Shown here piece after piece: positions 1-64,000 of a stretch of 64,000 nucleotides of DNA. The translations under genes were made by a program, and so were the position numbers. The stretch is from positions 62,001 to 126,000 of the forward strand of contig JACVZY010000081.1 of the NCBI GenBank assembly GCA_014654705.1, read 5' to 3'. Below the pieces are notes generated by a model. The model worked only from the letters and a program-made list of their open reading frames with translations, was not told where the DNA came from and did no database searches. Positions within the stretch are counted from its first letter, which is position 1. Each line of letters starts with the position of its first letter. The DNA is from Ignavibacteria bacterium. Its GTDB lineage: Bacteria; Bacteroidota; Ignavibacteria; Kapaibacteriales; UBA4661.

Positions 1-3000
1 ATGGAACAAGTGAAATTGCGTGGTCTGTCCGGAGCGCGTATTTCTGTTGTTCACGTGCCGTCGGGTACGCAGTACAACGCCATTGCTCGTTCGGATGGAA
101 ACTATAACTTGCGCGGGTTGCGTGTGGGTGGTCCTTACACGATTACCGTTACGTTGCTGGGCTATAAAAAAGAAGAATTGAAAGATATTACGCTGGGGTT
201 GGGTGAAAATCGCCGCGTGGATATTTCAATGATCGCACAAGAAGTAACATTGCAAGGTGTGCAGATAACCGCCAATCGTGAAAAGGCTGCCTCGCGCATT
301 GGTGCGGGGAGCGAGATTTCGACAGCACAGTTGGAACGTACGCCCAATATCTCGCGCTCATTCCAAGAAATGACCCGTACAAATCCCCTTGTCATCGGCT
401 CTAATGTTGGTGCAGGTGATAATGTGGGCGGTATAAACATTGCCGGGCAAAATAACCGTTACAATAATATCCAAGTGGACGGCGCGGTGATTAACGACCT
501 TTTTGGTCTTTCCAGCACAGGAGCGCCCGGCGGGCAGGCAGCAGCGCAGCCGATTAGCCTTGACGCGATTGAGCAAATGCAGGTCTCTGTAGCACCTTTC
601 GATGTACGCCAGAGCGGTTTCACCGGCGGCTTGGTGAATTCTGTAACGCGCTCCGGCACAAATACACTGACTGGTTCCGGATATGCACTCTACCGCAATC
701 AAGCATTGGCGGGGCTTAGTCCCAGTGAAAACGCCGCACAGCGCACACCACTTAGCACCTTTAGCGATTTCACTGTCGGTGCACGTTTAGGCGGAGCACT
801 GGTGCAAGACAAGCTCTTTTTCTTTGCGAATCTGGAAACACGACGCGTGTCCCAGCCTGCAGAATTATCTATCAATCAGCCGGGCGCAGCTGTAAATTTT
901 CCTGTGCCCCGCGCCACCATTGACCGTATTATTTCGATTGCGAAAACAAAGTACAATTACGATCCGGGCAATTACGACACTTTTACCGCGCAAATCGGCG
1001 ACGTGAAAGGTTTCTTGCGCCTCGACTGGAATATCTCCGATGAGCATCGCCTGACCGTGCGGCACAATATTGTCAGCGCGACGCAGGACAGAGGTGTGGA
1101 CAGAACACCTGCCAATCTCTCGCTTTCTGGCTTGAAGTACGTGTTTTCAAGCCTTCAAAACAACACCGTTGCGCAGTTGAATAGTAGCTTTGGAAGCGAT
1201 GCAGCAAACGAGTTTCGCGTTTCAATTATGAACGTAAACGACCGTCGTGGTGATTTTGCGGGTGGTGTGTTTCCGTTTGTTAGTATTGCTGCCGGTCCGA
1301 ATGGCGAGGTAGTAACAATGGGCGTAGAGCCGTTCTCGCAAGCCAATTCACTGAACCAAACGATTATCGAACTTACGGATGACTTTACGATGTTCTTGGG
1401 TAGTCACTCGCTTACTATTGGCACGCACAATGAATTTTACTCCTCAGCAAACGTTTTCTTCCCATGGTATTTTGGCAATTACCTCTTCGGTAGTGTGGAT
1501 GATTTCGAGAAAGGTGCACCCTTTGGCTACATAAACCGTTATAGCACCGATGTTGCAAAATATGGCAAAACACCAACGGCGAATTTTGCTTCGATTCAGC
1601 TTGGTTTGTATGTGCAGGACGAGTGGGACGTAAGCAAACTGCTTCGTATCACGATGGGTGTGCGCGGTGATATGTTCCTCCTGCCCACACAGCCGTATTT
1701 GAACCCCGCCGCACAGCAAGCATTTGGAAAGGCAACCAATGTTGTTCCTAATGCTGCGCTGCTCATTGCGCCGCGCATTGGGTTTGACCTCGATTTGTCC
1801 GACGGCAATCGCCAAACGAAACTGCGTGGCGGCTCAGGTGTCTTCAATGGTCGCTCGCCGCTTGTCTGGCTCTCGAATCAGTACAGCAATACAGGCGTTG
1901 ATATTTCCACGAATTTTATTTTTGACGGCTCGGTTACAAGCACACGCTATCCGGGGCAGTTTATGAATCCGAACAATCCGCCCGCACAGCAAAGCGGTTT
2001 GACTCCAGGCAACTACTTTGCAACCGTGAATTTCATTGACCCAAATTTCCGTCTGCCACAAACATGGCGTTCCAATATCGCATTTGAGCAGCAGCTTCCG
2101 CTTGGTTTCCTTGCTTCGATCGAAGGTATTTACTCGAAACTGTTCAATCAGCCTTTGTATCAAAACTTGCGCTTAGGCTCGTCAACGGCTAACGGCATTG
2201 ATGGTCGTCCGATTTTCAAACGTGATGGTGGCACAGGAGCTGTTGCTGGCAGCTTTGGGGATGCGTTTTACCTCACCAATACGCAAGAAGGGTATCAATT
2301 CAATATCGTAGCGCAAATTCAGAAGCCTATCGGCTACACGGGCGTAAAAGCAACGGATGATGAAAATCAAGTGTGGAAAAATTTCGGTATGAACCTCGCC
2401 TACACATATGGCGAATCATGGGATGTGAACTCAAATCCGGGATTCATCGCGGATGAAAATTTCTTCGTACCGTCGGTTGATCCGAATAAATTACCGCTCA
2501 CACGCTCTGTGTTTGATGTTCCGCACCGTTTGGTAGCATTCGTGTCGTATCGTTTTCAATACGGAGCAATCGAATCGCCATTTGCAACAACGGTGAGCCT
2601 TCGTTACGAAGGTCGCTCTGGCAGAACGTTCAGTTATGTCTATAACGGCGACCCCAATAATGCTGCGGGCTTGTTCGGTGAGCCTGTGAATCAGGCGCTG
2701 TTCTTTGTTCCACGCGACCGTAGTCAAGTATCTATGAGCGATGCAGGCTGGAGCGCGATGAATACGTTTATCACGAATGACCCCGTTTTAAGTCAATATC
2801 GTGGCAAGATTGTTGATAGAAATGCAGGTCGTGAGCCATGGGTAAATGAATTGGACTTGGCAGTTGTACAAGATATTCCAACAGGTGTTGGTCGTGTGCA
2901 GGTGACTGCAAATCTTTTTAACGTTCTCAATTTGTTGAATCCGGCATGGGGACACATTCAGTACGTTACACGTCCTTCGCAAGGCGATTTTAGCGGGCAG

Positions 3001-3150
3001 TCCCGCTACGGCTTGGCAAAATTCAATGGCTTCGAGTCTGATGGACGTATGAAACTTGAGTTCCAAAGCCCACAAGGCGGCACCGTCTTCGTGAAAGATA
3101 ACCTTCTTTCGCGCTGGCAGATGCAGATTGGACTTCGTTACACGTTTTAG
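1..3150 (+). CDS. TonB-dependent receptor with carboxypeptidase-regulatory-like domain, 5' end outside window
   Basis: Outer-membrane active transporter. Residues ~1-80 visible here look like the end of a carboxypeptidase-regulatory-like (CarboxypepD_reg) beta-sandwich (SGARISVVHVPSGTQY, then DGNYNLRGLRVGGPYTITV). A plug domain follows at ~105-215 and then a long beta-barrel ending in the terminal aromatic GLRYTF that is typical of outer-membrane barrels. No signal peptide precedes the regulatory domain, so the ATG at base 1 is very probably internal and the gene starts upstream. The overall form (large, Oar-like, plug with NRYNNIQVDGAVIND and a GGLVNSVTRSGTN segment) differs from the SusC form seen at 40.7 kb. 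The substrate is unknown; no SusD partner follows. A good intrinsic terminator lies 42 bp after the stop. Family assignment is firm, substrate is not. Confidence 0.9.
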   Translation: MEQVKLRGLSGARISVVHVPSGTQYNAIARSDGNYNLRGLRVGGPYTITVTLLGYKKEELKDITLGLGENRRVDISMIAQEVTLQGVQITANREKAASRIGAGSEISTAQLERTPNISRSFQEMTRTNPLVIGSNVGAGDNVGGINIAGQNNRYNNIQVDGAVINDLFGLSSTGAPGGQAAAQPISLDAIEQMQVSVAPFDVRQSGFTGGLVNSVTRSGTNTLTGSGYALYRNQALAGLSPSENAAQRTPLSTFSDFTVGARLGGALVQDKLFFFANLETRRVSQPAELSINQPGAAVNFPVPRATIDRIISIAKTKYNYDPGNYDTFTAQIGDVKGFLRLDWNISDEHRLTVRHNIVSATQDRGVDRTPANLSLSGLKYVFSSLQNNTVAQLNSSFGSDAANEFRVSIMNVNDRRGDFAGGVFPFVSIAAGPNGEVVTMGVEPFSQANSLNQTIIELTDDFTMFLGSHSLTIGTHNEFYSSANVFFPWYFGNYLFGSVDDFEKGAPFGYINRYSTDVAKYGKTPTANFASIQLGLYVQDEWDVSKLLRITMGVRGDMFLLPTQPYLNPAAQQAFGKATNVVPNAALLIAPRIGFDLDLSDGNRQTKLRGGSGVFNGRSPLVWLSNQYSNTGVDISTNFIFDGSVTSTRYPGQFMNPNNPPAQQSGLTPGNYFATVNFIDPNFRLPQTWRSNIAFEQQLPLGFLASIEGIYSKLFNQPLYQNLRLGSSTANGIDGRPIFKRDGGTGAVAGSFGDAFYLTNTQEGYQFNIVAQIQKPIGYTGVKATDDENQVWKNFGMNLAYTYGESWDVNSNPGFIADENFFVPSVDPNKLPLTRSVFDVPHRLVAFVSYRFQYGAIESPFATTVSLRYEGRSGRTFSYVYNGDPNNAAGLFGEPVNQALFFVPRDRSQVSMSDAGWSAMNTFITNDPVLSQYRGKIVDRNAGREPWVNELDLAVVQDIPTGVGRVQVTANLFNVLNLLNPAWGHIQYVTRPSQGDFSGQSRYGLAKFNGFESDGRMKLEFQSPQGGTVFVKDNLLSRWQMQIGLRYTF

Positions 3151-3191
3151 AAGTATGATAGGCATTTAGACTTTTTCTTCTTGATTTTTTC

Positions 3192-3225
3192 AATGGCTTC
3201 AGTACACAGACTGGAGCCATTTTTT
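3192..3225 (+). terminator. Rho-independent terminator after the TonB receptor
   Basis: Stem AATGGCTTCAGT / ACTGGAGCCATT (12 pairs, one G-T wobble) with a 6-nt loop at 3204-3209, followed by a T run from 3221. It separates the receptor from the permease gene. Confidence 0.8.
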
Positions 3226-3320
3226 GTACATTTTTTTCGCGCTGCGCTATTCCGTTTGCGCTTCTAACGAAGAAAATGTAAGTTCCTGTCCACTCATTAT
3301 TCCATTTGTTGTTTTTGCTC

Positions 3321-4070
3321 ATGTTCTACTTCATCATTGCTTGCATCGGTGGCGCTATCGGCTTTAGTGCTGGGCTTTTTGGAATTGGCGGGGCGCTCAT
3401 TGCTACACCGCTCTTGAAGATTTTTCTGGGTTTGTCGCCTATGCTGGCGTTGGCTACGCCGCTTCCGTCGGCGCTTCCATCGGCAATATCCGGCACCATT
3501 GCGTATTACCGCGAGAAACTTATCCAATTCGATGTCGTCAAGTGGGTGCTTTTAGGAGCTGTTCCGGCAAATATTGTGGGTACGTGGCTTACTAAACTCA
3601 TTGCAGGGGAAGCAATGATGCTCTACACGGGAGGTTTTATGCTGCTTGTGGGCGCAACATTTTTTGTTCGGGGATGGCTTTTGGCTGAATCGCAGAGAGA
3701 AGAGAATTTTACGCCTATAAGTCTTGTGCTGACAGGCGCTTTTGCTGGATTTCTTTCCGGTTTCCTTGCCATCGGCGGCGGCTTGGTGATGGTTCCTGCG
3801 TTTGTGCGGGTCAATGGGATGAAATTCAAACAAGCCACCGCAACCTCGCTTTTTTGTGTGGCTATTCTTGCCATTCCCGCCACTATCGGACACTGGATGC
3901 TGGGGCATATTGATTGGTTCATAGCGCTGGCGCTGATGATTACCTCTACACCAATGTCATTTCTGGGAGCACGGCTGGCTATCAAACTCCGCAACCGCAC
4001 ACTGGAGCGAATTTACGGGACTGCGATGATTGTTTTTGCCATATACTTCCTTTACCGTCAGTTCTCATGA
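3321..4070 (+). CDS. TauE/SafE family sulfite/anion exporter-type permease
   Basis: A 249-residue polytopic inner-membrane protein. The N-terminal half carries the family hallmark glycine-rich helix (GGAIGFSAGLFGIGGALIATP), and the second half repeats it as FAGFLSGFLAIGGGLVMVPAF, giving the inverted two-fold repeat expected for TauE/SafE permeases with about eight membrane helices. Family members move sulfite, sulfoacetate or other small organosulfur anions; nothing here fixes the substrate. The reading frame is open from a TTG at 3306, but the ATG at 3321 gives a normal N-terminus and is preferred. It stands alone between a terminator and a large hairpin, so it is probably monocistronic. Family call is strong, substrate unknown. 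Confidence 0.88.
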   Translation: MFYFIIACIGGAIGFSAGLFGIGGALIATPLLKIFLGLSPMLALATPLPSALPSAISGTIAYYREKLIQFDVVKWVLLGAVPANIVGTWLTKLIAGEAMMLYTGGFMLLVGATFFVRGWLLAESQREENFTPISLVLTGAFAGFLSGFLAIGGGLVMVPAFVRVNGMKFKQATATSLFCVAILAIPATIGHWMLGHIDWFIALALMITSTPMSFLGARLAIKLRNRTLERIYGTAMIVFAIYFLYRQFS

Positions 4071-4071
4071 T

Positions 4072-4136
4072 TGCCCAAGCATTACACAGCCTAAGCATTA
4101 CGTTGTGCAATGCTTAGGCTGTGTAATGCTTAGGCA
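4072..4136 (+). repeat. Long near-perfect inverted repeat downstream of the permease gene
   Basis: Two 28-nt arms (4072-4099 and 4109-4136) are complementary except at one position, with a 9-nt loop at 4100-4108. The left arm starts 2 nt after the permease stop codon. Each arm itself contains the motif AAGCATTA twice. There is no T run, so it is either a strong mRNA 3'-end stabiliser or terminator-like hairpin, or a REP-like element; copies elsewhere in the genome would decide. Confidence 0.85.
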
Positions 4137-4158
4137 GCGTATCGTCACAATTTATGTG

Positions 4159-4166
4159 TATATTTG
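4159..4166 (+). promoter_or_regulatory. Bacteroidota-type -7 promoter element upstream of the SDR gene
   Basis: TATATTTG matches the TAnnTTTG -7 consensus exactly and is followed by CACC. It lies 50 bp before the dehydrogenase ATG. No convincing TTTG -33 box is visible about 20 bp upstream, so this is a moderate call. Confidence 0.45.
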
Positions 4167-4216
4167 CACCATGTTAAACAACATATGATTCTCTCCATTC
4201 ACAAACGTCAGTAATA

Positions 4217-5080
4217 ATGAGCCTTTCAGGAAACAACTTTTCAGGAACAGAACTTTCGGGAAAAATATGCCTCGTCACTGGTGCAACCTCCGGTATTGGT
4301 AAAGAAACCGCTCGTGCGCTTGCAGCGATGGGCGCTCACGTTGTCATTGCCGCACGGAATATTGAACTGGCTGAAAGAGTAAAACAAGAATTTATCACCA
4401 CAACGGGAAACACGAGCATTGATGTGATGCTGTGCGATTTTGTTTCTTTTGCGTCCATTATGACGTTCGCAAAATCTTTCAAAGCAAAGTACAACCGTTT
4501 GCACATTCTCGTCAATAACGCTGGGCTGATGGAACGCGAGCGCAAAGTCTCGCGTGATGGCATCGAACTGACTTTTGCAGTGAATCATCTTGCGCCGTTT
4601 CTGCTCACAAAACTGCTTCTTGATACCATCAAAGCAAGTGCACCGGCACGGATTGTCAACGTTTCTTCGGATGCGCACAAGGGAGCAGTAATAAATTTTG
4701 AGGACATCGAAGGAAAGAAGAGTTTTAGCGGTTGGAAAGCCTACGGGCAGTCCAAACTTGCCAACATTCTCTTTACGCGCCATCTGGCTACGATGCTGCG
4801 GGGGAACGGTGTAACGGTGAACTGTCTGCATCCGGGAGTAGTAGCGACGGGCTTTTTTGAGTTCCTTCCCGCGCCCGTGCAATTTATAGCAAAAATCTTT
4901 ATGCTTACGCCCGAAAAAGGTGCAGAAACATCAATTTATCTTGCCTCGTCACCGGAGGTGGAAAATATCAGTGGAGAATACTTTAACAAGAAAAAAATTG
5001 CTCTTACGTCTCTACAAGCACAAGATGCTGACGTTGCTGAACGCTTATGGCAGGTCAGTGAAGAATATTTGAGCGTATAA
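4217..5080 (+). CDS. Short-chain dehydrogenase/reductase, retinol-dehydrogenase-like
   Basis: A 287-residue cytoplasmic NAD(P)-dependent oxidoreductase with a single Rossmann fold. Visible motifs: cofactor loop TGATSGIG at residues 21-28, NNAG at 100-103, serine region VNVSSDAH around 150, and the catalytic YxxxK as Y176/K180 (YGQSK). The region after the active site (VTVNCLHPGVVATGF) is the usual SDR cofactor segment. Length and motif spacing resemble the retinol dehydrogenase/WWOX-type SDRs, whose bacterial members have mostly unknown substrates. It is followed after 17 bp by the metallophosphoesterase gene, so the two are probably co-transcribed. The fold and reaction class are certain; the substrate is not predictable. 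Confidence 0.9.
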   Translation: MSLSGNNFSGTELSGKICLVTGATSGIGKETARALAAMGAHVVIAARNIELAERVKQEFITTTGNTSIDVMLCDFVSFASIMTFAKSFKAKYNRLHILVNNAGLMERERKVSRDGIELTFAVNHLAPFLLTKLLLDTIKASAPARIVNVSSDAHKGAVINFEDIEGKKSFSGWKAYGQSKLANILFTRHLATMLRGNGVTVNCLHPGVVATGFFEFLPAPVQFIAKIFMLTPEKGAETSIYLASSPEVENISGEYFNKKKIALTSLQAQDADVAERLWQVSEEYLSV

Positions 5081-5097
5081 CGTTTTTCACTCTATCC

Positions 5098-6357
5098 ATG
5101 TCCCTTTTTCTTCGATTTTCCTTGTTGTGCGTGTTTGTTCTTGCCTTAGATTGGTACTTCTTTCACGCCATCAGCCATTTTATTCGCACCTTCTCTCCCA
5201 CCAAGCGCAGCGTCATTACGTGGTCGTACTGGTCGCTCACGGCATTAACACTGGTGTTAATCCTGCTGCCCCTTGCCTATCCCTACCAAAACTGGTCGCA
5301 GTTTACGCGGGTATATCTTGTAAGCCTTGTGCTAGTTATTAGCCTTTCCAAACTTATCGGCTCCGTGTTTTTGCTCGTGGACGATGCCTTGCGCTTAGGC
5401 GAATGGGCATGGCTCAAGGGATCCGCACTACGAGGCGCTCCCCATCTCGCACATGGAGTTCCGCCGATTAGCCGAAAAATGTTTCTGACAAACCTTGCAC
5501 TTGTAGCTGCAGCACTGCCTTTTGGCAGTTTCCTCTACGGTATGGTGCGTGGAGCATTCAATTACAAAGTGCATCGTGTAAAAGTTACACTCCCACATTT
5601 GCCTGATTCCTTCAATGGTCTCACGATAGTCCAGATTTCTGATTTGCACATTGGGAGTTTTGTATCTAGCGAGCCGTTGGAGCGAGCTTTTGAGATTATC
5701 AATGCCCAGAAGCCCGATGTTATCTTCTTTACGGGGGATTTGGTGAACAACCTTTCCACCGAAGTTGACCCACACTTAGACGTACTCAAAAAACTTCGCG
5801 CGCCGATGGGCGTTTTCTCCACAATTGGCAACCACGACTATGGCGATTATGTGCAGTGGGACAGCAAAGAAGAAAAACACGCCAACTTCGAGCGTTTGAA
5901 AAGTTTACACAAAGAAATTGGCTGGGATTTGCTGATGAATGAGCACCGCATCTTGGAGCGCGGCGGCGAAAAAATTGCTGTTATCGGGATTGAAAATTGG
6001 GGCGCAGCTATGAATTTCCCTAAGCGTGGCGACCTTCCTCGTGCGCACAAGGGCACGGAGTCTGTTCCCGTGAAACTTCTTCTCTCCCACGACCCTAGTC
6101 ATTGGGAAGCACAAGTGCGCAAGGAATTTTCCGACGTGGATATTATGTTTTCCGGGCATACGCACGGCGCACAGTTTGGCGTGGAAATCCCCGGCTTTCG
6201 CTGGAGTCCCGTGCAGTATTTCTACAAACAGTGGGCTGGTTTGTACAATCAAGGCAAACAGTACCTCTATGTCAATCGCGGTCTAGGCTTTCTCGGCTAT
6301 CCTGGACGCGTCGGGATTTCACCCGAAATAACGGTGATGGAACTGCGTAAAGCGTAA
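5098..6357 (+). CDS. Membrane-anchored metallophosphoesterase (YkuE/YaeI-like)
   Basis: A 419-residue protein with about four hydrophobic helices in residues 1-160 and a calcineurin-like phosphoesterase domain after ~170. Metal-binding motifs are complete: D182-x-H184 (SDLHIG), D214 (TGDLVNN), N245-H246-D247 (GNHDYGD) and H354/H356 (SGHTHGAQ). The domain is probably bound to the inner membrane. Related YkuE/YaeI-type enzymes act on phosphodiester or lipid-linked substrates such as UDP-diacylglucosamine-like compounds, but this assignment cannot be made from sequence alone. It sits 17 bp after the SDR gene, suggesting one transcription unit. Four N-terminal helices are more than YaeI carries and are typical of the larger membrane-fused subgroup. 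Confidence 0.9.
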   Translation: MSLFLRFSLLCVFVLALDWYFFHAISHFIRTFSPTKRSVITWSYWSLTALTLVLILLPLAYPYQNWSQFTRVYLVSLVLVISLSKLIGSVFLLVDDALRLGEWAWLKGSALRGAPHLAHGVPPISRKMFLTNLALVAAALPFGSFLYGMVRGAFNYKVHRVKVTLPHLPDSFNGLTIVQISDLHIGSFVSSEPLERAFEIINAQKPDVIFFTGDLVNNLSTEVDPHLDVLKKLRAPMGVFSTIGNHDYGDYVQWDSKEEKHANFERLKSLHKEIGWDLLMNEHRILERGGEKIAVIGIENWGAAMNFPKRGDLPRAHKGTESVPVKLLLSHDPSHWEAQVRKEFSDVDIMFSGHTHGAQFGVEIPGFRWSPVQYFYKQWAGLYNQGKQYLYVNRGLGFLGYPGRVGISPEITVMELRKA

Positions 6358-6383
6358 GAACAGTGTTTGAGTGGTGAGTTGAT

Positions 6384-6411
6384 ATTTACATTCTGTTTTT
6401 CAGAAGTAAAT
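6384..6411 (+). terminator. Possible terminator hairpin after the phosphoesterase gene
   Basis: ATTTAC-A-TTCTG, a five-T loop, then CAGAA-GTAAAT form an 11-pair stem with one bulged A. Downstream sequence is AT-rich but has no immediate T run, so termination is uncertain. Confidence 0.4.
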
Positions 6412-6470
6412 GTTGAAGTCATTTGTAAATTTTTTCCGAAGTTCTCAGCGGAGTGAGGAAAGGTGAATGC

Positions 6471-6501
6471 TTTGAAAGCTGCGATATTTTTTCTATATTG
6501 G
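6471..6501 (+). promoter_or_regulatory. Bacteroidota-type promoter before the metal-efflux operon
   Basis: TTTG at 6471-6474, a 19-nt spacer, then TATATTGG at 6494-6501 (one mismatch to TAnnTTTG). Box identity and spacing agree with the known Bacteroidota housekeeping consensus. The start codon at 6506 lies only 4 nt beyond the -7 box, implying a leaderless or nearly leaderless transcript if this promoter is used. Confidence 0.5.
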
Positions 6502-6505
6502 TAGT

Positions 6506-6898
6506 ATGCTTCACCGCTTCACTTCCATATTGCTTGTTGTATGCCTCAGCGCTAGTACGCTCGCTCCATTTTCCGACGGTACGGAAATTGAGCGTTTTTC
6601 GCGCCTGATTGAGCATTTTCAGGAACACCAGCAAAGTGAAGAAATTAGTTTTGTCAACTTTCTGCTTCTGCATTACAGCCCTTTCTCGCAGCACTCCACC
6701 TCGAATGATCATCATTCGCTGCCGTTCCATTCTCCACTTACGTCCGCCCATAGTTCCACGACCATATATGTTCCCGTTCTTGCGGGCTTTATCGTAACGA
6801 CTCCCCTGCAAACATTCCAAACATTTCTTCCAGCTTTGCCTCGCTCGCACGCCTTTCTCCTGTACACTTCTATCTTTCAGCCACCTAAGATTTCCTAG
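6506..6898 (+). CDS. Small secreted histidine-rich protein preceding the metal RND pump
   Basis: A 130-residue protein with an N-terminal hydrophobic segment (residues 1-20) that looks like a signal peptide or membrane anchor. A His/Ser-rich stretch follows around residues 57-83 (HYSPFSQHS, NDHHSLPFHS), and the C-terminus ends IFQPPKIS. I do not recognise a named family. Small proteins with a histidine patch and a similar ...PPK tail are, from memory, common next to heavy-metal efflux genes in Bacteroidota, which fits its place 168 bp before the CusA-type gene. A periplasmic metal-binding or sensing role is plausible inference only. An opposite-strand frame over the same bases (6419-7033) has no protein-like features. 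Confidence 0.6.
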   Translation: MLHRFTSILLVVCLSASTLAPFSDGTEIERFSRLIEHFQEHQQSEEISFVNFLLLHYSPFSQHSTSNDHHSLPFHSPLTSAHSSTTIYVPVLAGFIVTTPLQTFQTFLPALPRSHAFLLYTSIFQPPKIS

Positions 6899-7066
6899 GC
6901 TCTCCTTCTCGCACATCATCATCTGTTCAAAAACAGTGTGATTTTTCTGACTGTAATGCTCCATACTGTGGCATTGCATAGTCTTGTTTTCATGCCCACT
7001 TATTACTCTCTGTGAGGCGAGCCCGCGCTTCATTATACCACATCTTTTACCATTGAACTCTGCACT

Positions 7067-10000
7067 ATGCTTGACCGTGTTATTTCATTTTCAATTCGCA
7101 ATAAGCTCATCGTTGCCATGCTCACGCTTGCGCTTGTGGCGTGGGGTGTCTATTCGGTTATTCAGCTGCCGATAGATGCTGTACCGGATATAACGAACAA
7201 CCAAGTACAAATAATTACTCGCAGTCCGTCGCTGGCGGCGCAAGAAATTGAGCGTCTTATTACGTTTCCGGTGGAACAATCCTTGGCAACTATTCCCGGA
7301 CGTGAGGAAATACGCTCCTTTTCGCGTTTTGGATTGTCAGTTGTTACCATTGTTTTCAAAGAACATATTGATGTTTATTGGGCGCGGCAGCAAGTTTCCG
7401 AACGCATCAAGGAAGCCACTCTGCAGATTCCGAAAGGGATAGGCTCGCCGGAGATAGCGCCCGTTACCACAGGGCTGGGAGAAATTTATCAATACGTCCT
7501 CCAGCCCAAGCATGGATTTGAAGATAAATTTTCCTTGATGGACTTGCGCTCCGTCCAAGACTGGATTATTCGCCGTAGGCTGCTTGGAACCGAGGGTGTA
7601 GCAGATATTAGCAGCTTTGGCGGGCACTTGAAGCAATACGAAATTGCGCTTCATCCCGACCGCCTCCGTGCTTTGAACATAAGCACAGGCGATGTGTTTA
7701 CTGCATTGGAGCGGAACAACCAAAACACGGGCGGGGCATATATTGACAAAAGTCCGCAGGCGTATTTGATTCGGACAGAAGGCATGGCGCGAACAGCCGA
7801 CGACCTCGGTAAAATTGCCGTCAAGACAAGTACAGACGGCATTCCCGTTCTCATTCGAGATGTGGCGACGGTGCAATTCGGCAGTGCAATTCGCTACGGC
7901 GCAATGACACGCACCGCCGCAAATGAGCCAAGAAATGGCGAGGCAGTGGGCGGTATTGTGATGATGCTCAAAGGTGAAAATTCTTCCAAAGTAATTGCGA
8001 ACGTGAAAGAACGTATCACGGAAATTAACGCCTCGCTACCCGAAGGACTTGAAATTATCCCGTTTCTTGACAGAACAAAACTGGTCAAGAGCGCCATTGC
8101 GACTGTGGCAACGAATCTTGCCGAAGGCGCTTTGATTGTGGTGTGCGTACTTGTGCTGTTTTTGGGCAATGTTCGTGCGGGTTTGGTGGTGGCTTCTGCC
8201 ATTCCCCTCTCGCTTCTTTTTGCCATTTCACTGATGAATCTCTTCGGTGTGTCGGGTAATCTCATGTCTCTTGGAGCGATTGACTTCGGTATTATAGTGG
8301 ATGGGGCGGTAATTATTGTGGAAGCCACTCTGCATCATCTGCATCAGCCAAAAATATTTGACCGCTTGAAAAATCGTCTCACGCAAGCCGAAATGGACGA
8401 AGAAGTATTTCAGTCCGCTTCCAAGATTCGTTCCTCGGCTGCTTTTGGAGAAGTGATTATCCTGATTGTCTATTTACCGATTCTTGCGCTTGTGGGTGTG
8501 GAGGGGAAAATGTTTCGCCCGATGGCGCAAACAGTAGCGTTTGCGATTTTGGGTGCATTTGTTTTGTCCCTGACGTATATCCCCATGATGTCGGCACTCT
8601 TTTTGAACAAAACACTTTCCACAAAACAGAACGTTGCCGACCGCATGATGGCATTTTTTCGGCGCGTGTATTCGCCCGTACTTTTGTGGGCGCTTGACCG
8701 CAAAAGTATTGTCGTAGGAGTGTCGCTGGCGCTCTTCATCGGCGCAGTAGCTCTTTTCCTTGTGATGGGTGGGGAATTTATTCCAACGCTTGACGAAGGG
8801 GATTTTGCCGTTGAAACCCGCACCATGACTGGTTCTTCACTTTCACATACGGTAGAAACAACATTGCAGGCGGGTAGAATTTTGACAAAGCAATTTCCCG
8901 AGGTTACCGAAGTTGTGGGCAAAATCGGCTCCAGCGAAATTCCCACCGACCCCATGCCCATTGAAGCCGCCGACCTTATTGTCGTCCTGAAGCCGCGCAG
9001 CGAATGGACAAGCGCCCACTCACGCGACGAACTAGCCGAAAAAATGCAGCACGCCCTTGAAGCAATACCCGGCGTGGAATTTGGCTTTCAGCAGCCAATA
9101 CAAATGCGCTTTAATGAGCTGATTACCGGCGCAAAACAAGACGTGGTGCTCAAAATTTACGGTGAAGACTTGGAGGTACTTGCCGAACAGGCGGCAAAAG
9201 TGGGAAAAATAACGGCGGGCATACAGGGTGCGACCGATTTATACGTTGAGCGCGTTACGGGCTTGTCGCAAATCGTCGTGCGGCTACAGCGTGAGGAATT
9301 AGCACGCTTCGGCGTGGCGGTGGACGACATCAATCAGGCGGTTCGCACGGCATTTGCAGGCGACGTAGCCGGACAAATGTTTGAGAACGAGCGCCGATAC
9401 GACCTCGTTGTACGCTTGGACACCGCAAGAAGGAAGACACTGGAGGACGTGCAAAATCTTCTTATCACCACGCCCGGAGGCAATCACGTTCCCTTGCGGC
9501 AGCTTGCTTCCGTTCGCATGGAACTTGGACCAAACCAAATCCAGCGCGAAGATACCAAGCGTCGTATTATGGTCGGTTTCAACGTCCGCAACCGTGATGT
9601 GGAGAGCATCGTGAATGAACTCCGCAGCATCATTCAAGCCCAAGTAAAATTGCCCGCAGGTTATTACATCACCTACGGCGGCAGTTTTGAAAATTTGGTC
9701 GAAGCTAAAAAGCGTCTCTCGGTCGCTGTGCCGATTGCGTTGCTTCTTATTTTCACGCTTCTGTACTTTACCTTTCGTTCCGTCAAGTATGGGCTGCTCA
9801 TTTTTACTGCCATTCCGCTTTCGGCAATCGGCGGCGTGGTAGCGTTGTGGCTGCGTGGAATGCCGTTTTCTATTTCCGCAGGCATCGGGTTTATAGCGCT
9901 TTTCGGCGTGGCGGTGCTCAATGGCATTGTTCTGGTCGGCTATTTTAATCGTTTGAAAGAGGAAGGTATGACTGAACTCCGCGAAATCGTCCTGCACGGC

Positions 10001-11530
10001 ACGGCAATGCGCTTGCGTCCTGTGTTGATGACGGCAGCCGTGGCTTCGCTTGGCTTTTTACCAATGGCAATTTCCACCTCATCCGGTGCAGAAGTCCAGA
10101 AGCCCCTTGCGACGGTCGTTATCGGCGGTTTGGTCTCGGCAACGCTGCTGACGCTTATTGTTCTGCCCGTGCTTTATATTCTCGTGGAAACATGGTCGGA
10201 GCGGCGTATTATCCGCAAAGCATACCGCGATAATGCGATGCAAACGGACAACTCCACAAACGCACTTATTCTTGCCCTCGTGTTTTTGTCAGGCATTGCA
10301 GCATCCCGACCCGCCTTTGCACAACAAGCGCCGAGTGCTGAAGCAGTTCTCCACAGTCTAACGCTGGAACAAGCCGTTGAACGGGCAATCAAGCACAATC
10401 CCACGCTCCAAGCGGCAACGACAGAAATTGACCTCCAACGCGCTCTACGGCGAACCGCGACGGACATCGGCAAAACAAATGTTTCGCTCATGCTGGGACA
10501 GTACAACAGTTTTGCACAAGACAACAACATTACCCTCACACAAACCATCCCCTTTCCGACCGTATTCACGAGTCAAGATGCTCTCGGCGATGCACAAACT
10601 CACGGCGCAGAACTGAAGCGTACTGCCACGCTGAACGATCTTGTGTATGCTGTAAAATCCGCGTTTTACCAAATTGCGGTCTTACGTGAGCGTGAACGGC
10701 TTTTGCGCGAGCAAGACAGCATCATTGCTGCTTTCGTGAGAGCAGCCGATAAGCGGTATCAAGCAGGCGAGACGACACAACTGGAGGCTTCGAGCGCCGC
10801 CTTACAAGCCTCTGAAGTAAGCGTCGCGCTCCTTCAAACCCGCGCCGATATTCACACGGCGGAGCGGCAGTTACAAACGCTCTTAGCAAGCGACTCGCCC
10901 CCCAGCATTGTTCAGCCTGCACTACTCAAGCGGACGCTGCAAATGCCAAGCGACACTGCGACTTTTGCCCGAAACCCGCTCTACGCCTTTATGAAGCAGC
11001 ACGTTGAGGTTGCCCTTGCTGCCAAATCCGTAGAAGCCGCACGAGTCCTCCCCGACCTCAGCGTCGGTTATTTCTCACAAACGTTAGTTGGTACACAAGA
11101 AGGAGGGCGTATTTTCGGAGCGAATGACCGTTTTTCGGGTGTGCAGATTGGTATTGCACTTCCGCTCTGGATTGTGCCGCAGCTTGCAAAAGTTGAAGCC
11201 GCATCGCTTGTTGCCGACATTGCCCGTACTAATGCTGAGGTGCATCGGCTACAACTGTCGGGCACATTTGCTAAAGCGGTGCAACAATTTTTGAAATTTC
11301 AGTCTAGCGTGGCGTATTACGAACAAAGCGCTCTGCCGCAAGCCGCTTTGGTGCAAGCCACAGCGCAAAAATCGTACGAGCGCGGCGAAGTGGGCTACAT
11401 GGAATACTCTCAAAGTCTCGCCCGTGTCATCACGGTCAAAACAAACTACATCGAAGCGCTGGCACAGTACAATCAAGCCGTTCTCACGCTCGAATTTCTT
11501 GCCGGAAATGACATTACGCCAAGCAAATAA
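7067..11530 (+). CDS. CusA/CzcA-type heavy-metal RND pump fused to a TolC-like outer-membrane factor
   Basis: A 1487-residue fusion. Residues 1-~1045 form a complete HME-RND proton/metal antiporter that exports cations such as Cu/Ag, Zn or Co from the cell or periplasm. The start MLDRVISFSIRNKLIV is typical, and the charged helix DFGIIVDGAVIIVE carries D406, D412 and E419 with the CzcA spacing. Residues ~1090-1487 are an outer-membrane efflux protein with its two repeated halves (LTLEQAVERAIKHNPTLQ at the start). Between them, residues 1058-1085 read Met, a short polar stretch, a hydrophobic core and AFA before QQ, which is a signal-peptide-like segment with its own in-frame ATG at 10238. The frame is open throughout. 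CusA-TolC fusions of about 1450 residues are known in Bacteroidota. The adaptor gene follows after 27 bp. Metal specificity is not assigned. Confidence 0.93.
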   Translation: MLDRVISFSIRNKLIVAMLTLALVAWGVYSVIQLPIDAVPDITNNQVQIITRSPSLAAQEIERLITFPVEQSLATIPGREEIRSFSRFGLSVVTIVFKEHIDVYWARQQVSERIKEATLQIPKGIGSPEIAPVTTGLGEIYQYVLQPKHGFEDKFSLMDLRSVQDWIIRRRLLGTEGVADISSFGGHLKQYEIALHPDRLRALNISTGDVFTALERNNQNTGGAYIDKSPQAYLIRTEGMARTADDLGKIAVKTSTDGIPVLIRDVATVQFGSAIRYGAMTRTAANEPRNGEAVGGIVMMLKGENSSKVIANVKERITEINASLPEGLEIIPFLDRTKLVKSAIATVATNLAEGALIVVCVLVLFLGNVRAGLVVASAIPLSLLFAISLMNLFGVSGNLMSLGAIDFGIIVDGAVIIVEATLHHLHQPKIFDRLKNRLTQAEMDEEVFQSASKIRSSAAFGEVIILIVYLPILALVGVEGKMFRPMAQTVAFAILGAFVLSLTYIPMMSALFLNKTLSTKQNVADRMMAFFRRVYSPVLLWALDRKSIVVGVSLALFIGAVALFLVMGGEFIPTLDEGDFAVETRTMTGSSLSHTVETTLQAGRILTKQFPEVTEVVGKIGSSEIPTDPMPIEAADLIVVLKPRSEWTSAHSRDELAEKMQHALEAIPGVEFGFQQPIQMRFNELITGAKQDVVLKIYGEDLEVLAEQAAKVGKITAGIQGATDLYVERVTGLSQIVVRLQREELARFGVAVDDINQAVRTAFAGDVAGQMFENERRYDLVVRLDTARRKTLEDVQNLLITTPGGNHVPLRQLASVRMELGPNQIQREDTKRRIMVGFNVRNRDVESIVNELRSIIQAQVKLPAGYYITYGGSFENLVEAKKRLSVAVPIALLLIFTLLYFTFRSVKYGLLIFTAIPLSAIGGVVALWLRGMPFSISAGIGFIALFGVAVLNGIVLVGYFNRLKEEGMTELREIVLHGTAMRLRPVLMTAAVASLGFLPMAISTSSGAEVQKPLATVVIGGLVSATLLTLIVLPVLYILVETWSERRIIRKAYRDNAMQTDNSTNALILALVFLSGIAASRPAFAQQAPSAEAVLHSLTLEQAVERAIKHNPTLQAATTEIDLQRALRRTATDIGKTNVSLMLGQYNSFAQDNNITLTQTIPFPTVFTSQDALGDAQTHGAELKRTATLNDLVYAVKSAFYQIAVLRERERLLREQDSIIAAFVRAADKRYQAGETTQLEASSAALQASEVSVALLQTRADIHTAERQLQTLLASDSPPSIVQPALLKRTLQMPSDTATFARNPLYAFMKQHVEVALAAKSVEAARVLPDLSVGYFSQTLVGTQEGGRIFGANDRFSGVQIGIALPLWIVPQLAKVEAASLVADIARTNAEVHRLQLSGTFAKAVQQFLKFQSSVAYYEQSALPQAALVQATAQKSYERGEVGYMEYSQSLARVITVKTNYIEALAQYNQAVLTLEFLAGNDITPSK

Positions 11531-11557
11531 CCATCAACAATTATTCTCATTCATACC

Positions 11558-12775
11558 ATGAATTTATACCATAAACATCCGCTTTTTATCATGCTTCTCG
11601 GCGTACTTGCTTTGACAATGCTTTTTGCGTGTGGCAAAAAAGATGCTCCGGCGCTTGCAGAAAAAACCGATCCACAAGAAGAAACAACAACAATCGTCGA
11701 ACTAACGAGCGACCAATACACGATGGCAGGTATAGAACTTGGCAGAGTAGAAACCAAAAATTTGGGCACCGTTCTAGCGTTGAATGGAATGCTCAGCACA
11801 CCGCCGCAAAACGAGGTTTCTGTGTCGCCGCGAATTGGGGGGTATATTCGCTCTACGCCGCTTTTGCAAGGGCTTCGTGTTCGCAAAGGGCAGGCACTTG
11901 CTGTACTGGAGCACCAAGATGTGATAATGTTACAACAAGAATTTCTCGAAACGCGCAGCCGACTGGAGCTTGCGGAGGCAGAATTTAAGCGGCAGGAGGC
12001 ATTGCAAAAAGACAATATCAATGCCGTAAAAACGTTTCAGCAGACCGCTACCGATTTCAAAAGCCTCAAAGCACGATTGTACGCGCTCAAGCAGCGTTTG
12101 GCGCTTATCGGTATCAATGCGGACGCCCTCCAAGAAAGCGGTATCACGGGCACGTACACTATCACCTCGCCCATAGACGGCTATGTGGCGGAGGTCAACA
12201 TCACGCTTGGCAAGTTTGTTTCCCCCAATGACGTAGTGTGCCGTATTATCAACAATGCACATTTACACGCCGAGTTGACGGTATTTGAGCGTGATATTTC
12301 AAAAATCCGAGACGGGCAGCGTGTCCGATTTACACTTGTGAATGAGTCTGAGGAGCGCATAGCAACCATCTTTATGATTGGCAGAGAAATTAGCAAAGAC
12401 CGCACAGTCCGTGTGGATGCTCATCTGGACAAAGAAGACACACGGCTTTTGCCGAATACAGCCTTATCTGCACTGGTCGAGCTTGGCGAACAGCCCGTTC
12501 CGGCTGTGCCGGATGCCGCATTGGTAAGCGCGGGCGGCAAAGAATATATTTTTATCATCGCAGACGAGCCGCCCAGCAAAAATAAAGATACGGATGGGAA
12601 AAGTAACGATACAAGTGCCGCAGCGAAGCATTTTCAAATGATAGAAGTCAAGCGCGGCGCTTCGGTTGGTGGCTGGACGGAAGTTTTGCTGCCCACATCG
12701 TTTGATACAGCAAACGCAAAAGTAGTCGTGAAAGGCGCATATTCACTCCTCTCGAAGACACAAGGTGGCGAATGA
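11558..12775 (+). CDS. CusB/CzcB-like RND periplasmic adaptor lipoprotein
   Basis: A 405-residue membrane-fusion subunit that links the inner-membrane RND pump to the outer-membrane channel. The signal sequence ends in a lipobox L22-F23-A24-C25, so the mature protein is probably a lipoprotein. The core shows the usual order: a barrel-sandwich/lipoyl half (SVSPRIGGYIRSTPLLQGLRV), a helical hairpin rich in Glu/Gln/Lys (residues ~115-180), the second lipoyl half (YTITSPIDGYVAEVNITLGK), then the beta-barrel and membrane-proximal domains. A charged low-complexity insert around 345-362 is unusual. No N-terminal Met-rich metal site is seen. It is the last gene of the efflux operon; its stop is 11 bp from the stop of the convergent IgGFc-domain gene. 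Confidence 0.92.
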   Translation: MNLYHKHPLFIMLLGVLALTMLFACGKKDAPALAEKTDPQEETTTIVELTSDQYTMAGIELGRVETKNLGTVLALNGMLSTPPQNEVSVSPRIGGYIRSTPLLQGLRVRKGQALAVLEHQDVIMLQQEFLETRSRLELAEAEFKRQEALQKDNINAVKTFQQTATDFKSLKARLYALKQRLALIGINADALQESGITGTYTITSPIDGYVAEVNITLGKFVSPNDVVCRIINNAHLHAELTVFERDISKIRDGQRVRFTLVNESEERIATIFMIGREISKDRTVRVDAHLDKEDTRLLPNTALSALVELGEQPVPAVPDAALVSAGGKEYIFIIADEPPSKNKDTDGKSNDTSAAAKHFQMIEVKRGASVGGWTEVLLPTSFDTANAKVVVKGAYSLLSKTQGGE

Positions 12776-12786
12776 GGTCTTCGGGG

Positions 12787-15700
12787 CTACGGTACAATGC
12801 TCATCTGCCGTGCAAGTCGGAAACTTGGGGTTTGGACAACGTAGATGTACATTCCGGCTGGTAATTTCCTTACATCCAGTGTGAGGTTGTGCTCTCCGGC
12901 AGGAAGTACGCCCATAGCAAGACGATCGACCTCATCACCAAGCATTGTGAAAATACTCACGCTTACATTTTCCTGCTTGGGCAGACCAACGGCAAATTGT
13001 GTTTGTCCGCTCAATGCGGGATTGGGATAATTTTGTTCCATGAAGTAATGAAGGGGCGCACGGGCTGTTTTGAGGCGCACTTCTGCATCGCAGCGTGTAC
13101 TTTCCACCCGCACGAGTGGTTCACCCTGACCCGTGAGAAGCAACGCTTCTTGCTGGCAATAGCCCTCCACAACGAGTGTGTCAACGTAACTACGCTCTTC
13201 CAAGGGTGCAAAGCAGACCCGAAGAATACTTTTGCTTCCGTTCGGCGCAATCGTCATCGGAAACTGGCTCTCGCCGACACTAAACCATCTGTTCCCTCGC
13301 GGTACAAAGCGCTCAAGCGTGTAGGGCTTGATACCAACATTCCGTATTTCAATTTCGCGGCAGTCTAGCGCCGTAATTGCCACGCCGCCCCATTCGCCCG
13401 TTGCACCACGTTCGTTTTTGGTGCGTACTATTTCCAGCGTGAACCCCTGCACAGTATCGCGCACGACGGTTCTATTGCCCGCCGAGTCAATAATGGCAAG
13501 CGCATACACCGCATCACGGCGAGGATTCGGAATGCTGATAATCACGCGCATATCAAGCGTGGTTGTACCCACTTGCTCAAGACGTGTTGTGCAGTTGACA
13601 AGTTCACCAATCGGTTCTACTCGTGCCACGCCGGAGGGAAATGGCTCTATGTCTTGCACACGCAGAGTAACTGTTCGAGCACAGGCATCGCGTAGGCTGG
13701 CAACCGTCGGCGGGGTGCGGTCTTGACCCGCTTCTACAATGAGACGGGTAACAGTGCGACTTGCGCACGTGGAGACAAGAGCAATGGTGCCGCTATATGT
13801 GCCGTCTTCCGGCGCGTCCAGCGCTACAATGATGGTATCTCTTCCAAGCGCTGGCAGTACAAGCGGCAAGGTGGGCGTAAGAATACGAAACTGAGCGCGA
13901 TTGCTTGCGCTGTTCAGAAGATTGAATCCCGTGATGGTTTGTGTGGTTGTGCCGTAGTTTGTAATCGGCAGACGGAATGTGCGGCTTGTTCCTGTGGGCA
14001 TCGTGAAGCGCCGTTCTTCCATAGTCGAACTCGCATTTTGCCCTTCCAGAGCGACGGTGAATCCCGGTATGAAGAAACGTCGGCGCGTTACAAAGCCGAT
14101 AGAATCTCGTGCTTCAAGCATAAATTCCCCGTCTTGAAATTGATTTTGCAAAGCAGCGCTGAAGTGTACGCTGTCTGCGTAAGGCGTAAATGCAGCAATG
14201 TTCACATTGACATTACGCGGAGCAAGCGCTTGCACCGAAGCAATACGGGAATCCGTCAAGAGCGTGTCATAAACCACACCTCTACCACCGAAGCAGGTGT
14301 CTCGCCATGCCAAGCGTGGTGCATCGCGATCGGGCGCAATAATACGCAAACGTCCGCCACCGATGTAACCGTAGGAATTGAGAATACCGTAGCCATAGAC
14401 GTAAATAGCGAAAGCGCTGTCGCCACGCGCTGTGTGGACTCCGGGCGCAACGCTGAAGTTACCAAACGAATAGCCGGAATTGACAATAGGCGTGAAGCGC
14501 GAGGCATCAAGCGGTATGTTATCTACCACGAGCGACGTTAGACCCGAACCGCGATTGGGCGCAATGATAGTGATAAAATGGTCTTCAAAGACCCGCCCAC
14601 GACTGGAAGGACTGGCAACACCGAGGTTCTGAGGGTCGAACGCCTCAACGTTTATAAACCGGTACGAGCGGTCGTACTGCTCCACCTGCGGTATCAGCAA
14701 CATAAACGGGTCGCCGACAAATTTTGCTTCCAGCGTCGAGGAGGTTTTTTTGTACTGCGCCACAAGAATTTGGTCACTTGCCGTGATCCATGCGCTGCTC
14801 ATGAGCGATGCTTCATAGACCTGCCCGGCGTTCAGCGTGGTAAGTGGCTGACCATTGATGAACACTTGAGTATTGTTGTACGCGGCGATAACGCGGAATA
14901 AATCTGTCCCAACGCCTATTTCGTCACGTGCGCGAAGGAATGGCGTAATAAAAGCACTTTTGCCCCACGTCTCCAAGCCGGGAAGTTGCTCCACAAGGTG
15001 GTCGCGCGTCCAGAGGCTTGGACGCAGTTCAACGGGAAGCGTCGTGCGCTGATGTCCGGCAAAAACGGCAATCGGCTTGTTGGCAACAATGCGTGTTCCC
15101 GAAAGGTCTGCTATCCCGCCCGCAGCGCGTGGGTCGGCTTGGACAAGATAGGATTCTCCTTCGTTCAGGCGAATAACCTGCGGATTTGTTGTCCCGGCAA
15201 CAAGCGTCGGCACAGACGGCACAATACGTACCTCAGTGCCATTTTGCGTAGCGACGACAGCAAATTGAGACGGCGTACTGACTTCGTCTCGGCTGTTCGG
15301 CATGAAAAGCAGCCCGCGTGCGTCGCTTTTGTACGCTAAGACCATGTACTCCACGCCAAGCGAACTGACAGGCAACGCTAAAAAAGCATCACTGGTGTAG
15401 AGTGCTTGATTTAAGCCATAAACCGTGACGTCATCATTTGCCGTTATGCGAAAGGACTGCCGTGCAATCCGCTCCGACTGTGCTCCGGCAGAATCAAAGC
15501 GGTCGCCCGTGTAATATCCCTGTAACTCAACGCCTTGATAGTGAACGCGAAGAGTGTAGATTTGGTTGGGATTCGTGATAGCAAAGGGTACGTTCACCTC
15601 ACCACCGGAACGATTGCGATAGCGGATATTGCCGCTTGTGGGAACATCGCACGTCACGTACACATAGAGCGAATCGTTAAGAAACGAGGTACTGCGTCCG

Positions 15701-15903
15701 CCGTCGTGGACGTTGGGCAAAAAGGTGAGATAAAACTCACGCCCGCGACTGGTACGATTTTGCGAAGCGGCGCTGTTTTGCGCCAGTGCGTCGTTGGCTG
15801 CACCGCATAGGAGTACCAACGCCGCTATGATAACGGGGAAAGATTTCAACAATGCAACCATGAGAGAGGTGTTCGTGGAAAAAAATTGTGAACGTCTTCG
15901 CAT
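12787..15903 (-). CDS. IgGFc-binding-domain T9SS cargo protein (downstream tandem copy)
   Basis: A 1038-residue secreted protein. The N-terminus has a long signal sequence ending ALAQ at about residue 42. Residues ~50-480 resemble the IgGFc-binding N-terminal domain (GREFYLTFLPNVHDGG; NDDVTVYGLNQALYTSDAFLALP; NKPIAVFAGHQ). Beta-rich Ig-like segments follow, and the last ~85 residues are a T9SS sorting region (QNYPNPALSG ... PAGMYIYVVQ). It is a paralogue of the gene immediately upstream, similar along the whole length, and its ATG begins 1 nt after that gene's stop (TAATATG), so they are co-transcribed and probably translationally coupled. The domain name comes from human FCGBP; antibody binding by bacterial members is not implied. 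A surface or extracellular adhesin-like role is inference. Confidence 0.85.
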   Translation of the reverse strand: MRRRSQFFSTNTSLMVALLKSFPVIIAALVLLCGAANDALAQNSAASQNRTSRGREFYLTFLPNVHDGGRSTSFLNDSLYVYVTCDVPTSGNIRYRNRSGGEVNVPFAITNPNQIYTLRVHYQGVELQGYYTGDRFDSAGAQSERIARQSFRITANDDVTVYGLNQALYTSDAFLALPVSSLGVEYMVLAYKSDARGLLFMPNSRDEVSTPSQFAVVATQNGTEVRIVPSVPTLVAGTTNPQVIRLNEGESYLVQADPRAAGGIADLSGTRIVANKPIAVFAGHQRTTLPVELRPSLWTRDHLVEQLPGLETWGKSAFITPFLRARDEIGVGTDLFRVIAAYNNTQVFINGQPLTTLNAGQVYEASLMSSAWITASDQILVAQYKKTSSTLEAKFVGDPFMLLIPQVEQYDRSYRFINVEAFDPQNLGVASPSSRGRVFEDHFITIIAPNRGSGLTSLVVDNIPLDASRFTPIVNSGYSFGNFSVAPGVHTARGDSAFAIYVYGYGILNSYGYIGGGRLRIIAPDRDAPRLAWRDTCFGGRGVVYDTLLTDSRIASVQALAPRNVNVNIAAFTPYADSVHFSAALQNQFQDGEFMLEARDSIGFVTRRRFFIPGFTVALEGQNASSTMEERRFTMPTGTSRTFRLPITNYGTTTQTITGFNLLNSASNRAQFRILTPTLPLVLPALGRDTIIVALDAPEDGTYSGTIALVSTCASRTVTRLIVEAGQDRTPPTVASLRDACARTVTLRVQDIEPFPSGVARVEPIGELVNCTTRLEQVGTTTLDMRVIISIPNPRRDAVYALAIIDSAGNRTVVRDTVQGFTLEIVRTKNERGATGEWGGVAITALDCREIEIRNVGIKPYTLERFVPRGNRWFSVGESQFPMTIAPNGSKSILRVCFAPLEERSYVDTLVVEGYCQQEALLLTGQGEPLVRVESTRCDAEVRLKTARAPLHYFMEQNYPNPALSGQTQFAVGLPKQENVSVSIFTMLGDEVDRLAMGVLPAGEHNLTLDVRKLPAGMYIYVVQTPSFRLARQMSIVP

Positions 15904-15904
15904 A

Positions 15905-18900
15905 TTAATACGACACAGAGAACTGGCGTGTCATTCTGGTTTGGGCAGTTTGCACTTGGTACCAATAAATGCCCGGTTTCAGACTGGATACGTCCAGTGC
16001 AATTTCATGCTCACCCGCTTGAAGCGTGCCAAGCGAAAGGCGGTCAATTTCCATTCCAAGCATCGTGAAAATTGACAAAACCACCGAAGACTCAGATGCC
16101 ATACCGATTTTGAGCGTTGTTTGTCCGTTAAAAGCAGGATTGGGGTAATTCTGCTCCATGAAGTAATTGAGCGGTGCGCGGGCAGTACGGAGTTGCACAG
16201 TCGCATTGCATCTGCTTGTATCGGTGCGGATAAGCGGCGTTCCGCGTCCCGAGAGCACCAGCAATTCTTGCAAGCAATAGCCTTCCACCACAAGTGAATC
16301 GGTGTAATTCGCCTCTTCCAAGGGTGCAAAGCACACGCGCAGAAACGAGCTACCGCCCGCAGGAATAGTGAGTGGAAATTGGCTCTCACTGATACTGAAC
16401 CACCTATTTCCACGCGGTACGAAGCGCTCCAAGCGGTACGGCAGTATTCCCACGTTACGAATTTCAACACTCTGGCAATCAAGGCTCGTGATAGGTACAC
16501 TACCCCAATTTCCTGTACCGCCGCGTTCATTCATAGTGCGCACAATTTCCAGTGTAAAGCCTTGCACAATATCGCGGACAGCCCTACGGTTCCCTGCGGA
16601 GTCCGTAAGAGCAATCTCATAGATGGCATCACGGCGGGGATTGAGAATGGTAATGAGGATTTCACGAGTGAATGTAATGCCCGAAGCCACGCTCTGCGGT
16701 GAGATGGTAAGTGTGCAGTTGACGGGCGAGCCAATGATTTCGATATTGGCGATACCTGACGGGAATGGCTCTGCATCTTGTGCACGAATCGTCACGCGTC
16801 GCGCACAGACATCGCGCTCGGTCGAAACGCTTGGTGCAGTCGTATCTTTGCCTGCTTCTACGAGAATTTGTGCCACTTGCCGTTGGGCACAGGCATTGCC
16901 AAAGGTGAGCGAGGCTCTATACTGACCGTTTTGGGAGGCATCTAAGGCAATGATGACCGTATCGCGACCTTGCGGGGGAAGCGTGAGCGGAAGCGCAGGT
17001 GCAAGCAGGCGCATCAGCACTGAGTTCGCGGGATTGTTTTGGAGGAGGATGGAGCTAATTGTTTGCGTCGTTGTGCCGTAATTCACAATAGGCAGACGGA
17101 ACGTCCGGCTTCTGCCCGATTCCATCGTGAAGCGGAGTTGCTGTGCGCCGGCACTGGCATTTTGACCTTCCAAAGCGACCGTGAATCCGGGTATGAGAAA
17201 ACGCCTACGGGTTACGAAGCCCGCAGAATCTTTAGCTTCGAGCGTAAATTCACCATCTTGAAGCGTGTTCTGAAGCGCGGCGCGAAAACGCACACTATCG
17301 GCAAAGGGCGTAAAAGGGTCAATCGTGACGCTCACATTGCGCGGCGTGAGTGCTTGAACGCTTGCGAGACGTGAGTCCGTTAAAAGCGTGTCATAGACAG
17401 TGCCGCTCACACCGAAGCATGTATCGCGCGACACAAGCAGGGGCGCGTCGCGGTCGGGAGCAATGATACGCAAGCGCCCACCACCGACATAACCGTAGGA
17501 GTTCATCTCGCCATAGCCATAGACATAAATGGCAAAAGCGCTGTCGCCACGTGCTGTATGAACGCCTCCCGGTACAGAAACGTTGGCAAAGGAATATGTG
17601 CTGCCTTGAATAGCTTGAAAATTTCCTGTCGCAATCGGTTGCTCATCCAGACGCAAGCTGGCAAGCGAGTTTGTAGGGGCTACGATGGTAACATAATGCT
17701 CGCTAAAGACCTGCCCGCCCAGATTGCGATCAAAAACCTCTGCGTTGACAAAGCGATAGGAGCGATCGTATTGCTCCACTGTGGGCACGAGCAGCATAAA
17801 CGGGTCGCCGATAAGATTACCGCCGCCGGATGTTTTTTTAAACTGTGCGACCAATACAACATCACTTGCTGTGATAAGACCAGAACCGGTAAGTTGTCCT
17901 TCGTAAAATTGCCCTGCATTCAGCGTTGCAAGGGGTTGCCCGTTCAAGAAAACTCGTGTGGTGTCGTAAGCGGCAAGAACACGATAAAGATTCGTTCCTG
18001 TTTCAATCTCATTGCTGCTGCGTTGCAACGGCGTTAAGAATGCCCGTTTTCCCCATGTTTCCAGCCCGGGCATTTGTTCAACAAGGTGGTCGCGCGAAGA
18101 GAGGGTTGGCTTCAATTCGACCGGCAGGGCGGTGCGCTGGTGACCTCCAAAGACTGAGATTGGCTTGGTAGCGATGATACGGGAGCCGGTTAAGTCCGCC
18201 AGACCTTCGCGTGTGCGTGGGTCTGCTTGCACGAGGTAGGATTCTCCTTCGTTCAGCCGCACACGGAGCGTGGCGATTGTTCCGCCAAAAAGTACGGGGT
18301 CAGTGGGGCGAATAACAACATCAGTACCATTTTGTGTGGCAACGATAGCAAATTGCGATGGTGTGCTCGTTTCGTCGCGATTGCTAGTGGTGAAATTCTG
18401 TCCACGTGCATCGCTTTTATACGCCATGACGAGATATTCTCGACCAAGTGCCGTTGTGGGCAGTGCCAGAAAGGCATCGCTGGTGTAAAATCCTTGATTC
18501 AAGCCATAGACTGTAACGTCGTCGTTGGCAGTAACGCGGACGTATTGCTGTGCTACGCGCTCGGATTGAGAATTGGCAAAGGCAATTACATCGCCGCTTC
18601 CCGAAAAATATCCTTGCAGTTCAATATCTTGGTAGTATAAGCGGTGTGTATAAACCTGATTTGGATTGGTGATGCTGAAAGGAGCCGAAAAAACTCGTCC
18701 GGCGCGGTTGCGATATTGAATGACACCGCTCGTGGCTGTTTCGGAGGTGATGTAGATGTAGAGCGTATCGGTAACACCGCCTTGGCGTCTGTCGTGAACA
18801 TTCGGCAGAAACGTCATGTAGAAATCGCGTCCACGACTGGAACGATTTCCCGACGGCGTGGTCTGGGCAAGGCTTTCAAATGCACTGAATAGACTCATGC

Positions 18901-18943
18901 TCAAGAAAGCCAGAAAAAAATATACTACTCTGCGAGTGTTCAT
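15905..18943 (-). CDS. IgGFc-binding-domain T9SS cargo protein (upstream tandem copy)
   Basis: A 1012-residue secreted protein, first gene of a two-gene minus-strand operon. The signal peptide is residues 1-26 (ending SLAQ). The IgGFc-binding-like domain spans ~30-450 and contains GRDFYMTFLPNVHDRR, ANDDVTVYGLNQGFYTSDAFLALP and FGGHQRTALPVEL. Several Ig-like beta domains follow, and a T9SS C-terminal region with QNYPNPAFNG covers the last ~80 residues. Compared with the downstream copy, blocks such as FTVALEGQNAS, ILNPRRDAIYEIALTDSAGN and RTARAPLNYFMEQNYPNP are nearly identical while linkers differ, which indicates an old tandem duplication under shared constraint. The 479-bp region upstream is shared with the divergent propeller sensor gene. 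Confidence 0.85.
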   Translation of the reverse strand: MNTRRVVYFFLAFLSMSLFSAFESLAQTTPSGNRSSRGRDFYMTFLPNVHDRRQGGVTDTLYIYITSETATSGVIQYRNRAGRVFSAPFSITNPNQVYTHRLYYQDIELQGYFSGSGDVIAFANSQSERVAQQYVRVTANDDVTVYGLNQGFYTSDAFLALPTTALGREYLVMAYKSDARGQNFTTSNRDETSTPSQFAIVATQNGTDVVIRPTDPVLFGGTIATLRVRLNEGESYLVQADPRTREGLADLTGSRIIATKPISVFGGHQRTALPVELKPTLSSRDHLVEQMPGLETWGKRAFLTPLQRSSNEIETGTNLYRVLAAYDTTRVFLNGQPLATLNAGQFYEGQLTGSGLITASDVVLVAQFKKTSGGGNLIGDPFMLLVPTVEQYDRSYRFVNAEVFDRNLGGQVFSEHYVTIVAPTNSLASLRLDEQPIATGNFQAIQGSTYSFANVSVPGGVHTARGDSAFAIYVYGYGEMNSYGYVGGGRLRIIAPDRDAPLLVSRDTCFGVSGTVYDTLLTDSRLASVQALTPRNVSVTIDPFTPFADSVRFRAALQNTLQDGEFTLEAKDSAGFVTRRRFLIPGFTVALEGQNASAGAQQLRFTMESGRSRTFRLPIVNYGTTTQTISSILLQNNPANSVLMRLLAPALPLTLPPQGRDTVIIALDASQNGQYRASLTFGNACAQRQVAQILVEAGKDTTAPSVSTERDVCARRVTIRAQDAEPFPSGIANIEIIGSPVNCTLTISPQSVASGITFTREILITILNPRRDAIYEIALTDSAGNRRAVRDIVQGFTLEIVRTMNERGGTGNWGSVPITSLDCQSVEIRNVGILPYRLERFVPRGNRWFSISESQFPLTIPAGGSSFLRVCFAPLEEANYTDSLVVEGYCLQELLVLSGRGTPLIRTDTSRCNATVQLRTARAPLNYFMEQNYPNPAFNGQTTLKIGMASESSVVLSIFTMLGMEIDRLSLGTLQAGEHEIALDVSSLKPGIYWYQVQTAQTRMTRQFSVSY

Positions 18944-19422
18944 AGATCTGGAGAGGAAAGGGAGAAGAAGTACAAGAAGAAATCAAAATGCGAATGAAAA
19001 GATAAAGAAACTTTGACACGGATATTGAAAAGCTTAACACACATACAAAATAGTCTTATTTTTCAGGAAAATCCGCGAAATCTTGTTTAATCCGTTTCAA
19101 AAAGCTGCTCTTGAAACTACCTTTTAGTTGGCATTCAAAATCTGTATTGCTTGCCACCAAATTTGGAAAAACCTCACGGATATACAACAAAAAACCGCAG
19201 TAAAAGAGTTCCGGTGCAGATTTTTATTGTGAACGTTCGGTAAGTGTGGCGCTCAAAGCGCATATTGCAAAAGAACAATGAAGGCATCTGCTTCGTTACA
19301 AACAAAAAAATCATAACAAAAAACATCCAAAATTCCCGAAAGAATACTATTTTGAGCGAGTTTTAGGACGGTATTTGATGCTCTGACTTTGATTTTATCA
19401 CCCTCTAGTATTGGAAACGCTG
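18944..19422. other. Divergent intergenic region between IgGFc operon and propeller sensor
   Basis: This 479-bp AT-rich stretch holds no convincing gene. It must contain promoters for both directions. I see an 8-bp palindrome GAACGTTC at 19231-19238 and a small GCGC-TCAAA-GCGC hairpin at 19249-19261, but no full TTTG/TAnnTTTG pair that I would trust. Confidence 0.6.
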
Positions 19423-22400
19423 ATGATTCGCCGCGTAGTATTTTCTTTTTTCGCTCTCTCTTGCGCATTTCTGAGCGGTATAGCTATCACCTCTGCGCAG
19501 AAAAATCCCGATGCTCAATCTACAGAGCGTGTGCGAGGTCTCAACCCCACGAAGCCGCTCTCGCAGTACGTTTTTGAGGCATGGCGCAATGACAACGGCT
19601 TTCAGCAAAGTGGCGTTCGGGCGCTCTACCAGACGCGCGACGGCTATCTCTGGATAGGTGCTGCCGAAGGCTTAGTGCGCTTCGACGGTGCGCGATTTGT
19701 TACCTTTGATAAATCCAACTTACCTCTCAAAAGCAGTGCAATTCTCTCGCTCTTGGAAGACAAATCCGGTGCGTTTTGGATTGGTACTGAGCAGGGCTTA
19801 CTTTGCATACGCGAGGGCAAGTTTACGCTCTACACCACAAAAGAAGGCTTGCCGGACAATGTCATTTTTGCCCTGACCGAAGACACTCAAGGGAATGTCT
19901 GGATTGGGACGGAAAACGGACTGGCGATGTTTCAAGGCGGGCGCTTCACAAAGTTTACGACCGATAATGGCTTGACAAGTGCGACGATTTTATCGCTCGC
20001 CTCCGACCTGAAGGGCGGTGTGTGGGTAGGTACAAGCGGCGGCGGGGTCAATCATTTCGAAGCGGGTCGTTTTACGCCGTTTGTAGCGATTGAAGGGCAA
20101 TTTCGCCCCTATACCCTTGATGAAGGCTTAGTCGGCGATGGCGTACATGCCCTTCTTGCCGATAGGAACGGAACATTGTGGATAGGCAGCAACGACGGGC
20201 TTTTCAAAGTACAAAATAATGCTGTGGTATCCTTCTACAACACGGCAAAGGGCTTGACAAAAAATGACGTGCGCTCTCTTTCTCTCGACCGCGAAGGAAC
20301 GCTTTGGATAGGGACAAATGGCGGTGGCGTATGCCGATTGACCAGTGCCGAAGAGCTTACATCCTTCACATCGCAGCAGGGCTTGGGTTCGGACGAGGTA
20401 TTTGCGCTCTTGGAAGACCGAGAAGGTGCGCTCTGGATGGGTACAGATGGCGGTGGTATCGGGCGTTTCAAAGACCGACGCTTCAGTGCATACACCGCTA
20501 AGGACGGACTTTCTAATAACAATGTCAATGTTGTGGTCGAAGGCGGCGACGGCTCGATGTACTTTGGCACGAACGGTGGTTTGAATAAGTTTTCAGTCGG
20601 TTCGTGGTCAACAATAACCACGCAGCAAGGGCTGGTGAATAATGCCGTAACGGCGCTCTGGAGCGACCGATTAGGCAAATTGTGGATTGGCACTGCCAAT
20701 GGCTTACAAAGCATGAAAAACGGCGTGTTTACGACTTATACCACTAACGAAGGCTTGCCAAGTAATCGGATTCAATCGGTGTATGAGGATTCCGACGGAG
20801 CCGTGTGGGTTGGCACGGAAAGCGGTGCCGCCAAAATGATGCTTCAAGGCGCGTCATTAGGTACGTCTCTAGGCGCTCTGGCGGGAACGTCCACCTCAGC
20901 ATCGGTTGCGACCTACACCATGAAAAACGGACTTGGCAGCAATAACATTTACACGATTCTGCAAGATTCACGTGGTACGATGTGGTTCGGCACGCATGGT
21001 GGCGGCTTAGCATCATTAAAAAACGGAAGTATCGCCAAGTACATGATACGCGACGGTTTAGCCAGTAATTTCATCTGGTCGCTCTACGAAGACCGCGATG
21101 GTGTCTTGTGGGTGGGCACGGGCGGCGGCTTGGCACGGCTGAAAGATGGTAAATTCTTGACACTAACAGTCCGCCAAGGCTTGTTCAGCGATGTGATTTA
21201 CTCCATCCAAGAAGATGATGCAGGTTGGCTATGGGTGAGCTGCAACAAGGGTATTTTTCGGATGCGTAAAAAGGCGGTGAACGACGTGCTGGAGCGCCGC
21301 GAGAAGCGTGTGGCGTGTATTGCCTACGGCGTGATTGACGGTATGAAGTCGGCGGAGTGCAATGGTGGAACGCAACCATCGGTCTGGAAAGCACGCGACG
21401 GACGCTTTTGGTATCCGACAATCAAAGGTGTGGCAGTGGTGGAGCCGCTCACTATCCCGTACAATCCACTACCGCCAACGGTCATTTTGGAGCGGATTAT
21501 TGCCGATGGCAGCCTTCTGCGTTTGCCGGGAGTGGATCAGTTTCAGTACACCGATGCTTCCACGAAAGATACATTTGTGGCGGATTCGTCGGCGATAGTA
21601 GTGAACGCAGACGGCAACCGCGTTACCGAACTGCCACCGGGAATTGAGAAATATGAATTTCAGTACACTGCGACCAGTATGCTCATGCCGGAGCGAGTGC
21701 GGTTTAAGTATATGCTTGAAGGATTTGATGAAGACTGGGTAGATGCCGGAACGCGCCGCAGCGCTTACTACACAAGTCTTCCGCGCGGGAAGGAATATCG
21801 CTTTACGGTGATGGCATCCAATAACGACGGTGTTTGGAATGAGACGGGCGTTTCGACCGCATTTTATCTGAAGCCTTATTTCTACGAAACGCCGTGGTTT
21901 GTGGGTTTATGCGCTTTGGCTGTTGCGGCGGCGGCATTCGGATTCTACCGCTTCCGTATGCAACAAATTCGTAAACGCAATGAAGAACTGGAACGCATCG
22001 TACAAGAGCGAACGGAGGAAGTACGCCGCCAAGCGAAAGAAATTGAGCGGGCAAACGGTGAATTGAAAGAGACAAACGAGCGTTTATCGGTGGTAAGCCG
22101 AATCGGGCGCGAACTTACATCGTCGCTTACGACCGAAACGATTACCACTACTGTCTATCAACGACTCTACGAGGTGATGGATGCAACGATTTTCAACATT
22201 GGGCTGTACCGCTCGTGGAAAGAAAAAATTGATTATGCAATGGCAATAGACAAGGGGATGCGCCTGCCTTTCTACGAATGTGATATGAATAACAAGAACC
22301 AATTTCCGGTCTGGTCAATCGAAAACGGGAAAGAAATTGTGATTCAAGATACTGACAAAGAATCGCGTAACTTCATTCCCGATTTCCGCAAGACAATCAA

Positions 22401-23406
22401 CCCGCTTGAGGGCTTAACGCCGGAGCTTGATGGCGATTATGCAAAATCCTTGATTTATATGCCGCTCATCGTGCGTGGCGAGACGATTGGTACACTTTCA
22501 GTACAGAGTTACAAAAAAAATTCGTACTCCCAGAACCACGTCGAAATAGTGCGGATGCTGGCAAACTACGTGGCTATCGCCATTAGCAACGCCGAGCAGT
22601 TCGAGGAATTGCAGCGCAAACAGAATATTATCACCGAATTCAATAAGCATATCACCGATAGTATCAACTACGCAAAGCGCATCCAAACGGCAATGCTGCC
22701 GGATGCAGACCATATCGGGCAGGCGCTTTCGGATTACTTCATTCACTTCAAGCCGCGCGACGTGGTGAGCGGTGATTTCTACTGGTACTGCGACAAAGGT
22801 GAGCAGATATACATTGCGGCGGTGGATTGCACGGGACACGGTGTTCCAGGTGCATTTATGAGCCTCATCGGTAATTCGTTGCTGAATGAAGCCGTGAACG
22901 TCCACGGCACTCCGGGACCGGGCACGCTGCTTTCGGAATTGCACAAAGGCGTACAGCGCTCGCTGCGCCAGACCGAGACCAACAACCGCGATGGAATGGA
23001 CATTACCTTGTGCATGATTGACAAAAAGCGACGTGTGGTAGAGTTTGCGGGCGCAATGAACTCGCTGTACATTATGAAAAACGGTGAATTTGTAGAATTG
23101 AAAGCAGATAAAAAGCCAATTGGCGGCACAGAAACCGACGAGCGGATATTCACGAATCACAGCATCTCGCTGGAGGATACACCGCCCGGAAAAACAATGC
23201 TCTATCTTACGTCCGACGGTTACAAAGACCAATTCGGCGGCGAAAAGGGCAAGAAATTTTCCTCGAAGCGTTTTGTGGAAGTGCTTCAGCAAATCTACAC
23301 GCTGCCTGCTGCGGAACAACGCCAAAAGCTGGACGATACGATGAAAGAGTGGATGGGCGAGCAGAAGCAAATTGATGATATGCTGGTGATTGGTGTTCGG
23401 GTATAA
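19423..23406 (+). CDS. Propeller-sensor PP2C (SpoIIE-type) phosphatase with GAF domain
   Basis: A 1327-residue transmembrane signalling protein. A signal peptide ends near residue 26. Residues ~40-620 are about a dozen regulator-propeller repeats (LWIGTxxGLxxF), and a Y_Y_Y domain follows at ~740-815. One membrane helix lies at ~825-845, then a charged coiled coil (~850-895), a GAF domain (~896-1070) and a SpoIIE/PP2C serine/threonine phosphatase (~1085-1327). Metal ligands are present: D1118 (SGDFYW), D1135 (VDCTGHG), D1190/D1193 (DGMD), D1265 (SDGYKD) and D1318/D1319 (IDDML). The ATG at 19423 is chosen over a TTG at 19411 because it starts the signal peptide cleanly. With the next two genes it forms a SiaABC-like set in which this protein would dephosphorylate the SiaC-like protein. 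The extracellular ligand is unknown. Confidence 0.93.
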   Translation: MIRRVVFSFFALSCAFLSGIAITSAQKNPDAQSTERVRGLNPTKPLSQYVFEAWRNDNGFQQSGVRALYQTRDGYLWIGAAEGLVRFDGARFVTFDKSNLPLKSSAILSLLEDKSGAFWIGTEQGLLCIREGKFTLYTTKEGLPDNVIFALTEDTQGNVWIGTENGLAMFQGGRFTKFTTDNGLTSATILSLASDLKGGVWVGTSGGGVNHFEAGRFTPFVAIEGQFRPYTLDEGLVGDGVHALLADRNGTLWIGSNDGLFKVQNNAVVSFYNTAKGLTKNDVRSLSLDREGTLWIGTNGGGVCRLTSAEELTSFTSQQGLGSDEVFALLEDREGALWMGTDGGGIGRFKDRRFSAYTAKDGLSNNNVNVVVEGGDGSMYFGTNGGLNKFSVGSWSTITTQQGLVNNAVTALWSDRLGKLWIGTANGLQSMKNGVFTTYTTNEGLPSNRIQSVYEDSDGAVWVGTESGAAKMMLQGASLGTSLGALAGTSTSASVATYTMKNGLGSNNIYTILQDSRGTMWFGTHGGGLASLKNGSIAKYMIRDGLASNFIWSLYEDRDGVLWVGTGGGLARLKDGKFLTLTVRQGLFSDVIYSIQEDDAGWLWVSCNKGIFRMRKKAVNDVLERREKRVACIAYGVIDGMKSAECNGGTQPSVWKARDGRFWYPTIKGVAVVEPLTIPYNPLPPTVILERIIADGSLLRLPGVDQFQYTDASTKDTFVADSSAIVVNADGNRVTELPPGIEKYEFQYTATSMLMPERVRFKYMLEGFDEDWVDAGTRRSAYYTSLPRGKEYRFTVMASNNDGVWNETGVSTAFYLKPYFYETPWFVGLCALAVAAAAFGFYRFRMQQIRKRNEELERIVQERTEEVRRQAKEIERANGELKETNERLSVVSRIGRELTSSLTTETITTTVYQRLYEVMDATIFNIGLYRSWKEKIDYAMAIDKGMRLPFYECDMNNKNQFPVWSIENGKEIVIQDTDKESRNFIPDFRKTINPLEGLTPELDGDYAKSLIYMPLIVRGETIGTLSVQSYKKNSYSQNHVEIVRMLANYVAIAISNAEQFEELQRKQNIITEFNKHITDSINYAKRIQTAMLPDADHIGQALSDYFIHFKPRDVVSGDFYWYCDKGEQIYIAAVDCTGHGVPGAFMSLIGNSLLNEAVNVHGTPGPGTLLSELHKGVQRSLRQTETNNRDGMDITLCMIDKKRRVVEFAGAMNSLYIMKNGEFVELKADKKPIGGTETDERIFTNHSISLEDTPPGKTMLYLTSDGYKDQFGGEKGKKFSSKRFVEVLQQIYTLPAAEQRQKLDDTMKEWMGEQKQIDDMLVIGVRV

Positions 23407-23433
23407 GAAAAAACGTTCAAACAGTAATTGTAA

Positions 23434-24066
23434 ATGCGGTATTTATTTAGCGTTTTGCGCATGGAGTTTTGCATGATGGTACAGGAAAAAGCACAGGATA
23501 ATTCGTACAAACGATTTTTGGCAATGGATGTTGGCATAACGATTGTAACGTATGAAGGCATCTGTTCCCACGAAGTCGTTGTTCAGCTTGGTCAAGAATT
23601 GGAACATCTTCTTGCCGCAAGCACCGGTGTACGGTTCAAGAAAGTGTTCGGTGTTTTTATCGAACTTATTCAAAATATCAAGAATTATTCTGCCGAGACA
23701 GTGCTGGCTCAAAATGGCACAGAATGTGGCGTGGGCATTATTCGTGTGAGCGAGGAAAGCCTGTGCTATACCGTTACGGCAGGAAATTGCATACGCAAGG
23801 ATGATGTAGAGCGCATAGAGGCAAAATGCGCCGCCGTGAAGCACATTCCCACTGCTGAATTGCGGTCATATTTCAACGACCGCATTCGGTTGAAACAAGA
23901 AAGCACAAGCAAGGGTGCGGGCGTGGGATTCTTGGACATTGCCATCAAAGCTGGGGGGAACTGGGAATATGAGTTTCATCCCGTCAATGATGACTTTACG
24001 TTTTTCACTATCACGGCGTATATTGCGAAAGCTAAAATTGTAGAAGAAGACGCGAAAAACTCGTAA
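23434..24066 (+). CDS. SiaB-like protein kinase (DUF6272 type)
   Basis: A protein of up to 210 residues with a GHKL/HATPase-like fold. The N-box-like helix reads FIELIQNIKNYSAET and the G-box-like loop reads SKGAGVGFLDIA, followed by a terminal beta strand FTFFTITAYI. In Pseudomonas the SiaB kinase phosphorylates the SiaC protein and is opposed by the SiaA phosphatase; the order here (phosphatase, kinase, SiaC-like) matches that system. Translation may begin at the first ATG (23434) or at Met10, Met14 or Met15; the later starts give a length closer to the family norm. The gene begins 27 bp after the phosphatase stop. Family call is based on motifs and context. Confidence 0.82.
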   Translation: MRYLFSVLRMEFCMMVQEKAQDNSYKRFLAMDVGITIVTYEGICSHEVVVQLGQELEHLLAASTGVRFKKVFGVFIELIQNIKNYSAETVLAQNGTECGVGIIRVSEESLCYTVTAGNCIRKDDVERIEAKCAAVKHIPTAELRSYFNDRIRLKQESTSKGAGVGFLDIAIKAGGNWEYEFHPVNDDFTFFTITAYIAKAKIVEEDAKNS

Positions 24067-24122
24067 AATAAGAATTCAAATCAATTAAACTTTTCATTTT
24101 CACTATTTCCCAAAGGCTTGTA

Positions 24123-24503
24123 ATGGAATCTGTATTTCTGGAGAAAACCACCGAAACGCCGAGTGTACGAATGGATGTACAAGGTGGATTTATCGAACTT
24201 GAAGGTAATTCATACCCCGAAAATGCGTTTGAGTTTTATCAGCAAATTTTTGATTGGATTGATGCATACTTTGCGCAAGGGGCAGACCGCATTCGTGCTG
24301 TGTTTCGTTTGAATTACTTCAATACCAGTTCGGCAAAATGTATGCTGAATTTTATGACGCTGCTGCAAAAATATCATGGTGACGATAAAATGATTACCGT
24401 TGAATGGTATTACGAAGAAGATGATGACGATATGCTCGAAATTGGCAAGGCATTTTCGGTCGATTTTACGATGCCGTTTCAATTACTGTCGTTTGTTGAT
24501 TAA
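24123..24503 (+). CDS. SiaC-like regulatory phosphoprotein (DUF1987)
   Basis: A 126-residue single-domain protein with an anti-sigma-antagonist-like (STAS-type) fold. The family motif FRLNYFNTSSAK ends at residues 67-70 in NTSS. Thr68 occupies the position I recall as the phosphorylated threonine of Pseudomonas SiaC. The start ESVFLEKTTETPSV and the block IELEGNSYPENAFEFYQQI are also characteristic. It would be phosphorylated by the SiaB-like kinase and dephosphorylated by the propeller phosphatase. In Pseudomonas the unphosphorylated form binds and activates the diguanylate cyclase SiaD, but no GGDEF protein is encoded in this window, so the output partner is unknown. It lies 56 bp after the kinase gene. 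Confidence 0.88.
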   Translation: MESVFLEKTTETPSVRMDVQGGFIELEGNSYPENAFEFYQQIFDWIDAYFAQGADRIRAVFRLNYFNTSSAKCMLNFMTLLQKYHGDDKMITVEWYYEEDDDDMLEIGKAFSVDFTMPFQLLSFVD

Positions 24504-24592
24504 AGTGAAATTTTTGCAAGGGTCTAAAGACGTAGTTCAATAACAGCTTAACCAACACAAGGTTCGCCCCCTTGCCCCAAACATGAAGTATT

Positions 24593-26206
24593 ATGCCGCA
24601 TTTCACCATACGCCGACTTTGCGCACAATGTATCATGCCGCGCATCTCGGCGGATGAATACTACGACCCCGATAAGGGCGAGGCTGTTCGCAGAGCGCTC
24701 CACTTCTTGATTCAATCAGAAGGTATTGGTGGCGTATGCGTTTTTGCGGGTGATGCGCTCGAAACAGCGCAAATGCTGCAAGAACTTCAGCAGGTCGCTG
24801 CACGTGCGCAGCATCCGCCGCTTCTGGTCAGTGCCGACTTCGAGTATGGTGTCGCCATGCGGCTTGCTGGCGGCACCGCATTTCCACACGCAATGGCGCT
24901 TGGAATGGCGGATAATCCCGAAATGACGGAAAAAGTCGCCCGTGCCATTGCGCTGGAAGCAAAGATGCTTGGTATTCATTGGAACTTTGCGCCTGTTGCT
25001 GATGTAAATTCCAATAAAAACAACCCCATTATTAACATTCGCTCTTTTGGTGAAACGCCCGATCTGGTCAGGCGCCACGTCAATGCGTATGTGCGCGGTA
25101 CGCAAGCGGAGCGCGTTCTGGCTTCGGTGAAGCATTTTCCCGGTCATGGCGATACTGAAGCGGATTCCCATTTGGAAATGCCTCGTCTTTCCTTCGACCG
25201 TGAGCGTTTGTCTGCGGTAGAGCTTGCACCCTTTCGTGCTGCTATCGCCGATGGTGTTCGCTCGGTAATGGTTGGGCATCTTGCAGTGCCAGTGTTGGAG
25301 CCGGATGCAGATTGTCCCGCATCGCTGTCGAAGAACGTAATGACAGGGGTACTGCGTGAGGAATTGGGTTTTGAAGGACTGATTGTAACGGATGCACTGG
25401 ACATGAAGGCAATTACCAACAATTTTAGCACCGAGGATTCGGCAGTGATGGCGTTTGGCGGTGGCGCAGACGTTGTGCTGCTGCCGCCCGACCCGCTTCG
25501 TGCTGTGGATGCACTCGAAGCCGCCGTGAACGACGGGCGCATTTCGGAAGAAAAACTTCGTGCTTCCGCTCAAAGGATACTCAAAGCAAAGGAGTGGTGC
25601 GGTTTGCTAACGATTGAAGTTGCTACAGATGCTTGGACGATAGAAACGCTGGAGACCGCACAAATCCAGCGTGTTCGCCGTCGCGCAGATGATATGCCGG
25701 AAATTAGCAAGCAAGATCAAAGTCTTCTGGCGCTGGATGCCATGAAGCCCGCCTTGCGCTGGTTTGGCGATAAAACCACCATAAAACCACTCGACAAATT
25801 TCAGCAAATTGCAGGCTTTGCGCTTGTAGAAGACCGTGATATTCCGGCGGCAACAAATTTCTTTCGTTATCTAGCGCAAACCTACCGCGCAGACTGTGAT
25901 TTCGCTTTTCTGGATGTCAGCGCCGAAGAAAATGAAATTGATGAACTCATATCAGGAACAAGTGATGCAGAAGCGGTGGTCTTTGCTGTTTTTGCACGAG
26001 CACAAGCTGAAAAAAAATCCATACGCCTGCCGGAGCGATTTGAAGCAGTCGCGCGGCGTTTGTCGGCAGGCAAGCCCTCGGTGGCTGTGCTTTTTGGCAA
26101 TCCCTATCTGAGAGAAACTTTTCCTGCAATGGCATTTTTATGCACGTTCTCATCCTCCGAGCCTGCTCTTGGCGCGGCAGCGGCGGAACTTCTTCTAGCG
26201 ACATAA
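24593..26206 (+). CDS. Glycoside hydrolase family 3, beta-N-acetylhexosaminidase-like
   Basis: A 537-residue protein without a signal peptide, so probably cytoplasmic. Residues ~1-345 form the GH3 TIM-barrel with the NagZ-type loop KHFPGHGDTEADSH. The Asp191-His193 dyad is the expected acid/base of this subfamily, and Asp267 in VTDALDMKAI is the predicted nucleophile. NagZ enzymes remove N-acetylglucosamine from anhydromuropeptides during cell-wall recycling. Residues ~380-537 form a second domain (LPERFEAVARRLSAGKPSVAVLFGNPYLRE) resembling the GH3 C-terminal domain, which minimal NagZ proteins lack. A secondary-metabolite or chitobiose glycosidase is the alternative. Regulation is not visible. 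It follows the SiaC-like gene by 89 bp and precedes the outer-membrane protein gene by 21 bp. Confidence 0.88.
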   Translation: MPHFTIRRLCAQCIMPRISADEYYDPDKGEAVRRALHFLIQSEGIGGVCVFAGDALETAQMLQELQQVAARAQHPPLLVSADFEYGVAMRLAGGTAFPHAMALGMADNPEMTEKVARAIALEAKMLGIHWNFAPVADVNSNKNNPIINIRSFGETPDLVRRHVNAYVRGTQAERVLASVKHFPGHGDTEADSHLEMPRLSFDRERLSAVELAPFRAAIADGVRSVMVGHLAVPVLEPDADCPASLSKNVMTGVLREELGFEGLIVTDALDMKAITNNFSTEDSAVMAFGGGADVVLLPPDPLRAVDALEAAVNDGRISEEKLRASAQRILKAKEWCGLLTIEVATDAWTIETLETAQIQRVRRRADDMPEISKQDQSLLALDAMKPALRWFGDKTTIKPLDKFQQIAGFALVEDRDIPAATNFFRYLAQTYRADCDFAFLDVSAEENEIDELISGTSDAEAVVFAVFARAQAEKKSIRLPERFEAVARRLSAGKPSVAVLFGNPYLRETFPAMAFLCTFSSSEPALGAAAAELLLAT

Positions 26207-26227
26207 TTCATTTTCACTGCTCAAACT

Positions 26228-27067
26228 ATGCGCTCTGTCCCTCATTTGACCAACCCGCTTTCTTTAATGCCCAGAACATATCGTCATACTTTTTTGATGA
26301 TGGTTCTATCGTTACCGGTTGCTCTTTGGCTTTATTGCCCGCAAGGCGCATCGGCACAAGGGTTCAACTGGCAGTATTCATCACGGTTCCCCACTGAGTA
26401 CCCTACGCTTTTTGTTGGTGTTTTTGGAGGGTATTCGCCGTATGCGCTCAATAGCGCGAAGTTGCAGTATCAGGAGCCACTGGCGAGCGGCGGAACGTGT
26501 AATTGTGCGGAGTTTACGAATGCTGTGGGTCGGGAATGGCGCGTGGGCATTATGGCAGAAAAATGGCTTGAAACGGGAAATATCGCGCTCTACGGTGCGT
26601 TGACCGTGCAGAGCCAATCCGAATCATTTCTAGCAGATGGCGATAGTACTAAAGGGGTCGTCAATCCTAGCGTGAACACGAAGGGTACTTTTACCACTCG
26701 ATACCAATTCTCTCATACTCTTTTGCAAGCCGGGTTGGAAGGGGGAGTCAAATACAAATTCTACCCGCTTCCGCTCTTTGTGGCGTTAGGCATAAGCGGG
26801 GCATATACTGTGCAGACCAATCTCGGACTCATTGAAGAAGCGACGGATGTGGATTACAACTATCGCGTAACGCTCAATTCCAATTTTGTTCGGTTGAACC
26901 CACTCAGCGTGGCGGCAACAGCACGCTTGGGTGCAGATGTGGCACTTGCAAAAGGCTTGTATGCTACACCGGCACTGTTCACAACATGGCAATTTCGCGG
27001 AATGGATTCAAATCCTTGGACGCGCCTTGCCTTAGGCGTACACGTGGCGCTGTTATTTGGCTTGTGA
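26228..27067 (+). CDS. Putative outer-membrane beta-barrel protein
   Basis: Up to 279 residues. The hydrophobic segment at ~22-40 followed by GASAQG reads as a signal peptide. Met14 (26267) is a plausible alternative start that would shorten the N-region. The mature part alternates polar and hydrophobic residues in short strands (TLFVGVFGGYSPYAL; FYPLPLFVALGISGAY; LALGVHVALLFGL) and ends in a hydrophobic C-terminus, as expected for an 8- to 12-stranded porin-like barrel. A CNC motif near residue 90 is unusual. I do not recognise a named family. It is only 21 bp from the GH3 gene and 96 bp before the ECF sigma gene, with an ECF promoter between. Confidence 0.65.
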   Translation: MRSVPHLTNPLSLMPRTYRHTFLMMVLSLPVALWLYCPQGASAQGFNWQYSSRFPTEYPTLFVGVFGGYSPYALNSAKLQYQEPLASGGTCNCAEFTNAVGREWRVGIMAEKWLETGNIALYGALTVQSQSESFLADGDSTKGVVNPSVNTKGTFTTRYQFSHTLLQAGLEGGVKYKFYPLPLFVALGISGAYTVQTNLGLIEEATDVDYNYRVTLNSNFVRLNPLSVAATARLGADVALAKGLYATPALFTTWQFRGMDSNPWTRLALGVHVALLFGL

Positions 27068-27095
27068 GCCTTTCTTTTTTGACCTGCTTTTTCTT

Positions 27096-27126
27096 GTCAA
27101 CCTTCCCGCTGTTCAGTTCGTCTAAC
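27096..27126 (+). promoter_or_regulatory. ECF-type promoter of the sigma/anti-sigma operon
   Basis: -35-like GTCAAC at 27096-27101, a 17-nt spacer, and -10-like CGTCTAAC at 27119-27126. The -10 contains the CGTC core common to many ECF promoters. The same elements with identical spacing occur before the DUF1573 gene at 28749-28779, and bases around and between the boxes (TT, CCGC, TTC, TTCG) also match. The start codon of the sigma gene is 37 bp downstream, which fits autoregulation. Confidence 0.7.
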
Positions 27127-27163
27127 CCACATTGTTCCCGATTCGCGTATTCACGATGTTTTC

Positions 27164-27802
27164 ATGGCACAACTGCACACGCTTTCCGATGAACCACATT
27201 TGATAGAACGCATGAAAAGCAGTGATGCCGCCGTGCGCAATGCAGCTTTCCGCGAGTTTGTGCGCTTGAATATGCGACGTGTTTACGCGCACGCATACCA
27301 ACTCTCCGGCAACAGCGACGATGCAGACGATCTCACACAAGAAGTGTTTGTGCGGGCGCTGGAGGCGCTACCTCGTTTTCAGGGCGCTTCGGCATTGGCT
27401 ACGTGGTTGCATCGCATCACGGTGAACCTGCACATTGACTTCACGCGAAGCGCTCGGTATCGCTACGCGGCGGCGTGGGATGATACGCGCGACAACGATG
27501 CGACGCACACACTTACCACTAGCGCCGCACCACTCCCCGATGCAAGAGCGGACGGCGCTTTTCGGCACGCGCATTTTGAGCAAGCGCTTGGCACTCTTCC
27601 TGCGCAACAGCGCACTGTTGTTGTGCTGCGCTATTTGCAAGAATACTCACTGGAAGAAATTGCAGAAGAACTCGGCGTAACGCTTGGAACGGTTAAAACA
27701 CTGATATTTCGTGCTGTGCGAGGCTTGCGCAAAGCTCTCAGCATCTACGAACAGGAATTTTCAACGACATCATTTTCTCGGATAAGCAATGAAGACAAAT
27801 AA
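27164..27802 (+). CDS. ECF-subfamily RNA polymerase sigma factor
   Basis: A 212-residue two-domain sigma factor. Region 2 (~25-95) contains the -10 recognition and core-binding helices (DDADDLTQEVFVRALEAL; GASALATWLHRITVNLHIDF). Region 4 (~140-195) contains LGTLPAQQRTVVVLRY and the helix-turn-helix EEIAEELGVTLGTVKTLIFRA. The linker between them is long and acidic. There is no region 1 or 3 and no C-terminal SnoaL-like extension. The next gene overlaps its 3' end by 14 bp and encodes a membrane protein in the position of an anti-sigma factor. The matching promoters before this gene and before DUF1573 suggest that it transcribes both. Confidence 0.95.
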   Translation: MAQLHTLSDEPHLIERMKSSDAAVRNAAFREFVRLNMRRVYAHAYQLSGNSDDADDLTQEVFVRALEALPRFQGASALATWLHRITVNLHIDFTRSARYRYAAAWDDTRDNDATHTLTTSAAPLPDARADGAFRHAHFEQALGTLPAQQRTVVVLRYLQEYSLEEIAEELGVTLGTVKTLIFRAVRGLRKALSIYEQEFSTTSFSRISNEDK

Positions 27803-28670
27803 AAATTTGCAAGACGACCCGCAAAATAGGCATCTCCGAGCTGAGTGTGAGGCGCGTATGATGGAGGCTTTGGAGCGGAATGATGCTGATGAACTGCCCG
27901 AAAGCGCACAAGAGCGCCTTGCAGTGCTTTTTGCGCTCTTTCCTGATTTGCACAAAGAGTACAAAGAAATGCAGATGACGCTTGGTGTGATGCAATCTTC
28001 GTCTATACCTTCGCAACGCAGTAATGATGAATGGTCAGCACTTGAGCGGCGCATTGTTGCTCGCGTCGGCGCAGAAGCACCGATAAACATGGCACCGCCC
28101 GATTCGATACCGCAACGAGTGTCCGCTATTTTTGCGTTGTACCCGATTTCGCTTGCTGTTAGGCGCCTTGCAGCTATTGCGGCGATTTTTCTTGGCGGGA
28201 TTTTTCTTGGAAGATGGTCTGTGAGTGGCGAGGCATCAGGTAAACAAGATAGAATAACACTTGCTGAACATTCTGCTGCTCAGAATACTGCTCTTGAGCG
28301 TCGCATTTCATCACAGGGTGAAGCACAAGAGACCGAAATAGAACATTTTCTCAACGACGCGCATTTGCTCATGTTGGGCGTAATGTCTATGAACGCCGAG
28401 TGCGGTGTGGCGAACCCGAAAACGCTCGTTGCGCAGCGTGAGCAGTGTATCGCACTGATGGCACAAGCACAGGAATTGCGACGAACACTCTCTCCTGAGG
28501 AACGGATGCGCTTGGCGCACGTGATTGTTCAGGTGGAGTTTGCCCTTGCCGAGCTTGCCGGAACGCAGCCTGCGGCAGTCAATGCCTCCATGATTCGGAA
28601 ACTGCAAGCGCATACCGATGATGCGCTCTGCGAGGTCTCTGCGGCATTAGCAACCACACGCTCACAATAA
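27789..28670 (+). CDS. Putative membrane anti-sigma factor
   Basis: A 293-residue protein with one membrane helix at ~118-138 (LAAIAAIFLGGIFLGRW). The N-terminal ~115 residues are cytoplasmic and charged and would bind the sigma factor; the C-terminal ~150 residues are helical, with two Cys (in NAECGV and REQCIAL), and would lie in the periplasm as a sensor. There is no recognisable zinc-binding HxxxCxxC motif of the ZAS type. The call rests mainly on the 14-bp overlap with the ECF gene and the single-helix topology, both classical for anti-sigma factors. The sequence itself matches no family I can name. Confidence 0.75.
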   Translation: MKTNKNLQDDPQNRHLRAECEARMMEALERNDADELPESAQERLAVLFALFPDLHKEYKEMQMTLGVMQSSSIPSQRSNDEWSALERRIVARVGAEAPINMAPPDSIPQRVSAIFALYPISLAVRRLAAIAAIFLGGIFLGRWSVSGEASGKQDRITLAEHSAAQNTALERRISSQGEAQETEIEHFLNDAHLLMLGVMSMNAECGVANPKTLVAQREQCIALMAQAQELRRTLSPEERMRLAHVIVQVEFALAELAGTQPAAVNASMIRKLQAHTDDALCEVSAALATTRSQ

Positions 28671-28710
28671 CGCATTCGACGAAGAATACCGTTTTTACTA
28701 CAATTCGTTG

Positions 28711-28718
28711 TATCTTTG
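28711..28718 (+). promoter_or_regulatory. Possible second, housekeeping -7 element before DUF1573
   Basis: TATCTTTG is an exact TAnnTTTG match. A good TTTG -33 box at 19-21 bp is missing, so this is weak. If real, the DUF1573 gene has both a housekeeping and an ECF promoter. Confidence 0.3.
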
Positions 28719-28748
28719 TGGTACTTGTTCGAGAATTGATTTTTTTTT

Positions 28749-28779
28749 GTCAACTTTTCCGCACTTCATTTCGTCTAAC
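28749..28779 (+). promoter_or_regulatory. ECF-type promoter of the DUF1573 gene
   Basis: GTCAAC at 28749-28754, 17-nt spacer, CGTCTAAC at 28772-28779: both boxes and the spacing equal those before the ECF sigma gene. The ATG at 28823 lies 43 bp after the -10 box, which supports that start over a longer frame opening at 28718. Confidence 0.7.
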
Positions 28780-28822
28780 CAAGAGTTTTGATATTATTTT
28801 TTCTTTTTATTTACGAAGCGCT

Positions 28823-29578
28823 ATGAATACATTCACAAAAACACTGGCTACATCTGCTCTTGCCCTCCTTATGACAGCAACCGCCTACGCACAACCCAAA
28901 ATTGAAATCAAAGGCGGCGACACATTTGACTGGGGCAACGTAACCGACATATCGAAGCCGCTTGCCGGGCAAGTGGAAATAAAGAACATCGGCGATAAAG
29001 ATTTGGTGATTACCCAAGCAAAACCTGCCTGCGGTTGCACCAGCGAGGCTCTGGAACGCAGTAACATCAAGCCGGGTGAATCCACAACGCTCAAATTCAC
29101 TTTGAACGTCGGCTCGGCAAGCGGACAGCTTATGAAATCCATTACTATCAGCAGCAACGCAGCACCGGATTCGGTCAAAGTGCTGTTTTTGAAAGCAAAC
29201 ATTATGCGCCTCATGCAAGTTGACCAGTTTGTGTCATTTTACCCAATGTATGTTGGCAAAGAATCGACAGGCATGGCAAAAATCAAAAATAACGGTGCAT
29301 CTCCCGTGAAATTGCTGGAGTTCACCGGCAATAACGGTTTGACCATTGCGAAAAAAGCGCCCATCACCATTCCTGCGAACACAGAAATTGAACTTCCGGT
29401 AAAAGTTGTCGGTCCTGCGCAGCCGGGTCCATTCTATGGTCAAGTCCTTGTTAAAACCGACCACCCCGACCAACAATACAAGTTGCTTGAAATTCGTGCT
29501 TACGGCGAAAACAAACCTGCCCCGGCAGCAACACCACAATCGTCACCGGCAATGCTTCCGAGTGGCGGTACAAAGTAA
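28823..29578 (+). CDS. Secreted DUF1573 protein
   Basis: A 251-residue exported protein with a classical signal peptide (residues 1-23, ending AYA before QPKIEIKG). Residues ~25-130 form a DUF1573 domain, an Ig-like ASPM/SPD-2/hydin-related fold, with its hallmark PACGCTS (paired cysteines) and the strand pattern FxxKNxGxxxLxI. A second similar beta domain covers ~135-225, and the tail is Pro/Ala/Ser rich. DUF1573 proteins are abundant in Bacteroidota envelopes but have no established function. A GTG-started frame extends upstream to 28718 but would run through the ECF promoter, so ATG 28823 is chosen. A strong terminator follows at 29627. Confidence 0.9.
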   Translation: MNTFTKTLATSALALLMTATAYAQPKIEIKGGDTFDWGNVTDISKPLAGQVEIKNIGDKDLVITQAKPACGCTSEALERSNIKPGESTTLKFTLNVGSASGQLMKSITISSNAAPDSVKVLFLKANIMRLMQVDQFVSFYPMYVGKESTGMAKIKNNGASPVKLLEFTGNNGLTIAKKAPITIPANTEIELPVKVVGPAQPGPFYGQVLVKTDHPDQQYKLLEIRAYGENKPAPAATPQSSPAMLPSGGTK

Positions 29579-29626
29579 GTACAGCTCCCATACGGGTTTT
29601 GGCTCCGCTCAAGGCAATTATAGAAG

Positions 29627-29668
29627 AAGTGCGATATATCAATACTATTTGATGTATCGCACTTTTTT
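29627..29668 (+). terminator. Strong rho-independent terminator after DUF1573
   Basis: A 16-bp stem (29627-29642 with 29649-29664, one G-T wobble), 6-nt loop TACTAT and a six-T run at 29663-29668. Confidence 0.92.
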
Positions 29669-29699
29669 CTTGTATGATTGAAACTTTTGTGATAGTTTA

Positions 29700-29715
29700 A
29701 TCGTAAAGCTACGAT
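29700..29715 (+). promoter_or_regulatory. Likely ArsR operator
   Basis: Inverted repeat ATCGTA-AAGC-TACGAT located 25 bp before the arsR start. ArsR/SmtB repressors bind such short dyads in their own promoters. The right half plus flank (TACGATAAAC) recurs before arsM at 31311-31320. Confidence 0.6.
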
Positions 29716-29739
29716 AAACGATTTAGAAACTTTTCCTCT

Positions 29740-30069
29740 ATGATTATGACACGCACAAAAACAGAACTTTTTACGCCGGACGAAACACGTCTAGCCGAAC
29801 TCGCTAAAGCGTTGGCGCATCCGGCGCGTATTGCAATACTCAAGATGCTTGCCACGAAAAACTCCTGCATCTGCGGGGAAATTGTGGATGAACTTCCGCT
29901 TGCGCAAGCAACCGTTTCGCAGCATCTGAAAGAACTCAAGAACGTGGGGCTTATCAAAGGCGAAATTGACGGACCCAAAGTATGCTATTGCCTGAATGAA
30001 GACGGCATCAAGGAACTACGCCTGCTCTGGACTGCTCTGGAAGCAACCGTTATGGCGAAATGTTGCTAA
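29740..30069 (+). CDS. arsR: ArsR-family metalloid-responsive repressor
   Basis: A 109-residue winged-helix repressor. The DNA-recognition region reads [24 protein letters not shown]. Cys43 and Cys45 ([11 protein letters not shown]) sit at the place of the CxC of ArsR repressors that bind As(III), and extra Cys lie in VCYCLNEDG and at the C-terminal AKCC, so the inducer-binding site could be three-coordinate. A dyad at 29700-29715 is the probable operator. The next genes (arsN2-like acetyltransferase, membrane protein, arsM) fit an arsenic regulon. Met3 (29746) is an alternative start. Binding of Sb(III) is also expected for such sites. Confidence 0.9.
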
Positions 30070-30151
30070 ATATACTGCTATTACGAAAATCGAATACAAC
30101 CCCTCAACGATATTTTTTCGGGTACTACTCAATAATTTTACGGAGACAACA

Positions 30152-30628
30152 ATGACACTCGGCTTTGTACAACCAAATGACACAACAAGTATTTACGAGC
30201 TTCTGCAGGAATCGGGCTTGCCTGTGAGCGACCTCACGCCGGAGCATTTGCAGCATTTTTTGGTGATGAAAGAAGGTGGTGCGGTTCTCGGTGTGGCAGG
30301 TGTAGAGCGGCTCAGCTTGCATAGAGGACTTATTCGTTCCCTTGCCGTCTCGCCTGCACATCGTGGAAAGCGCATTGCGTCTCAGCTCTACGCTGCTATC
30401 GAAAATCACGCTTGCTCCATAGGCTTGCGTGAGGTTTATGCGCTAACCACAACAATTGAAGAATGGCTCATGCGCTTAGACTTTGAGCGCGTTGAGCGGA
30501 GCGACGTTCCTGATGATGTGCGCTCCACAGCAGAATTTGCGGGCTTGTGTCCCGCTTCAGCAGTCGTTTTGCGCAAGATCTTACGCGTACCGGCGGAAAA
30601 TGCGCCGAATTTGTATGTGTGCTCATGA
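30152..30628 (+). CDS. arsN2: GNAT acetyltransferase, ArsN2-like
   Basis: A 158-residue GNAT-fold enzyme. The acetyl-CoA motif A appears as IRSLAVSPAHRGKRIASQLYAAIE, with the Q/RxxGxG/A loop as HRGKRIA, and the C-terminal part contains CPASAVVLRK. The start LGFVQPNDTTSIYELLQESGLP and the EHLQHFLVMKEGG segment resemble ArsN2 proteins. ArsN1 is the characterised enzyme that N-acetylates arsinothricin or the PPT-like analogue; ArsN2 is a related ars-operon family whose exact substrate is less certain. The ATG at 30152 has a GGAG 7 bp upstream; an upstream-extended frame overlapping arsR is not credible. It lies 82 bp after arsR. Confidence 0.75.
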   Translation: MTLGFVQPNDTTSIYELLQESGLPVSDLTPEHLQHFLVMKEGGAVLGVAGVERLSLHRGLIRSLAVSPAHRGKRIASQLYAAIENHACSIGLREVYALTTTIEEWLMRLDFERVERSDVPDDVRSTAEFAGLCPASAVVLRKILRVPAENAPNLYVCS

Positions 30629-30677
30629 TTGGGTCAACATCAGATAACTATTTTATTCAGCATCTTTTACTATCGAC

Positions 30678-31271
30678 ATGGAAACACTTTATTTGGCAGC
30701 ATTGTTTTGTCTCATTTCTTTTGCTGCGCTTGCGATGATTGACGGCTTTTATTTGCACATTTGGAAATATCGGCTCTATCTGCATAAAGAAAGTGAGGTT
30801 GAACACTTTATGCATACCCTGCGAGCAATTATTTTTCCGGGGATTGTTTATTTCTTCTTTCTGCAATCCAATAATAATGCAGCATTTACGGTAGGATTGA
30901 TTTTAGTCGGGCTGGATATTTTGGTCTTGGCAGCAGATGCTTATCTTGAAAAGGATAGCAGAGTATTTATGGGCGGTTTACCGCGTTGGGAATATATTCT
31001 TCATCTATTTGCCAACGGCTTTCATTTTGCAGCAATTATACTGTTTTTGGTCGTAAAAATATCGGTAACATCGTCGGCACTGATTATCATACCGACCGTA
31101 TCAAGCGGAATTTTTCACGATATCTTTTTTGAGTTGGTGAAGCAAATTTTTCCGGGAAGCATAGGACTGGCAATTATTCACGTGGCTGTGATGCTGACAC
31201 CTTTTCAACAAATGTTTCACAGATTTCAGCAATGCTGCGGCAACCACACAACCGTGAGTGAGAATAGCTGA
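30678..31271 (+). CDS. Multi-pass membrane protein of unknown function in the ars cluster
   Basis: A 197-residue protein with about five hydrophobic helices (starts near residues 2, 48, 71, 113 and 135, with a further hydrophobic stretch at ~165). The loop after helix 1 carries HIWKYRLYLHKESEVEHFMHT, rich in His/Arg/Glu and conserved-looking, and the C-terminus has a Cys pair (QQCCGNH). No transporter signature (ArsB, Acr3, ArsP, MFS) is visible. I recall loosely similar YLHxWxYRLxxxxES-type membrane proteins of unknown function in other phyla, but cannot name the family. Its place between arsN2 and arsM suggests a part in arsenic handling, possibly transport or membrane-bound chemistry of methylated or organic arsenic. 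That role is inference. Confidence 0.7.
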   Translation: METLYLAALFCLISFAALAMIDGFYLHIWKYRLYLHKESEVEHFMHTLRAIIFPGIVYFFFLQSNNNAAFTVGLILVGLDILVLAADAYLEKDSRVFMGGLPRWEYILHLFANGFHFAAIILFLVVKISVTSSALIIIPTVSSGIFHDIFFELVKQIFPGSIGLAIIHVAVMLTPFQQMFHRFQQCCGNHTTVSENS

Positions 31272-31310
31272 TATTGCCCTACAAAACAAGTCTCCGCACA
31301 CAGATAACCA

Positions 31311-31320
31311 TACGATAAAC
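31311..31320 (+). promoter_or_regulatory. Possible ArsR half-site before arsM
   Basis: TACGATAAAC is identical to the right half plus flank of the arsR operator. The left half is degenerate here. It lies 102 bp before the arsM ATG. Confidence 0.35.
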
Positions 31321-31422
31321 TAACGTTCACAATTCGATTCCACATTGTTTTCAGCGCAAGCGAACCATTAATTCTGCGTTTGCGCGAGGAACTTCTATTA
31401 CCATTTTCAAAGGAATACTGCC

Positions 31423-32328
31423 ATGAATACAACACTTGCAACCACCAACGAAGCACTCAAAGCGCTTGTTCAGGAAAAATACAGCGCTATTGCTGAAACG
31501 GGTGAAGGATGCGGCTGCGGTCCGACGTGCTGTAGCACCACGTCAGATGTCAGCTTGCCGACAGTAAAGAATGAAAAGCCTGCCGAAGCAAGCTGCTGCG
31601 CTCCCACATGTTGCAGCGATACTGCCGCAGATGGCGGCATACCGACGGTGATGAACGAAGATTATACCCAGCTTGCGGGATATGTACCCGATGCTGACTT
31701 GGCGCTTGGTTGTGGCATACCGACGCAATTTGCACAAATTCGCTCCGGCAATACAGTCGTTGATTTGGGTTCCGGTGCCGGCAATGATGCCTTTGTTGCG
31801 CGGGCACTTGTCGGCAATAACGGGCGTGTGATTGGTGTGGATTTCACGGAAGCAATGGTTGCAAAAGCACGGACGAACAACGCGAAAATGGGATTTACCA
31901 ATGTCGAATTTGTACAAGGCGATATTGAGAATATGCCGCTTTCAAATGATATAGCCGATGTGGTCGTCAGTAATTGCGTTTTGAATCTGGTACCGAATAA
32001 ACACGCTGCTTTTAGCGAGGTACTTCGGATTATGAAGAGTGGTGCACACTTTGCTGTATCGGATATTGTCGTGAGCGGCACGCTGCCCAAAGGAATACAG
32101 CAAGCGGCAGAGATGTATGCGGGGTGCGTTTCGGGGGCAATCGCAAAAGCGGAGTATTTGGAGATTATTGAGAAAACAGGTTTTGCGAATGTATCAGTGC
32201 CGAAAGAGCGTGAAATCCATCTTCCCGACGAACTGCTGCTGCAATATCTCACTCCGGCAGAGTTGAAAGATTACCGCGCTTCCGGTGCACGAATTTTGAG
32301 CATTACGGTCTATGGAGAAAAGCCGTAA
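31423..32328 (+). CDS. arsM: Arsenite S-adenosylmethionine methyltransferase with duplicated Cys-rich leader
   Basis: A 301-residue cytoplasmic enzyme that methylates As(III) using S-adenosylmethionine. SAM motif I is VDLGSGAGNDAFVA. The conserved arsenic-binding Cys are visible as C97 (GCGIPT), C185 (SNCVLNLV) and C235 (YAGCVSGA); the 50-residue distance between the last two is the same as in characterised ArsM (C174/C224). The N-terminus is unusual: two imperfect copies of a ~22-residue unit carry GCGCGPTCCS (C30, C32, C36, C37) and SCCAPTCCS (C58, C59, C63, C64), each followed by a PTVxNE segment, so eight Cys fall within 35 residues. They may bind or channel metalloid. An ArsR half-site precedes the gene. 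Confidence 0.93.
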   Translation: MNTTLATTNEALKALVQEKYSAIAETGEGCGCGPTCCSTTSDVSLPTVKNEKPAEASCCAPTCCSDTAADGGIPTVMNEDYTQLAGYVPDADLALGCGIPTQFAQIRSGNTVVDLGSGAGNDAFVARALVGNNGRVIGVDFTEAMVAKARTNNAKMGFTNVEFVQGDIENMPLSNDIADVVVSNCVLNLVPNKHAAFSEVLRIMKSGAHFAVSDIVVSGTLPKGIQQAAEMYAGCVSGAIAKAEYLEIIEKTGFANVSVPKEREIHLPDELLLQYLTPAELKDYRASGARILSITVYGEKP

Positions 32329-32413
32329 TTGATTTTCTCTCTTTACTCTTGCGCTTAATCCACACCTCCTTCGCTGACTGTTGATAAAAATGTCCAAAAA
32401 ACGGTGGGAATGT

Positions 32414-32522
32414 ATAGGAATTTATTGCGAATGTCGTTAAGTTGTACGCCAATGAATAATCAGTATTCATGCGGTCTTTGAGTGTAACCTCTCCAATCAA
32501 GGCTACTGCAGTAAATTCCTAT
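32414..32522. repeat. Nested inverted repeats in the leader of the T9SS cargo gene
   Basis: Outer arms of 15 nt (32414-32428 and 32508-32522, ATAGGAATTTATTGC against GCAGTAAATTCCTAT, one mismatch) are separated by 79 nt. A smaller dyad ATGAATA-ATCAG-TATTCAT lies between at 32452-32470. The gene's ATG is 28 bp after the outer repeat. It could be a structured leader or operator pair. Confidence 0.6.
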
Positions 32523-32549
32523 TTTTCATGTTTTTGAAAGACGAACACT

Positions 32550-35500
32550 ATGCAATGGTTACGTTGTATTGCAGTATTGGCTTGTGCAATATGTTTTGTA
32601 CATCTTCGCTCGGAAGCGCAAGTAACTTCCTACACGCTGCAAACCTCCACTGGCGGTGCGCAAGCATACACGCCGCTTGTGAATGGCACGGTTGTTGCCT
32701 CAGGCACTCAGATAGATGACCGCTTTTTTACGAATGTTCCTATCGGATTTTCGTTTGCGTTCAATAACAGCCAGTACTCCACACTGACTATTAGCGAGAA
32801 CGGATATGTTACCTTTGGCGGTGCGCCCCCGCAAGTGCCGGGCTTCTTGGGTCCGATGTCGTATTTCTGGGGCGAAGGAGCAATTGCACCCCTTGGTGTG
32901 GATTTACGCGGACGAGCAGAATCGCAGATTCTGACGCAACTCACAGGAAGCGCGCCAAACCGCGTGTTTATTGTGCAGTGGCAGACCATGGGATTCAATA
33001 ACGGCGGCAATCTTGCGGACTCTGCCAGTTTTCAAGTTCGCTTGGAGGAAGGAACAAATAATGTTTCCGTGAGCTACGGCACATTCCAGCTCGCCGAAAA
33101 CAATGGTTATGACTGCGAAGTGGGCTTGCGTGGTCGCTTTGATGGTGAATTTGCAACACGTATTGTACCCGCCCCTACGGACGAAGCCCCTGCCGCATGG
33201 GCAAATGCTCAGACGGGAAATGCGTCCACAGACCGTGCCCGCGTGGCAATAGTGCGAGGCGCTTCGATGCAATTGCTCACAGGCGGTGTTCCGCCAAGCG
33301 GTTTAGTATGGTCGTGGACAGCCGGCACGCAACTTGTTCCTCCCACGCTCACCACACCGCGCAGTGGCTCTACATTTAGCGTTCCGGGGATATTTCGCTG
33401 GAATCCGGTGAGCGGGGTATCGCAGTATCGCATCATTGTTACACCCGACACAACTGCTACGACTGTGCCGATATTCCGTACCGTCAATGAAAATGCTTTT
33501 GCACTTTTCCCTTCTGATATTCGCTTCACGCCCGGCAGCACCTACTATTGGAGCGTTCAGTCGGTCGGCGCAAATAATCAAACGGGGCGTTTTGCCGATT
33601 ATGTCCCCTTTACCATTCGTGCACAGCCCACCATGACGACGTTTTCGCCAAGCACATTGCTACAAGGACAAACAGTCACCATGGCTATCAATCTTCAAAA
33701 TGCCAATCTGACCAATCCACCTTCGGTATCGCTCGTGAATGGCTCAACGAGAGTAGCCGGTACAAGCGTACAATCAGTTAGCACAACTCAGATAAGCGCG
33801 GTCTGCTCTGTTCCAGCCAATGCACCGGAAGGTTTATATAATCTTGTCGTTGTGGTAGGAAGCGATACGCTTACTCGTGTGGGCGGCGTGACCGTGACCA
33901 GCACCAATCCTGCTCCCGTGCAAAACGAATTTCAAGTGCGTACCAACGGCTTTAATTTCTGTAATTGCGGCGAAAATATGTGGCCAGAATCGGTGTACAG
34001 CCGCATTAATTACTCAAGTTCTGCATACCCAGAAGAATTTCGCACGTTTGCAAACTCGAAGGATTTCCCGAGCTGGGATGACTTTGTGCCTGCATACGAG
34101 CGGCGCACGGGCGAGAGTGCATTTATCACCCGAGGCGGACAGCGCCAGCCTGACGAAACAGCATTAAAGCAGTGGCGCGGCACAAAAAAAGATTGGGGCG
34201 GGTCGTGCTACGGCTTTGCAATTTCAGCACTCATGGCGTATAGCGGCAAATATACATTTTCTGCACCGGCATTTCAACTGCCCGTCACTGATGCTCTTCG
34301 CACACTCATTAACCGCAATCAGCTTTTCCAGCCCGGCGGTGAAGTCGGAGCTCTCAATACCGACGACCGCACGCCCAATAACACCGTCAACATCATTCGT
34401 CGCAGTTTCACGCTCCCCAGAGAAGAGCAAATTGTGATTGCAATTTTTAATATCCAGGACGGCAAAAACAATGGTGGTCATGCCGTTGTGCCCTACAAAA
34501 TCACAACACAAGCTGCACCGAATGGTGATATTCTGGATAAAATTTTCGTGTACGACATGAACTTCCCGGGCGCAACCGATACCGTCATTACTGTCAATCG
34601 CACCCGCAATACGTGGGAATACTACGGCTTGCTCAATACTGATCTTGCTACATCCAACCCAATTCCGTGGAAAGGCGATACTGCCACGCAAAGTTTTTAT
34701 GCGTGGGGAACAGTCAACACCGCGTTTACTCAGAGAACCGCACAAGGAGTGCTGGTAGCACGTAGCGACAAGTCTGCAACCACTACCTCCGACGAGGCAG
34801 ACGGCGAAGAGGATAATGCCATTGAGACCTACTTTGAAGCAACAGATGAAGAGGAAGAAGTAAAAAAAACCGCAAAAACGACCGCAACCACAGATAATAC
34901 ACCATCTGTGAGTTTGTCTAATGTCTATGGCAGCACGATTTCCAATACTGGTGCGACGCTCATCCGTCCTCAAATAGCTAAAGCAACGCCAATTGCACCG
35001 ATTGCGACTGGCGCTAACGTGACGGTAGAAGGCTTCCGTGTGCCAATTCAGTCTAAAAGTGTACAAACATTGGTCTATACTCCTAAAAGCACAAAACTGG
35101 TCAATACGGTCGAAAGCGCTGCCAAACGGACGGTTATGTCCACTCAATGGAAAACGCTTGTGCTCAATCAACCGCAGCGATTTATATTGGACTTCGACAA
35201 AGATCTCTTCCGCACCGTGGCAGGCGCAAATAGCAGCATTAGCAACATCTCGCTTTACAAGTCTGACCCGACGGATTCCGTTTGGCAAAATACCATTCAG
35301 CTACGTGACCTGACGCTTGCTACAAACGACAGCCTTGATGTACAAATGCTGAACGACGGCGCATCGTTTGTGGTTACGAACTACGGCGCAGCCCGCACCT
35401 ACGCTCTCTACATGGAGCGTTACGATACGACGCTCTTCCGGCGGGTTTCAATTCCTGCAAAATCAGCACAGACACTCGTGATTGAAGACTGGGATCAAAT

Positions 35501-35885
35501 CGGCTCTTGCGACGTGATGGTGAAGATGGACAGAGGGCTGCGCAATAAAATTGACACGAGCTATTTCTTGCGCAAAAACGGTACTGTTACCTCCGTGAAA
35601 GAGGGTCAATCGCTGGTGGATGGCTCTATTATGCGCTGTGAGGTCTATCCCAACCCTGCTTCGGACGAAGTGCGCATTTTGTATTCATTGCCAATCGCTG
35701 AGGCGGTAACAATCGAGATTAGCGATATGCTTGGAAGGCGCATGATGACAATCGCGCAGCCTACACAATCGCTGGGTCGGCATATGGTTTCGGCGAATGT
35801 GAGCGGGCTTGCCAGTGGCGCGTATATGGTTCGGGTGCAGGCTGGCACTATTCTGGCAACGCAACTTATTCAGATTATGCGTTAA
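32550..35885 (+). CDS. T9SS-exported protein with putative papain-like cysteine peptidase domain
   Basis: A 1111-residue secreted protein. The signal peptide ends near residue 23 (SEAQ). Residues ~24-240 are a beta-rich domain (FSFAFNNSQYSTLTISENGYVTFGG). Residues ~240-350 are fibronectin-like, and ~353-450 resemble an IPT/TIG domain (TFSPSTLLQGQTVTM). Residues ~470-735 contain WGGSCYGFAISALMAY (Cys553), GGHAVVPYKI (His644) and VYDMNFPG (Asp669), the order and local sequence expected of a papain-like Cys-His-Asp site. An acidic/Thr-Lys linker follows (~755-785), then more beta sandwich, then a T9SS sorting region at ~1035-1111 (VYPNPASDE; LGRHMVSANV). Peptidase activity is inferred from motif pattern alone. 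A clean terminator follows. Confidence 0.8.
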   Translation: MQWLRCIAVLACAICFVHLRSEAQVTSYTLQTSTGGAQAYTPLVNGTVVASGTQIDDRFFTNVPIGFSFAFNNSQYSTLTISENGYVTFGGAPPQVPGFLGPMSYFWGEGAIAPLGVDLRGRAESQILTQLTGSAPNRVFIVQWQTMGFNNGGNLADSASFQVRLEEGTNNVSVSYGTFQLAENNGYDCEVGLRGRFDGEFATRIVPAPTDEAPAAWANAQTGNASTDRARVAIVRGASMQLLTGGVPPSGLVWSWTAGTQLVPPTLTTPRSGSTFSVPGIFRWNPVSGVSQYRIIVTPDTTATTVPIFRTVNENAFALFPSDIRFTPGSTYYWSVQSVGANNQTGRFADYVPFTIRAQPTMTTFSPSTLLQGQTVTMAINLQNANLTNPPSVSLVNGSTRVAGTSVQSVSTTQISAVCSVPANAPEGLYNLVVVVGSDTLTRVGGVTVTSTNPAPVQNEFQVRTNGFNFCNCGENMWPESVYSRINYSSSAYPEEFRTFANSKDFPSWDDFVPAYERRTGESAFITRGGQRQPDETALKQWRGTKKDWGGSCYGFAISALMAYSGKYTFSAPAFQLPVTDALRTLINRNQLFQPGGEVGALNTDDRTPNNTVNIIRRSFTLPREEQIVIAIFNIQDGKNNGGHAVVPYKITTQAAPNGDILDKIFVYDMNFPGATDTVITVNRTRNTWEYYGLLNTDLATSNPIPWKGDTATQSFYAWGTVNTAFTQRTAQGVLVARSDKSATTTSDEADGEEDNAIETYFEATDEEEEVKKTAKTTATTDNTPSVSLSNVYGSTISNTGATLIRPQIAKATPIAPIATGANVTVEGFRVPIQSKSVQTLVYTPKSTKLVNTVESAAKRTVMSTQWKTLVLNQPQRFILDFDKDLFRTVAGANSSISNISLYKSDPTDSVWQNTIQLRDLTLATNDSLDVQMLNDGASFVVTNYGAARTYALYMERYDTTLFRRVSIPAKSAQTLVIEDWDQIGSCDVMVKMDRGLRNKIDTSYFLRKNGTVTSVKEGQSLVDGSIMRCEVYPNPASDEVRILYSLPIAEAVTIEISDMLGRRMMTIAQPTQSLGRHMVSANVSGLASGAYMVRVQAGTILATQLIQIMR

Positions 35886-35912
35886 AAATTGATAACTGTG
35901 CTCATAGAAAAT

Positions 35913-35958
35913 CGCCATGCAGTCAGGGTAAATACTGGGCTGCATGGCGTTTTTTTTT
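35913..35958 (+). terminator. Rho-independent terminator after the T9SS cargo gene
   Basis: Stem CGCCATGCAG / CTGCATGGCG (35913-35922 with 35940-35949), 17-nt loop, then a nine-T run. It ends just before the convergent ABC gene. Confidence 0.9.
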
Positions 35959-35989
35959 GCTTGATATATGCTTGCGGATACCGGACAAA

Positions 35990-36640
35990 TTATCGTGTGA
36001 GGTAATCCGTCACAGCAAGGCGTTTCGTGCAGAGCGCAAGGTCGCGGGCATCGTTGGTAGCGATAATGCAAGCCCCGCCGCGCTCATGATGGTTGCGAAT
36101 AAGCGCTTCGACGGCACTCGTGCCGGTTTCATCAAGATTTGTCATGGGTTCGTCCAGCACCAAAAGTGGAGCATGAAAAAGAAGTGCCAGCACGTATTTC
36201 ATACGCTGCTTCATGCCGGAGGAAAAGCTGCGAATCTCGTCATTCCGCCGTTCAAAGAGACGAAATTGCTCCAAGAGCGCATCGGCAAATACGGTTTCAA
36301 GTGCAATTCCGTGCATTTGGGCAATAATTGAGCAATGCTCAAGAGGTGTAAATTCTTCGTAGAGAGTCAGGTAGGGAGACACAAAACCAATATGTTGCGC
36401 CATTGCATCGGTTTCGACTGCATTCCCTTCCACGCTGAATGTCATTGTTCCCGATGTGGGCGTAAGCAAACCGCACAGTGCACGTAAAAGTGTGGTTTTG
36501 CCGGAGCCGTTGTCGCCGGTAATTCCCAATACATCACCACTTGCCACGTGCAACGATACATTCTGCCAGACAAGCCGACGATTGAAACGCTGCGTAAGGT
36601 TTTCTGCGCGAAGTTCGAGAGTGGGCAGCAAAGAACGCAT
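35990..36640 (-). CDS. ABC transporter ATP-binding protein (orphan)
   Basis: A 216-residue nucleotide-binding subunit. Walker A is GDNGSGKTT, the Q-loop region is HIGFVSPYLTLYEEF (with S in place of the usual Q), the signature is SFSSGMKQR, Walker B is LLVLDEP, and the H-loop is replaced by IIATND (N in place of His). It is short and compact like CcmA-type or ABC-2-type ATPases. No permease gene is adjacent; the gene begins 2 bp after the stop of the OmpA/PD40 gene, so the two are co-transcribed. Loss of both the Q-loop Gln and the switch His is notable, and may mean altered ATPase cycling. A CcmA-like heme export role is only one possibility. Confidence 0.9.
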   Translation of the reverse strand: MRSLLPTLELRAENLTQRFNRRLVWQNVSLHVASGDVLGITGDNGSGKTTLLRALCGLLTPTSGTMTFSVEGNAVETDAMAQHIGFVSPYLTLYEEFTPLEHCSIIAQMHGIALETVFADALLEQFRLFERRNDEIRSFSSGMKQRMKYVLALLFHAPLLVLDEPMTNLDETGTSAVEALIRNHHERGGACIIATNDARDLALCTKRLAVTDYLTR

Positions 36641-36642
36641 GA

Positions 36643-38652
36643 TTACTGATTCTTTTGTGGTTGTGGGGCAGTAGGCGACGTTTTAGTCTTCGCGGTGGGC
36701 AGCGTCGTGGTCGGTGTTGTTTTGGAAGAATCTTTGCCCGGTGTGCTTGGTTGAGCAGAAGCGGGCGGCTTTGTCGAGGGCTGAGAGGCAGGTACAGAGG
36801 GCTGTGCGGCAGGTTTTGTTCCTGCTGGAGTTGATGACACCGGTGCTTGCGAAGGCGTAGTCTTTGCGGATGATGACGGTGGTACTTTCGCTGTCGGGGC
36901 GGCTTTGGGAGCGCTCGGCGGCGGCACATCTTCTGCTTTACGGAAGAAGGAAATGTCCGCACGGCGATTGCGTGAGCGTCCATCGGGTGTGATATTATTG
37001 GCAACGGGTTCTTCTTCGCCAAAAAACTTGAGTGCGAGGCGTTTGCGCTCACAGCCAAGCGACCAGAGATAATCCACCACCGCATTCACACGGCGCTGCG
37101 ACAGTCGTAGATTGTACTCGTACGAGCCTCTATCATCGGCGAAGCCCGAAATTTCGGCTTGGTAGCCGGGATTTGCTTTCAAAAATTCCCACGCTTTGTC
37201 GAGTTCATCCAGAAATTTTTCTTCAATCGAAAAATCATCCGAGTTGAAATAAATCGTGCCGATTTTCGGTGCAATACCGCTTCCGGTCGTCTTTGCAGCA
37301 ACAGTTCCGGTGGTAACAATTTTCGTTTTCGGCACACGCGGCGGCACGGCATCCAGTTCAATATCAAGGGTAAAAACGCCACCTTGCGTATTTTCAGCAT
37401 TCAGAGTAAATTCTTTATTCACGCCTTTGTGCTTACTGGCTGAAGCCGAAAGAATATACTTTTTATTGGGCTTCAGGACGGCGGTGTACTCGCCCGTAAC
37501 CGTGTTGCTGCGGGCACTGAGGGAATACATCTGGCTGGATGCAACTGCATCTTCCATGCCGGTTGCCGGCACTTCGCTAATGTCAAGGGAGGATTCAAGT
37601 GGTGCACCAGTGGCTTTGCTGCGGACTTTGCCGGAAATAAGGACAATTGGTGCGGGCTTTAGTTCACGGGATTCCACCGACGAGAGGTCGGCTGTGTAGA
37701 TGTCGCCGTCGCGCACAAAATACGCTTCTTTGCCGTCGGCGCTTATGACAAAGCCGTAGTCGTCGCCTTTGGTGTTGAAGGGTTCGCCGAGGTTGTAGAG
37801 CGCTCCGACTGTACCGTCATCGTTCAGAGTTGCTTTGAAAATATCCAAGCCCCCCAGTCCACCATAGCCGTTTGACGAGAAATAGAGCGTCTTGCCGTCT
37901 GCGGCTATAAAAACGGAACGTTCATTTTTAGGCGTGCTTACCTCTAGCTTTTCCACTTGCGAAAATGAGCCGTCAATAAAACGTTTTGCGTAGTAGAGGT
38001 CGTGCTGGGTTTTCGGGTTAAGGTCTTTGCCGCAGGTGAAAACAAAGAGATTGCCAGTCGGAGACATCGAAGAGCCGTCTGTGGCTATGGAGCCGTTATT
38101 ATCACGACTTTGTCCTACAAAAAAAGCGGTGATTGTGCCGCCTAAGCCCGTAAGATTCTCCCATTTTTTACCGTGAAGTTCCGCCGTGAAATAGGGACCA
38201 CCCAAGCCTTCCCAGCCATTCCGAAAACTTTGAAAGAAAACGTTTTGCCCATCGGGAGTAATATTCGGCTCATCTTCGCCAAAAGCAGAATTAATCGTCT
38301 CGGGAAGCGGTGTGGGGCGCTGCCAAACGCCATCTTTGCGCTCGGCGTACCAGATGTCGCGGTCGTTGCTATTTAGCTTATCGTCGAATTGCGACCACGG
38401 CTGTCCCCCGCGCTCAGTCATAAAATACAGAAATCGCCCTGTGGGTGAAAGGGTGATGCTTGCTTCTTTGAAGGGCGAGGAGAGTGCTTCTGCCTTACTG
38501 ACGGTGATGCCTTGAAGCTGAAGCATTTTTGCAGTGAGCTTTTTCTTCGGTTGTGCCGCGAGGTGATAGGTAGAAGCAGCGACAACCCATACCAAAAGAA
38601 TAGTAAACGAGAGCGTAAGAGGTACACGCCGCAATGCAGCAGAAAAGAGCAT
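36643..38652 (-). CDS. OmpA-family protein with PD40 repeats and Pro/Ser/Thr-rich tail
   Basis: A 669-residue envelope protein (685 if started at 38700; the ATG at 38652 places the signal peptide at the N-terminus and is preferred). Residue numbers here count from that ATG. After the signal peptide (~1-33, ending LAAQ), residues ~60-330 are PD40/WD40-like propeller repeats (DEPNITPDGQNVFFQS; SVFIAADGKTLYFSSNG; YGFVISADGKEAYFV). Residues ~335-440 are a carboxypeptidase-regulatory-like domain. Residues ~455-570 are the peptidoglycan-binding OmpA domain (IYFNSDDFSI; ISGFADDRGSYEYNLRLSQRR; RSRNRRADI). A ~100-residue Pro/Ser/Thr/Lys-rich tail follows, an unusual placement because OmpA domains normally end the protein. 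PD40-OmpA proteins are common in Bacteroidota, some linked to T9SS or gliding (PorE-like); that link is not shown here. Confidence 0.88.
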   Translation of the reverse strand: MLFSAALRRVPLTLSFTILLVWVVAASTYHLAAQPKKKLTAKMLQLQGITVSKAEALSSPFKEASITLSPTGRFLYFMTERGGQPWSQFDDKLNSNDRDIWYAERKDGVWQRPTPLPETINSAFGEDEPNITPDGQNVFFQSFRNGWEGLGGPYFTAELHGKKWENLTGLGGTITAFFVGQSRDNNGSIATDGSSMSPTGNLFVFTCGKDLNPKTQHDLYYAKRFIDGSFSQVEKLEVSTPKNERSVFIAADGKTLYFSSNGYGGLGGLDIFKATLNDDGTVGALYNLGEPFNTKGDDYGFVISADGKEAYFVRDGDIYTADLSSVESRELKPAPIVLISGKVRSKATGAPLESSLDISEVPATGMEDAVASSQMYSLSARSNTVTGEYTAVLKPNKKYILSASASKHKGVNKEFTLNAENTQGGVFTLDIELDAVPPRVPKTKIVTTGTVAAKTTGSGIAPKIGTIYFNSDDFSIEEKFLDELDKAWEFLKANPGYQAEISGFADDRGSYEYNLRLSQRRVNAVVDYLWSLGCERKRLALKFFGEEEPVANNITPDGRSRNRRADISFFRKAEDVPPPSAPKAAPTAKVPPSSSAKTTPSQAPVSSTPAGTKPAAQPSVPASQPSTKPPASAQPSTPGKDSSKTTPTTTLPTAKTKTSPTAPQPQKNQ

Positions 38653-38700
38653 ACGATTTTGGGAGCTTGTGAGACTGGGAGAATTACAGACACCACACAT

Positions 38701-38985
38701 TATGACGTTGGGTGCAGGTTTCTCTCACAGCCGAGAAAGAGCGCTATCAAACAAACCAAGCTACTAAAATGCACGTTTTTTCTGAGATGTGGAATAACTT
38801 TTTGTCGTGCATAATCGGATAGGGTGAATTTGTGCAAAAAAAGCATACAAATTCGTGGTTTAGCGTATAGCATGGTAAGGTTTTATCGGTTAAAAACTTC
38901 TGTCCTTCGTGAAAAAAGCGTATTTTAGCGACTGCACCAATGAAAACTTGAAAACTAACCGATTTTCTCAGCAATTTTTTATATC
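38701..38985. other. Divergent intergenic region between the OmpA/PD40 gene and glyA
   Basis: 285 bp (333 bp if the OmpA gene starts at 38652). AT-rich. TATTTTAG at 38921-38928 is one base from the TAnnTTTG -7 consensus, 58 bp before the glyA ATG, but lacks a matching -33 box. No gene or structured element seen. Confidence 0.5.
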
Positions 38986-40437
38986 ATGTACAATCACATC
39001 AAAACCCAAGACCCTGAGCTTTTTTGCGCGTTGGAAGGCGAATATGAACGCCAAAGCGACAAATTGGAACTTATCGCCAGCGAAAATTATACTTCTCCCG
39101 CCGTACTGGAAGCGCAAGGCTCGCTCATGACCAACAAATACGCCGAAGGCTATCCCGGCAAGCGCTATTATGGTGGTTGCGAGTGGGTGGACGTAGCGGA
39201 AAATCTTGCAATTGACCGCGCAAAAGCACTTTTCGGCGCAGAATATGCGAACGTGCAGCCGAATAGCGGCTCGACGGCGAATATGGCTGTCTATTACAGC
39301 TTCATCAAGTTTGGTGATACCGTCCTCGGCATGGATTTGTCGCACGGCGGTCACTTGACGCATGGCTCTGCAGTGAATTTTTCGGGCAAGTTTTACAATT
39401 TTGTTCCTTACGGACTCAACAAAGAAACCGAACAGATTGATTACAATGTTGTGGCTGACCTTGCGAAAAAGAACAAGCCGAAAATGATTACGGTTGGCGC
39501 GTCGGCATACTCACGCAACATTGATTACAAGGCGTTCCGTGAGATTGCTGATTCGGTCGGCGCATTCTTGTTTGCTGACATTGCGCATCCGGCTGGTTTG
39601 ATTGCGAAGGGACATTTGGACACGCCAATTCCTCACGCCCACGTGGTAGCTTCCACGACGCACAAAACCTTGCGTGGACCGCGCTCTGGTGTAATCTTTC
39701 TCGGCAAAGACTTTGAAAATCCGTTTGGGCTGACTGCGCCAAAGTCCGGCAGAACCAAGATGATGAGCGAAGTAATTGACTCGTGGGTCATGCCCGGCAT
39801 TCAAGGTGGACCGCTCATGCACGTTATCGCGGCGAAAGCTGTTGCTTTCAAAGAAGCATTGACTGACGATTTCAAAGAATATACTGCGCAAATCATCCGC
39901 AATTCGCAAGCGCTTGCTACCGCGCTCACCTCCCGCGGCTACAAAATCATTTCCGGTGGTACGGACAACCACTGTATGCTCGTGGACTTGCGCAACAAAG
40001 GCGTAACGGGCAAGCAAGCCGAAATCGCGTTGGACGCAGCGGGAATTACCTGCAACAAAAACATGGTTCCCTACGACGACCAGCCGGCGCTTGTTACATC
40101 GGGTATTCGCCTAGGTACAGCTGCCATCACCACGCGCGGTATGATGCAAAGCGACATGGAGACGATTGCCGGACTAATTGACCGCGTTATCGTTGCCACG
40201 AGCGACGAAGCAAATCTGAAAGCCGTCAAAAACGACGTAAAAGCGCTCTGCGCCGGATTCCCGCTCACGTCGGAACTTCCTCACATCAACAAAAGCGGCA
40301 ATGGCTTTTTGAGTGGTAATCCGATGCTCCAAAGTGGCATAGATCGCTTGCAAACAGGCGCAGCAGTTGCAGCCGAAACTGCAGGAAGTTTGCTGGAAAA
40401 ACTCGGTGGCGAACTCAAAACGGCGTTTAAGAAATAA
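38986..40437 (+). CDS. glyA: Serine hydroxymethyltransferase
   Basis: A 483-residue cytoplasmic PLP enzyme that interconverts serine and glycine with tetrahydrofolate, supplying one-carbon units. Diagnostic motifs are clear: [18 protein letters not shown] near the N-terminus, [15 protein letters not shown], the substrate-binding block [15 protein letters not shown], and the PLP-lysine segment [13 protein letters not shown]. The GPR segment is followed by a longer insert than in Escherichia coli (residues ~248-265), and a ~45-residue C-terminal extension (after [10 protein letters not shown], ending [15 protein letters not shown]) goes beyond the usual 415-440 residues. It is monocistronic, with a hairpin terminator downstream. 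Assignment is certain. Confidence 0.98.
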
Positions 40438-40481
40438 ATAGTAGTCTCGGCTTTGCAGCAAAGGTCGTAACTATGAAGGAC

Positions 40482-40521
40482 AAGAGGCAACTGTTTTAGG
40501 AAATGAAAGCAGTTGCCTTTT
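40482..40521 (+). terminator. Terminator after glyA
   Basis: AAGAGGCAACTG pairs with CAGTTGCCTTTT (12 pairs, one G-T) across a 16-nt loop; the T run is short, so efficiency is uncertain. Confidence 0.65.
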
Positions 40522-40653
40522 GCATTTATGGGAAATGTCGTAGTTTTGTGCCTTGCCGCTAGCCTCTCATCTGTTCATATTGTGTTTTTTTAAGCAAAAA
40601 TTTACAAGGTTATTACACCAATTTTTCTTTATCCTCTCTTCCGGGACGATTCT

Positions 40654-43600
40654 ATGACACTTCTTCGTACAACTTTTCTTTTTTGTGCCATATTTCTTAC
40701 GCCATTTATCTTTTCGCTTGCTCTCAATGCCCAGCAAGCCTCTTTTCGGGGTAAAGTTGTCGATAAACGCACCGGTGAAGTTATCTCCGGCGCTCGCGTG
40801 GTGCTGACAGCAGAAGGCACAAGCCGCGAGGCAATAGGTAAAATCTCGCTCCGCGACGGCTCATTTGAATTTTTGGAGGTCAAGCCTGCTCAATACCGCA
40901 TTACCGTCTCTGCGCCGCTCTACAAGACGCTTTCCCGCACAGAATCCATCGGCGAAACAATGACATCGGTCGAACCGGAACCAACTGTTTTTGCGCTGGT
41001 GCAGGATGTTCGCGGCTTGGAGGAAGTGGTCGTAACGGGCGTTGCCTCGCGGACGCAGAAGAGCGTTGCCGAAATTGCTGTATCCCGCGTGGATGCTGCC
41101 GCGCTTACGGAAGCCAATACCTATCAAGACCTGACGCAACTTTTAACGGGCAAGGTCGCTGGAGTAAGCGTTGCGCCTGCTTCGGGCAATGTTGGCGGCG
41201 GTGTGCGCTTTAATGTGCGCTCCGGTGGTGGGCTGTATGGCACCGGGCAGCCAGTGATTTTTGTGGATGGTGTGCGCATGGACAATACCGAACTTGGCTA
41301 TTTTGCAGGCGGGCAGCGTGCTTCCACGCTTGCCGACCTCAATCCCGAGGATATCCAAAGTATTGAAATTCTGAAGGGTCCCGCTTCGTCCGCTCTCTAC
41401 GGCACAAGCGGATCGAATGGCGTGGTACTTATCAAAACCAAACTCGGTTCGCGAAAAGCCGCTTTGAATAAGTTTACCGTCGAAGCTAAAGTTATTGCGG
41501 GCTGGAACGAACCGTCGCGTCTTTACACCGAGCAGCAAGCGCTCTCCTACCGCGAGGCAAATGCATTGCTTCGGCGCGGCAATCTCGCGCAGTACAGCGT
41601 GGGATTGAGTGGTAATGCGGGCTTTGTGAATTATTATGCTTCGGTTGACCGCCGAGCCGAGCAAGGCATTATCGCTCAGAATGGGCTAGAACGCACATCG
41701 TTTCGAGCAAATATTGAAGCCTTTCCAAGCGAAATATTGTCCGTTAAGCTCAACACGAATTTTGTGAGCAGTTCCGTTCTGACCCCGCAGAACGACGATA
41801 ATGTCTATGGTTTGCTTAATAACACACTGGGATTTCGCCCCGAAAATGTCTATTCTAATGCCTTCGGCAGTGTTCGCCTTGCCAATGCACAACGCGCAGT
41901 GGAAAGTATCGAAAATTCAACCCAAACGCAGCGATTTATTGCATCGGCAGAAGTTCTCTTGAAGCCGTTTGCGGGTTTGACCCTGCGCGGTGTGGCTGGG
42001 TATGACGGCGCGAACAATCAACTTCGTGAGGTGCTGCCAAGCTCGTACCCTTACATCCGCATCACCAACGGGCGGCGCTCGCTGGAACAACGTCGCTTGG
42101 AGCAGTTTACCGTTGACCTGAACGCCGCGTATAATACGGCAATCACGGAGGATATTCAATCTACGACGATTGTCGGGACGCAACTTTTTGCCCGCACAAG
42201 CACGGGGTTTGATTTTGCGGCACAAGATTTTGCTTCTAATCTCATTGAAGACGCAGAAGCCGCACGGAATCTTATTTCTGCCAATGAATCGTTCCGTGAA
42301 GACCGTGAAGCGGGCGTGTATGTGCAGGAGGAATTGAACTACAAAAGCACGTATTTCCTCTCGTTTGGCGTTCGCAATGATTACGCCAGTTCGGTGGGAC
42401 CCGAAGCACCGACAATTTTTTACCCACGTGCCAGTGCTGCTGCGCGTTTGGACAAATTAGGCTTTTTACCCGAAGCAATCAATCTGGCAAAAGTGCGCAT
42501 TGCCTATGGGCAGTCCGGGCAGCTGCCGTCATCGCTGGATGGAGTGGCGCGGTATTGGGGAAGCATTCAGTCGGGATACGGCGTGGGCGCTCTTGTGCAG
42601 CGCATTGGCAATCCTGCCATTCAGCCGGAACGTATTGCCGAATTGGAGTTTGGAGCGGAAATGGAGTGGGAAAATAGCTACGGCTTTGATATTACCTACT
42701 ATCAGCAAAACGCCACTAATTCGATTGTTGATTTTTTTAATTCGCCTTCAACAGGGCTGACGGTATCAAGTTTTCCTCGCAACGTGGGGCGTATTCGCGG
42801 GTGGGGCTTGGAATCCAGCTTGTATGCGACTCCACTTCGTACCGGCAGCACGGAACTTCGTCTGAATGCCATTATCAATTATGCCGACAATGTGGTGGAA
42901 GATATCGGTGGTGTAGCGCCATTGTTTGCGGGTGTGGGGCGAAATGTGATTACTCCGGGACAACGGCGTTCAGCATTTTACTTGTTCCGCGTTCTGGAGC
43001 CGCGTTATTTGGCGGATAGCAGTTATGACTACGCACGAGGACCGAGAATTGATTCTGTGCGCTCGTACACTGGAACGCCTGTTCCCATTGTAACGGGTTC
43101 GCTTGCTGTCTCGTTTCGCTTTTTGAATGATGTTACGTTCTCTATAATGGCTGAAACAGCGCTTGGACACTCGCTCTACAACAATACACGAATGCTTTCG
43201 ACGAATCCGGCACGAGGCAATAACCTTGAGTACAACACGCTCGCAACCCAGTTAGGGCTTCCGGGCAATACCGCACAGCCTGCATCAATTCGGGTGTTGC
43301 CTGCGGTGGAAGGCGTACAGCGACTTGCGCCGAATACGCCGGAATACCGCTTGGCGGCACAAAAATTTGCGCTGCTTGACCATCGTCAGTTCTACAACGG
43401 CGTAGAACCCGCCGATTGGGTACGTTTGCGTGAGGTGAGTTTGAGCTATAATGCCACAAATTTCTTGCGCGGTCTCATGGGAAATGAAGCGCTCAAAAGC
43501 CTGATACTCACTGCCGCAGCAAGAAATGTGGCGCTCTGGACGCGCTATTCCGGCGTGGACGTGGAAGTCTCACGGGATGGCTCGCGGAGCATATCGCGCG

Positions 43601-43665
43601 GGCTGGACAATTATACGCTTGAGCAACCGCGCGTTTTCAATTTTTCTCTTTCGGTCGGATTCTAA
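40654..43665 (+). CDS. SusC/RagA-family TonB-dependent receptor
   Basis: A 1003-residue outer-membrane importer. A signal peptide (residues 1-26, ending NAQ) is followed by a carboxypeptidase-regulatory-like domain (~28-110; GKVVDKRTGEVISGARVVLT), then a TonB-box-like segment EEVVVTGVASRTQKS. The plug domain follows (~135-265) with the SusC hallmarks LTGKVAGVSV, VIFVDGVRMDN and IEILKGPASSALYGTSGSNG. The rest is the beta-barrel, ending FNFSLSVGF. The next gene, 23 bp away, encodes the SusD-like lipoprotein that forms the lid of this transporter. No polysaccharide-degrading enzyme, sulfatase or regulator adjoins the pair, so the substrate could be an oligosaccharide, peptide or other polymer fragment. 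Assignment is strong. Confidence 0.95.
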   Translation: MTLLRTTFLFCAIFLTPFIFSLALNAQQASFRGKVVDKRTGEVISGARVVLTAEGTSREAIGKISLRDGSFEFLEVKPAQYRITVSAPLYKTLSRTESIGETMTSVEPEPTVFALVQDVRGLEEVVVTGVASRTQKSVAEIAVSRVDAAALTEANTYQDLTQLLTGKVAGVSVAPASGNVGGGVRFNVRSGGGLYGTGQPVIFVDGVRMDNTELGYFAGGQRASTLADLNPEDIQSIEILKGPASSALYGTSGSNGVVLIKTKLGSRKAALNKFTVEAKVIAGWNEPSRLYTEQQALSYREANALLRRGNLAQYSVGLSGNAGFVNYYASVDRRAEQGIIAQNGLERTSFRANIEAFPSEILSVKLNTNFVSSSVLTPQNDDNVYGLLNNTLGFRPENVYSNAFGSVRLANAQRAVESIENSTQTQRFIASAEVLLKPFAGLTLRGVAGYDGANNQLREVLPSSYPYIRITNGRRSLEQRRLEQFTVDLNAAYNTAITEDIQSTTIVGTQLFARTSTGFDFAAQDFASNLIEDAEAARNLISANESFREDREAGVYVQEELNYKSTYFLSFGVRNDYASSVGPEAPTIFYPRASAAARLDKLGFLPEAINLAKVRIAYGQSGQLPSSLDGVARYWGSIQSGYGVGALVQRIGNPAIQPERIAELEFGAEMEWENSYGFDITYYQQNATNSIVDFFNSPSTGLTVSSFPRNVGRIRGWGLESSLYATPLRTGSTELRLNAIINYADNVVEDIGGVAPLFAGVGRNVITPGQRRSAFYLFRVLEPRYLADSSYDYARGPRIDSVRSYTGTPVPIVTGSLAVSFRFLNDVTFSIMAETALGHSLYNNTRMLSTNPARGNNLEYNTLATQLGLPGNTAQPASIRVLPAVEGVQRLAPNTPEYRLAAQKFALLDHRQFYNGVEPADWVRLREVSLSYNATNFLRGLMGNEALKSLILTAAARNVALWTRYSGVDVEVSRDGSRSISRGLDNYTLEQPRVFNFSLSVGF

Positions 43666-43688
43666 ATCTGCAATTACAAGGAATTATC

Positions 43689-44921
43689 ATGCAACGTTTT
43701 ATACTTCTCTCTTTTATCGCGCTTTGCTGCGCATCCTGCTCCGGCTTCGTGCAGGACATTCGCCGTCCTATTGACCTCATTCCGGATGCGTCGCTGAGTG
43801 ACGAATCGCAAGCGGATTTTCTTATTCGCGGCGTACAAGCACAGTTTTCGGAGTCATACTCGGATGCAGCGCTCTATGCGGGTGGGCTGTCGGACGAGTT
43901 GTTTTTTGATGCTCGTACGGGTGCGGGCGGGTTGGTGGTGTATGAAGAGGTCGATAACGCACTGACGATAGACCGCTCCAATACAACGCTTGTTACGGTG
44001 CAGAATCGTCTCGGGCGGTACCGATTTCATGCGGACGACCTTGCGCAACGTGCCGGTAAAGTTTCGTTTTCGCAGGATTCATCGCGTCGCCGTATAGCAT
44101 TTCAGGGCAATTTTCATGGTGCTGTTGCCCGCTATTTCTATGCGGCATATGTGGGAATCAATAAGCAGCAAGGCGGCGGAGTGATTGACAACGGCGCATT
44201 TATCCCTTCAACAGCGATGAATGATTCTGCGTTGGCAAAACTCGCCCTTGCCACACAGAACGTTACCTCGCCCTATGAAGCACGTCTTGTGCAGACGCTT
44301 ACGGCACGTATTCACCTTATGGAAGGGCGTTTTGCCGAAGCACAGCAGGCAGCGCAAAACGGTCTTCGCAAAGGAGATGCACCTTTTCAAGCGTTGTTTA
44401 ACTTGCTATCGTCAAATCAACTGTGGCTTAATGCGGGTTTGGGGCGAAATGTCTATATTCCTGCACGAAGATTCGATACGCTCTATCTCCGCCAAGACCC
44501 GCTTGATACAGTACGCATCAAGTTACGAGGTCCCACAACCCGCTCCGGCTTTACGTTTTACACGCAGACCAAATATGCCGCCCAAGATTCGCCGATGCCG
44601 TTTTTGACATGGCAGGAAAATGAACTAATGCTGGCAGAATGTGAATTACGCCTTGCTAGTAACGCTACTTCGGCGCTCGCCCGCATCAATGGTGTACGCA
44701 CGTCATACACAGGGCTTCGTGCTCTGGCTGCGGGAACATCCCCAACGCTTGACCTCATCTACGCCGAGCGCGATAAGGAACTCTTTCTCACAGGCTTGCG
44801 ATTGATTGACCAGCGCCGTTCTAATCGCTGGCATTTGCGTCCCGATACATGGCGATATATGCCAATTGTGCAGCCGGAGATAAACAATAATCCTAATTTG
44901 CCGCCGCTGGTGAGGGACTAG
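43689..44921 (+). CDS. SusD/RagB-family nutrient-binding lipoprotein
   Basis: A 410-residue surface lipoprotein that captures substrate for the SusC receptor. The signal sequence ends in CASC around residue 17-18, a lipobox-like site, followed by SGFVQDIRRPIDLIPD. The helical TPR-like core shows family features: GVQAQFSESYSDAALYAGGLSDELFF near the start and, near the C-terminus, FLTWQENELMLAECELRL and LIYAERDKELFLTGLRLIDQRR (the RagB/SusD C-terminal signature). At 410 residues it is shorter than the usual 480-600, mainly in the middle loops, so the binding surface may be reduced. It is the last gene before a region of repeated hairpins at 45.0 kb. Confidence 0.93.
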   Translation: MQRFILLSFIALCCASCSGFVQDIRRPIDLIPDASLSDESQADFLIRGVQAQFSESYSDAALYAGGLSDELFFDARTGAGGLVVYEEVDNALTIDRSNTTLVTVQNRLGRYRFHADDLAQRAGKVSFSQDSSRRRIAFQGNFHGAVARYFYAAYVGINKQQGGGVIDNGAFIPSTAMNDSALAKLALATQNVTSPYEARLVQTLTARIHLMEGRFAEAQQAAQNGLRKGDAPFQALFNLLSSNQLWLNAGLGRNVYIPARRFDTLYLRQDPLDTVRIKLRGPTTRSGFTFYTQTKYAAQDSPMPFLTWQENELMLAECELRLASNATSALARINGVRTSYTGLRALAAGTSPTLDLIYAERDKELFLTGLRLIDQRRSNRWHLRPDTWRYMPIVQPEINNNPNLPPLVRD

Positions 44922-45031
44922 AATAAACAGAATGTCCGTTTTTATCGGAGCAGTGATTCTAATTGGTTTTAGTTAGACAGATATTTTTGCTTTATTATCT
45001 CCGTCACACACGTAACAAAGTGGCTTTGGTT

Positions 45032-45080
45032 CCCCTTGCCCGTGACCATGAGCAAGGCAAGGGGTAGAAAACCCCTTGCC
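45032..45080. repeat. Three-part inverted repeat forming two alternative hairpins
   Basis: CCCCTTGCC (45032-45040), GGCAAGGGG (45056-45064) and CCCCTTGCC (45072-45080). The middle element can pair with either flank (loops of 15 nt and 7 nt), so the two hairpins exclude each other. It lies between the SusD stop and the convergent propeller gene, with no T run. Confidence 0.8.
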
Positions 45081-45159
45081 GCAAAGAGCGCTTTATTACT
45101 TGCGTTTGAGCTAGTCGCATTTATGCTTCCAACTGAATCCAAATTAGAACCAACTATTC

Positions 45160-46443
45160 CTATTGATGAACCAAGCTCTTCCTTAAAACACCTGTCGAAG
45201 TAGTGAGTTGGTAATGATACACACCAATAGGTAATCCTTGTAGGTCAACGTTGAGCAGATGTGCGCCCGCCTGCAGGACTTCATTCTCAAGGACACTTTT
45301 CACCGTGCGTCCAAGTGCATCAACGACGACAAGACGAATTGTTTCCGGCTTCTGGAGACTGAGTGGAATAGTTGTTGTGCCACCACGAGTAGGGTTCGGA
45401 TAATTTTGCCCTAAAACTACGGTTGATATATTTTTTGAGTCGTTGACGCTAGTAGTCGTAAACGAGAATGCCCATACGCCTTTTGTTGCTGAAAGAGAAG
45501 CAAGTAGTTTGTTGTTATGAACAAAAAGCGCAGAGACGAAATCGCCACTTGTCGGTAAATTTTCGGTTAATGAAAGCCACCAATTACCGGAATCGCTCAT
45601 AAATACTCCCTCACCGTCCACTGAGGCGCACACCACACCGTTGACCATTGTAACAACATCCACGTATTTTCCTTGTAATCCAAACTTACTCCACGTTTCT
45701 CCAAGCGTCGTTGAGATATAAACACCATTACTCGTTCCAGCAAGAATGATATCTCCAGCTACCGCCAGCGACGACACGTTTTGAGCATCGGCAATGCGTC
45801 TATCTTGCCAAGTTTTACCCAAGTCTGTGCTGACATAGATATTACCACGTCTTGTGCCGCTATTGGTAGAGGCAATAATCAACGCATTAGAAGCGGTTTT
45901 CTTGAATGAAAGAATTTCTGGTATTGCCGTTGGAATACCTGTACCTCTCCGTACCCAATTTGCTTTGCTGACGGATGTTGTGTAAATACCACCATCCTGC
46001 AAGCCGACGTTCGATTCTACGGCAGCGTAGAGCACATCGCCGATTTGCTGAATTCCTGCAACAAATGATTGTGTCTGAAATCCTTCATTAAATGTCTTCC
46101 ACGTTGTGCCACCGTCAAGGCTTTGGCACACGCCACCACCACGTATTCCAGCCCAGAGAGTATTACCGTTAGAAAGCAAAGAACTGAAATCGTAGGTCAT
46201 CTCAAACAGTCCCGTTTGCTGAATTTGCCACGACTGTCCGCCATTTGAACTTACCCACAGCCCTGTGTTTTCGGTACCTGCAAAAAGACGATTGCCGTGT
46301 TGAGCAAAGGTAAATACTCTATCTGCTGGGGAGGACACTGGTCGCCACCGCTCGGATTCTGCTTGTTGGGCTTTAACGGAAGTATTTGCTATAAAGCCAA
46401 GTGCAAAATATGTAGCAATAATTGCTATTCTCAACGCCTGCAT
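45160..46443 (-). CDS. Secreted BNR/YCF48-like beta-propeller protein with T9SS signal
   Basis: A 427-residue exported protein. Start chosen at 46443 because it opens a signal peptide (ending VKAQQ at ~26); an upstream ATG at 46506 adds 21 unlikely residues. Residues ~30-335 hold repeated Asp-box-like blades (WVSSNGGQSWQIQQTGL; CQSLDGGTTWKTFNEGF; YVSTDLGKTWQDRR; YISTTLGETWSKFG), the pattern of sialidase/BNR and YCF48 propellers. No sialidase catalytic residues are apparent, so binding rather than hydrolysis is likelier. The last ~75 residues are a T9SS sorting region (LGQNYPNPTRGGTT; GVYHYQLTTSTGV). It is monocistronic and converges on the SusD gene. Confidence 0.85.
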   Translation of the reverse strand: MQALRIAIIATYFALGFIANTSVKAQQAESERWRPVSSPADRVFTFAQHGNRLFAGTENTGLWVSSNGGQSWQIQQTGLFEMTYDFSSLLSNGNTLWAGIRGGGVCQSLDGGTTWKTFNEGFQTQSFVAGIQQIGDVLYAAVESNVGLQDGGIYTTSVSKANWVRRGTGIPTAIPEILSFKKTASNALIIASTNSGTRRGNIYVSTDLGKTWQDRRIADAQNVSSLAVAGDIILAGTSNGVYISTTLGETWSKFGLQGKYVDVVTMVNGVVCASVDGEGVFMSDSGNWWLSLTENLPTSGDFVSALFVHNNKLLASLSATKGVWAFSFTTTSVNDSKNISTVVLGQNYPNPTRGGTTTIPLSLQKPETIRLVVVDALGRTVKSVLENEVLQAGAHLLNVDLQGLPIGVYHYQLTTSTGVLRKSLVHQ

Positions 46444-46862
46444 AATTTCTCCAAAAAAGTATAAAAAATGAGATTGTATATTCAATTTCTGTGTTGTCGA
46501 TTGCATTCAGAAGGTAAGAGTCAGTTCGTTTCAGAAAGTCACAAAAATAATTTGTCAACGTATAATATTTCATTCGCTCTAAGCCCTGAGACTTGATGTA
46601 GTCTTGCCTTAGAAAAGTTCTACGAGCAAATATTACCCTTGTTTCACGCAATAAATTTCTTTGCACGTCTCCCTCCAAAACACCTCACATTCATAAACTA
46701 CAGATCTTCAGCACATTCTTTGCTTTCGGCTTTTTTCTTGCGCACCTTAAACGGAATCCGTAGAATTGCGTTCTAACGAGGCAAAACAGTCACCATATTC
46801 AGGGATGGCGAATCATTAATGGTGAACCAACGACTTTTTTCACACTTTTCGTGAGTACATAA
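46444..46862. other. Divergent intergenic region before the alpha-2-macroglobulin gene
   Basis: 419 bp without a credible gene. GTCAAC at 46554-46559 with TCTAA at 46578-46582 faintly resembles the ECF promoters at 27.1 and 28.7 kb, but the spacer is one base shorter and the intervening bases differ. No terminator hairpin or TAnnTTTG pair stands out. Confidence 0.5.
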
Positions 46863-49800
46863 ATGAGCCATGTTCATCGAGTCCGCTCCGGAGCAATTCT
46901 CCTCTCCCGACTTCTAACCATCGTGCTGCTGGGGTCGGTATTCATCCCCAATCTTTCTGCGCAAAAGCAAACAGCGCAAAAGAACACAGATCAAAAACAA
47001 ACGACATCAAAGTCAAAGGTGCAAAAACAAGCTGTACCGAAAACCGCCTTACAAAATCAATCTCCCTCTCCATCCACTCCTCAAGACCGCATTACAACTA
47101 TGCTACCAGACTCTCTTGCTCAACGGTTTTACGATAGGCAGTGGAAAAAAGTGGATAGCTGCCTGAACCGTGATTTACCGAAATCTGCGTTGGAAATTGT
47201 TGAGGCTATTCTTGCCGATGCGCGAAAAAGCAAGTTTTCAGGTCATGTCGTGAAGGCTTTACTCTACAAAGCCGCCCTGCAAGGCGAAACCAAAGATGAA
47301 GGCGAGCCGTCGTTTGTGCAAGATGTGAACACCGCTATTCAAGAAAGCGACAAAGCAAACGACCTCGTTGCCGCATCGCTGCTGCGTTCGGCGCTTGCAG
47401 AATTTTACACGCAGTATCTCAATCGTCAGCGCTGGAAAATCCGTCAGCGCACCGCCACACAAGATTCCAGTGCCGACTTCCGTGCTTGGGACACACGGCG
47501 CTTTGTAGAGACGATTCGCCAGCTTCATTTTGACGCGCTCTATTTTGATGCGCCCGCCAAATCTGTCCTTCTCAAGCAAGTACCTACGGAAGCCGTGAAA
47601 ATGTTTCTCGTTGAGCGCGAAAGCAAAAAAGACAGTAATGCTTTGCGCCCTCTGCTTTACGACCTCCTTGCACACCGCGCTCTGGCTATGCTGAACAACA
47701 CCGCCAACGACCTCCCGAAGCCGGAAGCAGAGTTTGAACTTACGGATATGAGCGCCTTTGCCGATGCCAAGCAGTTTGCACAAATGCAATTCTCTACGCC
47801 GGACGCGAACGACGGAAAGTACCGCACCATTAGGCTCTATCAGGAGCTTACGGCATTGCACCTCGCGTCGTCGGCTTCGCCTGAAGCGCTTGCGGATGTG
47901 AATCTCATGCGCTTGCAATATGCCAAAGAACACACTTTTGCTGAAGGCGTGGAAGATGAGTATTTACAGGCTTTGGAGAGCTTTGTCAAAGAATTGAACG
48001 GACATCCGGCGGCAGCGGAATATCTCTTCGCCATAGCGCAGCATTGGTATGAAAAGGCAGACTACATCAAGTCGCTGGAGTATTGCCGCGCTGCACAGAA
48101 ATTTGAAAAATCACGCAGCGTTTCCTTCGGCAGCCAGTCGGCACGGGCACTGGAGAACAGTATTCTGCACAAAGAATTGAATGTGTTTGTCGAAAAAACC
48201 GTGCTGCCGAACGCTCCTTTCCTCGTGAATGTGCAGTTTCGGAACATTGACACGGCGTATTTTCGACTGGTGCGGATTGAGAATCCACGCCGTTTTCAGC
48301 GCTATACTTCTAACACCGACGAAGAAATTGCGCGACTCACAGCACTCAAACCCCTGTCGTCGTGGTCGGTAACTCTGCCCATCAAGGATTCGAGCGCTTC
48401 GGTGGACTACAAAACGCATAGTGTGGACATAAAACCCACGTTGCCCATCGGCACAAATAACACAACGGATTTGCCCGTCGGCTTCTATGCCCTTGTCGCC
48501 AGTTCCCGTGCGGACTTTGCAGCGAAAAATAATGGTATTGCCGTTACGCGCTTCACGGTTACGCGTCTGTCAATTGCTCATGAGAATACCGACCACCGCG
48601 ACCGCTCCGATGTGCGGCTCATGGTCAACGAAGCCGCAACAGGTGAACCACTCAGCGGCGTGAAAGTTAATCTCTATCGCCAAAGCTACAACACTCGCAC
48701 CAATGAGTACGAAGAAACGCTTGCCCAAACTCTCACCACCGATAACAACGGCTTTTGCAGCACCACCAATAAACTCATGGAAAACGGTTCGCTGCTTGCC
48801 GAAGCCGTGCGCGAGGTGGGTGGACAAAAGGACGTACTGCGCGACGAAACATGGCTTTCCTACAACTATCCCTATCAGCAAGCCCCGCAAGAAAAGACTA
48901 TCTTTTTCACCGACCGCGCTTTGTACCGCCCCAGGCAGACGATTTTCTTTAAGGGCATTATGCTCCGGCACGACGACGAGAAAGCCGAAAATTCGGTGAT
49001 TGCAAGCCGCAACACGACCGTACAATTTTACGACGTGAACGGGCAAAAAATCGCAGAGCAGCCGCTCCAGACCAACGCTTATGGCTCCTTTCACGGCTCA
49101 TTCACGGCTCCCAAAGGTACGCTGAACGGTGCTATGACCATTCGCAATGAGAACGGCGCTCAAACAGTGCGTGTGGAAGAATACAAACGCCCGAAATTCG
49201 AGGCAAAACTGGAAGCACCCAAAGGTGTTTTCCGTGTTGGAGAAAATGTCAAGGTGAGCGGTAGCGCAAGTGCATATGCGGGTTCTGTCGTGGATGGCGC
49301 AGAAGTGCGGTATCGTGTGGTGCGCGAGGCACGGTTCCCATACTGGTATTGGTGGTGGGGTACTCCGCCAAGCGCAAACCCAAAAGAAATTGCCAGAGGA
49401 CGCGTCAAAACGGACGCGAAGGGTGAATTTACACTCGACTTCCTAGCGCAGCCTGATAAATCCTTGCTGCCTTCCACGTTGCCTGTGTTTACCTTTACGG
49501 TTTATGCCGACGTTACCGATATTTCCGGTGAAACGCGCAGCGCTGAAACGCGTGTAGCGGTGGGCTATGTGGCGACGGCGCTGAATGTGAATACGCCCGA
49601 AACGCTGTTCACTTCCCAACTTGCCAGCGCGACGAGTGCCGGAATCCGCATCACGACAAGCAATTTGAACGGTGAAGGCATCGCAACGCAAGGAACGGTG
49701 ACGATGGAAAAACTGGCAGAACCGATGCGTACACTCCGCAGACGCTTTTTGCCCAAAGCAGACAGATTTATTCTGAACGAAAGTGAGTTTGCAAGTGCCT

Positions 49801-52800
49801 TCCCGCATGATGAATACAAAGACGAAAGCCGCCGCGAAACGTGGAAACCTGAGCGCGAACTGCTCACGATGAAGTTCGCCAGCGACGCAAAAGGCGTGGT
49901 CAATCTTGGCGCACAAGATTTTACCAAGGCTCTCGGCGCACTGAAGCCGGGCGTGTACCGCATCACGGCAGATGTGCAGGACGTTTCGGGTCAAAAACTG
50001 AAGCAAATACGCCAGTTTACGGTTCTGGACACGAGTGGACGCACCATTGCCACGCGCACTCCCTTTGATGCCGTGCCTGTGAAAACAAGCGGCGAACCCG
50101 GCGAAACCGCACAACTGCTGCTGACCACGCCCTACACTAATGCCAAAGTGCTCTTCCGCGTGGAGCATCGCGGGAAGATTGTGAAAGAGGATTGGCTGAC
50201 GCTTTCCGGCGAACAAAAAATGATTGCCATACCGCTTGCAGAGCTTCATCGCGGGAATGTGTCCGTGCATTTGTCAATGGTGCATGATTACCGCTTCTAC
50301 ACAGAAACGCACACTATCTCTGTGCCTTGGACAAACAAACAACTCCGCGTGGAAACATCGGTCTTCCGCGACAAAATGTTGCCCGGAAGCAAGGAAGAAT
50401 GGCGCTTGACCGTGCGCGATACGAAGGGTGAAAAGGTCATGGCGGAAATGCTCGCCGGAATGTACGACGCTTCGCTTGATGCTCTCGTACCGCACTCGTG
50501 GAGCGGCTTTTCGTGGCAAACGTTCTACGCCGAGCGCGGAATGTCAGCACAAACCTTCGGCACGGCACAGCAGTATAACCGTGATTTCGATTGGAATCGT
50601 TACGTTGCTGGCGGCGAGAAACGCTACAATGATTTGTATTTTGAAGTAGTCAGCCGGGCTATCTATGGCACTGGTGGAGGTTATAGCGGAATAATGCGCA
50701 AAAAAGCCCGCAACGGCAGTGGCGAGTTGAACGCTATGCCGCAGATGATGGCGATGGAAACAGAGGATGCAATGGTTTCGCGCTCTGCACCGCCCGCACC
50801 ACCGCCAGCCGCTCCGGCATCCGTTATGCGTGAGGCAACAATGGCAGATGCTGACGAAGAATACAGCAAAGCTGGTAAAAAGGGTGGTTCTCCAAAAACA
50901 AAACAAGAACCTGAAAAGCCGCAGGCACAGGATTTATCAGGCGTACAGGCACGAACAAATCTCAGCGAAACCGCCTTCTTTTTCCCACAGATGCAGACCA
51001 ACGACAAAGGTGAAACCGTGCTGACCTTCACCATGCCGGAAGCGCTCACACGCTGGAAAATGCTTGCCTTTGCGCACACGCCCGACCTCAAAACGGGAAT
51101 GATGACCAAAGAAGCCGTGACGCAAAAAGAACTCATGGTGCTGCCGAATATGCCACGCTTTGTGCGCGAAGGCGATAACATCACGCTTCCCGTCAAAATC
51201 AGCAATCTCGCCACGAAAGACCTCACGGGCGCAGCAGAACTGAAGCTCTTCGACGCAAGCACGATGCAAGAACTAAAATTGTCGCTGTCACAAAAGTCTT
51301 TTACCGTTGTGAAAGCGCGTAGCACAATCGTTTCGTGGACAATCACCGTGCCGGAAGGCTTGCAAACACTGCTCTACCGCGTGGTGGCGAAAGCGGGCGA
51401 TTCGCTCTCATCCTTCTCCGACGGCGAAGAGGCGATGCTGCCTGTGCTGCCGAACCGTATGCTTGTTACCGAAACGCTTCCACTCTATGTTCGTGGCGGA
51501 CAAACGAAAAATTTTGAATTGAAAAAACTGACCGAATCCGGCAAATCGCCGACACTTCGTCATCAGAAATTGACGCTGGAAATGACCTCCAATCCCGCTT
51601 GGTATGCCATTCAAGCGCTGCCGATGATGATGGAATATCCTTACGATTGCGTGGAACAGACGTGGAACCGCTTCTACGCGAACTCCATTGCAACGCATCT
51701 GGCAAACTCCAAACCCCGCATCAAAGCAATCTTCGAGCAGTGGAAGCAGTCGCCCGATGCGCTGTTGTCCAAACTTGAAAAGAATGAAGAATTGAAATCT
51801 CTGCTCTTGCAAGAAACGCCGTGGGTGATGGATGGCAAAGACGAGTCCGAGCGCAAGCGGCGCGTGGGCTTGCTTTTCGACCTAAATCGCATGAGCGATG
51901 AACTGGGCAGCGCTCTTAAAAAACTGGAAGAACGTCAGACGGGCAACGGTGGATTCTCGTGGTTTCCGGGCATGGAGCCGAGCCGCTTTATGACGCAGTA
52001 TCTCGTCTCCGGCATGGGGCATTTGCAAAAACTTGGCGTTACCTTTCCCACGCAAACGACCTTTGCAAGCCGTTTGGAAGCGATAAGCGCCCGTGCGGTA
52101 GATTTTATTGACCAAGAAATTGCGGCGGAATACACCCGACTCAAGGCACAGCGCGGCTTCAAGCCGGAGAATGAATACCTCAGTTACGACGCAGTGCAGT
52201 ATCTCTACGCCCGCAGCTTTTTTGTCAAAAAGCCCATTCCAAGCTACGCTGAGGAAGCCTTTACATTCTGGAAAAAGCAAGCGGCAAAACACTGGACAAA
52301 TCAAGGTATGATGGGGCAAAGCATGATTGCTCTGGCGCTGCACCGCTTTAATGAAAAAGACACGCCGGCGCTTATTATCAAGTCCTTCCGCGAACGCGCT
52401 TTGCACTCGGACGAAATGGGAATGTACTGGAAAATTGACGGTGGCTGGTGGTGGTGGCAAGCGCCGATTGAGACGCAAGCGCTTCTTATCGAAACCTTCA
52501 GCGAAATTCCGCAAGATAAACAGGCTGTGTCGGACGTGGAAGACATGAAAGTTTGGCTACTCAAGCAAAAACAAACAACTGACTGGAAAACCACTAAAGC
52601 CACTGCTGAAGCCTGCTATGCGCTTTTGCTGCGTGGCACGGACTGGCTGGAATCTACGAAACTGGTGGACGTGACACTAGGCGGGAAGCCAGTGGAACCA
52701 AAGAAAATGGACGATGTGAGCATCGAAGCGGGTACTGGTTATTACAAAGTCTCATGGGGACGCGGTGAAATCACGCCGGAGATGGGTAAACTCACGCTCA

Positions 52801-53306
52801 AAAAAGACGATGCGGGCATTGCGTGGGGCGGATTGTACTGGCAATACTTCGAGCGATTGGATAAAATCACGCCCGCTAAGACTCCGCTTGCCATTGACAA
52901 AAAACTCTACCGCCAAAACACCACCGCCAAAGGCTTAGAGTTAGAGCCAATTACCGCAAAGACACTGCTCTCAGTCGGCGATCTTGTGAAAGTACGGGTA
53001 GAAATTCGCACCGACCGCGATATGGAGTATATTCACTTGCGAGATATGCGTGGAGCCGGCTTGGAGCCGGTCGCGGTTCTGTCGCATTATGTGTGGCGTG
53101 ACGGCTTGGGGTATTACGAAACGATGAAAGACGCATCGGCGAATTTCTTTATCGGCTGGCTGCCGAAAGGCGTTCACGTCTTTGAGTATGCGCTTCGCGT
53201 CAGTCACGAAGGGCAGTTTCAAAACGGTATCACGACCATTCAGTCTATGTACGCGCCGGAGTTTTCGAGCCATTCGGAAGGCGTAACGGTACGGGTTGGG
53301 AAGTAG
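46863..53306 (+). CDS. Alpha-2-macroglobulin family protein with intact thioester motif
   Basis: A 2147-residue exported protein, larger than the usual 1500-1900 residues of the family. A signal peptide (1-33, ending LSAQ) without a lipobox Cys leads into a Lys/Gln-rich linker (~34-75). A helical TPR-like region covers ~80-430. The macroglobulin domains follow: an MG2-like block RALYRPRQTIFFKGIMLRHD at ~684-703 and further beta domains to ~1290. Next come an Ala/Pro-rich stretch (~1305-1320) and the A2M domain beginning ETAFFFPQMQTNDKGE (~1369). The thioester loop YPYDCVEQTWNRF has Cys1596 and Gln1599, so the covalent protease trap should be functional. The alpha-toroid follows to ~1900. No penicillin-binding protein 1C gene is adjacent, unlike enterobacterial A2M loci. 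A terminator closes the gene. Confidence 0.93.
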   Translation: MSHVHRVRSGAILLSRLLTIVLLGSVFIPNLSAQKQTAQKNTDQKQTTSKSKVQKQAVPKTALQNQSPSPSTPQDRITTMLPDSLAQRFYDRQWKKVDSCLNRDLPKSALEIVEAILADARKSKFSGHVVKALLYKAALQGETKDEGEPSFVQDVNTAIQESDKANDLVAASLLRSALAEFYTQYLNRQRWKIRQRTATQDSSADFRAWDTRRFVETIRQLHFDALYFDAPAKSVLLKQVPTEAVKMFLVERESKKDSNALRPLLYDLLAHRALAMLNNTANDLPKPEAEFELTDMSAFADAKQFAQMQFSTPDANDGKYRTIRLYQELTALHLASSASPEALADVNLMRLQYAKEHTFAEGVEDEYLQALESFVKELNGHPAAAEYLFAIAQHWYEKADYIKSLEYCRAAQKFEKSRSVSFGSQSARALENSILHKELNVFVEKTVLPNAPFLVNVQFRNIDTAYFRLVRIENPRRFQRYTSNTDEEIARLTALKPLSSWSVTLPIKDSSASVDYKTHSVDIKPTLPIGTNNTTDLPVGFYALVASSRADFAAKNNGIAVTRFTVTRLSIAHENTDHRDRSDVRLMVNEAATGEPLSGVKVNLYRQSYNTRTNEYEETLAQTLTTDNNGFCSTTNKLMENGSLLAEAVREVGGQKDVLRDETWLSYNYPYQQAPQEKTIFFTDRALYRPRQTIFFKGIMLRHDDEKAENSVIASRNTTVQFYDVNGQKIAEQPLQTNAYGSFHGSFTAPKGTLNGAMTIRNENGAQTVRVEEYKRPKFEAKLEAPKGVFRVGENVKVSGSASAYAGSVVDGAEVRYRVVREARFPYWYWWWGTPPSANPKEIARGRVKTDAKGEFTLDFLAQPDKSLLPSTLPVFTFTVYADVTDISGETRSAETRVAVGYVATALNVNTPETLFTSQLASATSAGIRITTSNLNGEGIATQGTVTMEKLAEPMRTLRRRFLPKADRFILNESEFASAFPHDEYKDESRRETWKPERELLTMKFASDAKGVVNLGAQDFTKALGALKPGVYRITADVQDVSGQKLKQIRQFTVLDTSGRTIATRTPFDAVPVKTSGEPGETAQLLLTTPYTNAKVLFRVEHRGKIVKEDWLTLSGEQKMIAIPLAELHRGNVSVHLSMVHDYRFYTETHTISVPWTNKQLRVETSVFRDKMLPGSKEEWRLTVRDTKGEKVMAEMLAGMYDASLDALVPHSWSGFSWQTFYAERGMSAQTFGTAQQYNRDFDWNRYVAGGEKRYNDLYFEVVSRAIYGTGGGYSGIMRKKARNGSGELNAMPQMMAMETEDAMVSRSAPPAPPPAAPASVMREATMADADEEYSKAGKKGGSPKTKQEPEKPQAQDLSGVQARTNLSETAFFFPQMQTNDKGETVLTFTMPEALTRWKMLAFAHTPDLKTGMMTKEAVTQKELMVLPNMPRFVREGDNITLPVKISNLATKDLTGAAELKLFDASTMQELKLSLSQKSFTVVKARSTIVSWTITVPEGLQTLLYRVVAKAGDSLSSFSDGEEAMLPVLPNRMLVTETLPLYVRGGQTKNFELKKLTESGKSPTLRHQKLTLEMTSNPAWYAIQALPMMMEYPYDCVEQTWNRFYANSIATHLANSKPRIKAIFEQWKQSPDALLSKLEKNEELKSLLLQETPWVMDGKDESERKRRVGLLFDLNRMSDELGSALKKLEERQTGNGGFSWFPGMEPSRFMTQYLVSGMGHLQKLGVTFPTQTTFASRLEAISARAVDFIDQEIAAEYTRLKAQRGFKPENEYLSYDAVQYLYARSFFVKKPIPSYAEEAFTFWKKQAAKHWTNQGMMGQSMIALALHRFNEKDTPALIIKSFRERALHSDEMGMYWKIDGGWWWWQAPIETQALLIETFSEIPQDKQAVSDVEDMKVWLLKQKQTTDWKTTKATAEACYALLLRGTDWLESTKLVDVTLGGKPVEPKKMDDVSIEAGTGYYKVSWGRGEITPEMGKLTLKKDDAGIAWGGLYWQYFERLDKITPAKTPLAIDKKLYRQNTTAKGLELEPITAKTLLSVGDLVKVRVEIRTDRDMEYIHLRDMRGAGLEPVAVLSHYVWRDGLGYYETMKDASANFFIGWLPKGVHVFEYALRVSHEGQFQNGITTIQSMYAPEFSSHSEGVTVRVGK

Positions 53307-53336
53307 ATGAATGCGCTGTAGATATAAAAATCTTTT

Positions 53337-53372
53337 GAAGCCTGTCCTCTTAACGACAGGCTTCATTTTTTT
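53337..53372 (+). terminator. Rho-independent terminator after the alpha-2-macroglobulin gene
   Basis: Perfect 10-bp stem GAAGCCTGTC / GACAGGCTTC, 8-nt loop, T run at 53366-53372. Confidence 0.92.
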
Positions 53373-53401
53373 AACAACATTTTTAACAACATTTTTAACA
53401 A
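53373..53401. repeat. Short tandem repeat
   Basis: Two full copies of AACAACATTTTT (53373-53384 and 53385-53396) and a partial third directly after the terminator. It may have arisen by slippage. Confidence 0.7.
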
Positions 53402-53494
53402 ATATGACTTTTGGACACTAGGTTTTACGCCACACCTTTCGTATCTTATTGCCCTTACGAATTGCCTCATTTATTGCCTTTTTGGGATATTGTT

Positions 53495-56400
53495 ATGTTA
53501 CGCCATCGCCGTTTCTTGCTATGTTTTTTTTGTGCATTTTCTTTTGTCTTTCCTCTTCACGCCCAAGCTCCGGCATGGGTGGATGCTCATTCCTTTGGTG
53601 GTGCAAATAACGACAAAACAAATCACGTTCTTTTGGATGCGGGCAATAATGCGCTCTATGTCTGCGGAACATTTCGCGGTGCAAACCTTGATTTTGACGC
53701 ATCGGCAGGTGTTGCCAATCTCACCAGCAATAGTGGCGGCACCAATGACGATATGTTTATTGCAAAATACAATGCCACAACCGGTGCTTATATTTGGGCA
53801 ATATCAGTCGGCGGGAATACCAATTCGGACGCGGCTATTCGTATGGCGTTGGACGGTGCAGGCAATGTGTATGTATGCGGCACATTTGGCGGAACAGCAG
53901 ATTTTAACCCCTTAGGAGTACCTAATAACAAAGTTGCTGCGGGAACACAGGATATCTTTTTTGCCCGCTATAATCCCGGCGGCTTGTGCGATTGGGCAAC
54001 AACTATTGGAGCGGCAGCAACAGCATCGGCAGCGCTAGATATTACTGTTTCCGGTACTGACCTGTATGTAACGGGGCGCTTCACCGGCAGCATCAATTTT
54101 GGTGGCGGCAATCTTATGTCGGCAGGAGTTGACGATATTTTTATCGGTAAATATGCCACAGCAACAGGAGTGTACACCAACGCAATCAAAGTTGGCGGGA
54201 CAGGTCTGGATACCGGAGAGGGAATTATCGCCGATGGCTTAGGAAACGTCTGGGTAACAGGAACGCTGAATGTAGGCGGAGCAGTCAATTTTAATCCTCT
54301 TGGCGCTATTTTTAATCGCACCTCTGCGGGCAACACAGACGTTTTTGTTGCAAAATATGACGCGACGCTCAATCTCGTCGGTGCAAACATGGCTTGGCTT
54401 ATCGGTGGAGCCACTGCCGATGCTGGTAAATCCTTAGCGGTAGATGCTTCCAATAATCTGTACGTCGTCGGTGAATTTTCCGGTGGCGTTATTGACTTCG
54501 ATCCGTCTGGAGCATTCGCCAATCGCAACAGCAGCGGAGGTGCGGATGGTTTTATTGCGAGTTACACCAGTGCGGGCGCTTTTCGCTGGGTAACGACCAT
54601 TGGCACGACCGTCGGCGACCTCTTGGACGATGTTGCCGTTGCAGGTGGCAACGTCTATGTCTGTGGCGGTGCGGGTGCAGGTCCCCTCGATCTAGATGGA
54701 GATGTTAACTTTACGACTACCATTGGTGCCGGACCGACAATAGATGCGTATTTTGCATGGTATGATGCCGGTACGGGCGCATACAAGCGTGGTAAACGAT
54801 TGATTGGTGCAGGTGGTTCTGAAGGTGGTCTGGCAATAACTGCCGATGGAGCAGGAAATATTTACTGGGGCGGCTTTTATTCTTCTGTGCCTCTGGACAT
54901 GGATCCGCGTGCAGGAAGCACACAAAATTTCTCTAATGTCGGATTGAACGATGCCTTTGTGTTGCGCTATAATCCTTCTGCGGCAGAATCCTACACGTGG
55001 AATAGCGGAGTAGGTGCTTGGATTTTACCAACAAACTGGACACCCCAGCGCGATAATCCCTGCGCAGATGATATTCTCATCTTTCCTCTTGGTACGTGGC
55101 TTGCTAATAATACTCCGTGGCAGCAGGTCGGTCGGATTATTATCAATTCAGGAGCAGAAGTTACGTGGCAAGCAGTAGCTAGTGGGATGTTTATTTTGGT
55201 AAATGGCGATGCTGCTCCATTTGATGTTGATATTCAACCAATGGGAACACTCACGCTGGGAGCCGGAGCTAACGAAGCCGCTCTCCGCGTCACCACGGGC
55301 AGCGTGTGTAATGTAGCAGGAACACTGAAGATTGGCTCACTACCCAATCCGCGTTCATATATTGGCGGCTGGGGAACGCTGAACGTGACCAATACTGGTT
55401 CACTCTCCACCAGAGGACCGAACGGAATAAATGGCTTGCTTGGCTTGCAGAATGGTGTGGTGCAAATAGATGTGGCAAGCGGCGGAGTGATTAACTACGA
55501 TAATGCTGCAAGTTATAGCTTTGAAGGAAAGGGTATTACAGGGTTTCAAGCAATCGCATTAAAACCCGCCATTACCCAAGCACAAAGTATCAAAATTACT
55601 CCCACACTTGTTAATGAGCGGGTAATGCTTGATAATAGCGTCACACTTAGTGGGGCGTTGAACATAGGTGGTCCGGGCAGCAATATCGGTTTGTCGGTTA
55701 CTTCTGCCAATGTTCTGACGCTGAGTGCTGTGCCGAGTGTTATTGATGCAACAACCTCGCCTAAAGTCCTAGAAGTGATTAGCGGTACGGTCAATATTCC
55801 TGTTGCCGGGGGCTTAACGTTTGTGGGCGCAAATCCACGGCTTGTATTGTGTAGCGACGGTTCGATGGGAACAGCGGGACTTCTTACCGGCAATCCACCA
55901 ACATATGCTCCCAATGCGCTGCTTGAGTATAATATCAACGATGCTAATCGCACAACCACTGATGTTGAGATTCCCGTAACAATGAACGGGCGAGTACTTA
56001 TCAATGGTTTTGCGGGAACAGCACCCATGCCCATCGTGACCCTGAACAATGGCAAGACCTTAAACCAGGCTGTTACGGTCAGCAATGGCACATTCTCCCT
56101 CGGTGGCGGCGGAACATCTATCAACAACACATTCGTCGTGGGCAATGCCGCTCCTGCATCAAGTGGTAAAGTCAATTTGAATAATCTCACACTCACTCTC
56201 AATAACAATACAACGACGCTGAATGCCAGTACCTTCATTGGTTCTGCGACCTCCAGTCTTACCTTGGGTAACGGTAACGATAGTTTTACGGGCAATTTGA
56301 CATTTGATCCCGGCGCACGGCAACTTAATATCTTTACTGTCAATCTTGGGGCTGCCAATACCGTCAATCTTGGTTCCGACGTATCCGTCGGCGGTCAACT

Positions 56401-59400
56401 CACACTAACGCAAGGAATCATAACAGGTACAAGCCCTGTCAATTTTCTTCGCGTAACGAGTAATCTGCCTTCATCGGTAAGTCGCACAAACGGCTGGGTG
56501 GCAGGACCGCTTGAACGCCAGATGCAAGCGAACGTAAGTGTGGATGGTACTAATTATCTATTTCCTATCGGTGATGCGGTAAATTATCGCCCGGCTAGTC
56601 TGCAAAATGTTCGCACTGGAGCAGGAACACCTCAAATACGGATGACATACGCGGCTGCAGGCGCTTCCACCTTTAGCGCACCCGTGACAGCTCTGGCTTC
56701 TGCACAAAACTGGCGAGTGGAAACTGTTGTAGCTGGCTTTACCAATTCTGCCATTGCACTTGATAATGGAGCGCTACCGCCTGTAAATTCTCGTGTTGGG
56801 CAGTCGGGTGCGCAAGTGGGAATGTACGCCACTATCAACGGCGGAGCGATTGGAAATGTCGTCACGTCCGACCCGCTTCTTGCCACGCCGAACCAATTTT
56901 ATGCGATTGTGACAGCGCCCGGTGTTGGACCTTACTTGGTCGCGCCTGCGCCTGTGCCTGCCACCAACTCAAATACATCGGTCTTTGGTGCAATGACAGA
57001 TATTACCCTCAGTTACAACGAAAATATGAATCCGCCTGCTGCGGCAAATATGTTCGTTCATGGTTCGCAACGCGGATACCGTACTGGGGCGACATTTTCA
57101 CAGCCGAGCGCAACACAGCTTCGCACAACACTTCCCGCAGCAAGAACCCTTGCACCGGGCGAACAAGTGACCGTCACGGTTACGAATGCTACAAGTGCTG
57201 TTACGGGCAGTAATCCTCGCCCACACGTGTACAGTTTTCTCGCACGGACTGGTATTGGTCCGGCACAATTCTTTGAATTGCAGCGCCCCGCTGTCGGCTT
57301 ACAACCGCGCAGCGTGGTAAGTGCCGATTTCAACAACGACGGACGGCTGGACTTGTGCGTCGCTAACTCAGGTACAAATGATTTGAGCGTTTTATTGGGT
57401 GGCGTTGGCGGGGTCTTTGGTGCGCCAGTGACTGTGATGCTTCCGGGATTTACAAGCCCTTCCAATATCGTCGCTGCCGATTTCAACAACGACGGCAATG
57501 TAGATATTGCAGTCTCGTGCTCTCCGAATGTATGCGTCCTTGTTGGGAATGGCGCGGGCGGTTTTGCTGCCCCCGTGGGTTATGCTTCGGGCCCGGGCGG
57601 ACCGCGTTACGGGCTGACAGCTCGTGATTTCAATGGTGATGGGAATGTGGATATTCTTGTTGGAAATGCAGGTGCTGGTCCGGGTAATATCTCGGTTTTG
57701 CCGAACACGGGCGCTGCTACTTTTGGCGCACCGATAACTTCACCAACAATTCCTAATGCCTTCTCCGTCGCAGCAGGTGATATTGACAACGACGGCGATA
57801 TTGATGCCATCGCTGTCCAAAGTTTCGGCTCGAATGGATTTACGATCGCTGTGAACAACGGACTTGGAACATTTGCCCTTACCGCCACTCCAACACTCGC
57901 CGCAGCCTATGACGTGAGTATGGGTGATTTTAATGGCGACGGCTGGCTTGATTTCGCAGTTTCGCAATACAGCGTCCCCAATCAAGTAGCAATCTACCTG
58001 AATACGGGATATGGAGTATTTCCGGCATTACCTAATTCTACCTATACGACTGGCGACGGCGTTTCATCGGTTGTTGTGGGCGATTACAACGGCGACGGCG
58101 CACTCGACCTTGTTACGTCCAACGAATTATCAAATTCTATCTCGGTTTTGATAGGCAACAATACTGGAGCATTTTCTCCGGCGGCAAATTTTGTTACCGG
58201 CGCAGGTCCCCGCTCGTGGAGCGCTGCCGGAGATTTCGATGGCGATGGAGACCTTGATTTTGCGACGGCAAACTTTGTCAATAATTCGGTTTCAATTCTT
58301 CTTAATACCACGCAACCACGTTTTGTCTGTGTGGGAGGCTGCGGACCTGTTACATACGCTCCGAATATTGTGCCGCAGCGCAATGTGAACAATGCTTTGA
58401 CCGCATCCTTGCTCACGTGGCAGTTCACCGAGCCGATGAAATCAACATCTCTCGTCAACGCACCGGAGGCATTTCGTGTTTTTGGCGGCGTGACGGGTAA
58501 GCGTACAGGTACATGGTCATACAACAGCGGAACAACCACCGCTACATTAACCCCTGCAAGTCCATTTCGCCCAGGCGAACAAGTAATGGTAAGCGTAACA
58601 GCCGCACAAAGTGCAATCGGTATCAATGCCCGCCCTTTCGTGTACCAATACCGCAACAGAGCAGGCGTTGGACCCGCGACATTTTATACTGTACAAACCC
58701 ACGATGTACTGAATACGCAAACGTGGAGTATTGTAACCGGATATTTTAACGCCGATTCCTACCTTGATGTTGCCGTGAATGGCATAGGCGGCACCATTGG
58801 CATTGAAGTTTTTTTTGGGAATGCAAGCGGCGGATTTTCTGCGGGCGGTATTCTTGGCGGCGGTACACGATATTGCGGGCTGGAAGTGGCAGATATGAAC
58901 GGCGACGGAACGCTTGATATTGTCGGTGCAACCTACGGTAATCCCTTCGGGATTCATGTCTTCACCAATAACGGTGCGGGTGTGTTTGCAGTACCGCTTA
59001 CGGTATCCTCCGGTCTTGCCAGCACACAAGTTGAACTGGCTGTTGCTGACTTTGATGCAGACGGCGACCTCGATATTTTTGCTACCTCCGACGTTACGAC
59101 TACAGGCGGGTATGCTATTTGTCTCAATAACGGTACTGGCTTGCTTTCTGTCTCGGCATCTTCTAATTTCGCGTCAGCCGGAAATGCCTTCGGAGCGGCG
59201 GCAGGCGATATTGACAACGACGGCGATATTGACCTCGTGTATAGTCGCTTTGGGATTAGTCAAGCATTTACGCTTATCAATGACGGCATGGGAAATTTTA
59301 CGGCGGGTCAAACTCTCACTGTGGGTGCTCAAGCATACCCAGTGCGTCTTGCTGATATTGATAATGATGGTTTGCTCGATTTGCTGGCAGTACGAACCAA

Positions 59401-62400
59401 TGCCGGAACAAATAACATCCAAATCTTTAAGAATACAGCAGGTGTATTTCCGGGTGCTCCGACGCAAACAGTTGCGCTGCCGGGAACAGTTACCGGTAAA
59501 ATACTTACCTTTGATGCAAATGGTGACGGCTTTTTAGACATTGCCGCCAGCGAAGGTGCTACACAGAGTGTGATTTTTATACTGAATAATGCCGGAACCT
59601 TTGGCACTCCCGTCAGTACCGTTGTAGGGAACGGTCCACACGCTCTTGCAACAGGCGATATTGACGGCGACGGAGATCTTGACCTCTTTGTAACAAACTC
59701 TGCTTCCAACGCCTTTACTACGCTCATTAACGGCACACAGCCCAGATTTGTCTGTACCTCCGGCTGCGGAAGCGTCACCTATACGCCAAACATCAGCCCG
59801 CAGCGCAATGTAAACACTGCTCTCACGGCATCACTGCTCACATGGCAGTTCACCGAACCAATGACAACCGCCACTGCCTCCTTCCCAACGGGTACGCCGC
59901 CCGCAGGCACGGATGCTCCCATCCGCGTTTGGGGAAGCATGACCGCAAGCCGCACACCCAACACGGGTGCAATGGGAACGTGGTCGTATAATGCCGGAGC
60001 GACTACTGCCACACTCACCCCAGCCAGATCATTTTTTCCGGGTGAGCAGGTGATGGTCTCGGTAACGACCGCACGGAGCACGGCACGGATTCCTGTGCGT
60101 CCGTACACATATAGCTTTCTGGCAAAAGCGGGCGTGGGACCCGGAACATTCTTTCCACCATCGGATTCTCCTTATCCGGCGGGGACGGCAGCATTTGATG
60201 TTGCGCTTGCTGACGTTGACAATGATAGTGATTTAGATATGGCTGTTGCCAATCAATCCGGCAACAATGTTGTTTTGCGCTTGAATGACGGCACAGGTGG
60301 TTTCTCGGCAGCACACCCAAACTCACCTTTTAGTGCGTTTGCGGGAGTCACTGCCGTCCGATTCGGTGATGTGAATAATGATGGACGAATAGATATGATT
60401 ACCTGCAATAATTCCGCTAATACAGTATCAGTCAGGCTTAATAACGGAACAGGCAATTTTTCTGCCGATGCCCCCGGCTCACCACTCGCGGGTGGATTCA
60501 ATTTACCATATTCTGCTGCGCTTGCCGATGTGGACGGCGATGGAGACCTTGATCTTATCGTTGCAAATGATGTCGGTGGCAACGTCAGCGTTCGCTTAAA
60601 TAATGGTACGGGAGATTTTACAACCGTAGCGCCCGGTTCACCATATGCCATAGGCGCTAACACCTTTGGCGTGGTTTCGGGAGACGTGGATAATGACGGT
60701 GATATAGACATTGTCGCCACAGCAAGCGCTTTGGGGGCGACCGTGCTGCTGAATACAGGAACGGGTAGTTTTATTATCGGCTCGACCTTTGCAGGCGGCA
60801 CAGGTGTGCAAGTACCGATTTTGGGAGATATTGATAACGACGGCGACCTCGATCTTGCTATGCCCAATAGTGGTAGCAATACGGTTACTGTGCGGCTCAA
60901 TAATGGTGCAGGTTCGTTTCTTACACAACCTGCCGGCTCGCCCTATCCGATGGGAACAACGCCCCGTGCGATTTCCTTCGCAGACATAGATGGCGACGGC
61001 GATCTTGACCTATTGTCCGCCAATAATAACGCTTTTGGTATTGTCGTACGGCTTAACACGGGGAGTGGTGTGTTCTCGTTATTTGGCAACAATTCTCCAA
61101 TTTCAACCGGCGGACTGCGCAGTCTCGCTCTCGGCGATGTTGACGGTGACGGCGATATGGATATTGCTATCCCTATCAATGCGACCGCCCAAGCAGGTAT
61201 TCTGATGAACTCCTCGCAGCCCCGTTTTGTGTGCACTGCAAACTGCGGAAGCGTCACCTATACGCCAAACATCAGCCCGCAGCGAAATGTAAACACTGCT
61301 CTCACGGCATCACTGCTTACATGGCAGTTTACCGAACCTATGACAACCGCTACGGCTTCCTTCCCGACAGGTATGCCACCCGCAGGCACAAATGCTCCCA
61401 TCCGCGTGTGGGGAAGCATGACTGCAAGCCGTACTCCTAACGCGGGTGCAGTGGGAACGTGGGCGTACAATGCCGCAGCAACCACCGCCACATTTACCCC
61501 TGCGAAATCCTTTTTTCCCGGTGAAGAAGTGATGGTTTCGGTAACGTCTGCACAAAACACATCGAAAGTCAGCGCTCGCCCATATACATACAGCTTCCGT
61601 GCAAAGGCGGGCGTAGGTCCGGCGGTCTTTGTGCCGCAAGCACAATCGCCTTTTGCTACAGGTACAAGCCCTCAATCGGTGGCGCTGGGCGATATCGACG
61701 GTGACGGAGATGTGGATATGGTCGTTGCGGGTAGTGGTGGTCTTATTGTGCGGCAAAATAACGGCACAGGAAATTTCTCTTCGCTTGCAATGATTCCCAC
61801 CATTGCAAACCCCAGTGCTATTGCGCTTGGTGATGCCGACAACGACGGTGACCTCGATATTGTTGTTTCCAGCTCCCTTGCTGCCTCGAATGTGAGCGTT
61901 TTGCTCAATGCCGGAAATGGTTCATTCACTACCGCCGTAGGCTCGCCAATGAGCATCGGCACTGCACCGCGTAATGTTGCATGGGGCGATGCAGACGGTG
62001 ATGGCGACCTTGATATTGCCGTCGCGGATTTCAGTGCTAACGCCGTATCTCTCTTGCTCAATAACGGCTCGGCAGCATTCGCGGCGGGGGGCGTGTTCCC
62101 GACAAGTGGCGGTGTGGTTTCGCTGCGGTTTGCTGATATAGATAATGACGGCGATTTGGATATTGCGGCGGCAAATAACTCCGGAACAATCGGCTTGGTG
62201 GTCTTGCAAAATAATGGCTTGGGGGCTTATACGCTTCTTGCCGGAACGCCTATTGCAACGCCAAGTTCACCTGCAGCCCTGACCACAGGCGATGTGGACG
62301 GTGATGGTGATATTGATGTTATCGTCTCGGCGAATCTTTCCGCCACTGCAACAGTTCTTCTCAATAACGGCTCCGGCACATACACTGTTGCCGCAAGCTA

Positions 62401-64000
62401 TGCCACAGGCGCACAGTCACGCGAAGTACAGCTTGGCGACATGGATGGCGACGGAGATCTCGACCTTATCGGTGTGAGTGCAAATAACAACACCGTTACG
62501 GTTCGGCTAAATAACAGCATGGGCGATTTTACAATGCTTGCTACTGCTGCTCCGTACAGCACCGGGCTTTCTCCGCAGAGTATTGCTCTGGGCGATGTGG
62601 ACGGCGATGGCGACCTCGACATTGTTACGGCAAACCAACTCTCAAACACCGCTTCTGTTCTGCTCAACCAAGGCAGTAAAGGTCTGGCGTTCAGCCTTGT
62701 GAATGTTACGGCACAAGAGGGATTTAACGGCAATAACCCGACTGTCCTGAGCCGCACCAGCACTCCTTTTACTCTTGGGTCGTTTTTGGGGCAAACACTC
62801 CTTTTTCCAACAACAGCCATTCTTCAATACAGCATTCAAGCGCTCCCAGGCGCCTCAGGGCAGTTTACCGTTCAAGGCTCATCGGGTGCATCGCTGAACG
62901 CCAGCACCAGCATCAGCACACAGGCAACATTCGTTTGGAGTAACGCGCCCGTGGGCGGTGGCTCAACGCAAGCAATCATCACCGTTACGCCCACAGGCGC
63001 GACGGGATTGAATTCCACACAAATCACCGTGACGGTCATCGCGGCACCCGCATACCCACTTGTCTTGGCAATGAGCCAGTCCAGCAGCACAGGCACACAC
63101 GGCGTAAATGCAGGCGCGTTCAATGCCGGACAGCTTCAGGTTGTGAATGGGAAGCCGTTTAATGTTGCCTTTGGCGCTTGGAACGGCTGGGGGGCATTGG
63201 CGGCAACACAAGCAACGGTGCAGGCATTCTTGACAGGCTCCGGCGGAGAAACAAGCGGATTTACAATTACAAACGCAACGGTGATGCTGAATAACACGGC
63301 AAGCGCCAACGCAAGCAATCTCGCTATTTCTTGGGATGTCCCGCTCGCTATTTCCACCACCATTACATTCCGATTGAGCATTTCTGCGGGCGCATTCCTG
63401 CAAAGTACCAGTGTGAACCTTGTGCTAACGACAACGCCGCTTGAACCCGTTATTACCAGTTTTTCGCCTACTACGGGGGCAACTACATCGGTCGTTACCG
63501 TACAGGGGCTGAACTTAGGCAACGTAACGGCGCTCCGCGTGGGCGGCGTTCCGGCGCAGACATTTACCATCAATTCCCCTACGCAAATTAGCATTGTTGT
63601 TTCCACGGGCGCGACGGGCTTTATCACCGCAACAAACCTTGCCGGAACAGGGCAATCACTCGTACCGTTCACCTTCGTTGTGCCGCCTTCGGGACTGATG
63701 CTTTCTTCCACGCAAGCAGGTGTTGGGCAGACAATTACGGTATCGGGCAATAACATCATGGGTGCACAAACCGTTTTTGTAGGTGGTCTTCCGGCAATGT
63801 TTAGCGTTACCATGAGCGGATCTCTTCTCGTCATCATTCCGGCAGGGGCGCAGAATGGCGTTGTTACCGTGCAGACAGCAGGCGGAAGTGTTAATTCTTT
63901 GCCGCTCGCCATCATTCCCGCTCCTAGCATCGCCGCAATAAGCCCTACAACAGTTTCGGGCGGCGGTATGATAACCATTACCGGAGCAAATCTCACCAAC
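53495..64000 (+). CDS. Giant secreted multi-propeller FG-GAP/VCBS protein, 3' end outside window
   Basis: One open frame of 3502 codons from ATG 53495 to the last base, without a stop. A signal peptide (1-24, ending LHAQA) is followed by SBBP-type propeller repeats (~25-490; DVFVAKYDA, DAYFAWYDAGT) and long adhesin-like beta repeats (~500-1145). Then come four Ig-like (Big_5/SbsA-type) modules, each ahead of a block of exactly seven calcium-loop FG-GAP repeats (consensus GDxDxDGDxDIxxAN), at about 56941-58310, 58313-59730, 59740-61215 and 61218-62665. These should fold as seven-bladed propellers. The visible end has IPT/TIG domains (FSPTTGATTSVVTVQG; ISPTTVSGGGMITITG). A T9SS signal is expected beyond the window. 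Adhesion or matrix function is inference; the frame and repeats are directly visible. Opposite-strand frames over this region are repeat artefacts. Confidence 0.92.
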   Translation, partial: MLRHRRFLLCFFCAFSFVFPLHAQAPAWVDAHSFGGANNDKTNHVLLDAGNNALYVCGTFRGANLDFDASAGVANLTSNSGGTNDDMFIAKYNATTGAYIWAISVGGNTNSDAAIRMALDGAGNVYVCGTFGGTADFNPLGVPNNKVAAGTQDIFFARYNPGGLCDWATTIGAAATASAALDITVSGTDLYVTGRFTGSINFGGGNLMSAGVDDIFIGKYATATGVYTNAIKVGGTGLDTGEGIIADGLGNVWVTGTLNVGGAVNFNPLGAIFNRTSAGNTDVFVAKYDATLNLVGANMAWLIGGATADAGKSLAVDASNNLYVVGEFSGGVIDFDPSGAFANRNSSGGADGFIASYTSAGAFRWVTTIGTTVGDLLDDVAVAGGNVYVCGGAGAGPLDLDGDVNFTTTIGAGPTIDAYFAWYDAGTGAYKRGKRLIGAGGSEGGLAITADGAGNIYWGGFYSSVPLDMDPRAGSTQNFSNVGLNDAFVLRYNPSAAESYTWNSGVGAWILPTNWTPQRDNPCADDILIFPLGTWLANNTPWQQVGRIIINSGAEVTWQAVASGMFILVNGDAAPFDVDIQPMGTLTLGAGANEAALRVTTGSVCNVAGTLKIGSLPNPRSYIGGWGTLNVTNTGSLSTRGPNGINGLLGLQNGVVQIDVASGGVINYDNAASYSFEGKGITGFQAIALKPAITQAQSIKITPTLVNERVMLDNSVTLSGALNIGGPGSNIGLSVTSANVLTLSAVPSVIDATTSPKVLEVISGTVNIPVAGGLTFVGANPRLVLCSDGSMGTAGLLTGNPPTYAPNALLEYNINDANRTTTDVEIPVTMNGRVLINGFAGTAPMPIVTLNNGKTLNQAVTVSNGTFSLGGGGTSINNTFVVGNAAPASSGKVNLNNLTLTLNNNTTTLNASTFIGSATSSLTLGNGNDSFTGNLTFDPGARQLNIFTVNLGAANTVNLGSDVSVGGQLTLTQGIITGTSPVNFLRVTSNLPSSVSRTNGWVAGPLERQMQANVSVDGTNYLFPIGDAVNYRPASLQNVRTGAGTPQIRMTYAAAGASTFSAPVTALASAQNWRVETVVAGFTNSAIALDNGALPPVNSRVGQSGAQVGMYATINGGAIGNVVTSDPLLATPNQFYAIVTAPGVGPYLVAPAPVPATNSNTSVFGAMTDITLSYNENMNPPAAANMFVHGSQRGYRTGATFSQPSATQLRTTLPAARTLAPGEQVTVTVTNATSAVTGSNPRPHVYSFLARTGIGPAQFFELQRPAVGLQPRSVVSADFNNDGRLDLCVANSGTNDLSVLLGGVGGVFGAPVTVMLPGFTSPSNIVAADFNNDGNVDIAVSCSPNVCVLVGNGAGGFAAPVGYASGPGGPRYGLTARDFNGDGNVDILVGNAGAGPGNISVLPNTGAATFGAPITSPTIPNAFSVAAGDIDNDGDIDAIAVQSFGSNGFTIAVNNGLGTFALTATPTLAAAYDVSMGDFNGDGWLDFAVSQYSVPNQVAIYLNTGYGVFPALPNSTYTTGDGVSSVVVGDYNGDGALDLVTSNELSNSISVLIGNNTGAFSPAANFVTGAGPRSWSAAGDFDGDGDLDFATANFVNNSVSILLNTTQPRFVCVGGCGPVTYAPNIVPQRNVNNALTASLLTWQFTEPMKSTSLVNAPEAFRVFGGVTGKRTGTWSYNSGTTTATLTPASPFRPGEQVMVSVTAAQSAIGINARPFVYQYRNRAGVGPATFYTVQTHDVLNTQTWSIVTGYFNADSYLDVAVNGIGGTIGIEVFFGNASGGFSAGGILGGGTRYCGLEVADMNGDGTLDIVGATYGNPFGIHVFTNNGAGVFAVPLTVSSGLASTQVELAVADFDADGDLDIFATSDVTTTGGYAICLNNGTGLLSVSASSNFASAGNAFGAAAGDIDNDGDIDLVYSRFGISQAFTLINDGMGNFTAGQTLTVGAQAYPVRLADIDNDGLLDLLAVRTNAGTNNIQIFKNTAGVFPGAPTQTVALPGTVTGKILTFDANGDGFLDIAASEGATQSVIFILNNAGTFGTPVSTVVGNGPHALATGDIDGDGDLDLFVTNSASNAFTTLINGTQPRFVCTSGCGSVTYTPNISPQRNVNTALTASLLTWQFTEPMTTATASFPTGTPPAGTDAPIRVWGSMTASRTPNTGAMGTWSYNAGATTATLTPARSFFPGEQVMVSVTTARSTARIPVRPYTYSFLAKAGVGPGTFFPPSDSPYPAGTAAFDVALADVDNDSDLDMAVANQSGNNVVLRLNDGTGGFSAAHPNSPFSAFAGVTAVRFGDVNNDGRIDMITCNNSANTVSVRLNNGTGNFSADAPGSPLAGGFNLPYSAALADVDGDGDLDLIVANDVGGNVSVRLNNGTGDFTTVAPGSPYAIGANTFGVVSGDVDNDGDIDIVATASALGATVLLNTGTGSFIIGSTFAGGTGVQVPILGDIDNDGDLDLAMPNSGSNTVTVRLNNGAGSFLTQPAGSPYPMGTTPRAISFADIDGDGDLDLLSANNNAFGIVVRLNTGSGVFSLFGNNSPISTGGLRSLALGDVDGDGDMDIAIPINATAQAGILMNSSQPRFVCTANCGSVTYTPNISPQRNVNTALTASLLTWQFTEPMTTATASFPTGMPPAGTNAPIRVWGSMTASRTPNAGAVGTWAYNAAATTATFTPAKSFFPGEEVMVSVTSAQNTSKVSARPYTYSFRAKAGVGPAVFVPQAQSPFATGTSPQSVALGDIDGDGDVDMVVAGSGGLIVRQNNGTGNFSSLAMIPTIANPSAIALGDADNDGDLDIVVSSSLAASNVSVLLNAGNGSFTTAVGSPMSIGTAPRNVAWGDADGDGDLDIAVADFSANAVSLLLNNGSAAFAAGGVFPTSGGVVSLRFADIDNDGDLDIAAANNSGTIGLVVLQNNGLGAYTLLAGTPIATPSSPAALTTGDVDGDGDIDVIVSANLSATATVLLNNGSGTYTVAASYATGAQSREVQLGDMDGDGDLDLIGVSANNNTVTVRLNNSMGDFTMLATAAPYSTGLSPQSIALGDVDGDGDLDIVTANQLSNTASVLLNQGSKGLAFSLVNVTAQEGFNGNNPTVLSRTSTPFTLGSFLGQTLLFPTTAILQYSIQALPGASGQFTVQGSSGASLNASTSISTQATFVWSNAPVGGGSTQAIITVTPTGATGLNSTQITVTVIAAPAYPLVLAMSQSSSTGTHGVNAGAFNAGQLQVVNGKPFNVAFGAWNGWGALAATQATVQAFLTGSGGETSGFTITNATVMLNNTASANASNLAISWDVPLAISTTITFRLSISAGAFLQSTSVNLVLTTTPLEPVITSFSPTTGATTSVVTVQGLNLGNVTALRVGGVPAQTFTINSPTQISIVVSTGATGFITATNLAGTGQSLVPFTFVVPPSGLMLSSTQAGVGQTITVSGNNIMGAQTVFVGGLPAMFSVTMSGSLLVIIPAGAQNGVVTVQTAGGSVNSLPLAIIPAPSIAAISPTTVSGGGMITITGANLTN
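59765..60141 (+). repeat. Internal DNA repeat, copy A, in the giant gene
   Basis: 377-bp unit encoding the third Ig-like module, closely similar at DNA level to copy B at 61244-61620, exactly 1479 bp (493 codons) downstream. A more diverged version lies near 58328-58675. Confidence 0.85.
61244..61620 (+). repeat. Internal DNA repeat, copy B, in the giant gene
   Basis: Pairs with copy A at 59765-60141. The first ~95 bases differ at only a few positions; similarity falls toward the 3' end of the unit. Confidence 0.85.

Follow-up and report, generated by a model that had tools for sequence, protein, structure and literature searches.

A probable autoregulated ECF sigma factor regulon of a Kapaibacterium-like bacterium, with DUF1573 and thioredoxin-like genes as predicted direct targets

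The window, a stretch of 64,000 nucleotides of DNA from a genome of 5.72 Mb (G000 among the genomes compared), carries on its forward strand the genes of a sigma factor, a putative anti-sigma factor and a DUF1573 protein. The sigma factor (27164..27802, 212 aa) is of the ECF type and contains only the sigma2 and sigma4 domains (Sigma70_r2, E 6e-18; Sigma70_r4_2, E 3.7e-18; TIGR02937, 110 bits against a cut-off of 42.9); the closest named relatives are Candidatus Kapaibacterium MAGs (Bacteroidota). The following reading frame (27789..28670, 293 aa) overlaps that of the sigma factor by 14 nt, is conserved downstream of it, adjoins it in relatives too, and has no Pfam match. We place its product as a putative anti-sigma factor by this overlap, by a helical N-terminus and by a single hydrophobic segment, which was read from the sequence near residues 122-142. 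The AlphaFold model of this protein is poor (overall pLDDT 45), with helices at residues 11-29, 38-50 and 52-70 (block pLDDT 57-85) and at 77-92 (pLDDT under 40). For comparison, a class I anti-sigma domain (ASDI) consists of a bundle of three N-terminal helices and a fourth helix. The half after the hydrophobic stretch is helical, is taken as periplasmic and bears Cys205, Cys220 and Cys281 (codons at 28401, 28446 and 28629). The DUF1573 protein (28823..29578, 251 aa; PF07610, E 6.2e-23, 81.1 bits against a gathering cut-off of 26.1) starts with what looks by eye like a signal peptide and has a CGC motif made of Cys70 and Cys72 (codons 29030-29032 and 29036-29038); a CxC followed by T is present in 24/24 distinct homologues aligned, and no sequence in the PDB matched the protein at E <= 0.1. 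DUF1573 appears in the tables of two papers as a selenoprotein with UGC (PMC9312934, PMC13188914). Further downstream, the ORF translations resemble by eye an ArsR-like regulator (29740-30069) and an arsenite-methyltransferase-like protein (31423-32328).

Two candidate promoters precede these genes on the same strand. P1, before the sigma/anti-sigma operon (27096..27126), is an exact match with a -35 box GTCAAC at 27096-27101, a spacer of 17 nt and a -10 box CGTCTAAC at 27119-27126, and reads GTCAAC CTTCCCGCTGTTCAGTT CGTCTAAC from 27096. P2, before the DUF1573 gene (28749..28779), is likewise an exact match to GTCAAC-N17-CGTCTAAC and reads GTCAAC TTTTCCGCACTTCATTT CGTCTAAC from 28749. The same boxes at the same N17 spacing are thus confirmed at both places, as the preliminary description had it, and so are the further matching bases that it reported between the boxes, the spacers being identical at 12 of 17 positions. 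From the end of the -10 box to the ATG there are 37 nt for the sigma factor (ATG at 27164) and 43 nt for DUF1573 (ATG at 28823), and the counterpart of P2 in G001 lies at an equal distance from its DUF1573 ATG. By their letters, P1 and P2 would be ECF promoters, with AAC in the -35 box (GTCAAC) and CGT in the -10 box (CGTCTAAC), a combination that passages of PMC8103513 give as the hallmark of this promoter class. When the region was scanned for sigma-70 promoters and for terminators, the scores stayed near the shuffle level.

How much the pair of sites means depends on how the motif is searched. Across the 5.72 Mb genome, only P1 and P2 match GTCAAC-N15..19-CGTCTAA exactly, both with N17; the reversed pattern of the exact core motif also has two in the whole genome, so that the raw count is no enrichment and the weight lies in the position of the sites. 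Allowing up to two mismatches, we found 71 matches of the core motif in the whole genome (P1 and P2 included), fewer than the 192 of the reversed control; besides P1 and P2, 28 of these were inspected, and 25 lie inside ORFs of at least 100 codons. The genome scan that had been proposed as a check thus returned P1 and P2 alone as exact matches, and its relaxed matches were fewer than those of the control and, where inspected, mostly within ORFs. The short core was dropped as a means to find the regulon, since with mismatches it yields noise: the idea of a motif that leads to other members survives in an extended form, GTCAAC and CGTCTAA as written being too short. This extended motif, TGTCAACCTT-N14-CGTCTAA with at most one mismatch, has three matches in the genome of the window, all before a start codon and outside long reading frames, and none for the reversed control. 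For the 10 family genomes the counts of motif and control are 19 and 0, and for all 61 genomes they are 21 and 1.

The 19 family matches precede eight sigma factor genes (G000, G001, G002, G004, G005, G006, G007 and G009), five DUF1573 genes (G000, G001, G002, G007 and G009), three genes of thioredoxin-like proteins and three starts that are cut by a contig end or an early stop, namely a signal-peptide start at a contig end (G002:C598) and, on G009:C170, a signal-peptide start with an early stop together with a near-identical copy at the contig end. On this last contig (L127) the near-identical promoter copies stand at 72-102 and 2190-2220, and the signal peptide after the copy at 2190 resembles the start in G002:C598. 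A matrix built from seven sigma factor gene promoters only, with p taken from Markov shuffles (2000 shuffles, floor 0.0005), recovers P2 at p = 0.0005, and at the same p the DUF1573 promoters of G000, G001, G002, G007 and G009 (C170) and the thioredoxin-like gene promoters of G000, G001 and G007. With this matrix no promoter was found before DUF1573 in G003, G004, G005, G006 and the operon copy of G009, before three further DUF1573 paralogues (two in G001, one in G002; lowest p 0.037, in G001), or before the thioredoxin-like genes of G009 (C252) and G011 and within the 300 nt tested in G005. A weak candidate before DUF1573 in G006 (GTCATCCTTT...) had p = 0.08 and was not counted.

The thioredoxin-like target of the window's own genome lies on another contig (G000:C111:19731) and encodes a secreted thioredoxin-fold/TPR protein. 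The extended motif precedes a Thioredoxin_9/TPR protein with WCGDS at G000:C111:19575, in G001:C357 and in G005:C1; in the last of these, 245 nt separate the site from the earliest ATG in the frame. The fold was assigned by PF14595 at E 5e-6, just above the cut-off, and PADLOC matched neither this protein nor the anti-sigma factor. Its motif is WCGDS with a single cysteine, and classical dithiol chemistry is therefore not implied. Outside the family, the extended motif was matched at G016:C24:89735 (L149) and G024:C154:48470 (L148), about 90 and 230 nt, respectively, before genes whose secreted products, each about 400 aa long, match no Pfam family and are possibly further targets; a by-eye likeness of these two proteins to metallo-beta-lactamases was dropped, as Pfam matches neither.

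We searched 61 genomes for the sigma factor and compared the regions of the 20 top matches. An element GT[CA]A[AT]C-N17/18-NGTC stands before the sigma factor gene in 18 of these 20 regions, 17 times with N17 and once with N18 (G040), and in other families the boxes and the spacing are still kept where identity to the sigma factor of the window falls to about 37-46%. Among the regions compared, the element was not found before the sigma factor gene in G014 and G031, and there no DUF1573 gene adjoins and the next gene is unlike this anti-sigma factor. In eight genomes of one family (G012, G021, G028, G035, G040, G045, G050 and G054; loci L050-L053, L055-L057 and L059) the -10 box, in the form GTCAAC-N17/18-NGTCTATG, overlaps the likely start codon of the sigma factor; since transcription would normally begin past this ATG, the promoter may drive only the anti-sigma factor and DUF1573 genes, or translation may start elsewhere.

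DUF1573 adjoins the sigma operon in 15 of the 20 regions as well as in the window. The gap between the anti-sigma factor and DUF1573 genes is 7-91 nt in 12 genomes outside the genus of the window, 130-276 nt in G001, G005 and G006, and 152 nt in the window itself. In 12 genomes (G009 with its other copy; families f4, f8 and f9) the sigma operon has DUF1573 in third place, and in G005 and G006 it comes after the operon with no clear motif of its own; a DUF1573 homologue of 32% in G004 lacks one too. Among the genomes examined, a promoter of its own was found only in G000, G001, G002, G007 and one copy of G009, so the separately promoted DUF1573 gene of the preliminary description holds for these and not for the rest, in which the gene is third in the operon or devoid of the motif. 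Based on the short gaps outside the genus and the longer ones within it, DUF1573 was probably once the third gene of the operon and later, in this lineage, acquired a separate promoter copy, an order of events that is read from the comparison.

Three features of the family genomes bear on the link between these sites and the sigma factor. One is relocation: in G002, G007 and G009 (where C170 holds a second copy) DUF1573 lies on a contig other than that of the sigma factor, and the promoter is kept. Another is loss, as the two family genomes without a sigma factor orthologue, G003 (99% complete) and G008 (only 70%), do not contain the motif; G003, a congener, retains DUF1573 without the motif and has no match to the thioredoxin-like protein either. 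The last is co-variation: the promoters of the sigma factor, DUF1573 and thioredoxin-like genes of G007 all read GTCATC, a form seen in 0 of the 17 other family matches, for which the chance is 1/969 if the sites vary independently and the near-identical copies of G009 are counted once (16 others). The thioredoxin-like site of G007 is outside the 19, having two further mismatches to the GTCATC form; in G001 there is a single unrelated match to GTCATC, which lacks a CGTC box, and by eye no residue in the recognition helix obviously explains the change. Promoter relocation, absence without the sigma factor and co-variation thus lend support to what had been predicted of this locus, namely a small regulon that is autoregulated and has DUF1573 among its direct targets.

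We therefore read the window, with a high degree of confidence, as carrying an autoregulated ECF regulon of a Kapaibacterium-like bacterium in which the genes of DUF1573 and the thioredoxin-like protein would be direct targets. ECF sigma factors are commonly held by a cognate anti-sigma factor and are often autoregulated, according to passages of PMC8103513 and PMC7406223. In our model, the membrane anti-sigma factor would hold the sigma factor until an envelope signal frees it; the freed sigma factor would bind GTCAACCTT-N14-CGTCTAA and transcribe its own sigma/anti-sigma operon from P1, DUF1573 from P2, which lies 1.65 kb further downstream, and the secreted thioredoxin-fold/TPR gene on the other contig (G000:C111:19731). 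The use of the sites by this particular sigma factor, the membrane location and inhibitory action of the anti-sigma factor and the release on an envelope signal are what we infer from the comparisons above.

A different way to read P2 would be as a non-functional resemblance, with DUF1573 transcribed only by read-through from P1. Such an arrangement would fit the 12 genomes outside the genus in which DUF1573 is a plain third gene of the operon, and also G005 and G006, which have no own promoter; but P2 is conserved in G001, and in the three genomes with DUF1573 on another contig the gene carries the same promoter where read-through from the sigma operon is impossible, and we regard this as very improbable. 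It is also conceivable, and in our judgement improbable, that these are real ECF promoters used by a paralogous ECF sigma factor, for instance the TonB-linked one (G000:C18), alone or together with the present one, in a shared or larger network. With 29 sigma factor matches at E <= 0.001 in the genome of the window, another ECF sigma factor could share the sites; the paralogue has a similar -35 helix (GTVKTL.FRA), and a conserved TGTCAACCTTTCTCAAAAAA.CGTCGTC site precedes a gene that is TonB-like by eye and a paralogous sigma factor in G000, G002 and G004 (G000:C18:1976, L131; G002:C71:805, L123; G004:C13:39338, L132), which may be a fourth target or the own promoter of the paralogue. Against this, the motif is missing from the two family genomes that lack the sigma factor, of which the second is the less complete, and it precedes the gene of this sigma factor in 8/8 family genomes that have one. 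Placement before its own gene is what an autoregulated sigma factor typically shows.

The anti-sigma factor and its relatives bear on the nature of the signal. All 19 anti-sigma factors of the order have at least three cysteines after the hydrophobic stretch, and C281 is invariant among them (19/19). The HX3CX2C motif of zinc anti-sigma factors (ZAS) is absent from the anti-sigma factor of the window and from 17 of its 18 homologues of the order, G025 alone having it, in the cytosolic part, and zf-HC2 was matched weakly in 2/19. A search of 296 genomes of the phylum with the profile of these 19 rows gave matches in 59, most over the N-terminal half only. The distribution of the system is patchy, since the profile matched nothing in 18 of the listed order members. 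Outside the order there are 14 loci with a nearly full-length match, which is continuous in 13 (L195-L207) and split into two pieces in G295:C4, and the counts that follow cover these 14 loci. A homologous sigma factor is upstream in 14/14, preceded in 11/14 by GT[CA]AAC-N17-NGTCT and in the other three, by eye, by N17 with GTCC (two GTAAAC, one GCGAAC). As in the window, these are operons of a homologous sigma factor and anti-sigma factor, in 11/14 with this promoter type; unlike in the window, the third gene is that of a secreted HEAT-repeat protein in 14/14 (13 by Pfam HEAT_2, one by a profile of the other 13) and not DUF1573, which is near only one of the loci (L206, upstream), and the half after the hydrophobic stretch contains no cysteine in 14/14. 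This HEAT profile found nothing in the 18 regions fetched or between 20 and 40 kb of the window. The cysteine and HEAT/DUF1573 counts come from related sequences and are not independent events, and the contrast in cysteines between the inside and the outside of the order may reflect few evolutionary events.

Given that the periplasmic cysteines are conserved in the order and not in the outside relatives examined, that the predicted targets encode one protein with CGC and one with a thioredoxin fold, and that the CxC of DUF1573 is found in 24/24 homologues of a family that includes a UGC selenoprotein, the signal could be thiol-related, a reading that we hold at slightly under an even chance; thiol sensing by the anti-sigma factor itself would be plausible. 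Still more tentatively, a phylum-wide ECF module could have changed its sensor and its output together, the anti-sigma factor gaining cysteines and the HEAT partner giving way to DUF1573, such that in this order the sigma factor would monitor the periplasmic thiol/disulfide state and induce DUF1573 and, in the family of the window, the thioredoxin-fold protein. The regulon as we describe it could also respond to general envelope stress, through proteolysis of the anti-sigma factor as for RseA and RsiW, with cysteines that only stabilise the fold. The anti-sigma factor of the window, with one hydrophobic stretch and without HX3CX2C, would suit this, as would SigW among the nearest solved structures of the sigma factor; the relatives outside the order have the same domain without cysteines, which therefore works without them. 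On the other side, the cysteines coincide with the exchange of HEAT for a CxC protein as the third gene product, and a thioredoxin fold is present in one further target; we see this form of signal as a serious candidate that falls somewhat short of probable.

The system belongs to a well-known type, and the joint change of sensor cysteines and output gene, as predicted from the sequences, is the part worth testing. RpoE-RseA of E. coli and SigW-RsiW of B. subtilis are autoregulated and have envelope targets. They share with the window a two-domain ECF sigma factor, a downstream anti-sigma factor and an AAC/CGT promoter before the own operon, features that passages of PMC8103513 present as hallmarks of the ECF family; they differ in that here cysteines are present, and no Pfam family is matched, in the half of the anti-sigma factor past the hydrophobic stretch, and in that the targets are DUF1573 and the thioredoxin-fold/TPR protein. 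RsrA (SigR) and RslA (SigL) are likewise cysteine-bearing anti-sigma factors (for RslA, passages of PMC2877774), and SigR is described as having thiol-related targets. The cysteines of RsrA and RslA form a cytosolic HX3CX2C zinc site, a motif that the protein of the window lacks (1/19 in the order); here, it is the predicted periplasmic half that holds the conserved cysteines, and a redox role for them is only proposed. In the literature on DUF1573 and on Kapabacteria sigma factors we recognised no account of this system, and in that on HEAT repeats with anti-sigma factors we found none of a sigma/anti-sigma/HEAT operon, most subscription papers being outside the scope of both searches. DUF1573 is still described in Pfam as of unknown function, and it gains here a candidate regulator, a promoter and co-regulated partners, which makes its role testable. 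If the thiol reading is true, the ECF system would be one that senses thiols in the periplasm, and DUF1573 would have a function assigned to it. A further suggestion of the comparison is that the promoter type of a conserved sigma/anti-sigma pair can stay the same as the sensor chemistry and the third gene change together.

Some minor observations accompany these results. A candidate site at C10:3893 is outside ORFs, with no start of a 60-codon ORF within 330 nt. The operon of sigma factor, anti-sigma factor and secreted HEAT-repeat protein (L195-L207, L218) is spread over several orders of Bacteroidota. In the genome of the window, GTAAAC-N17-CGTCTAA at G000:C77:4444 (L064, L133) lies 52 nt ahead of a gene for a lipoprotein rich in Gly and Ser, which has a clear AAGGAGG; with three mismatches to the extended motif, it is possibly a weak member of the regulon or a target of another ECF sigma factor.
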